Source: an uncultured Saprospiraceae bacterium
GTDB lineage: Bacteria > Bacteroidota > Bacteroidia > Chitinophagales > Saprospiraceae
Length of the DNA: 39,302 bases
NCBI GenBank assembly: GCA_937967625.1
Contig: CALCJP010000126.1
Span: 1 to 39,302 of the forward strand
Reading direction: 5' to 3'
A model generated the notes under the pieces. The model saw only the letters and a list, made by a program, of their open reading frames with translations, made no database searches and had not been told where the DNA came from. A program made the translations under genes and the position numbers. Below are positions 1 to 39,302 of the stretch, one piece after another (position 1 is the first letter of the stretch; every line of letters begins with the position of its first letter).

Positions 1-2
1 CT

Positions 3-3000
3 GACTCAGACAATGACGGTATCATCGGCGCTCTAATACCAACCGTTGACAAAGATGGAATCGCAATCGCAGACGGCAACAATGCCCAGCTACCTGTGAC
101 TTCCAATCCAATCGACACTGATGGTGACAATACTCCTGACTGGCATGATTTGGATTCAGACAATGACCTAATCTTTGACACTCATGAGGCAAATAACCCA
201 GACAACGATGACGACGGAACGATAGGTGTCGGCGTACCAACCGTAAACGCAAATGGACAGCCGATTGCGGATAGTTTAAACACACCATTGACTGCTATCT
301 CAGATCCAGAAGATCATGACGGTGACGGCATCGCGGATTTTCAAGACATTGATAGAGACAATGATGGTATCGTTGATATTTATGAATGTGACCAATGGCC
401 ATGTGTCGATACTGACAATGACGGCGTTTCCGATGTCGATGATTTAGATTCAGACGATGATGGTTTGAGTGATAGCGATGAGTGTATCAACGGCGCTAAC
501 TGCCCTGATGATGACAACAACGACGTCGATAATTTCCGCGAATACACTTGCCACAATGGTAACACCCCCGTGATTATTGACCTTTCAAATAGCGTTGATA
601 TTTGCGAAGGCAATTTGGTAACACTGACTGCAATCAATGCCGTGCCAGCCACTGATTCAGTGGACTACACATGGACTGGACCAGGTGGATTTATCTACAC
701 AGGAACAGCCGCTTCAGCAGGACCATTTCCGCTTGACGCGAATAACCTAACAGCCGGTAATTCAGGAAGCTTCTCATTAGCTATCGTTTCTGATAGAGGG
801 TGTCCTTCGCAGCCAAAAGATGTGGCAGTGACTGTCAATCCTACTTTAGCGCCACCGTTGCTTGACGCAAATGAGAATGAATTTTGCGAAAGCGAAGAAT
901 TAATCCTAACTGCCACAGCGGCAGGAGTAGCCAATCCAGAATATGTATGGTTTTATGATGGTGGTTCAGGCAGACGAGCATTCGATACCACTACTGTAAA
1001 TACCCTGACACTTGGATTTTTGAGATCGGTTCAATCAGGAAAATACTCAGTCAATGTCACTGACAAAGGCTGTACTTCTGACAACTCAAATGAAGAAGAC
1101 ATAGCAGTTAGAACTGGACCTGCTGTTGATGCACCAACCAATGGTACCGTCAACGCTCCGGCATGTGAAGGAGACAATGTAACCTTGACTGTCAATCCGG
1201 TTTCAGGTGCATTCTATGAATGGTACGATGCAGATGGCACCTTGATTGGTGACACTCCTTCGCTTACGCTAAATGGCGTGACAACTTTCGATGCCATGGA
1301 CTATTATGTCTTGGTCACCAAAGATGGATGCGGAACTACTTCTGCAACAACTGCAGTAAGCGTAACCGCAACACCTGACCAACCAATTATTGACAACATG
1401 GGACCTGTTTGTGAGGGAGAAGACGTGACCTTCACTGTTACTAACCCAATCAATAACCCAAGTGGTCCGATTAACTATACTTGGTTCCATGATGTGACAG
1501 GTGCGGTAGTTGGTAACACTACTGACGGAATGTTTTTCATTCCTAATGTAATGACTACTGATGGAGGTCGCTACTTCGTTTCTGTTGATATGGATGGATG
1601 TCAATCTATTCCGTCCAATGGGGTGATGTTGGACGTAAGTCAAGCTATCAATATGACGACTCCTACTAACAATACCACGATGACCAGCCCACTATGCGAG
1701 GGTGATGACTTGATGTTAACTGCTGATATGACTGCCGGAGTGACCTACTCTTGGACGGGTCCAAATTCATTTACCTCTGTCAACCCATCACCAGTCATTA
1801 CCAATGCGACTATGGCTGATGCGGGTGATTATATTTTGACTGTAACCAGAGGAGGATGTGTCGAAGCAGTACCTCCAACGACTGCTTTCATCAGAGAGAA
1901 ACCGACCACTCCAATTTTAGATATGCCAGTGTCAGTTTGTGAAGGGAATATGGCAATGATTTCAGTTGCTAACCCTGTTTTCCAACCCGGCACCACTGTA
2001 GAATATGTTTGGTACGACGCGATGACCAATCAGCCAGTTACTACCACGACTACTCCAATGATTGAGTTCCCAAATGCGACTACTGCAAATACCGGAACCT
2101 ACTACGTCATCATCAGAGTGGATGGTTGTGACTCAGACGCATCAAATGCGCAGTTTTTAGAAATTACAGGCGGTTTGGCTACTGATATGCCAACCAACCA
2201 AACTACTGCTGCTGATCCAGCATGCACAGGTGATGACATTCAATTGACTGCAGAATGGATTCCGGGAGCAACTTACCAGTGGGTAGGGCCAAACGGATTC
2301 TCTTCTTCTAATGTCAATCCAGTGATTACCAACGCGACGATGTTGGATGCAGGAGAATATTACATTGTTATCGAAAAAGATGGTTGTTCTTCTACCACGA
2401 TGGCAACGGAAGTTTTCGTTACGGAAACGCCTGACCAACCTATGATTGCTACTCCAGATGTGCCTTGCGAAGGTGATATGGCGATTATCAACGCCATTTC
2501 GCCGACAGGCGCAGGAATCGAATATACTTGGTATAACGCAGCTACTAATGATGTGATTTCAATGACCAGCGGACCAACTTTGGAAATCCAAAACGCGACG
2601 CAAATGGTTGCGGGAGATTACTACGTGGTAGCAGCCAAAGATGGTTGCGAATCCATGCCTTCTAACCCGATGGCATTGGCTGTTCAGATGATTCCAAACG
2701 AATCGGCATTTGCGATAGATGATCAAATCTACGTTTGTGATGATGAAAACATCATGCTTGAAGCAGTGGAGCCAACGATGTCTTCAGGAGTCTGGACGGC
2801 AGTGAATACTAACGCAACGATTGCGCAACCAAATATGCCAACTACGATGGTGAACAATTTGGACGCGAATACCAACATGTTCGTTTGGACGCTTTCAGAA
2901 GGTGCTTGCGAGAACTTTAGTAGAGATACCGTTTGGGTCAATAATGACAACGCAGATACTGAAGCAACCAATGATGAGTACGAAGTGATGATCAATGAAG

Positions 3001-3512
3001 AGTTGCCAAACGCAACGGTTCTTTCCAATGACGCTTTCGCGAATATGGATGACCTGATGATCAATTTGGTTACCGAACCAACCAACGGTGAAGTAACTCA
3101 AAATACAGACGGCACTTTCACTTACATGCCAAACGAAGACTACTTTGGCATTGATGAATTCACCTATGAGATTTGTAATGTCAACTGTCCTGACCAATGT
3201 GATCAAGCAGTCGTAACGATTCGAATCAACTTGGGTGACGATTGCTTCGTGCCGAACTTCATTACACCTAATGATGATGGTGCCAACGATAACTTCACCG
3301 TGACTTGTTTGCGTGACCCGGATGCTTTCCCTGAGAGTGAAATGATGATTTTCAACCGATGGGGTGATAAAGTATTTGAGGCGGCACCATATACGAACAA
3401 CTGGAATGGAACATACCGCAATGACGCATTACCTCCGGGGACTTATTTCTACTGTTTGAAATTGACTCCTGATGGCGACGCTGAAACGGGTTATGTAACG
3501 ATAATCAGATAG
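3..3512 (+). CDS. T9SS type B sorting domain (CHU_C / gliding motility C-terminal) surface adhesin, 5'-truncated by window edge
   Basis: Frame is open to the window start (DSDNDGIIGALIPTVDKDG...), so the GTG at 96 is not a real start. Asp-rich thrombospondin type 3-like repeats (DSDNDLIFDTHE, DTDNDGVSDVDDLDSDDDGLSD), tandem Ig-like domains (CEGDNVTLT...), a cadherin-like segment (NDEYEVMINEELPNATVLSND), and a C-terminal VPNFITPNDDGANDNF...IFNRWGDKVFE...W.G..LPPGTYFYCL signature. Confidence 0.9.
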   Translation, partial: DSDNDGIIGALIPTVDKDGIAIADGNNAQLPVTSNPIDTDGDNTPDWHDLDSDNDLIFDTHEANNPDNDDDGTIGVGVPTVNANGQPIADSLNTPLTAISDPEDHDGDGIADFQDIDRDNDGIVDIYECDQWPCVDTDNDGVSDVDDLDSDDDGLSDSDECINGANCPDDDNNDVDNFREYTCHNGNTPVIIDLSNSVDICEGNLVTLTAINAVPATDSVDYTWTGPGGFIYTGTAASAGPFPLDANNLTAGNSGSFSLAIVSDRGCPSQPKDVAVTVNPTLAPPLLDANENEFCESEELILTATAAGVANPEYVWFYDGGSGRRAFDTTTVNTLTLGFLRSVQSGKYSVNVTDKGCTSDNSNEEDIAVRTGPAVDAPTNGTVNAPACEGDNVTLTVNPVSGAFYEWYDADGTLIGDTPSLTLNGVTTFDAMDYYVLVTKDGCGTTSATTAVSVTATPDQPIIDNMGPVCEGEDVTFTVTNPINNPSGPINYTWFHDVTGAVVGNTTDGMFFIPNVMTTDGGRYFVSVDMDGCQSIPSNGVMLDVSQAINMTTPTNNTTMTSPLCEGDDLMLTADMTAGVTYSWTGPNSFTSVNPSPVITNATMADAGDYILTVTRGGCVEAVPPTTAFIREKPTTPILDMPVSVCEGNMAMISVANPVFQPGTTVEYVWYDAMTNQPVTTTTTPMIEFPNATTANTGTYYVIIRVDGCDSDASNAQFLEITGGLATDMPTNQTTAADPACTGDDIQLTAEWIPGATYQWVGPNGFSSSNVNPVITNATMLDAGEYYIVIEKDGCSSTTMATEVFVTETPDQPMIATPDVPCEGDMAIINAISPTGAGIEYTWYNAATNDVISMTSGPTLEIQNATQMVAGDYYVVAAKDGCESMPSNPMALAVQMIPNESAFAIDDQIYVCDDENIMLEAVEPTMSSGVWTAVNTNATIAQPNMPTTMVNNLDANTNMFVWTLSEGACENFSRDTVWVNNDNADTEATNDEYEVMINEELPNATVLSNDAFANMDDLMINLVTEPTNGEVTQNTDGTFTYMPNEDYFGIDEFTYEICNVNCPDQCDQAVVTIRINLGDDCFVPNFITPNDDGANDNFTVTCLRDPDAFPESEMMIFNRWGDKVFEAAPYTNNWNGTYRNDALPPGTYFYCLKLTPDGDAETGYVTIIR

Positions 3513-3631
3513 TGAGAGCATGGAGAATGTGAGAGTGTGAGAATATGAGAACGCGAGAAGTTTCTCACACTCTCATTCTTTCAAATTCTCACACTCTCAT
3601 TCTCTCAAATTCTCACACTCTCACTTCTCTG
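3512..3631. repeat. 8-nt periodic palindromic array (NNNGAGAN x6 then inverted NNNTCTCA x9)
   Basis: Parses in 8-mers: GTGAGAGC ATGGAGAA TGTGAGAG TGTGAGAA TATGAGAA CGCGAGAA | GTTTCTCA CACTCTCA TTCTTTCA AATTCTCA CACTCTCA TTCTCTCA AATTCTCA CACTCTCA CTTCTCTG. Begins at the adhesin stop codon. Confidence 0.85.
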
Positions 3632-3666
3632 ATAAAAAAGATTTAAAAATATTAAGTGAGACCACA

Positions 3667-3706
3667 TTTGCCGAAAACTTGTCCCGAAATTTCTTCGGGA
3701 GGCAAA
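3667..3706. repeat. Nested hairpin: TTTGCC...GGCAAA enclosing TCCCGAA-ATTTC-TTCGGGA
   Basis: Direct reading: tttgccgaaaacttgtcccgaaatttcttcgggaggcaaa. Confidence 0.75.
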
Positions 3707-3735
3707 AAATCTCATTTCAAATAATTAATTTTCAA

Positions 3736-4653
3736 ATGAAATTATTAAAATTATCCATCATGATATGCCTGCTAAGCACCGTTGCTTATGGGCAGAACGA
3801 TGTGCAGTTTACGCACTTCATGTTCAACAAAATGGGTTATAACCCTTCCTTCGCCGGTCATAATGAGGCACTGACCGTTGGAGCGATTTATCGCGAACAA
3901 TGGCTTAACATCGAAGGAGCACCACGTACTATTAACGCACACGCACACACCCCTTTTGCTAATAGCCGCAACGGTATTGGTCTTTCTTTGACCTCCGATA
4001 AAATCGGAATGTTTCAGACCAACGCAGTTGACCTTGCTTATGCTTATCGTATGCCTTTGGGCAAAAACAAATTGAGCATCGGTATCAACGGTCGATTGGA
4101 GCACGCCGTCGCAAATTGGAACATGGCAGAAGGCGTCGATCCAGGCGATGTGATGTTGCCAGGCAACGAGCAAAGCATCATCCTCCCAAACTTTGGAGTG
4201 GGGTTAAACTACTCAAGCGATAGCTACTACTTCGGTGCTTCGGTTGCGCAGTTGTTGAATAATTCTTACTACCAATTCAGTGACGTTCCTAACGAAAACG
4301 ACGCGATGATGCGTACCCTTTACTTAATGGGTGGCGCTGAATTCGGTATCACTAACAATGTCAAATTCGTACCGACCGCTTTGGTTTCTTACAATCCAAA
4401 TGCGCCAGTTGATTTTGATTTGAATTTAGGATTCTTATTCATGGAGCGCTTCTATGCAGCTTTGAATTATAGACTATCGGATTCGTTTGACTTGATGTTG
4501 ATGTATCAATTGACGCCTCAATTTAGAATGGGTGCGGCGTATGATTTCACCGTCTCGGAGTTGGCTGGAAAGACGCCTGGCTCTTTTGAGTTCATGGGGT
4601 CTTACACCTTCAACTATGATGATGAGAACATCAAGAATATTCGATTCTTTTAA
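3736..4653 (+). CDS. PorP/SprF family type IX secretion system membrane protein
   Basis: Signal peptide MKLLKLSIMICLLSTVAYGQ then NDVQFTHFMFNKMGYNPSFAGH, typical of PorP/SprF; ATG at 3736 preferred over the longer ORF start at 3679. Confidence 0.9.
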   Translation: MKLLKLSIMICLLSTVAYGQNDVQFTHFMFNKMGYNPSFAGHNEALTVGAIYREQWLNIEGAPRTINAHAHTPFANSRNGIGLSLTSDKIGMFQTNAVDLAYAYRMPLGKNKLSIGINGRLEHAVANWNMAEGVDPGDVMLPGNEQSIILPNFGVGLNYSSDSYYFGASVAQLLNNSYYQFSDVPNENDAMMRTLYLMGGAEFGITNNVKFVPTALVSYNPNAPVDFDLNLGFLFMERFYAALNYRLSDSFDLMLMYQLTPQFRMGAAYDFTVSELAGKTPGSFEFMGSYTFNYDDENIKNIRFF

Positions 4654-4682
4654 TTGATTTTTCCCCTTTCGGGAAATGACCA

Positions 4683-4784
4683 CCCCCTCCGCCCCCTAAA
4701 GGGGGGACGCTATCGCCGAGCTTTTTGAAAAACTTAATTTTCAATTAGCACCGAAGGTTCTCCCTTTAGGGGGCGGAGGGGGTC
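4683..4784. repeat. GC-rich inverted repeat between sprF-like and ompA-like genes
   Basis: Left arm ACCCCCTCCGCCCCCTAAAGGGGGGA (4683-4708), right arm CTCCCTTTAGGGGGCGGAGGGGGT (ends 4784), near-perfect complementarity with an AT-rich spacer of about 50 nt. Confidence 0.85.
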
Positions 4785-4801
4785 ATAAAAAATAAAAATT
4801 C

Positions 4802-7042
4802 ATGAAAAAAATAATTTTAAATATCATCTGTCTCTTCATAGCAACGGCTGGTTTGTGGGCACAAGAGGCAGAAGCAGTCATGGTTTCTGGCGATGAATAT
4901 ACAAACATGGCGTACATGGCATTTGCGGATGACGTAGATATGGACGCCTCTGTTGACCACGTGACGGCTGCTCGTTTGGGTAGAAGCTACATGCTCAATG
5001 GAAAACCCGGTGCCGCTGTTTATTGGTATCAAAAAGCTGTCGGTGGCAGCGAATCACCAGAAAATATTTTGCGCTATGCGCAAGCACTCTTGGCAGATGG
5101 TCAGTGTAAAAAAGCGATTAACTGGTATCAAAAATATCGAGGTTCAATCGGAACGGGCGAGGGAGTAAGAGGCTTCGTGAGCAACTGTTCTGAATTGGCA
5201 ACTGCGATGGTTTTCGGTCATGTGGATGTGGAGCCTGCCAAAGGCATCAACTCTGCGCATTTGGATTTCTCTCCGATTCCAGTGGATGGAGGGATGGTTT
5301 TTACTTCTTCAAGAGAGAGTTTTAGCCCTTTCAAACACAGAGACATGTGGACGAAAGATTTCTTCACGAATCTCTATTGGGTAGAGCGCAAAAGCGATGG
5401 GACATTTGGCGAAAGCCGCCCACTATTCAAGAAGGTGAATAAGAAATATCACGACGGTGCAGCGGTTTTCACGACAAGTGAAAATAAGATGTATTTCAGC
5501 CGCAACAACCGAAAAGGTAAAAACACCAAAGACATCATCGACTTGAAAATCTACGAGGCGACTAAAAAAGGTGACACTTGGAGCGACGCTGGCGAATTGC
5601 CATTCAATAGCGATGAGTTTAGTTCATGTCACCCAACGCTTACCAGCGGCGGTCAAGCAATGGTTTTTGCTTCAGATCGTCCAGGTGGATATGGAGGGAT
5701 GGATTTGTGGATCTCTAAGAAAAACGGCGCAACGTGGTCTGAACCAGTCAACTTGGGTGATAAGATCAACTCAGCTGACAATGAGATTTTTCCATTTTTA
5801 GATCAGGAAGGCAGATTGTTTTTCTCTTCTAATGGTTGGGCAGGTCTTGGTGGCTTAGATTTGTTTATGGCGGAATCAGGTGGGACAAACACTTGGGCTG
5901 CTCCCACGAATTTGGGCAAAGGCATGAATAGCAAAATGGATGATTTCGGCATTTGGGTTGACCCAAATGGTGAGTCAGGTTACTTCTCAAGCAACCGTGA
6001 AGGTGGCATGGGAGGAGATGATATTTACACTTGGAAAGCGGGTGAGGCACCTATGGTGCCTGCCGAATCAGGGGTGATTGTAGTTGATGCGGAAACTGGT
6101 GATGCTATCCCTGGCGCCATGGTAAAATGGGCTGAGGTCACGAGTGCTAATAATATCGTTCTGAACGAAAACGATGAGACGACTCCAACTAATGGGATGT
6201 TGAATTTCACTGTTTTTGATGAAAGAAATTATGCTTTCAACGTGACTAAAAATGGCTATGAGCCAAAGACGGTTTCGACGCCAGTTGCTGCTTTAAAAAA
6301 CGCAGATGGCATGTACGAAATTCCAATGACGCGCATCGCGATGATGAGCATGAACGGTACGGTACTCGATGCGGGTACGAATGGTAAAATCAGTTCTGCT
6401 GATGTTACTTTGACCAATTTGTGTGATAACTCTACCTCAGTTTATCGCTCTGATGCTTCGGGTGGATTTTCATTTGACGCGAAGTGTGGATGTGATTTCA
6501 AAATGGTGGCGATGAAAGGTGGCTACAACGTTGGTGAGAAAACTTTCAAGAGTGATTGTGCCAAAGAGAACGTTTCAATTGCTTTAGGAACGCCCGCTGT
6601 GGCTCCAACGAGAGTGGTGAGAACGACTACGAGTGCGGTGGGACAAGTTATCAATTTGAGAGATGTTTATTATGATTATGACAAATGGTTTATCAGACCA
6701 AGTGCAGCGAGAGAGTTGGACAAAGTGGTGAGCATGATGAATCGTTATCCTTCGATGAGCATTGAGTTAGGATCGCACACGGACGCTCGCGGAAACGATG
6801 AGTATAACCGTAATCTTTCTCAAAAGAGAGCGGATTCGGCAGTGAATTATATCGTTTCGAAAGGTATTTCGCGAAGTAGAGTTTCTGCTCGCGGATATGG
6901 CGAAAGTAATTTGAAAAATCACTGTACCAATGGCGTCAATTGCTCTGACAGTGAGCATCAAGATAATCGTAGAACAGAGATTCGTATTACTGCGATTCAG
7001 CCGGGTGTCCATGTGGATCATGATCGGTCTTATTATGACTAA
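4802..7042 (+). CDS. OmpA family protein with TPR-like N-terminus, PD40/WD40-like propeller, CarboxypepD_reg-like domain (PorE/SprD-like)
   Basis: MVFTSSRES...DLWISKKNGATWSEPVNLGDKINS...FSSNGWAGLGGLDLF propeller motifs; C-terminal YDYDKWFIRPSAARELDKVV...IELGSHTDARGNDEYNRNLSQKRADSAVNYIVSKGISRSRVSARGYGE OmpA domain. Confidence 0.92.
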   Translation: MKKIILNIICLFIATAGLWAQEAEAVMVSGDEYTNMAYMAFADDVDMDASVDHVTAARLGRSYMLNGKPGAAVYWYQKAVGGSESPENILRYAQALLADGQCKKAINWYQKYRGSIGTGEGVRGFVSNCSELATAMVFGHVDVEPAKGINSAHLDFSPIPVDGGMVFTSSRESFSPFKHRDMWTKDFFTNLYWVERKSDGTFGESRPLFKKVNKKYHDGAAVFTTSENKMYFSRNNRKGKNTKDIIDLKIYEATKKGDTWSDAGELPFNSDEFSSCHPTLTSGGQAMVFASDRPGGYGGMDLWISKKNGATWSEPVNLGDKINSADNEIFPFLDQEGRLFFSSNGWAGLGGLDLFMAESGGTNTWAAPTNLGKGMNSKMDDFGIWVDPNGESGYFSSNREGGMGGDDIYTWKAGEAPMVPAESGVIVVDAETGDAIPGAMVKWAEVTSANNIVLNENDETTPTNGMLNFTVFDERNYAFNVTKNGYEPKTVSTPVAALKNADGMYEIPMTRIAMMSMNGTVLDAGTNGKISSADVTLTNLCDNSTSVYRSDASGGFSFDAKCGCDFKMVAMKGGYNVGEKTFKSDCAKENVSIALGTPAVAPTRVVRTTTSAVGQVINLRDVYYDYDKWFIRPSAARELDKVVSMMNRYPSMSIELGSHTDARGNDEYNRNLSQKRADSAVNYIVSKGISRSRVSARGYGESNLKNHCTNGVNCSDSEHQDNRRTEIRITAIQPGVHVDHDRSYYD

Positions 7043-7048
7043 TCTTAG

Positions 7049-7090
7049 ATTTCGGGAGAACGAGATTTCGGGATTTCGAGAACTCGAAAT
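7049..7090. repeat. 8-nt phased repeat (ATTTCGGG AGAACGAG ATTTCGGG ATTTCGAG AACTCGAA AT)
   Basis: Seven nt after the stop codon; ends in the palindrome ATTTCGAG-AACTCGAAAT. Similar string tcgggagagcgagatttcggga at 37386. Confidence 0.7.
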
Positions 7091-7130
7091 GATATAAAAT
7101 ACTGATACCTAAATATCAACAGACCTGCCG

Positions 7131-7156
7131 ATTTGTTTCGGTGGGTCTTTTTCTTT
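7131..7156 (+). terminator. Probable terminator after ompA-like gene
   Basis: AGACCTGCCGA...TCGGTGGGTCTTTTT hairpin followed by T-run. Confidence 0.6.
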
Positions 7157-7161
7157 TGTGA

Positions 7162-7239
7162 TAGTATGGCACGCTGATGACGCTGATTATCATGATTTTC
7201 GCAGATCAGGCCAATCAGCGTCATCAGCGTGCTATACTA
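7162..7239. repeat. 27-bp inverted repeat built from 9-nt units (ACGCTGATG ACGCTGATT ... CAGCGTCAT CAGCGTGCT)
   Basis: TAGTATGGCACGCTGATGACGCTGATT versus the reverse complement of AATCAGCGTCATCAGCGTGCTATACTA: 26/27 match; 24-nt loop. Confidence 0.9.
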
Positions 7240-7261
7240 AAAGAAGTGTAATTTTGTGATT

Positions 7262-7906
7262 ATGATAAAAAGAGAAGCATGTGTCGAAACCCTGGAAGAA
7301 TCCATTGCAGCCTTTGAAAATGGAGCCAATCGCCTCGAGCTGTGCAGCCGATTAGATTTAGATGGGCTTACGCCAAATATGGAATTGATCAAGCAGGTCG
7401 CCAAAGCAGTGCCGATTCCGTTGCGAATTATGATACGGAGTAGGGGAGGTGATTTTGTATTTTCCGAAAGGGAAAAAAAAGAAATGGAAGCGCAAATTGA
7501 GGTATTGAAAAGCGCAAATTTAGAGACTGTGGAGGGCGTTGTGATTGGTTTTTTGAATGAAGACAAATCGGTTGATGTGGCGAAGACGCGGCATTTGGCG
7601 AAAGCCGCCTTTCCGCTCAAAGTGGTTTTCCATAAAGCAATTGATGTGACTCCAGATATTTTTGCGGCTTTCGCCGAATTGGCTGATATTCAGGAAGTTA
7701 GCGCCGTTTTGACTTCTGGTGGCTTTCCGACGGCAGAGGAGGGGAGTGCAGTTTTGAATAAGTTGGCCAATCAATATGGCAACCGATTTGAGGTCGTTTC
7801 TGCTGGAAAGATTACGCCCTTGAATGTAGATGCCCTACATGAAAAAATTGGTGGAGAATGGTATCATGGGAGGCGCATTGTTGCCACCAAAAAAATAAAG
7901 AGCTAA
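7262..7906 (+). CDS. cutC: Copper homeostasis protein CutC
   Basis: REACVETLEESIAAFENGANRLELCSRLDLDGLTPN...IMIRSRGGDFVFS...VFHKAIDVTPD...VLTSGGFPTAEEG...GEWYHGRR. Confidence 0.92.
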   Translation: MIKREACVETLEESIAAFENGANRLELCSRLDLDGLTPNMELIKQVAKAVPIPLRIMIRSRGGDFVFSEREKKEMEAQIEVLKSANLETVEGVVIGFLNEDKSVDVAKTRHLAKAAFPLKVVFHKAIDVTPDIFAAFAELADIQEVSAVLTSGGFPTAEEGSAVLNKLANQYGNRFEVVSAGKITPLNVDALHEKIGGEWYHGRRIVATKKIKS

Positions 7907-7957
7907 CGCATACGCTAACCCTTTAAAATTTTTTTTCTCAAAAAAATCTAAAACTAA

Positions 7958-10174
7958 TCATGATTCTGAAACCTGCTTGGGCTTGCGGAGCGCAAGATGT
8001 TTTCTAATCACTTGGTTGAGGTTTTCGGGTTTGAATGGCTTCGTGACAAAGTCGTCCAAGCCTGCTTCCATTGCGTTTTGTCGGACCTCCAAAACTGCTG
8101 AGGCGGTTAGTGCGATTATCGGCAAATCGGAATAGGTGCTTCCAAAATTTCGTATTGCTTTTGTGGCTTCGACTCCATTCATAACGGGCATTTGGAGATC
8201 CATCAAAATGAGGTCAAATTTCTCTTTTTTGACTATATCTATCGCCTCCTTTCCATTGTTGGCGATTTTGGTTGTAGCTCCCCATTTGGAAAGAAATGCC
8301 AGGGAAACTTTTTGATTGATCAGATTATCTTCGACCACCAAGATATGTATGCCATTTAGTGATTTCTCTAATTTTTTGGATTCAATTTTCACACCTGTTT
8401 GACCAGTTGGCTTCAATTGCTTGGGCAAACCAAAACGCAATGAAAAGGAGAAATTAGAACCTTTGCCAAGAGTGCTTTCCACATCTATCTCTGCGTTCAT
8501 TTGGTGCAGCAAATTTTTAGTAATGGCTAATCCTAATCCACTTCCATTTCGTATCGTATCATCATTGTCTTGGGAAAAAGCCTCAAAAATGGTAGCGATG
8601 TTTTCTTTGTTGATCCCGATTCCGGTATCCATGACTGAAAAGTAAATTTGAATGTCTTGTTCTGTTTGATGGTGTTTCATGACGGTGATTTCAACGCCTC
8701 CTTTATTGGTGAATTTTAAGGCATTGTGCACAACGTTGTTTAGTATTTGAGTGAGCCTCAAAGAATCGCCATTTATGATTTCGGGCAATGAGTTGTCATA
8801 GTTGATGATCAGATCAAGGTCCTTTTTATCTGCCAAACTTTGAAGTCCTCTTTTGATGTAGGCGATTGTCGCTTTCAAATTGAAGTCCTCCTTTTTTACG
8901 ACAAGCTTTTTGTCTTGTAGTTTGTTGAGGTCTAAAATATCTGACACCAAGTTGAGTAAAGTATCAGCCGAAAATTTTAAGGTTTCGAAATGAGACTTCG
9001 TTTTGACACAAAGATTCTCTTGATCGATTAGATTGATGGTGCCAATGACCGCATTGAGAGGAGTCCTGATTTCGTGACTCATTGAGGAGAGAAATTGAGC
9101 TTTGGCTAATGAGGCTCTTTCGGCAGCGATTTTTGCTTCTTTTAAATGGTCGTTTGTTCTTTTTTGGGTTGTAATATCTCTTGCAATACAAGTGCATGAA
9201 ATTACTCTGTTAGAAGCATCATAGAGAATGCTGCGGTTTTGACCCAACCAAATTTCATCACCTGACTTGGTGTATATTCTAAACTGAGTGTAAGCCATGG
9301 TGATTCGTTTGCTGGCTTGGTCTTGAAGTCCCCTCACATGTTCGGCTAATTCGTCTTCAGTTTTTAGAAAAATATGGAAAGGCTGACCAATTAGTTCCTC
9401 TATCTTATAGCCAGTGAGTTTCACAAAAGCTTGGTTGACGTAGGTGAATCTGCCTTTTGGGTTTAACTCAACGACGATGTCTCCAACTCCTTCTACAAGC
9501 CTTCTGTATTTGGTTTCGTTCCTTTGGAATTTTTGGTTTAGTTCTTTCTGAAGGATAAGGTTTTGATTGAGTTCTGTATTTGTTTTATTGCCGATGGTGA
9601 CAAATTCAACCAACGTCAAAATGATAAAAAAAATAGGAGAGCCTAACTTGAGAAAAGAAGAAAGTCTCAATGATGAAATATCGGGAGTGCCATCTCCCAA
9701 TAGACCTATGGGTTGGATGTCGTAATGAGCAAAAATACTTGTAATCAAGAGTGCCAAGATGGTAAGAGCAGAAAAACCAATTGCCCAATTTTTGCCAAGT
9801 ATGAAGTTGGAGACTAAAATTAGGAGAACAGACCACAATAAGTATCCCGCTGGACTTACAGGAACGAGCATGACGAACGTCACTAAAACAAATAAAACGA
9901 GAAGCGAAAGGATAAATTTAGTTAGCTCCTTATAAGGTCTTTGAGTGCAAAGCAAATAAAGATTTATACCCAATAGGGAAATAGTTGCCAAAGCAAAAAC
10001 TAACGTAAAACTTGGGAGCTTGAGAAAAACGGGCAAGTAAGCTGCTAAAAAAAAGGAAACCAAGGCGCAAAACCAAAACACCGTTTTGATTTTGGATTGC
10101 TCCAATAAGTCTTCTTCTTTCTGAAGAATATCTCCAATAAAGTAATCTGAAATATTATTGAATCCCCACCTCAT
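7958..10174 (-). CDS. Hybrid sensor histidine kinase/response regulator with PAS domain and N-terminal TM region
   Basis: Multiple TM helices; PAS (YRRLVEGVGDIVVELNPKGRFTYVNQAFVKLTGY); HisKA SSMSHEIRTPLNAVIG; HATPase DTGIGI/GSGLGLAI; REC (ILVVEDNLINQKV...LILMDLQMPVMNGVEATKAIR). Confidence 0.95.
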   Translation of the reverse strand: MRWGFNNISDYFIGDILQKEEDLLEQSKIKTVFWFCALVSFFLAAYLPVFLKLPSFTLVFALATISLLGINLYLLCTQRPYKELTKFILSLLVLFVLVTFVMLVPVSPAGYLLWSVLLILVSNFILGKNWAIGFSALTILALLITSIFAHYDIQPIGLLGDGTPDISSLRLSSFLKLGSPIFFIILTLVEFVTIGNKTNTELNQNLILQKELNQKFQRNETKYRRLVEGVGDIVVELNPKGRFTYVNQAFVKLTGYKIEELIGQPFHIFLKTEDELAEHVRGLQDQASKRITMAYTQFRIYTKSGDEIWLGQNRSILYDASNRVISCTCIARDITTQKRTNDHLKEAKIAAERASLAKAQFLSSMSHEIRTPLNAVIGTINLIDQENLCVKTKSHFETLKFSADTLLNLVSDILDLNKLQDKKLVVKKEDFNLKATIAYIKRGLQSLADKKDLDLIINYDNSLPEIINGDSLRLTQILNNVVHNALKFTNKGGVEITVMKHHQTEQDIQIYFSVMDTGIGINKENIATIFEAFSQDNDDTIRNGSGLGLAITKNLLHQMNAEIDVESTLGKGSNFSFSLRFGLPKQLKPTGQTGVKIESKKLEKSLNGIHILVVEDNLINQKVSLAFLSKWGATTKIANNGKEAIDIVKKEKFDLILMDLQMPVMNGVEATKAIRNFGSTYSDLPIIALTASAVLEVRQNAMEAGLDDFVTKPFKPENLNQVIRKHLALRKPKQVSES

Positions 10175-10332
10175 GCAAGTTAGTTATTAGTTTGGATTAT
10201 CGGTTTTTTGAAATTTTTCAGATGGTTTCAAGAATGGTGTTGTTGTTATGTTCTAACAATATTTATTCCAAACCGTTTTTTGTAAAACGTGTGTTATTGT
10301 TGCTGTGGAAAACCTGCCTTGTTAGAGAATTT

Positions 10333-10704
10333 TTACTTTTTAACCAATTTCAAGAGTCGAGAATTCCCGTTTTCAAGCATCCTTAAGGAAAGGGTATCTT
10401 TGGTGAGTTTTAGAATTTCGACAAACTTTTGAGAGGAACCCTCATTGATTGTGTCTATGGTGAGTAGTTTGTTATCACCGATTTCATAATAGCCCGCTTC
10501 TTTGTAGCCAAGGGTGCCATTGTATCGATAGTTTCCACTTTCGTGGAATTCAAAATTAACTTGCGAAAGATCGACCTCTAAAGGATTATCTTGAATTACC
10601 TCAACGGCTTGCCAGTTGCCTGCCAATTTGGAATTAGAAAATTGATTGCAGCTCACAAACAATAGGAGCAACAACAAGGGAAAAGATTGTTGAATCAATT
10701 TCAT
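10333..10704 (-). CDS. Small lipoprotein, lipocalin-like
   Basis: Signal and lipobox LLLLLFVSC; LAGNWQAVEVIQDN... resembles lipocalin-like 'W' motif proteins. Confidence 0.6.
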   Translation of the reverse strand: MKLIQQSFPLLLLLLFVSCNQFSNSKLAGNWQAVEVIQDNPLEVDLSQVNFEFHESGNYRYNGTLGYKEAGYYEIGDNKLLTIDTINEGSSQKFVEILKLTKDTLSLRMLENGNSRLLKLVKK

Positions 10705-10762
10705 CTGTTTATTCAGTCGTTATTCAATGTCATTCGGCGAAAGCCGAAAAAAGAAAAACTTT

Positions 10763-12241
10763 CTATAAAAAATACATCACACACATCAACCCGACGCTTC
10801 CCAAAACTATCGTATATGGCAATGCCATCCAAATCATACGAACATAAGACAATCGGATTGCTGGAGCCAAAGCAGAAGTCAAAAGGAAAAGGAAAGCTGC
10901 CTGTCCATTTGGAGTGGCGACACTAGGTAGGTTGGTGCCTGTGTTGATGGCGATGGCAAGGGTCTCAAATTGCTCCCTTGAAATCTTACCCGCGTCAAAT
11001 GCTGCTTTTACTTCATTGATATATACCGTAGCTACAAATACATTGTCGCTGATCATGGACAAAACGCCATTGGCAACATAGAACATGGCGGGCTGAACAG
11101 ACTCGTCCATTTCCAAAACTGCCTCAATGATCGGCGTAAATAAATGCAGGTCATGAATCATTCCCACGATTACAAAGAAAACCGCTAAAAGTGCAGTAAA
11201 CGGAAGTGCCTCTTCGAAGGCATGTCCTATTTTATGTTCGTCGATGATACCTGTAAATGCAGTTTGAAGTACGATAATCGCTAAACCAATTAACCCCACA
11301 GGCGCTAAGTGAAAAGCCAACGCAACAATTAAAAAGAGTGCAGATATTCCTTGAACTACTAAGGCATATTTTTGAGCGTCGGTTCTTTTGCGATCTTCCT
11401 CCTCTACAAAACCTGTGATGATTCCTCTAACTTGTTCCGGTAGTTTTCCACCAAAACTAAACCAACTGGTCAATTCTAAAACGACGACAGTCATCAATCC
11501 ACATACGAGCACCGGCATCGTAATCGGAGCCATTTGATAGAAAAATTCCATAAACTCCCAACCCAATCGCTCTCCAATCAATAAGTTTTGTGGTTCTCCA
11601 ACGATGGTACAAACGCCTCCAAGAGCCGTTCCGACTGCTGCATGCATCACCAGACTACGAAGGAAACTTCTAAACTGCTCCAGAGTGTCGCCCCCTAATT
11701 CTTTGTTGTCAGCAACGCCACTTTGGTCATAATCTGAATTTTGGCTCGAATGCACTTTGTGATATACCTGATAAAAGCCAACAAAGACACTAATCAAAAC
11801 TGCCGTAACCGTCAAGGCATCCAAGAATGCACTTAAAAAAGCTGCTATAAAGCTAAAGAGCAAGGACAGTATTAATTTTGAGCGCACCTTAATAAAAATC
11901 TTTCCGAAGATATACATCAACAGCGGCTTCATAAAGTAGATACCCGCCACCATGAATACCAAAAGTAGGATTACTTCAAGGTTGGCTTCGATTTCGTGAT
12001 AGACCGTGTGCGGTGAAGTAAGACCTAAAAAAACAACCTCCAACGCAATCAAACCTCCTGCTTGCAGCGGATAGCATTTAAGCGCCATCGCCAATGTCAG
12101 GATGAATTCTGCAATAACAACCCAACCAGTGACAGTAGGACCTGCCGCAAATAGCAAAATTGGATTCAAAACTAAAAAGCCAATGATTGCATATTTGTAC
12201 CAATCTGGCGAATTTCCTAAAAATGATTTGAACGCTTGCAT
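10763..12241 (-). CDS. nhaB: Na+/H+ antiporter NhaB
   Basis: [22 protein letters not shown]...[24 protein letters not shown]...[17 protein letters not shown] resembles NhaB. Confidence 0.88.
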
Positions 12242-12300
12242 GTGTGAAGGTGAATAGGTTATTTCTCGAAAGAGAAAATACTGGTTTTAAACTTAAAACA

Positions 12301-12326
12301 TTGATTTTCAAGTATTTGAAAATCAA
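12301..12326. repeat. Perfect 11-bp hairpin in nhaB/nth divergent intergenic region
   Basis: TTGATTTTCAA-GTAT-TTGAAAATCAA. Confidence 0.7.
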
Positions 12327-12436
12327 ATCTTTGCTAATTTGTTTGATTTTTTTTGGGACGGCTTTCGCCGAAAACGGCGCAAAAGTACTAAAAAAATATA
12401 CCTTTTCAATTTGATTTTTGACCTATATTCGCCCTC

Positions 12437-13093
12437 ATGTCTAATAAGAAAAAAGTAACCAAGGCTGAGAAGGTAGCGGACATCATTGCGATACTTGAAA
12501 AAGAGTTTCCGGAGACGCCAGTTCCGTTAGATCATCAAGATCCCTACACCTTGTTGATCGCTGTTTTATTGAGTGCCCAATGTACCGATGAGCGCGTCAA
12601 CAAAGTAACCCCTTTCCTTTTCGAAAAGGCGGATACGCCCTATAAAATGATTGAATTAGAGGTCGAAGAAATCAAATCCATCATAAGACCCTGCGGACTG
12701 TCACCACGAAAGTCCAAAGCGATTTGGGGATTGTCAGAAATCCTTATTAATGAATATGGCGGCGAAGTGCCCCAATCATTTGAAGCCTTGGAAGCCTTGC
12801 CTGGGGTGGGGCATAAGACCGCTTCGGTTGTGATGTCTCAAGCATTTGGAGTTCCCGCTTTTCCAGTGGACACTCACATTCATCGGCTGGCGTGGCGTTG
12901 GGGGCTAAGCACCGGTAAAAACGTGGTGCAAACAGAGAAGGATTGCAAACGCTTGTTTGCCCGTGAGTTGTGGAACAAGTTGCATTTGCAAATTATATTC
13001 TTTGGCAGAAAATTTTGTCCAGCAAGAGGGCATAATCCGTATGCTTGTCCTATTTGTAGTAAATATGGAAGGAAGGCGGTCTTTGAAAAGTAA
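12437..13093 (+). CDS. nth: Endonuclease III
   Basis: LLSAQCTDERVNKVTP...LPGVGHKTASVV...FPVDTHIHRLAWRWGLS...C-x6-C-x2-C Fe-S cluster region. Confidence 0.95.
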   Translation: MSNKKKVTKAEKVADIIAILEKEFPETPVPLDHQDPYTLLIAVLLSAQCTDERVNKVTPFLFEKADTPYKMIELEVEEIKSIIRPCGLSPRKSKAIWGLSEILINEYGGEVPQSFEALEALPGVGHKTASVVMSQAFGVPAFPVDTHIHRLAWRWGLSTGKNVVQTEKDCKRLFARELWNKLHLQIIFFGRKFCPARGHNPYACPICSKYGRKAVFEK

Positions 13094-13147
13094 TTAGGAA
13101 TAGAAGGGTTTTGGAAACGTGTTCCGGATGTGTTCCGTTAAAAACAA

Positions 13148-13176
13148 AAGCAGCTACATGTAATATGTAACTGCTT
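13148..13176 (-). terminator. Intrinsic terminator downstream of tRNA-Ala
   Basis: On minus strand AAGCAG.TACAT...ATGTA.CTGCTT followed by TTGTTTTT. Confidence 0.6.
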
Positions 13177-13187
13177 GATTTAGAAGG

Positions 13188-13261
13188 TGGAGCATACCGG
13201 AGTCGAACCGGTGACCTCTTGACTGCCAGTCAAACGCTCTAGCCAGCTGAGCTAATGCCCC
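13188..13261 (-). tRNA. tRNA-Ala (anticodon GGC)
   Basis: Minus strand GGGGCATTAGCTCAGCTGGCTAGAGCGTTTGACTGGCAGTCAAGAGGTCACCGGTTCGACTCCGGTATGCTCCA; anticodon loop CTGGCAG; G3:U70 wobble pair, an Ala identity element. Confidence 0.95.
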
Positions 13262-13624
13262 TTTTTAATTCATTTCCCCTTTCGGGAAATCATAAATTCT
13301 GCGCGAATATAAATTTAAATTGATCACAAAAACAATAAACCATTATCAAAAAATCGTTTAGGGTTTTCCAGCCAGAAAGAGTCTTTTCCACCAAAATTAT
13401 AGAAAATTATCTATTGAATTTTTCTCCGAAAGGAAAATTCAATGTGCATATTTGCGACTTTTGACCTATAAAACTTTAGAGGATTTTAACTGATGGTTAA
13501 TATTTAACAACCATTCCGAATAAATTTAAAGGATTTCTACTTAACTTTGAGATTCTGATGTTTATTTAAATCAAAATACCTCGACAAAATTTAAAAATCG
13601 TTTAAACTCTCAAAGCGTTTTATT

Positions 13625-14674
13625 ATGAAGAAAATCTTACAAAAATTTTTGACTGTTTCGATCCTGTTTTTGGGAGCTTTGAGCATCAATGCTCAAGATA
13701 TTCACTTCTCTCAATTTTACCTTTCTCCTCTTAATTTGAATCCAGCGATGACCGGCGTAATGAACTGTAACGTTCGTTTGGTAGCCAATTATCGTAATCA
13801 GTGGGCAAGTGTATTGAAATCTTACGCCTACAATACTTATTCGGTTTCTTATGATCAGCGAATTCCAGTTGGGCGCTATGACTATTTTGGCATAGGTGGT
13901 TCTTTTTGGGGTGATAAAGCAGGACGTTCAGAATTCGGACAAATTCAAGGAAAACTTGCCGCCAGTTATAGTAAGCGAATGGGAGGTGACCGCAAGAATG
14001 CACACTATTTAGTAGCGGGTATCGATGGCGGAGTTTTGCAAAGAAGTATCGACTTTTTCAACCTTACTTGGGGAGACCAGCATGACGGAGTAGGTGGTTT
14101 GGCGAATAGAGCAACCATTGAGTCAAGTTTTACTGATGACAATGTATTAGTTGCAGATTTAGCTGCAGGTTTGCTTTGGTTCTCCGTATTAGAAGATAAC
14201 AACTTTTATGCAGGCGCAGCATATCATCACTTAAACAGAGCAAATGTTTCATTTGATGGTATGGATGAAGATCTGCTCTACAGTAGATTCACTGTTCATG
14301 CAGGTGGAGAATTTGGCTTAACTCGCAAATTAGGATTAGTTCCTGGCGTAGTTGCAATGCTGCAAGGACCTTCTCTAGAAGTGAATACAGGTACGAGTCT
14401 TCGTATTGGATTACACAAAAGTAAGTACGAATATCAAGCACTTCAATTTGGACTTTGGGCACGTTTGTCCAACCGGTTGGAGTCTGGAATCCACACAGAT
14501 GCAGTAATTCTTTCTTCTCGATTTGATTACAATGACTTCAGTATCGGATTCAGCTACGATGTCAACGTTTCAGAATTGAGACCTGCGAGTAATTCAAATG
14601 GAGCATTTGAATTTGCTTTGTTGTATAAGATTTGTGGTCCTGAGAAACGAAATGTTTACTGTCCTAACTTCTAA
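13625..14674 (+). CDS. PorP/SprF family type IX secretion system membrane protein (second paralog)
   Basis: MKKILQKFLTVSILFLGALSINAQDIHFSQFYLSPLNLNPAMTGVMNCNVRLVANYRNQW. Confidence 0.92.
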   Translation: MKKILQKFLTVSILFLGALSINAQDIHFSQFYLSPLNLNPAMTGVMNCNVRLVANYRNQWASVLKSYAYNTYSVSYDQRIPVGRYDYFGIGGSFWGDKAGRSEFGQIQGKLAASYSKRMGGDRKNAHYLVAGIDGGVLQRSIDFFNLTWGDQHDGVGGLANRATIESSFTDDNVLVADLAAGLLWFSVLEDNNFYAGAAYHHLNRANVSFDGMDEDLLYSRFTVHAGGEFGLTRKLGLVPGVVAMLQGPSLEVNTGTSLRIGLHKSKYEYQALQFGLWARLSNRLESGIHTDAVILSSRFDYNDFSIGFSYDVNVSELRPASNSNGAFEFALLYKICGPEKRNVYCPNF

Positions 14675-14698
14675 GACTAATTAATACCTAATCAAGAA

Positions 14699-14737
14699 AA
14701 ATCTCTGAAAGTTAATTTGCAAGTTTCAGAGATTTTT
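14699..14737 (+). terminator. Intrinsic terminator after sprF-like paralog
   Basis: AAATCTCTGAAA ... TTTCAGAGATTTTT. Confidence 0.8.
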
Positions 14738-14841
14738 CTTTTTAGCCCCTTCAATACCAAATAGACTACATCAAGCCCTATTAATCTATTTTTTGCATAC
14801 TATTTAAAAAATGAGAAAACACTAAACAAAAACTATACATC

Positions 14842-15294
14842 ATGTTTGGCTTAAATAAAGAGAATTCCACAAAATCCAATAATTTAATCCCTTCCTCCAA
14901 CGCAAACACTTTCAATAGCTTGGTTCAAGGAACTTCTATTAATGGAGATATAACTGCGGATAGCGATATTCGGATAGATGGTAAGTTAATTGGCGATTTG
15001 GAATGCGCTGCAAAAGTTGTCATCGGACCTACTGGCGAAGTAGAAGGAGACATTAACTGCCAAAATGCAGTTATTGAAGGAAGATATAAAGGAAATCTGT
15101 TTGTGCATGAACTTTTGCAAGTGAAAGAAAAAGCAGAAGTAAATGGAGTTATCACAACAGGTAAAATCATCGTTCAGTCAGGAGCTACCTTTAACGTAGC
15201 CTGCAATATGGGACAAAAAGCTCCCAAAGTTAATGGCTCAACTTCCAAAGCAGATGCAAAACGAATATTAGAAGATGCCCAGCCAGTCTCCTGA
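14842..15294 (+). CDS. Bactofilin (polymer-forming cytoskeletal protein)
   Basis: LVQGTSINGDITADSDIRIDGKLIGDLECAAKVVIGPTGEVEGDINCQNAVIEGRYKGNL, bactofilin beta-helix. Confidence 0.93.
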   Translation: MFGLNKENSTKSNNLIPSSNANTFNSLVQGTSINGDITADSDIRIDGKLIGDLECAAKVVIGPTGEVEGDINCQNAVIEGRYKGNLFVHELLQVKEKAEVNGVITTGKIIVQSGATFNVACNMGQKAPKVNGSTSKADAKRILEDAQPVS

Positions 15295-15532
15295 TAAAAA
15301 TTCTAAAAAGAAAAAAAAGCCATCCCGAAAGCAAAGCCAGAGTTATCTCAAGTACTCCGGCATGGCTTTCGAGATGGCACTTATCATGGGGCTTTTTACC
15401 TTCGGCGGTAGCAAACTCGATGAAAAATATCAACTCTCAAATAACTACTTCACCGTATTAGGGGCCATATTAGGCACCGTTGGCGCTCTAACCTTCGTGC
15501 TAAAAGATTTTATCTTCAAAAAAGAGGAATGA
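15275..15532 (+). CDS. AtpZ/AtpI family protein
   Basis: YLKYSGMAFEMALIMGLFTFGGSKLDEKYQ, two TM helices; overlaps the bactofilin 3' end. Confidence 0.85.
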   Translation: MPSQSPDKNSKKKKKPSRKQSQSYLKYSGMAFEMALIMGLFTFGGSKLDEKYQLSNNYFTVLGAILGTVGALTFVLKDFIFKKEE

Positions 15533-15912
15533 CCTTTCCCCAGTTCAATAAAAGGCTAATAATAGTAACCCTTGGATTGATAGCCATATCTTTCATTCTT
15601 TCATGGCTCGAACCATTCCAAAACACACTTGGATTTTCAATTGCCACAACACTATTTTTTGCTGGATTTACAATAGGTCTATTTTACTTAGGCACCTCTA
15701 CTGCCAATAGCCCCAATAAGAATCTTTTTATGGGTGTAGCAATAGGATCTATTTTCCTAAAACTGGTGCTCACGATCCTTATTCTTTACAGTTACAAAGT
15801 AATATTTGAACCCGAAGGCGGAAATCATGTATTTCTTTTCTTAATAATCTACTTAGTATATACTGTATTCGAGACCTCGGTCCTTATGAAACTATCAAAG
15901 CCTAAGGACTGA
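15529..15912 (+). CDS. Small integral membrane protein, ATP synthase-associated position (AtpI-like)
   Basis: 4-nt ATGA overlap with AtpZ; about four TM helices. Confidence 0.6.
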   Translation: MTFPQFNKRLIIVTLGLIAISFILSWLEPFQNTLGFSIATTLFFAGFTIGLFYLGTSTANSPNKNLFMGVAIGSIFLKLVLTILILYSYKVIFEPEGGNHVFLFLIIYLVYTVFETSVLMKLSKPKD

Positions 15913-16065
15913 TAGGTACCTGAATATGGTTAATTGTTCCTTCAAATTTTGCAATAAATCAAGTAGCGATTATCTTAGCCGTACGCACAGTAGTTTTTAG
16001 TTTAAAGCTAGTATTTCGAATATGGTGCAAAAGAAATAGAAGAAGTTTATTTTCATTTGGTTTTT

Positions 16066-16111
16066 TGGGGTAAAATGCCTCGGTCCTGAGTGCGACCGGG
16101 GCTATTTTTTT
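16066..16111. terminator. GC-rich hairpin with T-run (GCCTCGGTC...GACCGGGGC TATTTTTTT)
   Basis: Direct reading of complementarity and following T-run. Confidence 0.55.
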
Positions 16112-16285
16112 GCCTTTCGGCAAATTGGGGGTAATTGACTGCCTCAAATGACATTTTCCGAAAGGAAAATACCCCTCCTCTGTTAATTCAGCCTTTCGGC
16201 AAATGAGGGGAAGTTGCTTCAACCAAAAATTTTCCGAAAGGGAAGATAAAAACCCTCTCATGTTTGAGCCTTTCGACAAATAATT
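16109..16285. repeat. Tandem array (about 77-nt period, about 2.3 copies) of alternating TTTC- and GAAA-loop hairpins
   Basis: gcctttcggcaaat at 16112 and 16191, degenerate gcctttcgacaaat at 16268; ttttccgaaagg at 16154 and 16230. Confidence 0.75.
16153..16170. repeat. GAAA-tetraloop hairpin, perfect 7-bp stem (ATTTTCC-GAAA-GGAAAAT)
   Basis: Representative intergenic member of the dispersed family. Confidence 0.9.
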
Positions 16286-16683
16286 TCTTCCCTTGATACA
16301 TTTCTAGAATTACTTACTTGTCATATACCTGCTTTATGGTATTTTTCAAAAAACAAGAGATAAATCATAATAATTAAGGTCAATTTGTATCATATTTGTA
16401 TTTATCAGAATTATTCCACGAACCTTTCCTGTCTTTCCAAAGATTTAATTTCTAAGTGAAAGACTTCCCAATCCCGTCCGATTTTACATAAATAGAATTT
16501 TTTCTAAACCCGTTCGTCTTCACGAAAAGGACGATAACAAATTATAATCCACGAATGTCAAGCCTGATCAGCTGTCACATTATCGGATTTTGAATGAAAT
16601 AAATTATAACCTACATCTTTCATTGAGATGTGGGCTTTAGTCGTTTATATAAAATAATTTAAATCAAATAAATAGATAATCTC

Positions 16684-17040
16684 ATGAAAAAAAGACTAAT
16701 CTCAATGTTGGTTTTTGGATTTTTAGTTCTGGGAGTTCAGTCAGCTTTTGCGCAAGACTACATCTCAGCAGCTGAGGCAGAAACTAAGTTGCGTAACGAA
16801 ATCGAAAGCATATTCCCTGGAAACGAATTTGCTGATGATCTTCCTTACCAATATACAAGAAGTAAGTTTGAGTTGTACATGCACACTTATGAGCATGTTG
16901 CTTCAGGTTTTACAATCGAAGATTCGATCGACCTAAGCTGGGAAGAATTAGAGTTGGCGATCAATCATATTGACCCTGCTTTATTCACTCCTACGGTTTC
17001 AGGCTTAAGGCAAGAGTTGGTAAATTTCTTGTCACAATAA
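16684..17040 (+). CDS. Small secreted protein of unknown function
   Basis: Signal peptide MKKRLISMLVFGFLVLGVQSAFAQ; 118 aa; 44 nt upstream of the giant T9SS gene, same strand. Confidence 0.7.
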   Translation: MKKRLISMLVFGFLVLGVQSAFAQDYISAAEAETKLRNEIESIFPGNEFADDLPYQYTRSKFELYMHTYEHVASGFTIEDSIDLSWEELELAINHIDPALFTPTVSGLRQELVNFLSQ

Positions 17041-17084
17041 AAAAAAGAACAATTATTTAATCTTAAATAAGATAATTTAATCTC

Positions 17085-20000
17085 ATGGAAAAACGAAATT
17101 TTACACAGTTGTCTCTTGGTTATCTGATGTTGACCATAGGACTCCTTTTTTCTACTATAGGGATTTCACAGACCTGTACTGCTCCAAACCAATGTATGGA
17201 GACACCAGGTTTCCCTGATGCCCCTGCAGCACACGCTTGTCCGACAAGTAATGCAGTAGTAGTCTTTACAGAAACATTTGATAATGGTTTTGGGGTGTTT
17301 ACAGAAGATGCACCTCCTGGACCAGGTACTACCGGAGCAAATGATTTAACGGTGAGTACTGCTGGAGATACACCTTCTAGCTCAACTGGACCAGAAACAA
17401 CCCCAGGTTGTGATAATGGTGTTAATGATGGTGAGTTTATCTTTTTAGAAGGTAGTTTCACTGCAGCTGGGCAAATCCACTGTATGACAGGAAATATTGC
17501 TGTTCCAGCAGCTTCTGCTACAGTAGGTGCACCATTTACGATGTCTTTTTGGCATCATATGTTCGGTGGTTGGATCGGAGATTTAGAAATATTCATTAAT
17601 GGAACAAGTTCTTATTTGGTTTCGGGACAACAGCAGACAGCAAATTGTCAGCCTTGGGATCAAGGAAGCATTGATGTGACTCCATTTGCAGGTACTACAA
17701 TTGCGGTACAAATCTGCATGAGTGAAGCTACAACTGGAACAGGTTTTACTTGGACAAGTGATATTTCAATTGATCATTTACAAATTTTTGGTACGCAACC
17801 ATTAGCTGTTTGTGGAAACACAACGGTAGATTTAGTGGGTGGTACTTATACTTTAACAGCTGCTGATATTGCAGCACTTACTGCTGGAAGCGGAAGTTGC
17901 GGTCCTGTGACAATCACAGTTGACCCAACTACTTTTGATTGTTCTAACTTAGGAGGAAATCCAGTAACTGTCACTGTTGATGACGCTGGTGTAGTTGCTA
18001 CTTGTGTAGCAAATGTGACTGTTCTTCCTGATTTAACTTGTCCTCCACCAGATATTACAAATGAAGCACCAGTAGGAATTAACTTTGGTAGCCCTGATAT
18101 TGCAGATCCTTGTACTTGTTTAGGTGACGGAGTGTTTGGTGAAGAAGTTGTGATTGGACCTGATATCGCTGGTGGCGGTTGGGTAGTGGCATCTACAGAT
18201 TTAGTAGATCCTTCTACTGGTATGCCTTATCCTGCTGGTTTCCCTCTTACTGCGGTTCCTGATCCTGCTAATCCAGGTTTATTTTATTACATATTGGAAG
18301 GAACCCACTTGACAGCAGAAGGATATTCTATTGTTGTTACTAGCCCACTATGGGGAGATTTATCCTTTAGCAATACGTGTTTTGCTGTTCAAGCAGAATT
18401 GTTGAGTTCTTTAGGTGTAACATGTCTAAATACAACAGCAGAACCACTCAATGCTCGAGTTTTCTCTGAGATGTCTAACGGTATGCAAGTGGATGTTGAA
18501 GCTTCAACATCTGCTGGATTTACGATTAATGGCAACCCCGCTACAATATTTGACCCTATGGTATTGGGTATAGGTAGCCACTTAGTAGAGTTTTGTTTTG
18601 ATGCAGGTACAACACTTGGCTTTAAAGTTAAGAATGGAGTCGTCGTAGGACCACCGGAGTCTTCTGCTTCAATAGCTGATGCTGCTGCAGATCCTGCTTG
18701 TGAGGTTTGCTTATCGCAAGTAGTAAACGTTGGTGAAACTCCTGATGTGTTTGCATGTAACGATGTAGTTCAGATTTCTGCAGCTGAAAATTGTGCAACT
18801 GATATTACACCAGATATGTTATTAGAGGGCGGACACCCAAATGCTTGCTTTGATGATTATGTAGTAAGCACTGGTAATGTTCCTAATCCAATTCCATCAC
18901 GTTATTTTGGACAAGAAGTGGTAGCGACTGTTACACACTTGATTTCAGGTAACTCTTGTTGGAGTAAAGTAATCGTTGAAGATAAGTGGGGACCTGATTT
19001 TATTTGCGAAATTGATCTTCTAAACAAAGCAGGTGTTTCAATTGACATGGATGGTGTTTTAGATGCAAATCTTTCAGTTACTTGTGATGTTGATTTAGCT
19101 TCAATTCCAGCTCCGGCTGCAACTGATAATTGTGATCCTTCACCTTTTGTTTTCTTAGTTGATGAAACTACAACCAACTTTGGTTGTGATAATTATACTG
19201 TAACAAGAACATACGGAAGTAAAGATATTTATGGAAATGCCGGGAGAAATTGTACAATTACAATCAATGTTGCTCCTCCCGCAGTTGTAGAATTCCCTGA
19301 CGATATTACGTGGACTTGTCAACAATATGAAGCATTCGCAAATGTTATTGATGCAACTGAATTGCACCCATTAATTTTAGCGGAAGCTGCAAATATGGAT
19401 CAGGCTTTATCTTGTTGTATTCCTGGAACAGGAGGAGATGACGTTGTGGGGCTTGCTCCATACAATCCTCCGGCAATGAACATCTTAACACCTAACGCAG
19501 GTTTTGAAATGGGAGATTTCACTGGCTGGCTTCCATTAGATTTTTGTGGTTCTGCAAATACTGTATTTACAGGAGTTAACTACAACAATGGCTTGAGTAA
19601 TGTTTCTCCGACTGAGGGGAACTCTATGGCGGTAAACGAATTTGCAGGAATTAATGGAGCTGGTTGTGCGACGCTTACGCTTCGCCAATTTGTTACTATT
19701 CCTGCAGGAACATCATCACTTAGTTTTGATTATAATGCTGGTTGGGATTTAACTGCTTGTGCAGGGTGTGCTGCAAAAACAGCTACCTTCCAAATTATTC
19801 CTCAATTTGGCGGGCCTATTTTGTTTCAAGATGCTAATTTCGTTGAAGCAATACCAGGTACTTCTAACCAAGGTTCATGGCAGACATATACTGTAGATCT
19901 TTCACCTTTTGCAGGTCAGGTTGTTCAAATTGAAGTTGTAGAAGGAATCGGACCACAACCAGTCCCAAGTCCTGGTCACTTCGCTCTTGATAATTTCCAG

Positions 20001-23000
20001 TTAATTGCTGGAAGTACTGTACCATATTGGTTAGACGGTGAAGACTTGGATGTTTCTTTGGATCCTCGATACAATGATGATATTGATAACCCAATCACAG
20101 ATGGTAATCCAGCTTGTAATACAACTACTGCTGAAACCGACGAGAATGAGTGTGTAGCGAACTTTAGTTATATGGTTGGATGTCCATATTTGGCTGATTG
20201 TGATATCGCTCCACCTACTGCTCATGCTCCTGAATTGGTTAAAGTTCCGATTTATCAACCACCTTTAGCTCCACCTTTTTCAAGTAATGATATAAAAAGA
20301 GGTTTGGAAGATGTTGATGTGCTTGAAACAACAGGTTCTGGTCAGCCTAATGTAGTAGGTAGTAACTGCCACTTTGCGGTTACTCACGAAGATGAGGTGT
20401 TAGAAGCATGTCCGGGAGCTGATCAATCTAAAGTTTTCAAAATCTTGAGAACTTGGACTGTATTAAACTGGTGTACTGGTCAAGTTTTCACTGATGTTCA
20501 GGTAATTAAAGTATTGGATAAAAAGCCACCAGTTATTACTTTCAATGATGATGATAACAATGATGGTGACTTGGACCCTGAAGATTTAAGGGCTAATGGT
20601 GACGAAATAGGCGGATTCGGAAACGATGATGGCTATGCAGATCAACTGTTTTCTGACCAATATAATAGTGGAGCACATTCTGATTGCCGTTCAAGTGGTT
20701 TAATCGATGTTCCATCTTTCATGGATGATTGCAGTGGAATTTCTGAAATAAGAGTATTTACTCCTGCAGGTCAAGCTACTCCAGTTGAGCAAAATGGTGA
20801 AGTTGTAGGATATAGAATTCCTGCTCCATATTTAGAAATGGGAATCCATACGATTACTTTCGAAGCTGTTGATTTCTGTGGAAACAGAACGACTGCTGAC
20901 AAGCAAATCGAAGTTATTGATGGTATTCCACCAACCAACATTTGTAGAGAATTTACTCAGATAGCTTTAGCGGGCATTGATGATGGTGTAACAGCTGTTG
21001 ATGCTGCAGATTTTGACGAAGGGTCTTATGATTTCTGTTCTCCTGTTTACTTTAAAGTAAAAAGAATGGAAAGATTTGAGTGTGATAAAGCAAATGTTGA
21101 TACTCCAGATGAAATTAGAGATGCAACAAGGACTAATGACGACCAAGAATGGTTTGACGATAAGGTAAAGTTCTGTTGTGAAGACAAAGGAGATACCGTA
21201 ATAGTTATCCTAAGAGTTTATGATTTCGATCCTGGTGTAGGTTCAATAAGAACTAGCCAAAGCGCTACTACTGGCTTCTCACATTCAGGTAGAATCAACG
21301 GAACAACAGTTACCGACAGAATGTATAACGACTGTATGATTGAAGTAGTTGTTGAAGATAAAGTACGTCCTGATTGTACTCCTCCAGCAGAAGTATGGGC
21401 TAATTGTACTGATTTGCCAGATAATATTGATTACTCAGATATTGATCAATTGACTGATTTGTTTGGTTCTGCAATCGCATCTGATAACTGCGGAGCTACA
21501 ATTGAGGAGTTAAATCCAAATGTACAGGTTGATCTTTGTGGCTCAGGTAGAGTAATTAGACGATTTAGAGCTGAAGATGCTTGCGGTAATCGCTCATTAG
21601 GTAATTGTCAGCAATTAATTGCTATTCAACCTATCCTTGACTATCGTTTATTAGTACCTGGTGATTTCGAAGAAGAGTGCGATGACGCATCTCCACAAGA
21701 CTTCGAGTATGAAGAGTTAGCATGTGATTTATTCGCAATTAACTCAGAAGACGTTGTTCTTCCTGCTTCATCTCAGGGTGAGTGTAGAAAAATCATTCGT
21801 ACTTGGACTTTGATTAACTGGTGTGAATATGATGGTTTCTCTGACCCAGTTTCAATCCCAAGAAGGGACTTGAACTTAGATGGAAGACCTGGAGACGGTG
21901 AAGGTGGAAGTAACAACCCTGTAACAGGAGTTCGTTTCAGCTCTACTCACGTTTACACTTATGCTGGTAACGTATTGATTTTAAATGATAATCCGTTAGT
22001 AGCAATTCCTTCTGGTGGATATTATACTTATGACCAACACATCAAAATCTTTGATAACACCGCTCCAGATGTTTCTTATAATGGCGACACTGAATTCTGC
22101 GGTGGAGATTTGGATGAAGATCCATGTACAGGTGAAGTGAATATCGATCCTGAGATTGATGATCTTTGTACAGATACTGATCACAGATGGGAGTTAACAG
22201 CATTCAGTGCTACTTTCAATACTGCTGATTTCGCTGGTGACGGAAACTTAACGGGGCGCTTCCCATTAGGTACACACACTGTAAGATTCTACGTAACTGA
22301 TGAGTGTGGTAATTTGACTCAGTTTGACGTGACTTTTGAAGTTGTTGACTGTAAAGCACCAACTCCAGTTTGTCATAACGGATTGTCTATCGACGTAATG
22401 CCTGCTTCAGGTATGGTTGAGCTTTGGGCAATTGACTTTGACGCAAGTAGCTTCGACTACTGTCACCCATTGAAATTCAGAATCAATAGAGTTGAAGATA
22501 GAAACAATGATGGATTCATCACTTCTGATGATTACATTGACAATGTTCCTCAATTCGATTCTATCCAATTGACTTGTGCTAATGTTGGTACTTTGACTAA
22601 CGTACAATTGTGGGTTGGTGAAGAATCAACTGATTCTCAAAACAACTGGGACTACTGTGTAACTTATGTAGAAGTTCAAGATAACAATGGTGCTTGTGGA
22701 AATTTAAGACCTGCAAGCATTGCTGGTACCGCTAAGACTGACCTTGGAACTGCTGTCTCAAATGTAGATGTTACTATCAGCGGAGGTATGAATAGTACCT
22801 TAACTACTGATAACTCAGGTGCATTTACTTTCAACGCATTGACTCAAGGTGGTGACTACTCAGTTACTCCAATGAGAAATGACGATGTAAGAAACGGTGT
22901 TTCTACTTACGATTTAGCTTTGATTAGCAAGCACGTATTGAGTGTTGAGTTACTTGATTCTCCTTACAAAATGCTTGCAGCAGATGCTAACCGTTCTGGT

Positions 23001-23918
23001 AACATCTCTACGCTTGATTTAGTAGCAATCAGAAAAGTAATTCTTTGGGTAGCAAATGACTTCCCAGGAAACACTTCTTGGAGATTTGTTGATAAAGATC
23101 AAATCTTGAATTCAACGAATCCATTCGCTGACGCTATCAAAGAAGTGAAAAACTTCAATAATATCACTGGTGCTGAAACTGCAAACTTCGTAGCAGTTAA
23201 AGTTGGTGATGTTAGTGGAGACGCTGAGCCTCAAGACTTAGGTTCAATTGATGATAGAACTTTCAACGGAACTTTCCTTTTCAACGCCAAAGACATTGCG
23301 TTCCAAACTGGAGATAGAGTAGAAGTTGAGTTCACTTCTGAGGAATTGAATACTATCTTAGGTTACCAGTTCACAATGAACTTTGACAACAAAGTTGTTG
23401 ATTTGATTGAAATTCAAGAAGCTACTGCTAACCAGCAAAACTTCGGTCAATCAATGATTGCTGACGGTATCTTGACTGCAAGTTGGAATGGCAATGCTAC
23501 TACCAATAGTGCATTCAAATTGGTCTTCAACGCGAAGCAAGCAGGTACATTAAGTGAAGTGATTAGCATTAGCTCTGAATATACTCAAGCTGAAGCTTAC
23601 ACTACCAATGGCGAAATGCAAAACGTAGGTATCAACTTCGGTACTACTACTGCAACTGCTGACTTTGCATTGTATCAAAATACTCCTAACCCATTCAAGG
23701 GTGAGACTACAATTGGTTTCAACTTGCCAGAAGCTGCTGCTGCTACCATTACGGTATCAGACGTCTCAGGTAAAGTAATCAAAGTTGTAGATGGTGATTT
23801 CGTTCAAGGTTACAACATGATTACCTTGAATAGCGATAACCTTGCTAACGGAGTGTTGTATTACCAGTTGGATACTGACAACTTTACAGCAACTAAGAAG
23901 ATGATTATCATCGAATAA
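17085..23918 (+). CDS. 2277-aa secreted T9SS type A sorting-domain protein with HYR/Ig-like, dockerin-like and cohesin-like segments
   Basis: Signal peptide; multiple Cys-rich DNC...DACGN motifs; CarboxypepD_reg-like SIAGTAKTDLGTAVSNVDVTISGG; dockerin-like AADANRSGNISTLDLVAIRKVIL; C-terminal FALYQNTPNPFKGETTIGFNLPEAAAATITVSDVSGKVI...MIIIE. Confidence 0.9.
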   Translation: MEKRNFTQLSLGYLMLTIGLLFSTIGISQTCTAPNQCMETPGFPDAPAAHACPTSNAVVVFTETFDNGFGVFTEDAPPGPGTTGANDLTVSTAGDTPSSSTGPETTPGCDNGVNDGEFIFLEGSFTAAGQIHCMTGNIAVPAASATVGAPFTMSFWHHMFGGWIGDLEIFINGTSSYLVSGQQQTANCQPWDQGSIDVTPFAGTTIAVQICMSEATTGTGFTWTSDISIDHLQIFGTQPLAVCGNTTVDLVGGTYTLTAADIAALTAGSGSCGPVTITVDPTTFDCSNLGGNPVTVTVDDAGVVATCVANVTVLPDLTCPPPDITNEAPVGINFGSPDIADPCTCLGDGVFGEEVVIGPDIAGGGWVVASTDLVDPSTGMPYPAGFPLTAVPDPANPGLFYYILEGTHLTAEGYSIVVTSPLWGDLSFSNTCFAVQAELLSSLGVTCLNTTAEPLNARVFSEMSNGMQVDVEASTSAGFTINGNPATIFDPMVLGIGSHLVEFCFDAGTTLGFKVKNGVVVGPPESSASIADAAADPACEVCLSQVVNVGETPDVFACNDVVQISAAENCATDITPDMLLEGGHPNACFDDYVVSTGNVPNPIPSRYFGQEVVATVTHLISGNSCWSKVIVEDKWGPDFICEIDLLNKAGVSIDMDGVLDANLSVTCDVDLASIPAPAATDNCDPSPFVFLVDETTTNFGCDNYTVTRTYGSKDIYGNAGRNCTITINVAPPAVVEFPDDITWTCQQYEAFANVIDATELHPLILAEAANMDQALSCCIPGTGGDDVVGLAPYNPPAMNILTPNAGFEMGDFTGWLPLDFCGSANTVFTGVNYNNGLSNVSPTEGNSMAVNEFAGINGAGCATLTLRQFVTIPAGTSSLSFDYNAGWDLTACAGCAAKTATFQIIPQFGGPILFQDANFVEAIPGTSNQGSWQTYTVDLSPFAGQVVQIEVVEGIGPQPVPSPGHFALDNFQLIAGSTVPYWLDGEDLDVSLDPRYNDDIDNPITDGNPACNTTTAETDENECVANFSYMVGCPYLADCDIAPPTAHAPELVKVPIYQPPLAPPFSSNDIKRGLEDVDVLETTGSGQPNVVGSNCHFAVTHEDEVLEACPGADQSKVFKILRTWTVLNWCTGQVFTDVQVIKVLDKKPPVITFNDDDNNDGDLDPEDLRANGDEIGGFGNDDGYADQLFSDQYNSGAHSDCRSSGLIDVPSFMDDCSGISEIRVFTPAGQATPVEQNGEVVGYRIPAPYLEMGIHTITFEAVDFCGNRTTADKQIEVIDGIPPTNICREFTQIALAGIDDGVTAVDAADFDEGSYDFCSPVYFKVKRMERFECDKANVDTPDEIRDATRTNDDQEWFDDKVKFCCEDKGDTVIVILRVYDFDPGVGSIRTSQSATTGFSHSGRINGTTVTDRMYNDCMIEVVVEDKVRPDCTPPAEVWANCTDLPDNIDYSDIDQLTDLFGSAIASDNCGATIEELNPNVQVDLCGSGRVIRRFRAEDACGNRSLGNCQQLIAIQPILDYRLLVPGDFEEECDDASPQDFEYEELACDLFAINSEDVVLPASSQGECRKIIRTWTLINWCEYDGFSDPVSIPRRDLNLDGRPGDGEGGSNNPVTGVRFSSTHVYTYAGNVLILNDNPLVAIPSGGYYTYDQHIKIFDNTAPDVSYNGDTEFCGGDLDEDPCTGEVNIDPEIDDLCTDTDHRWELTAFSATFNTADFAGDGNLTGRFPLGTHTVRFYVTDECGNLTQFDVTFEVVDCKAPTPVCHNGLSIDVMPASGMVELWAIDFDASSFDYCHPLKFRINRVEDRNNDGFITSDDYIDNVPQFDSIQLTCANVGTLTNVQLWVGEESTDSQNNWDYCVTYVEVQDNNGACGNLRPASIAGTAKTDLGTAVSNVDVTISGGMNSTLTTDNSGAFTFNALTQGGDYSVTPMRNDDVRNGVSTYDLALISKHVLSVELLDSPYKMLAADANRSGNISTLDLVAIRKVILWVANDFPGNTSWRFVDKDQILNSTNPFADAIKEVKNFNNITGAETANFVAVKVGDVSGDAEPQDLGSIDDRTFNGTFLFNAKDIAFQTGDRVEVEFTSEELNTILGYQFTMNFDNKVVDLIEIQEATANQQNFGQSMIADGILTASWNGNATTNSAFKLVFNAKQAGTLSEVISISSEYTQAEAYTTNGEMQNVGINFGTTTATADFALYQNTPNPFKGETTIGFNLPEAAAATITVSDVSGKVIKVVDGDFVQGYNMITLNSDNLANGVLYYQLDTDNFTATKKMIIIE

Positions 23919-23974
23919 TATACTGCAAGACTTTGACTATTTATTTATAAATAGTTGATTACAATTTGTAAACG

Positions 23975-24015
23975 AAAGCTGCCTCGAACCTCGGAGGCAG
24001 CTTTCTCTTTTTTAT
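23975..24015 (+). terminator. Intrinsic terminator of giant T9SS gene
   Basis: AAAGCTGCCTC-gaacctcg-GAGGCAGCTTT followed by ctctttttt. Confidence 0.85.
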
Positions 24016-24052
24016 AGCTATTCGTAATTTTTCACTTTCGTGAAATACTCGC

Positions 24053-24070
24053 ATTCCGCGAAAGCGGAAT
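24053..24070. repeat. GAAA-tetraloop hairpin, perfect 7-bp stem (ATTCCGC-GAAA-GCGGAAT)
   Basis: Representative intergenic member; neighbours at 24030 (TTTCAC-TTTC-GTGAAA) and 24087. Confidence 0.9.
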
Positions 24071-24105
24071 TAAGAATTAAGAAAAATCCCCTTTCGGGAA
24101 ATGTC

Positions 24106-24741
24106 CTATTGAGACTCAGACTCCAAGCCCTCAAACACATCCTCCAGTTTCTTTAAGATCTCTTTTCCATCTTTCTCATATCTTTTAAGGAGTGCCTTAA
24201 TCTCTTCATCATTCTCGATAGATTTAAGTTTTTCTTTTAGAATTGGATTCTTTTCCAAGTCATAAAGCGAAGCGTCTAATTTTTCGAGCATTTCCTTTCC
24301 TTCACCTTCGTAGGTTTTGATGAAATCATGCAACTCTTCGTTAGTACTGATTCCTTCTAGTTTTGATTTTAGGGCTTCGTTACCATCAAGCTCTTTGGCG
24401 AAAGCCTCCATTCTGTTGACAATGTCCTTTCCTTCGCCCTCAAAGTCTTTTAAGAGATTTTGGATGTCTTCATCATTTTTAAGTTTTTCGAGTTTTGCTT
24501 TCCAGATCTCGCTGTCTTTACTGAGGTCTTTTCCTTTCTCTGCTATTTCGTCAATGACTTCTTTTACCTTATCCATTCTGCCATCATCTAAAAATTTCTT
24601 TGCTTGATCTGCTAAACCATCAATGGCGTCTTTGACCTCTTCAGCTGATTGATCGATTTGCTGATCTGCCATTTTGGGATCTTCTGCACACCCACTCAGT
24701 AGAGCGATAGATGCAGCGATTATTACATTTTTAAATTTCAT
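24106..24741 (-). CDS. Lipoprotein with three tandem helical repeats of about 44 aa
   Basis: Lipobox ALLSGC; repeats EIWKAKLEKLKNDEDIQNLLKDFEGEGKDIVNRME / EALKSKLEGISTNEELHDFIKTYEGEGKEMLEKLD / PILKEKLKSIENDEEIKALLKRYEKDGKEILKKLE. Confidence 0.8.
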   Translation of the reverse strand: MKFKNVIIAASIALLSGCAEDPKMADQQIDQSAEEVKDAIDGLADQAKKFLDDGRMDKVKEVIDEIAEKGKDLSKDSEIWKAKLEKLKNDEDIQNLLKDFEGEGKDIVNRMEAFAKELDGNEALKSKLEGISTNEELHDFIKTYEGEGKEMLEKLDASLYDLEKNPILKEKLKSIENDEEIKALLKRYEKDGKEILKKLEDVFEGLESESQ

Positions 24742-24783
24742 GATATTATTTTTTTGAGTAAAATTGAAAAAAATACAAAATCA

Positions 24784-24895
24784 ATGGTTGAATTGTTAAA
24801 TGGCTATATGGTTTCATGGCTAAAGGGTTATATGGCTGATTGGTTGTTTTGCCAAACCATGAAACCATTCAGCCATGAAGCCATTGAACCACCTC
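24784..24895. repeat. 8-nt periodic palindromic array (ATGGYTNN units then RCCATNNA units)
   Basis: ATGGTTGA ATTGTTAA ATGGCTAT ATGGTTTC ATGGCTAA AGGGTTAT ATGGCTGA TTGGTTGT TTTGCCAA ACCATGAA ACCATTCA GCCATGAA GCCATTGA ACCACCTC. Confidence 0.85.
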
Positions 24896-24899
24896 CATA

Positions 24900-25505
24900 T
24901 TAAATACTTGCCTTCCGGCGAATCGAAAGACAAACCTTAATAATCCAAATGAAGGTAATTACAATAATAACTTTCTGAAAAGCGGGAAGGAATTCTATAA
25001 AGAAATTGGTTGCATACATTAGATATCCCACCACATTTGCCGAAAGGCAAATTATCGCCCCCAAGAGTGTCTTTTTCTTTTTAGATTGCCACAGCTCAAC
25101 CAAACCTAAAATGCCCGCAATAAGCCCAAAAAAGACCATCAGATTGATGCTGGTGTTATGCCATTCGGTGAAAACGAAAAGGATGGAAATCATCGCAAGT
25201 GCCCCGAAGAGTTGGACGCCTCTCAAACGTCTGTTTATGCTTTCGAATAAATAGGGGAACACTAAAAAGAAAACCAATACACTCGCCGTGATGACGATAT
25301 GCCCAGCCTTAGCAATTAGATGAGCTTCATTGTATCGCCCAAATTTTTCCACAGCCATCAGGTCGCACCAATAGTTGTGAACCCAACTAAATCCCTTTGC
25401 ATCGTGCGCTGTTTCATGCCCACCGGTGTAGAGGAAAGTAGCGATGAAAAAAAGGATGACGTAAAGGACAATTCCAAAAATCGGTATGAGTGCAAATCGT
25501 TTCAT
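24900..25505 (-). CDS. Polytopic membrane protein of unknown function
   Basis: MKRFALIPIFGIVLYVILFFIATFLYTGG...; about six TM segments. Confidence 0.65.
   Translation of the reverse strand: MKRFALIPIFGIVLYVILFFIATFLYTGGHETAHDAKGFSWVHNYWCDLMAVEKFGRYNEAHLIAKAGHIVITASVLVFFLVFPYLFESINRRLRGVQLFGALAMISILFVFTEWHNTSINLMVFFGLIAGILGLVELWQSKKKKTLLGAIICLSANVVGYLMYATNFFIEFLPAFQKVIIVITFIWIIKVCLSIRRKASI
25035..25052. repeat. GAAA-tetraloop hairpin inside a CDS (ATTTGCC-GAAA-GGCAAAT)
   Basis: Perfect 7-bp stem, encodes CLSAN in the 24900-25505 CDS. Confidence 0.85.
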
Positions 25506-25620
25506 TTGGATCAAATGTAACGTCATTTAGGGAAAACCAGAATTCAAATTTTGCCAAAGGAAAAATCAATCAGTCTAAAGTATATTTACTTTTGAACTAA
25601 TCCTGCACTAACTTCGCCAA

Positions 25621-26991
25621 ATGCTTGCTTATGTAGTCAGAAGAATTTTGGTTTTTATTCCAACGCTATTGGTCATTTCGATAGCGACTTTTCTTTTGAG
25701 TAAACTCGCTCCGGGGGACTTGGTGGAGTCCCGTTTTGAAAACAACTATACTGAAAATCTATACCTTCAAGAAGCCAAACGAATGGGTTTGGACAAACCA
25801 ACTTTCTATTTTTCATTGACGACGCAGGGCTACCCTGACACCTTGCATAAAGTGGTTTTGCCTGACCATAGAGGACTTTTAAATTTCCTTTGCGGAAAAT
25901 ACGGGAATTGGGATGGTGTCAATCAGTACTATCAAAATCTCCGTTCATTCGATAAAAAAATCAAACGCCTCGTAAAAGCTAAAACCTTGAATTCCAGTTG
26001 GTTAGCGCTGTCTGACGCGGCATTTCTCGAAAGAGAAAAAATCATTTATCAAAGAAAAATAGCTGAAAGATTAACGACTGATACCATTGCTCAACAGTTA
26101 CTTCAGGCAGATTTTGATGTCTTGCTCACGAGCCACCAAATGATGGAGGGAGCTGCCACGCCTTCCAACCACTTTATTCCAAATTTCATCTGGCATGGTT
26201 TCAATAATCAATACCATCATTGGATTTCGAAGTTCAGTAGAGGTGATTTTGGCGTCTCTGATAGAAAAGGAAACGCGGTGACGACCGTCGTAAAAGAAGC
26301 CGTTTTTTGGACATTGGTCATTAACTTTTTCGCCATTCTGCTCGCTTTTGGAATTGCCATTCCGTTGGGTGTCAAAGCGGCAGTGGAGGAAAACAGCCGA
26401 TTTGATCGAGTGGTTACCTTCATTTTGTATGGTCTGTATTCACTCCCTGCGTTTTGGATTGGCACCTTGCTACTCGTCTTTTTTACCAATCACGAGTACG
26501 GAATGAATTGGTTTCCCTCTATTGGTTTTGGGCAGCCGGCGGAGTTTCATCGTTCTTTTTGGTCGTTGTTTAAAGATCGAGCTGCACACCTCATTTTGCC
26601 GATCCTCTGCGTGACCTATCCCGCACTGGCATTCATCTTCCGACAAATGCGCGGCAGCATGGTCGATCAACTAAAACAAAACTACATCCAAACGGCTCGC
26701 GCCAAAGGTCTCGACGAAAGCGCCGTCGTCTGGAAACATGCTTTCCGCAATGCCCTGTTTCCAATCATCACGATGATGGGGAGCATTCTGCCTGCCCTCG
26801 TGGCGGGTTCCCTGACCATTGAGGTCGTTTTTAATATACCCGGCATGGGTTGGCTGATGGTGGAGTCGATTCGTCAGGCGAACTTTCCAGTGGTCTATGC
26901 GATTATGATGCTTGGCGCTGTGATGACAATGGTCGGTATTTTAGTGGCGGACTTGCTCTATGCAAAAGTAGATCCACGAGTTCGGTTTTAG
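25621..26991 (+). CDS. ABC transporter permease, DppB/OppB type
   Basis: MLAYVVRRILVFIPTLLVISIATFLLSKLAPGD...RQMRGSMVDQLKQNYIQTARAKGLDE...HAFRNALFPIITMMGSILPALVAGSLTIEVVFNIPGMGWL. Confidence 0.93.
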   Translation: MLAYVVRRILVFIPTLLVISIATFLLSKLAPGDLVESRFENNYTENLYLQEAKRMGLDKPTFYFSLTTQGYPDTLHKVVLPDHRGLLNFLCGKYGNWDGVNQYYQNLRSFDKKIKRLVKAKTLNSSWLALSDAAFLEREKIIYQRKIAERLTTDTIAQQLLQADFDVLLTSHQMMEGAATPSNHFIPNFIWHGFNNQYHHWISKFSRGDFGVSDRKGNAVTTVVKEAVFWTLVINFFAILLAFGIAIPLGVKAAVEENSRFDRVVTFILYGLYSLPAFWIGTLLLVFFTNHEYGMNWFPSIGFGQPAEFHRSFWSLFKDRAAHLILPILCVTYPALAFIFRQMRGSMVDQLKQNYIQTARAKGLDESAVVWKHAFRNALFPIITMMGSILPALVAGSLTIEVVFNIPGMGWLMVESIRQANFPVVYAIMMLGAVMTMVGILVADLLYAKVDPRVRF

Positions 26992-27134
26992 ATTTTTTTC
27001 TATTTCAGTGAGAAATTGACCCTCAATTTTCTTCCACTTTCGTGGAACTAAAAATTCAGAAAATATTTTTCATCATAAGGTTGCAAATTGTGGAATGGAA
27101 ATATACCTTTGCAGCCGCTTAAAACAGTAAGCTC

Positions 27135-27222
27135 GGAGGAGTGGCAGAGCTGGTTTAATGCACTAGTCTTGAAAACTAGCGTACTCTAACGGGTACCGGG
27201 GGTTCGAATCCCTCCTCCTCCG
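27135..27222 (+). tRNA. tRNA-Ser (anticodon TGA)
   Basis: GGAGGAGTGGCAGAGC...CTAGT-CTTGAAA-ACTAG...long variable arm...GGGGGTTCGAATCCCTCCTCCTCCG; 88 nt, class II. Confidence 0.95.
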
Positions 27223-27225
27223 CAG

Positions 27226-27258
27226 AAAAAAAGCCCGACCGTAATGGTTGGGCTTTTT
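27226..27258 (+). terminator. Intrinsic terminator after tRNA-Ser
   Basis: AAAAAGCCCGACC-gtaat-GGTTGGGCTTTTTT. Confidence 0.85.
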
Positions 27259-27291
27259 TCGTTTTAAGTCTTATGTCTTGATTCTTGTCTC

Positions 27292-27963
27292 TCATAAGTA
27301 TTCCTTCAATACTCGCCAGACATTCTCCCTCACAATTTTCTGTCCCTCTGCATTGGGATGAATACCATCTTGCAAATTCAATTCAGGAATACCGCCTACT
27401 TTATCCAAAAAGAAAGGAATCAAAGCTGCACCAAATTCTTTAGCCAATCTGGGATAAATCCCTCCAAACTCTCTGGAGTAATCAGCCCCCATATTAGGCG
27501 GAGCGAGCATACCTGCCACGATGATTTTAATATCTGGATTTTTGGCTTTTACTTTTTTCAAAATACCATTTAGATTCGCCTCAGTCGTATTGATGTCGAT
27601 GCCTCGCAGCATATCATTTCCGCCCAATTCTAAAACAAAAATGTCGATGTCTTGCTTTAAAATCCAATCAACGCGGTTGAGTCCGCCGGCAGTGGTTTCG
27701 CCGCTTAGACCAGCATTGACTACTGTATATTCCATGCCCAACGAATCTATTCGATCTTGAACCAGAGAAGGAAAAGATTGATCTTCTTCTAAACCATAAC
27801 CCGCCGTCAAACTGTTGCCAAAGAAGAGCACGGTTTTTTGTTTTTTCCTCGGAGTGGTTTCCGCCGTAGGCGTTTCGGTTGCAACTTGTTCGGGTTTTTG
27901 TGGTTCATTATTGCACGAAAGTGCGAAAAGAAAAATAACGAAGACAGTGATGTATTTTTGCAT
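27292..27963 (-). CDS. Arylesterase / TesA-like SGNH hydrolase lipoprotein
   Basis: FGNSLTAGYGLEEDQSFPSLVQ...NAGLSGETTAGGLNRVDWILKQDIDIFVLELGGNDMLRGI...DGIHPNAEGQ. Confidence 0.92.
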   Translation of the reverse strand: MQKYITVFVIFLFALSCNNEPQKPEQVATETPTAETTPRKKQKTVLFFGNSLTAGYGLEEDQSFPSLVQDRIDSLGMEYTVVNAGLSGETTAGGLNRVDWILKQDIDIFVLELGGNDMLRGIDINTTEANLNGILKKVKAKNPDIKIIVAGMLAPPNMGADYSREFGGIYPRLAKEFGAALIPFFLDKVGGIPELNLQDGIHPNAEGQKIVRENVWRVLKEYL

Positions 27964-28148
27964 GATGTTTTGTTTGTCTAATGAAGTATTTGATTGGTCG
28001 GAAATCCGATAGCTAAGATGAACAAATTAACTGATTTAGAGATTTTTAGTTTTTATTCGCTCCCGATTAAAATGCGGGACAAGTTTTCGCGAAATGAGTG
28101 TATTTCACGAAAGTGAAAAAATCAAGTTGAGCAATGGCTCTCTAAAAT

Positions 28149-28225
28149 AAGTCTGAAAGACTTAAATCAACAAGGTTGGGCAACGCCCAACTTAAAAAAT
28201 ACATAGTATTAAGCGCTGAAGGCGC
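28149..28225. repeat. Cluster of short hairpins upstream of ybbA-like gene
   Basis: AAGTC-TGAAA-GACTT (about 28149-28163), GTTGGGC-AAC-GCCCAAC (28175-28191), GCGC-TGAAG-GCGC (28213-28225). Confidence 0.75.
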
Positions 28226-28241
28226 GAAACCACCTCGGAAT

Positions 28242-28937
28242 ATGAACGAAATATTAAAAGTCCAAAACCTCACCCGAACCTACCGCAGCGGCTCACGTGA
28301 ATTGACCGTTTTGCAAGACGTTACCTTTTCAGTGGAGCAGGGAGAAAGCCTCGCGATAGTCGGCTCCTCAGGAAGCGGCAAGACGACCCTTTTAGGTTTA
28401 TGCGCAGGTTTGGATAGACCTACTTCCGGCACCGTTTCCCTTTACGGGAAAACCCTAAACAACCTCACCGAAGACGAACGTGCCGCCCTCCGCAACGAGC
28501 ATGTAGGTTTCATTTTCCAAAATTTCCAGTTGATACCGACCCTAACTGCCCTCGAAAATGTCATGATCCCTCTCGAACTCAAAGGCAAATCAGGTGCTGC
28601 AGACGTCGCCAAAGATTTGCTCGAAAGAGTGGGTTTGGGCAAACGATTCGACCACTACCCAAGCCAACTTTCCGGTGGCGAACAACAGCGCGTCTCCCTC
28701 GCCCGTGCCTTTTCCAACGAGCCCAAACTCCTCTTCGCCGATGAGCCAACTGGCAACCTCGATGAAGAAACCAGCCAAAGCATCGAACAACTCATGTTCG
28801 ATCTCAACAAAGAAAAAGGAACCACCCTCATCATCGTCACTCATGACAATGACTTGGCGGCAAAAACAGGTCGCGTCATTCGCTTGAAAGGAGGACAGGT
28901 GGTTTTTGATGAGGTGCAAAGTAGCGTCCTAAAGTAG
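28242..28937 (+). CDS. ABC transporter ATP-binding protein (YbbA/LolD type)
   Basis: Walker A GSSGSGKTTL, signature LSGGEQQRVSLARAF, Walker B LLFADEPTGNLD. Confidence 0.92.
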   Translation: MNEILKVQNLTRTYRSGSRELTVLQDVTFSVEQGESLAIVGSSGSGKTTLLGLCAGLDRPTSGTVSLYGKTLNNLTEDERAALRNEHVGFIFQNFQLIPTLTALENVMIPLELKGKSGAADVAKDLLERVGLGKRFDHYPSQLSGGEQQRVSLARAFSNEPKLLFADEPTGNLDEETSQSIEQLMFDLNKEKGTTLIIVTHDNDLAAKTGRVIRLKGGQVVFDEVQSSVLK

Positions 28938-28992
28938 CGTCCAAATTTATTTGGGCGAAAGACAGCAATTAGTTCGAATAGTTGCGAAAAAA

Positions 28993-29145
28993 GGCGCAGC
29001 GCGCCGACCCCCTTGGTAGCTCTAAATCATAACGCGAAAAAAGAGGTGCGTAGCACCGAAGCCTTTAAATGGTTCCGGTGCTACGCACCTCTGTTTATGA
29101 TGACATGCCATGATTATTCTACCAAGAGTGCCGCTGCTATGCAGC
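28993..29145. repeat. Hairpin cluster with long 17-bp perfect inverted repeat
   Basis: GGCGC-AGC-GCGCC (28993-29005); AGAGGTGCGTAGCACCG (29042-29058) / CGGTGCTACGCACCTCT (29076-29092); GCTGC-TAT-GCAGC (29133-29145). Confidence 0.85.
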
Positions 29146-29183
29146 TAAATTACTCACAAATAAATTTGGGTTATACTAAAAAA

Positions 29184-29215
29184 TTGACTAAATTTGTCAA
29201 GAATTAATTTGTCAA
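29184..29215. promoter_or_regulatory. Candidate operator for HTH-Fic gene
   Basis: TTGAC-taaattt-GTCAA plus a third GTCAA 15 nt on, just upstream of the Fic ATG. Confidence 0.4.
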
Positions 29216-29226
29216 ATTTTTAAATC

Positions 29227-30291
29227 ATGAAAACTTTCGCTAACATCCTCAAGCAAAACCGCGAGTTGAATAACTGGAAACTCAAAGAAGTCGCGGCATT
29301 TGTCAAAATCGACCAAGCCTTAGTCAGCAAATTCGAAAAAGGGTCGCGTATGCCTACCGAGGCACAAGTCGCGGCTTTCGCCGAATTGTACAACCAGCCC
29401 GATTTGAGAAAATACTGGTTGGCTGAGAAAGTCCTCAATTTGCTTGCCTATGAGGTCGATCCACTTGCCGTCATGGAAGTAGCAGAGTCTCGCGTCGAGT
29501 ACTTGCGCAGCAATCGCTCATTGGAAGTGCCTGCCCTGAGTGATTCAATCATGGAAAAATTGGCGCGTTTGGATCAACTCAAAGCAGAGTGGCAAAAGAA
29601 CAAACCACTCAACAAAACGCAGTTGTCCAAAATGGCGGAGTTTTTCAAAATTGAGTACACCTATGAGTCCAACCGCATCGAGGGCAACACCCTCTCGCTG
29701 CAAGAAACCGGACTCGTAGTCAATGAAGGACTCACCATCAGCGGCAAAACCATGGTCGAACATCTCGAAGCCATCAACCATGCGCAAGCAGTGGATTTCG
29801 TGGCGGAGTTGGTGCGTGGGTCAGTGGACTTTTCCAAACGCAACTTGCTGCAATTGCATGGCTTGATTTTGAGTGGCATTGATCGCGAGAATGCAGGTCG
29901 CTATCGCTCCGTGCCAGTGCGAATCAGTGGTAGCAAACACGAGCCACCACAGCCGTTTTTGTTAGACAAATTGATGGAAGATTACTTCCTTCATTTCGCA
30001 CAGCAAAAGCAGGCAATGCACCCAGTCATTTTGGCGGCAGATATGCATGAGCGTTTGGTGAGCGTCCACCCATTCATTGATGGCAATGGGCGCACCAGTC
30101 GTCTGGTGATGAATCTGATATTGCTACGCCACGGCTTCACTATCGCCAACTTAAAAGGTGATGTGGAGTCGCGCCTCCGTTACTACCGCGCCCTCGAAGC
30201 GGTGCAGGTAGATAATGAGCCAGAGCACTTTTACCACTTGGTTTGTGATGCGGTGGAGGAGTCTTTGAAAGCGCACTTGGCGTTGGTGTGA
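29227..30291 (+). CDS. Fic family protein with N-terminal XRE-type HTH
   Basis: N-terminal HTH (LKEVAAFVKIDQALVSKFEKGSRMPTEAQVAAFA); Fic motif HPFIDGNGRTSR; inhibitory-helix-like SNRIEGNTL. Confidence 0.93.
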   Translation: MKTFANILKQNRELNNWKLKEVAAFVKIDQALVSKFEKGSRMPTEAQVAAFAELYNQPDLRKYWLAEKVLNLLAYEVDPLAVMEVAESRVEYLRSNRSLEVPALSDSIMEKLARLDQLKAEWQKNKPLNKTQLSKMAEFFKIEYTYESNRIEGNTLSLQETGLVVNEGLTISGKTMVEHLEAINHAQAVDFVAELVRGSVDFSKRNLLQLHGLILSGIDRENAGRYRSVPVRISGSKHEPPQPFLLDKLMEDYFLHFAQQKQAMHPVILAADMHERLVSVHPFIDGNGRTSRLVMNLILLRHGFTIANLKGDVESRLRYYRALEAVQVDNEPEHFYHLVCDAVEESLKAHLALV

Positions 30292-30321
30292 TATTTCCCG
30301 CGAGGGGCTTAAAAAGGGCGG

Positions 30322-30369
30322 CTTTCTGCTTGGTGGGGAGTCGCTTTTTTGTTTGCCTTTCGGCAAATG
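30322..30369. repeat. Dispersed direct repeat, copy 1 (CTGCTTGGTGGGGAGTCGCTTTTTTG..TTTGCCTTTCGGCAAAT)
   Basis: Matches copies at 31324-31376 and partially 30659-30676. Confidence 0.8.
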
Positions 30370-30444
30370 GGCAAACCAAATCAATTCTAATTTCGTTATC
30401 CTAATCTGGAAATTAGACCATTTGCTCAGAAAATTCTGAATAGT

Positions 30445-30654
30445 ATGTCAACGATAACGATAGAAATCAAAAATCTGAAAGATAGAAACCTGCTCCTTAG
30501 CTTAGTGGAAAGACTAGGTCTGAAAGTGGTCAAAGAGGAGGTGAAGTCTGAATCTGATTTGGAGTATCACAAAAAGGTAATTAACGCAGGAGGTGCTATG
30601 TCGGAGGAAGAATTAGATCAACTTTTAAAATCTATTGAGGAAGGAAGGGAATAA
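30445..30654 (+). CDS. Small antitoxin-like protein (orphan)
   Basis: 69 aa MSTITIEIKNLKDRNLLLSLVERLGLKVVKEE...GGAMSEEELDQLLKSIEEGRE; no toxin ORF follows on the same strand. Confidence 0.5.
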   Translation: MSTITIEIKNLKDRNLLLSLVERLGLKVVKEEVKSESDLEYHKKVINAGGAMSEEELDQLLKSIEEGRE

Positions 30655-30674
30655 GGGTTGGGGAGTCGCTTTTT

Positions 30675-31007
30675 TTACGTAAGTAGGTCATTAAAAATCT
30701 TCGGATTTCTTGCCGAGTGAATCACACCAAAAATATGAATGGTATCTTTACTTTCGGTAAATCTATAAATAACCACGTACTTCTTTTTGTATAAAAAACA
30801 GCGACAATCAGCTTTTCGAAGTTTAGAAAATCTGCAGGGTGGAAAGCGTTCTGGATGTGGAATCAGGGACTGATCAACAAATGCGAAAAGCTCTTGAATA
30901 AATTGATTTCCAAAGGATGGTGAGTTGGTTTCCGCTAAATAACTCGCAATTTCATTTACAAGCCTTAGTGATTTACGAGTCCATACTACTCGGGTGTTTG
31001 TTGCCAA
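30675..31007 (-). CDS. RelE/ParE superfamily toxin
   Basis: VVWTRKSLRLVNEIASYLAET...FGNQFIQELFAFVDQSLIPHPERFPPCRFSKLRKADCRCFLYKKKYVVIYRFTE...HIFGVIHSARNP. Confidence 0.8.
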   Translation of the reverse strand: MATNTRVVWTRKSLRLVNEIASYLAETNSPSFGNQFIQELFAFVDQSLIPHPERFPPCRFSKLRKADCRCFLYKKKYVVIYRFTESKDTIHIFGVIHSARNPKIFNDLLT

Positions 31008-31231
31008 TTTGCTAAGATTTGTTTTGCCTCCTCGGTTGTGTAAACTCTCCCTTCTGCAATGTCTTTTTCAGCTTCTTCGATTAGGTTTTGAATGAATTTT
31101 ATAGTTTCCTTATCTTCTGAATCGGGGTTGTTGATATCGTAGGAAGAAATCAATCCAACCTCTTTCAGCCACTTGATGTGATTGAGCAACTTCCTAAGAT
31201 CGGTTTTATCAAAATTTAGTTTAATTGTCAT
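30986..31231 (-). CDS. Putative antitoxin partner of RelE/ParE toxin
   Basis: 81 aa from MTIKLNFDKTDLRKLLNH; overlaps the toxin start by 22 nt. Confidence 0.65.
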   Translation of the reverse strand: MTIKLNFDKTDLRKLLNHIKWLKEVGLISSYDINNPDSEDKETIKFIQNLIEEAEKDIAEGRVYTTEEAKQILANWQQTPE

Positions 31232-31323
31232 TTTACTGAATATTATGAACCTAAAATTATAAGAGAACTGCCTTAAAAACAAAAAAAAGATGGAAAAGAT
31301 TTTATTGCTTTTTACTTTAGGAA

Positions 31324-31376
31324 GCGACTTCCTGCTTGGTGGGGAGTCGCTTTTTTGTTTTTGCCTTTCGGCAAAT
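31324..31376. repeat. Dispersed direct repeat, copy 3
   Basis: cgacttcctgcttggtggggagtcgcttttttgtttttgcctttcggcaaat. Confidence 0.8.
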
Positions 31377-31387
31377 TGGGAACATTT

Positions 31388-32233
31388 CTATTCGTTATCG
31401 TTTAATCCTTCCATCATCGCCATAAATATTTTAACATTATCATCTAAATTTGTAGCAGGTAATAAAAGAGACATTTTTGGTGTTACTATTTCTTTCTTTA
31501 AAATTGAATTTAATCGCTCTCTCAAATGGTTATCTTTCCTTAAAATAATTCTTAACTCTCTTCCAATAAAATGAGCAGAAACAAGTTTGTCGAAATATAT
31601 TTCCTCATTTTGATATAGGTCAATTAACTCAGAAGAGGAATCTACAATTTCCTCAACGAATAGGTCATAAAAGTTAGAAAGAATATAATCGATGTCAATA
31701 ATATCCTTGCTTCTTTCCAATGAGCGATCATCAAATGCCAGCAACTTCAATAAGATAACACCTGACAATGAGCTAAACTTTATTTGCAAACCTTCTTCTG
31801 TCTCTACAGTTTTTACTTCTGGAAAGATTGCTTCAAAACCTGGCATATTCAGTTCGAAGGTCTGAATCTTTACAGTTCCGTCTTTGTCTGCGATTTCGCC
31901 GAAAGGTAAAAAATCTACTTCGTAGGTTTCTTTAAATAATAACCGATATGGTTCTGAAGGATGAGGCTGTAGGTCTTTGGTTTGAATTAATTTGGAGATT
32001 AGTTCCTCATATTCTTCGTGTGAGCCGACCATAACGGCTAGATCGATATCTTTAGTTTTTCGGGTAGGTGGTTCGTTATAGCCGGCAGCAAGAAGACCGA
32101 TGTCTCGTGCGAATGCTCCTACAATGAAATATTCTACTTTTTCCTTCTCGAAAATAGGTAAGACTGTTTTTAATATATCGATTACTAAATCGTCAGTTAC
32201 TTTATTCAAAAGTATTTTTGAGGTATTGCTCAT
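31388..32233 (-). CDS. AbiEii/AbiGii-like nucleotidyltransferase (putative type IV toxin)
   Basis: KEKVEYFIVGAFARDIGLLAAGYNEPPTRKTKDIDLAVMV nucleotidyltransferase core; overlaps the upstream gene by 32 nt. Confidence 0.75.
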   Translation of the reverse strand: MSNTSKILLNKVTDDLVIDILKTVLPIFEKEKVEYFIVGAFARDIGLLAAGYNEPPTRKTKDIDLAVMVGSHEEYEELISKLIQTKDLQPHPSEPYRLLFKETYEVDFLPFGEIADKDGTVKIQTFELNMPGFEAIFPEVKTVETEEGLQIKFSSLSGVILLKLLAFDDRSLERSKDIIDIDYILSNFYDLFVEEIVDSSSELIDLYQNEEIYFDKLVSAHFIGRELRIILRKDNHLRERLNSILKKEIVTPKMSLLLPATNLDDNVKIFMAMMEGLNDNE

Positions 32234-33239
32234 AGATTTTTTTTGCTATTTCTAAGTTTCGACTACTGTGGCTACCCGAAAGGTCGGCATAGGCAATTAA
32301 TGGATGGACTGCATCTGTATTGGTTAGTGATAATTTTTCTTTGTGCTGCTGAACAAACAGAACATTCCAAAAGGGTTTATAAGCTTCAATTAAACCATTT
32401 TTATTATCAGGAACAAATCGTGAATTTTTTATTAACATCGTTCTTTCGGCTGCTGTATAAATAGTCCAAGAATTTGGATATAAATTGTTTGTCAATATTT
32501 CACCTGCTGGTTCTCCTCCCCAATGAGTCAAATGAGGTAATTGCACAAGTTTCCATTCATCTTGTCTCATTGTAAATCTAAATTTACCCCGAAATAAATT
32601 AGGCTTTAATCGCTCGTTATAAGCTGTCACCCATCTATCAAGAAGTTCTTTTCTATTTTCCAGTAAAATGGTACTTTGATTTCTTTGAATAAGAAACTTT
32701 TTCTCCCTCAAGTCTTTTAAAATATCTCCTATCGAACCAACTGAAATATTTGCAATGTCTGCCAAAGCTCTATATGATGAATAAACTAAATATGGCTCTA
32801 ACATAAGAGCAAAGATTAGCTTGATTCCGTTTTTACTAAAGGCTTTGTTTTTTGATTTTGATAAAGTTGTTATTTGTTTTTTTCCGGAGATATGCCAAAA
32901 TAAACCACCTTCTGTCCTAATGAAGCAATTGCCCGCACTATCCAAATAATTTATACCTAAATCCTTCAAGACTTCTTTGCTTTTTATAGGAATTGTATGA
33001 GCGACTAAGAGTCCTTTTTCTTTTTGAAGCGATTCAAAGAGATGGACTAATTGTGATAACTGAACAGTGCGTTTGATTTCTACTTTGAAACTTTCCTTTA
33101 ATCGACCTGCCTGAATAGATACTAAAGCATCCCAGTTATACTCATTTTTTCGAGCCTCAGATTTAATGACTTTTGTTTTAGCCGTTGTAATCTTTTCAAG
33201 ATTTTCGAGCGCTGTATCCAAGATGTCTGATTCAGTCAT
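32202..33239 (-). CDS. AbiEi-like type IV antitoxin / transcriptional regulator
   Basis: Winged-helix-like LADIANISVGSIGDILKDLREKKFLI; WTIYTAAERTMLIKNSRFVPD; adjacent to the nucleotidyltransferase gene. Confidence 0.7.
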   Translation of the reverse strand: MTESDILDTALENLEKITTAKTKVIKSEARKNEYNWDALVSIQAGRLKESFKVEIKRTVQLSQLVHLFESLQKEKGLLVAHTIPIKSKEVLKDLGINYLDSAGNCFIRTEGGLFWHISGKKQITTLSKSKNKAFSKNGIKLIFALMLEPYLVYSSYRALADIANISVGSIGDILKDLREKKFLIQRNQSTILLENRKELLDRWVTAYNERLKPNLFRGKFRFTMRQDEWKLVQLPHLTHWGGEPAGEILTNNLYPNSWTIYTAAERTMLIKNSRFVPDNKNGLIEAYKPFWNVLFVQQHKEKLSLTNTDAVHPLIAYADLSGSHSSRNLEIAKKIYEQYLKNTFE

Positions 33240-33295
33240 ATTGTTCAGTTTTTTTAAATTTTATGAAAAATGAACACTCAAAAATAATGAACAAT
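33240..33295. promoter_or_regulatory. Candidate autoregulatory operator of AbiEi-like gene
   Basis: ATTGTTCA (33240-33247), TGAACA (33271-33276), TGAACAAT (33288-33295). Confidence 0.45.
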
Positions 33296-33467
33296 TTCCG
33301 AAAAATCAAATAACTCATGTTTTCACCTAATTTAAGTTTCTGTTAATCCTAAAAAATCATTCCTTTATCTATTTCCCTAAACAACCCACCCGATCAAACG
33401 TTCCTATTCCTTTACTTTGACCTTATTTAAACTTCGAGTTCAAGCTGCAAATCGAATCTTTATGAAC

Positions 33468-33529
33468 CTGACTTTGCCAAATTTTTTAGCCATAGCTTTG
33501 GCTATGCCGAAAAAATTTAGCTTTGTCAG
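33468..33529. repeat. Long imperfect palindrome upstream of FtsX-like permease
   Basis: CTGAC..AAATTTTTT..CATAGC-TTTG-GCTATG..AAAAAATTT..GTCAG. Confidence 0.75.
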
Positions 33530-33619
33530 AACCACAAATTTTCAATTTTCGCTTCTGAGCCTGAAATTCAAATAAGCTCTTACCCCACTTCCGTGGAATA
33601 GAAACAACACAAACAAAAA

Positions 33620-36151
33620 ATGTCCAACCTATCCTTCTTAGCCCGCACAGCCCTACGTGACTCTCGCAAAAACAGAGGCAAATTAGCCATGTTTATGTCC
33701 TCGATTATTTTGGGGATAGCGGCGTTGGTGGCGATCAATTCATTCAATTACAACTTGGTGCAGGATGTGGACAATCAAGCATTGTCGTTGTTGGGGGCGG
33801 ACTATGTGGTGAGTGGCAATCAGCCCGTCACGGAGGAGTTGCGGCTGATGTTGGATTCCCTGCCAGGTGAGCGGGCGAGTGATGTAGAGTTGTTTTCGAT
33901 GTCTTACATTCCGAAAGGGGACGCGACGCAGTTTGTGCGCATTCGGGCGATAGAGGGGGATTTTCCATTCTACGGAAAGATTAAAACGGAACCGGCGTCT
34001 GCCAACGACATTTTCCGAAAGGAACCTATTGCGGTGGTGGATAAAGACCTGATGGCTAACTACGGGCTGTCCCTCGGCGATAGCATTAAATTAGGCACCG
34101 CGACTTTCGAAATTGGCGGCAAACTCATGGCTGGTTTTGGCAACTCCAATATCCAATCAGCAGTGGCGCCGGCGGTCTATATTTCTAAAAATTATCTATC
34201 GCAGACGAAATTGGTGCAGCCAGGTAGTTTGCTCGATTATGGCTATTATCACAAGCTGCCGAAAGATTTCGACATCGCCCAATGGGATGAAAAAAACGAA
34301 GACGCCTTTCGGAATGCCAGCCTTCGAACGACTACGCTTTCTGATCAAAAAAGAAATCTCAACCGCGCTTTCGATACGCTCAATTATTTCCTCAATTTGG
34401 TAGCACTCGTGTCGCTGCTGTTGGGGTGCATTGGCGTGGCGAGTAGCGTTTTTATTTATGTCAAAACGAAGATTCCTTCCATTGCGGTGTTCCGATGTTT
34501 GGGGATGAAAGGCAATGAGGCATTTATGATTTACTTCCTCCAAATCTTTGGTTTAGGATTCATCGGCGTGGTGCTGGGAGCGATTTTGGGGAGTGGAATT
34601 CAGATTGCGTTGCCTGCCATTTTGAGCGACTTTTTGCCCTTTGAAGTCGTAACGGCACTTTCGTGGAAAGCGATTGCAGAAGGCATTATCATTGGGTTGA
34701 TTATCACGACTTTGTTTGCGTTGTTGCCGCTCATTTCCGTAAGGAAAATTAGTCCATTGCGAACTTTGCGAAGTTCGTTTGATGAAGACACCGCGCCAGT
34801 TGACCCCTTGAAATGGGTAGTCAACGTCGCGATTGTTTTAGCGATTTTCGGCTTCCTTTGGCAACTGACTTCTGACCCGATGAATGCAGGTATTTTTACT
34901 GCCGGTTTGTTGATTGCGTTTTTGCTGCTTTGGTTGGTTTCGAAATTTATAATATGGGCAGTGCAAAAGTTTTTTCCACGAAAGTGGTCATTTGTGGTTA
35001 GGCAAGGATTATCGAATCTCTTTCGACCCAATAATCAGACCCAGCCCCTCCTCGTTTCCATTGGTTTAGGCACGGCGATTTTGACTATGTTGTTTATCAT
35101 TCAAGGATTGCTTTTGCAAAATGTCGGTAGCATGGACGCGGGCGAACAACCCAATGTCATCCTCTACGGTATCGAGTCCGAACAGGTAGATGGCATCAAA
35201 GAAGTTACCACGGGTTTTGACATGCCGATTATCCAAAATGTGCCCATCGTCACCATGCGCGTCGATGGCTGGAAAGGACGCACCAAAAAAGAATGGGTTG
35301 CCGACACGACGCGCAAAACGCGACTTTGGGCAGCCAATCGCGAGGCGCGTGTCACCTACCGCGACACTTTGTCTGAAGACGAAACGTTACTGCGCGGCAT
35401 CATGCCGCAACGCGTCAATCCAGGCGATTCGATATTTATTTCAGTGGATGAAGGTTGGGCGGAGTCGCTTGATTTGGGTTTGGAAGACGAGGTGGTTTTC
35501 AACGTGCAAGGGGTGCTCATGAAGACTTATATCAAAGGGATTCGGGAGATTCAGTTTCGGTCGCTTTCGACTCGATTTTTTATTGTTTTTCCGACGGGTG
35601 TGTTGGAGCAGGCGCCGCAGTTTAGCGTCATCGTTACCAAGTCGCCCGACAACGCGACGACTTCCAAATATCGAAGTTCGATAGTCAAAGCCTTCCCCAA
35701 TGTGTCGGTGGTGGATTTAGGAACCATCCTCGTGGCACTCGGCGACATCTTAAATAAGGTCTCCTATATTATCAAATTCATGGCGGCGTTTAGTATTTTG
35801 ACGGGGCTGATTGTCTTGTTGAGTTCGCTGCTTTTGAGCAAATATCAGCGCATCAAAGAGTCTGTTTTGCTACGCACCATCGGCGCAAGCCGCAAACAAA
35901 TCCTCCAAATCAACGCGACTGAATATGCACTCCTCGGTGCGCTTTCTGCGGCGACGGGTATCATCCTTTCTATCGTTGGGAGTTATTTGCTCGCTACTTT
36001 TCAGTTGCAGCTCGACTTCTCGTTTGATTGGTTGCCAATTCTTTTCGTCTTCTTTTTCGTGACGGGTCTGACGGTGCTGATTGGGATGTTGAATTCGCGG
36101 GAAGTGGTGAATGAGAGTCCGTTGGAGGTGTTGCGGAATGAGGTGGGGTAG
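33620..36151 (+). CDS. FtsX-like ABC transporter permease (YbbP type)
   Basis: 843 aa; N-terminal TM LAMFMSSIILGIAALVAINSF; C-terminal SVLLRTIGASRKQILQINATEYALLGALSA...LEVLRNEV. Confidence 0.9.
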   Translation: MSNLSFLARTALRDSRKNRGKLAMFMSSIILGIAALVAINSFNYNLVQDVDNQALSLLGADYVVSGNQPVTEELRLMLDSLPGERASDVELFSMSYIPKGDATQFVRIRAIEGDFPFYGKIKTEPASANDIFRKEPIAVVDKDLMANYGLSLGDSIKLGTATFEIGGKLMAGFGNSNIQSAVAPAVYISKNYLSQTKLVQPGSLLDYGYYHKLPKDFDIAQWDEKNEDAFRNASLRTTTLSDQKRNLNRAFDTLNYFLNLVALVSLLLGCIGVASSVFIYVKTKIPSIAVFRCLGMKGNEAFMIYFLQIFGLGFIGVVLGAILGSGIQIALPAILSDFLPFEVVTALSWKAIAEGIIIGLIITTLFALLPLISVRKISPLRTLRSSFDEDTAPVDPLKWVVNVAIVLAIFGFLWQLTSDPMNAGIFTAGLLIAFLLLWLVSKFIIWAVQKFFPRKWSFVVRQGLSNLFRPNNQTQPLLVSIGLGTAILTMLFIIQGLLLQNVGSMDAGEQPNVILYGIESEQVDGIKEVTTGFDMPIIQNVPIVTMRVDGWKGRTKKEWVADTTRKTRLWAANREARVTYRDTLSEDETLLRGIMPQRVNPGDSIFISVDEGWAESLDLGLEDEVVFNVQGVLMKTYIKGIREIQFRSLSTRFFIVFPTGVLEQAPQFSVIVTKSPDNATTSKYRSSIVKAFPNVSVVDLGTILVALGDILNKVSYIIKFMAAFSILTGLIVLLSSLLLSKYQRIKESVLLRTIGASRKQILQINATEYALLGALSAATGIILSIVGSYLLATFQLQLDFSFDWLPILFVFFFVTGLTVLIGMLNSREVVNESPLEVLRNEVG

Positions 36152-36253
36152 GGGTGATTGATTGATTGTTTTTTTGCCTTTCGGCAAATGGCTTTGCGGC
36201 TGAATTGCCCGATTCGGGGGTCAGGGAGCAAAACATTCCACGAAAGTGGGCAT

Positions 36254-36289
36254 CAAAAAAACCTGTTGGAATCATCCAACAGGTTTTTT
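36254..36289. terminator. Bidirectional terminator
   Basis: AAAAAACCTGTTGG-aatcat-CCAACAGGTTTTTT between convergent genes. Confidence 0.85.
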
Positions 36290-36336
36290 AAAACTCGAAT
36301 CACGCAACGCGCAACTCGTCCACTCGCAACTCGAAC

Positions 36337-37020
36337 TTACTTCGTACGAAGAATATATTTCTCAATATCACCTGCTTCAGGCGAATTCGGATAATTATCT
36401 CTAATCTTCATGTAAGCAGCATTAGCAGCAGCTTTATCTCCATTTTTTTCGTGGAGCATCGCTACTTTTTTCAAGTAGTAGGTAGTGAGGATTTCGTTGT
36501 CACCTGCAGCGGCTGCTTTTTTGTAGTAGCTCATTGCGTTGCTCATGTCGTTCAATTCTGCGTAAGCATCGCCCATGGCACCTGCTGTGGTGATTGGCAA
36601 AACATCGCCACTTGGGCTGAAGTCATCCAAATATTCTATTGCAGCTTCAAACTGTCCCAAATTCAGGTAAGAAATACCTGCATAGTAGCTGGCAGTGTTA
36701 GCAGCATTAGTGCCGCCGTATTCGTCGATGATGTCCAAGAAGCCAGGGAAACCTGCTCCCGGATTTTTCAAAGCCAACTTGAAAGAGTCTCTATCAAACT
36801 GCTCCTGAGCTTTATACATTTGCTCCATCGCCTCTGTTTGCTTTGGACCCAAATAGAGATATTTATACGCGAAGTAAAGTGCTGCCAAAGCAACCAAACC
36901 AATCAAAACATAAAACAACAAATTCTGGTTGCGCTCCATAAAGTCGCCCGTTTGTTGTTGTACCTCCTCTGCTACTAAAACCTCCTCTTCTTGCTGTCTG
37001 GTGTTTTTTCTTCTTGCCAT
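36337..37020 (-). CDS. Tetratricopeptide repeat membrane protein (YfgM-like)
   Basis: One TM helix then TPRs (ASYYAGISYLNLGQFEAAIEYLDDF, AMGDAYAELNDMSNAMSYYKKAAAAG). Confidence 0.85.
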   Translation of the reverse strand: MARRKNTRQQEEEVLVAEEVQQQTGDFMERNQNLLFYVLIGLVALAALYFAYKYLYLGPKQTEAMEQMYKAQEQFDRDSFKLALKNPGAGFPGFLDIIDEYGGTNAANTASYYAGISYLNLGQFEAAIEYLDDFSPSGDVLPITTAGAMGDAYAELNDMSNAMSYYKKAAAAGDNEILTTYYLKKVAMLHEKNGDKAAANAAYMKIRDNYPNSPEAGDIEKYILRTK

Positions 37021-37384
37021 TGTAAATGGATATTTTGATTTATGAAATTTCTAATATGAATTTGCCTGAAAATCAGTTTTATAGAAACATTTTTCTCAGG
37101 CTGCTCAAAAAGCGGCGCAAAAATAAAGAAACTTTTCTTTCAAAGCGCGCTTACGCATGTCTAAAATTTGAAATACTTACGGGCGCAGCAAATAGTAGTT
37201 TCGAATTTAGAGATTTTGAAGTGAGATTCTCTACCTTGCACGTAGGGTGGATTGGTAATCCGCCACCTAATTTTGCAAAAGCAGAGAAGGTGTTAAATTG
37301 AAAATTCATTTTAATAAAAGCACTCTATCTTTTTAGGTTCTTAGACAAATTCCGTGGAACTTATAAAAAATGAATTTGAGCAAT

Positions 37385-37447
37385 CGGGAGAGCGAGATTT
37401 CGGGAACAAAACACGTCTCGAAATCACGAGTTCTCGAACTCGAAAAT
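37385..37447. repeat. 8-nt phased inverted array (TCGGGAGA GCGAGATT TCGGGAAC AAAACACG TCTCGAAA TCACGAGT TCTCGAAC TCGAAAAT)
   Basis: Direct parsing; related to 7049-7090. Confidence 0.7.
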
Positions 37448-37548
37448 CTTTGATGAAAAAATTTTTGATTTTGTGCACCACGAATTTTGTCCAAGAACCT
37501 CTTTTTATTTAAACACTTTTGCGGAGTACCACTCCGCTCCACAGACAG

Positions 37549-38871
37549 ATGAAAGACCTTTACCTCAACAATCGTTTTTTCTATCTCTTCGGTTTCATTG
37601 CCGTGCTGTTTGTTAGTGGATTTTGGATTGAGCCGATGTTTTATGCGGCGATGGTTTTTTTCGCAATGGCAGTCACGCTTTCGATTTTTGAGGGCTTAAC
37701 CCTTTTCTCCAAAGAGGTGCGCCTTACGGCAAATAGAAAGACGCCAAAGATGTTTTCCCTCAGCGACGTCAACGAAGTCCAACTTCGAATTTCTAACAAA
37801 TCCAATCGCGAGTTTGAGTGCCTCGTGGTGGATGAGTTGCCTGTGCAGTTTCAAAAAAGAGATTTTGAAATCGAAACGACCCTGTCTGCCAAATCTAAAG
37901 AAACGCTTACTTACGAAGTGCGCCCCGTGCGCAGAGGCGAATACGAATTTGGAAAAATCCACATTTTCCTAAAATCAAAATTAGGACTCATCGAGCGCCG
38001 CATCACTTCTGATGTGGAAGAATCGGTCCCCGTCTATCCTTCTATCAAACAAATGAAGGAATTGGAATTGCGCGCCTTTCGGCGAACGACCAATCAGGAA
38101 GGCATCAAAAAAATGCGTCGCATCGGTCATAGCTACGAGTTTGAGCAAATCAAAAACTATGTGCAAGGTGACGACTTCCGCTCCGTCAATTGGAAAGCAA
38201 CGAGTCGCCGCAGCGAGTTGATGGTCAACCAATTTCAAGATGAGCGCTCGCAGCAGGTCTATTGCGTCATTGACAAAAGTCGGGTGATGAATATGCCTTT
38301 TGATGGCTTGTCGCTTTTGGACTATGCGATTAACTCGACGTTGGCGCTCTCCAACATCATTTTGCGAAAGCATGATAAAGTGGGGCTACTGACTTTTTCT
38401 GATAAATTAGGAACCGTCCTCAAAGCAGATCGCAGAGCGGGTCAGCTCAATAAAATCCTACATGCCCTCTACAACGAACGCGAACATCAACTGGAAGCCA
38501 ACTATGAAATGTTTTATTACGCCATCAGGCGCATGGTGCCGGCGAGGAGTTTGTTGCTGATGTACACCAATTTTGAAAGCATGTATGCGCTGGATCGGGT
38601 GTTGCCCATTTTGCGCCGCATCAATCGGTTTCACCTGCTCGTGGTGGTCTTTTTCGAAAACACTGAAATCAAAGATTTCGCCACCCAACCCGTTGAGTCG
38701 TTGGAAGGAATCTATACTCAGGCAGTCGCTCAAAAATTCGTGACCGAAAAAACGCAGATGGTTCAAAAACTCCAACAATTTGGGATTCAGAGCATATTGA
38801 CGCGACCAGAAGATTTGTCCATCAATTCGATTAATAAGTATTTGGAGATGAAAGCGCGAGGGCTTATTTAA
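37549..38871 (+). CDS. DUF58 domain-containing protein
   Basis: FQKRDFEIETTLSAKSKETLTYEVRPVRRGEYEFGKIHIFLKSKLGLIERR...IGHSYEFEQIKNYVQGDDFRSVNWKATSRRSELMVNQFQDERSQQVYCVIDKS. Confidence 0.93.
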   Translation: MKDLYLNNRFFYLFGFIAVLFVSGFWIEPMFYAAMVFFAMAVTLSIFEGLTLFSKEVRLTANRKTPKMFSLSDVNEVQLRISNKSNREFECLVVDELPVQFQKRDFEIETTLSAKSKETLTYEVRPVRRGEYEFGKIHIFLKSKLGLIERRITSDVEESVPVYPSIKQMKELELRAFRRTTNQEGIKKMRRIGHSYEFEQIKNYVQGDDFRSVNWKATSRRSELMVNQFQDERSQQVYCVIDKSRVMNMPFDGLSLLDYAINSTLALSNIILRKHDKVGLLTFSDKLGTVLKADRRAGQLNKILHALYNEREHQLEANYEMFYYAIRRMVPARSLLLMYTNFESMYALDRVLPILRRINRFHLLVVVFFENTEIKDFATQPVESLEGIYTQAVAQKFVTEKTQMVQKLQQFGIQSILTRPEDLSINSINKYLEMKARGLI

Positions 38872-38872
38872 G

Positions 38873-38935
38873 TTCAAAGTTCAAAGTTCAAAGTTCAAAG
38901 TTCAAAGTTCAAAGTTCAAAGTTCAAAGTTCAAAG
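38873..38935. repeat. Perfect 7-bp tandem repeat, (TTCAAAG)x9
   Basis: 63 nt, nine identical units starting 2 nt after the DUF58 stop codon. Confidence 0.97.
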
Positions 38936-38956
38936 TTTGGGAGGTTTGAAAAAATA

Positions 38957-38990
38957 AAGGTTCAACGTTGCCAATTGAACGTTGAACCTT
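38957..38990. terminator. 13-bp perfect hairpin between convergent genes
   Basis: AAGGTTCAACGTT-GCCAATTG-AACGTTGAACCTT. Confidence 0.75.
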
Positions 38991-39004
38991 AAATTATTAA
39001 ACTC

Positions 39005-39022
39005 ATTTGCCGAAAGGCAAAT
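39005..39022. repeat. GAAA-tetraloop hairpin (ATTTGCC-GAAA-GGCAAAT)
   Basis: Perfect 7-bp stem, 1 nt from the gltX stop codon; same 18-mer as at 25035 within a CDS. Confidence 0.9.
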
Positions 39023-39023
39023 G

Positions 39024-39302
39024 TTATGTTTCTAAACTTGCTTTATACTCATCAAAATAAGCAAACCCTTTCGCCAATCTGTCCACTACTTTTTCCTTGC
39101 CCATCAGTGCCATCATGTCAAAAACAGAGGGACCTTTCATGCTTCCTGACAACGCCAATCGAAACGCGGGCATCACGACGCCCATGCCTAATTCGTTGGT
39201 TTCCATGAAGTTATGAACCATTTTTTCAATCGAATCAGCGTCGAAGCTTTCTAAATCATTCAACTGCTTGGGCAACGAATGCATTTTTTCGGAGTTTTCG
39301 AC
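39024..39302 (-). CDS. gltX: Glutamate--tRNA ligase, C-terminal part (truncated by window edge)
   Basis: VENSEKMHSLPKQLNDLESFDADSIEKMVHNFMETNELGMGVVMPAFRLALSGSMKGPSVFDMMALMGKEKVVDRL; frame open to the window end. Confidence 0.88.
   Translation of the reverse strand, partial: VENSEKMHSLPKQLNDLESFDADSIEKMVHNFMETNELGMGVVMPAFRLALSGSMKGPSVFDMMALMGKEKVVDRLAKGFAYFDEYKASLET

Follow-up and report, generated by a model that had tools for sequence, protein, structure and literature searches.

Intergenic regions of the studied Saprospiraceae genome carry arrays of short degenerate repeats, whose usual form is a hairpin located behind a gene, including the space between tandem genes. The latter is the case for the array from which we started, found in the window, i.e., the whole analyzed stretch of 39,302 nt (contig CALCJP010000126.1). 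The typical element is built of two arrays of the same word set head to head: the G-richer arm, a short loop, and the C-richer arm; it begins only a few bases from a stop codon. A search in which each word and its inverse were sought as phased runs, in either order, retrieved 28 two-armed arrays, in all of which the G-richer arm comes first and the C-richer arm second, with no instance of the opposite order (p = 7e-9). The words themselves were defined after the arrays had been seen; the arm-order result is independent of this, as both orders had been searched. Position and geometry point to transcript ends.

The array in the window starts at the base next to the TAG stop codon (3510-3512) of a gene encoding a cell-surface protein that carries Ig-like domains and a sorting domain (CHU_C / type IX secretion type B), and, given the likely start of porP/sprF downstream, the intergenic region comprises positions 3513-3735 (Table 1). 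In the first arm, GAGA starts at 3514, 3523, 3531, 3539, 3547, and 3555; in the second arm, TCTC starts at 3563, 3571, 3587, 3595, 3603, 3611, 3619, and 3626, and TTTC at 3579, so that the count of six plus nine units, made earlier in a sequence-only reading of this DNA, is borne out. The strict 8-nt phasing claimed there holds for 13 units, from 3523 to 3622 (the last unit starts at 3619), and is unbroken across the inversion from 3555 to 3563; it fails for the outermost unit on each side, which is off by one base, with the first spacing equal to 9 and the last to 7. TRF identifies period 8 in each arm (matches of 79% and 70%), in line with the fixed period, degenerate content and inverted halves described initially, and a higher-order 24-nt unit in the second arm, 3563-3631 (95% alike, 2.8 copies), as expected if three units were duplicated at a time. 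The unit identity of 70-79% and the inversion also agree with the opinion that this is not a simple microsatellite, though pure microsatellites of such words exist elsewhere, e.g., at 38870-38937 of the window.

The array is real, and chance is excluded: the intergenic region scores 30 at lag 8, where 5000 dinucleotide shuffles gave 14 at most, and a score of 30 was not attained by any of 1000 shuffles when all lags from 4 to 24 were considered. The RNA fold of the array region has the energy of -60.8 kcal/mol against -34.7 +/- 3.7 kcal/mol in shuffles (z = -7.1), and the predicted hairpin spans about 120 nt, which supports the initial suggestion that the arms are able to fold together. No Rfam family matched this region above the gathering threshold; the sub-threshold matches were nearly all generic microRNA hairpins with scores far below the threshold, and a microRNA identity was dropped.

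Table 1. Features of the window: the array at the surface-protein/porP locus, its flanking genes, and sister elements.
Feature	Coordinates	Strand	Description
Upstream gene, cell-surface protein (adhesin of the sequence-only reading)	96..3512	+	Open frame running off the window start
First arm	3513..3562	+	Six GAGA-bearing units, word NTGAGANN; five in exact 8-nt phase
Second arm	3563..3631	+	Nine inverse-word units (TCTCA); eight in exact phase
Whole imperfect hairpin	3513..3631	+	RNA sense of the upstream gene; -60.8 kcal/mol, z -7.1
Downstream gene, porP/sprF	3736..4653	+	Likely start ATG 3736 (MKLLKLSIMICLLSTVAYG...)
Sister, word TCGRGANN	7052..7091	+	One arm, 9 nt past the stop of an OmpA-domain gene
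Sister, word ATGGYTNN	24783..24892		8 units, then 5 inverted; between two minus-strand genes
Sister, word AACTCGC (period 7)	36292..36337		Degenerate; adjoins a terminator-like hairpin
Sister, word TCGRGANN	37384..37437		3 + 3 units
Sister, word AAGTTCA (period 7)	38870..38989		Ten perfect units, then three inverted

Five sister elements with other words are present in the same window. The terminator-like hairpin beside the AACTCGC sister is of the classical kind and occupies approximately 36261-36290. Other features of the window include an inverted repeat of about 20 bp at 7168-7235 (GCACGCTGATGACGCTGATT ... AATCAGCGTCATCAGCGTGC) with a 9-base rhythm, resembled by 9-base arrays of the relative G023 (ACACGGATG ..., at L208 14375 and L212 5789); an exact 13-base direct repeat AAAGTAGCGTCCT at 28918-28942, overlapping the end of a called open frame; and a gene at 29227-30291 with a Fic/Doc-like domain, its Fic and AvrAC-type matches being well under the curated cut-offs.

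A second family of short hairpins, with the structure TTT-XY-C-GAAA-G-Y'X'-AAA, is represented in the genome by 650 exact TTTNNCGAAAGNNAAA sites, compared to 9 for the reversed control, and occurs in the window at 16109-16124, 25036-25051, 30352-30367, 31360-31375, 36173-36188, and 39006-39021. The XY pairs are complementary at 159 of 187 sampled sites and are of at least ten kinds, hence there is covariation in the stem around a fixed GAAA loop. Relatives from the same genus have only about 5-35 such sites, and G025, from another family of the same order, has TTTTTCGAAAGAAAAA, an invariant form of this hairpin, in about twenty copies.

For the census of arrays we sampled 81 stretches (830 kb) of the same genome, a draft of 3.08 Mb and 278 contigs that is 64% complete, is placed in Bacteroidota by its type IX secretion genes, and provides most of our data. 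Sixty of these stretches (557 kb), namely the window plus contigs drawn in the order of their numbers irrespective of repeats, form the unselected set; the remaining ones were picked for known repeat words and were used for structure and context only. The background for the 268 intergenic regions of the unselected set (54 kb) was given by dinucleotide shuffles, a region being considered array-bearing if it had a lag-k segment with the score of at least 11. There are 15 array-bearing regions with period 8 (0.6 expected), 18 with period 7 (2.2 expected), and 8 with period 6 (1.0 expected); an excess is also observed at multiples such as 14, 16, and 24, and there is little at periods 3, 4, 5, 9, 10, 11, and 13. 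The same count in 65 intergenic regions of E. coli K-12 yielded zero at periods 5 to 11. The locus is thus not alone in its phasing, an isolation that the sequence-only reading had considered fatal to its claim. Plain autocorrelation over all intergenic sequence gives only a small excess, because the arrays cover little of it, and the region count is the informative measure.

At least ten word families are found in this genome. The period-8 words are ATGGYTNN, NTGAGANN, TCGRGANN, GTGTTNNN, and ATGAGTNN; the period-7 words are AAGTTCA, GGTACAC, AACTCGC/GGGTTRC, AGTAGGC, and TTGAATA; and the period-6 words are AT-rich, such as GAAAAT. The word of the window array recurs at several loci (C60, C120, C273, and C47), and ATGGNTNN (ATGGNT), repeated three times in a row with at most two mismatches, has 176 sites compared to 11 for the reversed control. 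Perfect expanded arrays occur beside degenerate ones. Long perfect arrays with one arm also exist, e.g., L118 12765-12884, for which a hairpin is impossible on their own, and at L139 2073-2223 a classical terminator-like hairpin (ATCCCATTC...GGATGGGATTTTTTTT) lies between two arms of an AAGTTCA array.

Nearly always the arrays lie close behind genes. Gene calling followed a simple open-frame rule; the distance to a stop is therefore exact if the frame is a real gene, and the distance to a start is inexact. In 30 of 65 segments the array starts within 10 nt of the stop. Among 34 arrays located at most 25 nt from the stop, the sense strand is G-rich in 30 and C-rich in 4; among 24 arrays more than 50 nt away, it is G-rich in 4 and C-rich in 20. 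In tandem regions the whole element is slightly nearer to the stop (18 vs 15), and the closeness is clear for the first arm. None of approximately 24 unselected arrays with periods 7 and 8 falls in a divergent region, though 60 of the 268 regions are divergent (p = 0.005), a result that would also follow from simple intolerance of such arrays in promoters. Strong folds are predicted at most two-armed loci.

The two arms of an element have a common word, but independent lengths and unit orders. When the units were shuffled within arms trimmed to the repeats, the real pairing was no better than the shuffled one (combined z = -0.3, 23 loci), nor was it in the window array itself (z = +1.25), hence there is no sign of selection for pairing other than that due to the common word. 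Units matched in order would be expected had one arm been copied from the other, or had compensating changes maintained the pairing. An apparent unit-by-unit pairing in the untrimmed shuffle (combined z = -4.9) was rejected, as it stemmed from loop and flank bases and was gone after trimming. Swapping arms among loci with the same word produced no significant loss of pairing for ATGGYT (p = 0.09) or TCGRGA (p = 0.19). As the units are not matched one by one, the arms are not copied palindromes; a few loci are near-perfect palindromes, e.g., L121 7329-7380. The independent lengths and orders fit slippage acting on each arm after an initial inversion. Constraint on the variable positions is unproven: phase-specific degeneracy over 49 arrays is mild (p = 0.002), but a duplication-proof test of degeneracy is negative (129 invariant phases vs 132 expected).

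In relatives we searched for two array words. Many ATGGNT arrays are present in two members of the same genus, G001 and G004, in G006 from another genus, and in G030 from another family of the same order; they are rare or absent in most other relatives; in an even draw of 297 genomes across the phylum, the genome of the window included, an exact match is found in five. TGAGA arrays are common in G003, G004, and G023, the word of the latter being closer to TTGAGRRG. Moreover, the stretches of G023 contain their own period-7 and period-8 arrays with other words, GTTAATG, ATTACAGN, and AAGTTGAA.

The orthologous intergenic regions were compared by spacing, calculated from match coordinates as the distance between the last surface-protein residue and PorP residue 17, with small gaps possibly shifting the values. 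It equals 217 nt in the studied genome (98 nt without the array), about 108 nt in G004, 159 nt in G002, 267 nt in G003, and 40 nt in G014. Hence, the locus of G004, a member of the same genus, has no room for the window array, and on the G003 contig carrying the orthologous locus no TGAGA array is present. The window array is thus recent or changeable, and the surface-protein/porP unit does not include it as a conserved component.

We propose that the arms may grow and shuffle independently via replication slippage, starting from a short inverted repeat. The product would be a long imperfect RNA hairpin with a structural role in the 3' untranslated region, which could block 3' exonucleases and dampen read-through, in the present case between the surface-protein gene and porP. 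A fixed sequence would not be needed, as any word pairing with its inverse would serve, and this would explain the differing words with constant geometry. That such slippage-grown hairpins with fast turnover are tolerated or used at mRNA 3' ends, behind genes, is the reading we tentatively prefer, considering it somewhat short of probable. Weighing against it are the pairing of trimmed arms, no better than with shuffled units, the lack of conservation of the array at the orthologous locus, and the long perfect arrays with one arm.

On present evidence, a neutral origin is nearly as likely. Repeats of 7 and 8 bases would then be by-products of slippage that survive where they are harmless, that is, behind genes, with hairpins produced by template-switch inversion. 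Such an origin is consistent with the lack of unit-by-unit matching between arms, the gain or loss of arrays between relatives (with spacing from about 40 to 267 nt), the presence of perfect expanded arrays beside degenerate ones, and the mixture of many words and three periods. It is less easily reconciled with one word being found at dozens of loci, with the same arm order in all two-armed arrays, and with the start of 30 out of 65 segments at most 10 nt from the stop, which is tighter than tolerance requires. We slightly prefer the role at 3' ends because of the uniform arm order and the tight fit to stop codons.

The stable hairpins predicted behind stops and the avoidance of divergent regions could also be expected from intrinsic transcription terminators of an unusual sequence style, but this is improbable. 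A run of at least five T follows 6 of 54 arrays, which is the background rate (9%), and in the window the second arm is followed by GATAAAAAAG and not by T, with no terminator-like site called at this locus. Lacking a T-tract 3' of them, the arrays are not classical intrinsic terminators. Moreover, classical terminator-like hairpins exist separately and are neither significantly rarer nor significantly more common in array-bearing regions.

We consider it quite unlikely that the arrays are dispersed mobile or converting elements, with one-word arrays spread through the action of a transposase or through recombination among them. The abundance of ATGGNT compared to the reversed control and its patchy distribution (five of 297 genomes in the phylum, yet abundance in G006 and G030, which belong to a different genus and a different family of the same order) would agree with such spread. 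Three TCGRGA hairpins (window 37384-37437, L009 2296-2357, and L100 1917-1986) have a similar loop, GACGTG(T/A)TTTGTTC (cf. GACGTGTTTTGTTC), which suggests that whole elements may have been copied between loci. On the other hand, conserved ends or target-site duplications were not seen at the arrays, and the number and order of units vary at every locus.

Equally doubtful is a dedicated process that would add 6-8 base repeats of a local word on both sides of a break or loop behind genes, making hairpins that serve as interchangeable mRNA 3' ends. Such a process would resemble telomere addition, or end-to-end telomere fusions, with the G-rich strand directed inward on both sides, an equal word, and independent arm lengths and orders. 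Finally, the sequence-only reading had invoked a DNA-binding protein with contacts spaced by 8 nt; the exact phase, the constant core with variable positions, and the mild phase-specific degeneracy would suit such a protein, but many unrelated words with periods 6, 7, and 8 in one genome and the negative duplication-proof test make it very hard to sustain.

The coexistence of many unrelated words with one geometry separates sequence from architecture, and should it be the architecture that matters, a structural role would follow, that of a hairpin at a 3' end. The arrays resemble REP, BIME, and REPIN sequences, which are dispersed extragenic palindromes often proposed to stabilize mRNA 3' ends. 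REPs have a conserved sequence and an associated transposase (PMC2817692); unlike REPs, our arrays conserve the period and the arm order across many words, and no conserved sequence was seen in them. TAACTGA repeats of Beggiatoaceae, Cyanobacteria, and some Bacteroidetes (MacGregor, 2015; PMC4679880) are likewise dispersed intergenic arrays of a short word with a patchy taxonomic distribution. However, they are nearly all direct (169 sets, one indirect) and mostly located just upstream of start codons.

Similarly abundant short-period intergenic arrays were reported in the SPADE survey, where heptamers are the most abundant intergenic tandem repeats of prokaryotes; the passages of the survey dealing with them offer no clue to function and describe neither the head-to-head order nor the stop-codon position observed here (PMC6344855). 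Intergenic degenerate heptamers with constant and variable positions have been described in Xanthomonas (GGGAATC / GGGANTN) and Nostoc (GGGGAYT) by Rehm et al. (2015; PMC4692102). These form convergent pairs with one array per strand (70 and 75 cases), are located on average 28 nt from the upstream gene and 160 nt from the downstream one, are rare between divergent genes, vary in length among close relatives, and form G-quadruplexes in vitro; the Xanthomonas GGGAATC repeats are mostly transcribed, and no function was found. Neither this large survey nor the work on Xanthomonas arrives at a function for the 7-8 base intergenic repeats that are so abundant in bacteria.

As convergent heptamer arrays behind Xanthomonas genes have been published (PMC4692102), the idea of a class without precedent is not upheld. 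The arrays studied here have the same short degenerate tandem units of 7-8 nt, mainly intergenic, the same location near the end of the upstream gene and rarity between divergent genes, and the same convergent arms with the G-rich strand inward (28 of 28; GAGA first and TCTC second in the window). They differ in that the Xanthomonas repeats have one G-run word with period 7, while many words with periods 6, 7, and 8 are found here, in Bacteroidota. Most of these words have no run of three or more G as in quadruplexes; GGG is absent from NTGAGANN, ATGGYT, GTGTT, AAGTTCA, and TTGAATA. The convergent GGGAATC heptamers of Xanthomonas are therefore the closest precedent, minus the quadruplex feature, to which the present data add period 8, many words without G-runs in one genome, and a measured arm-order rule.
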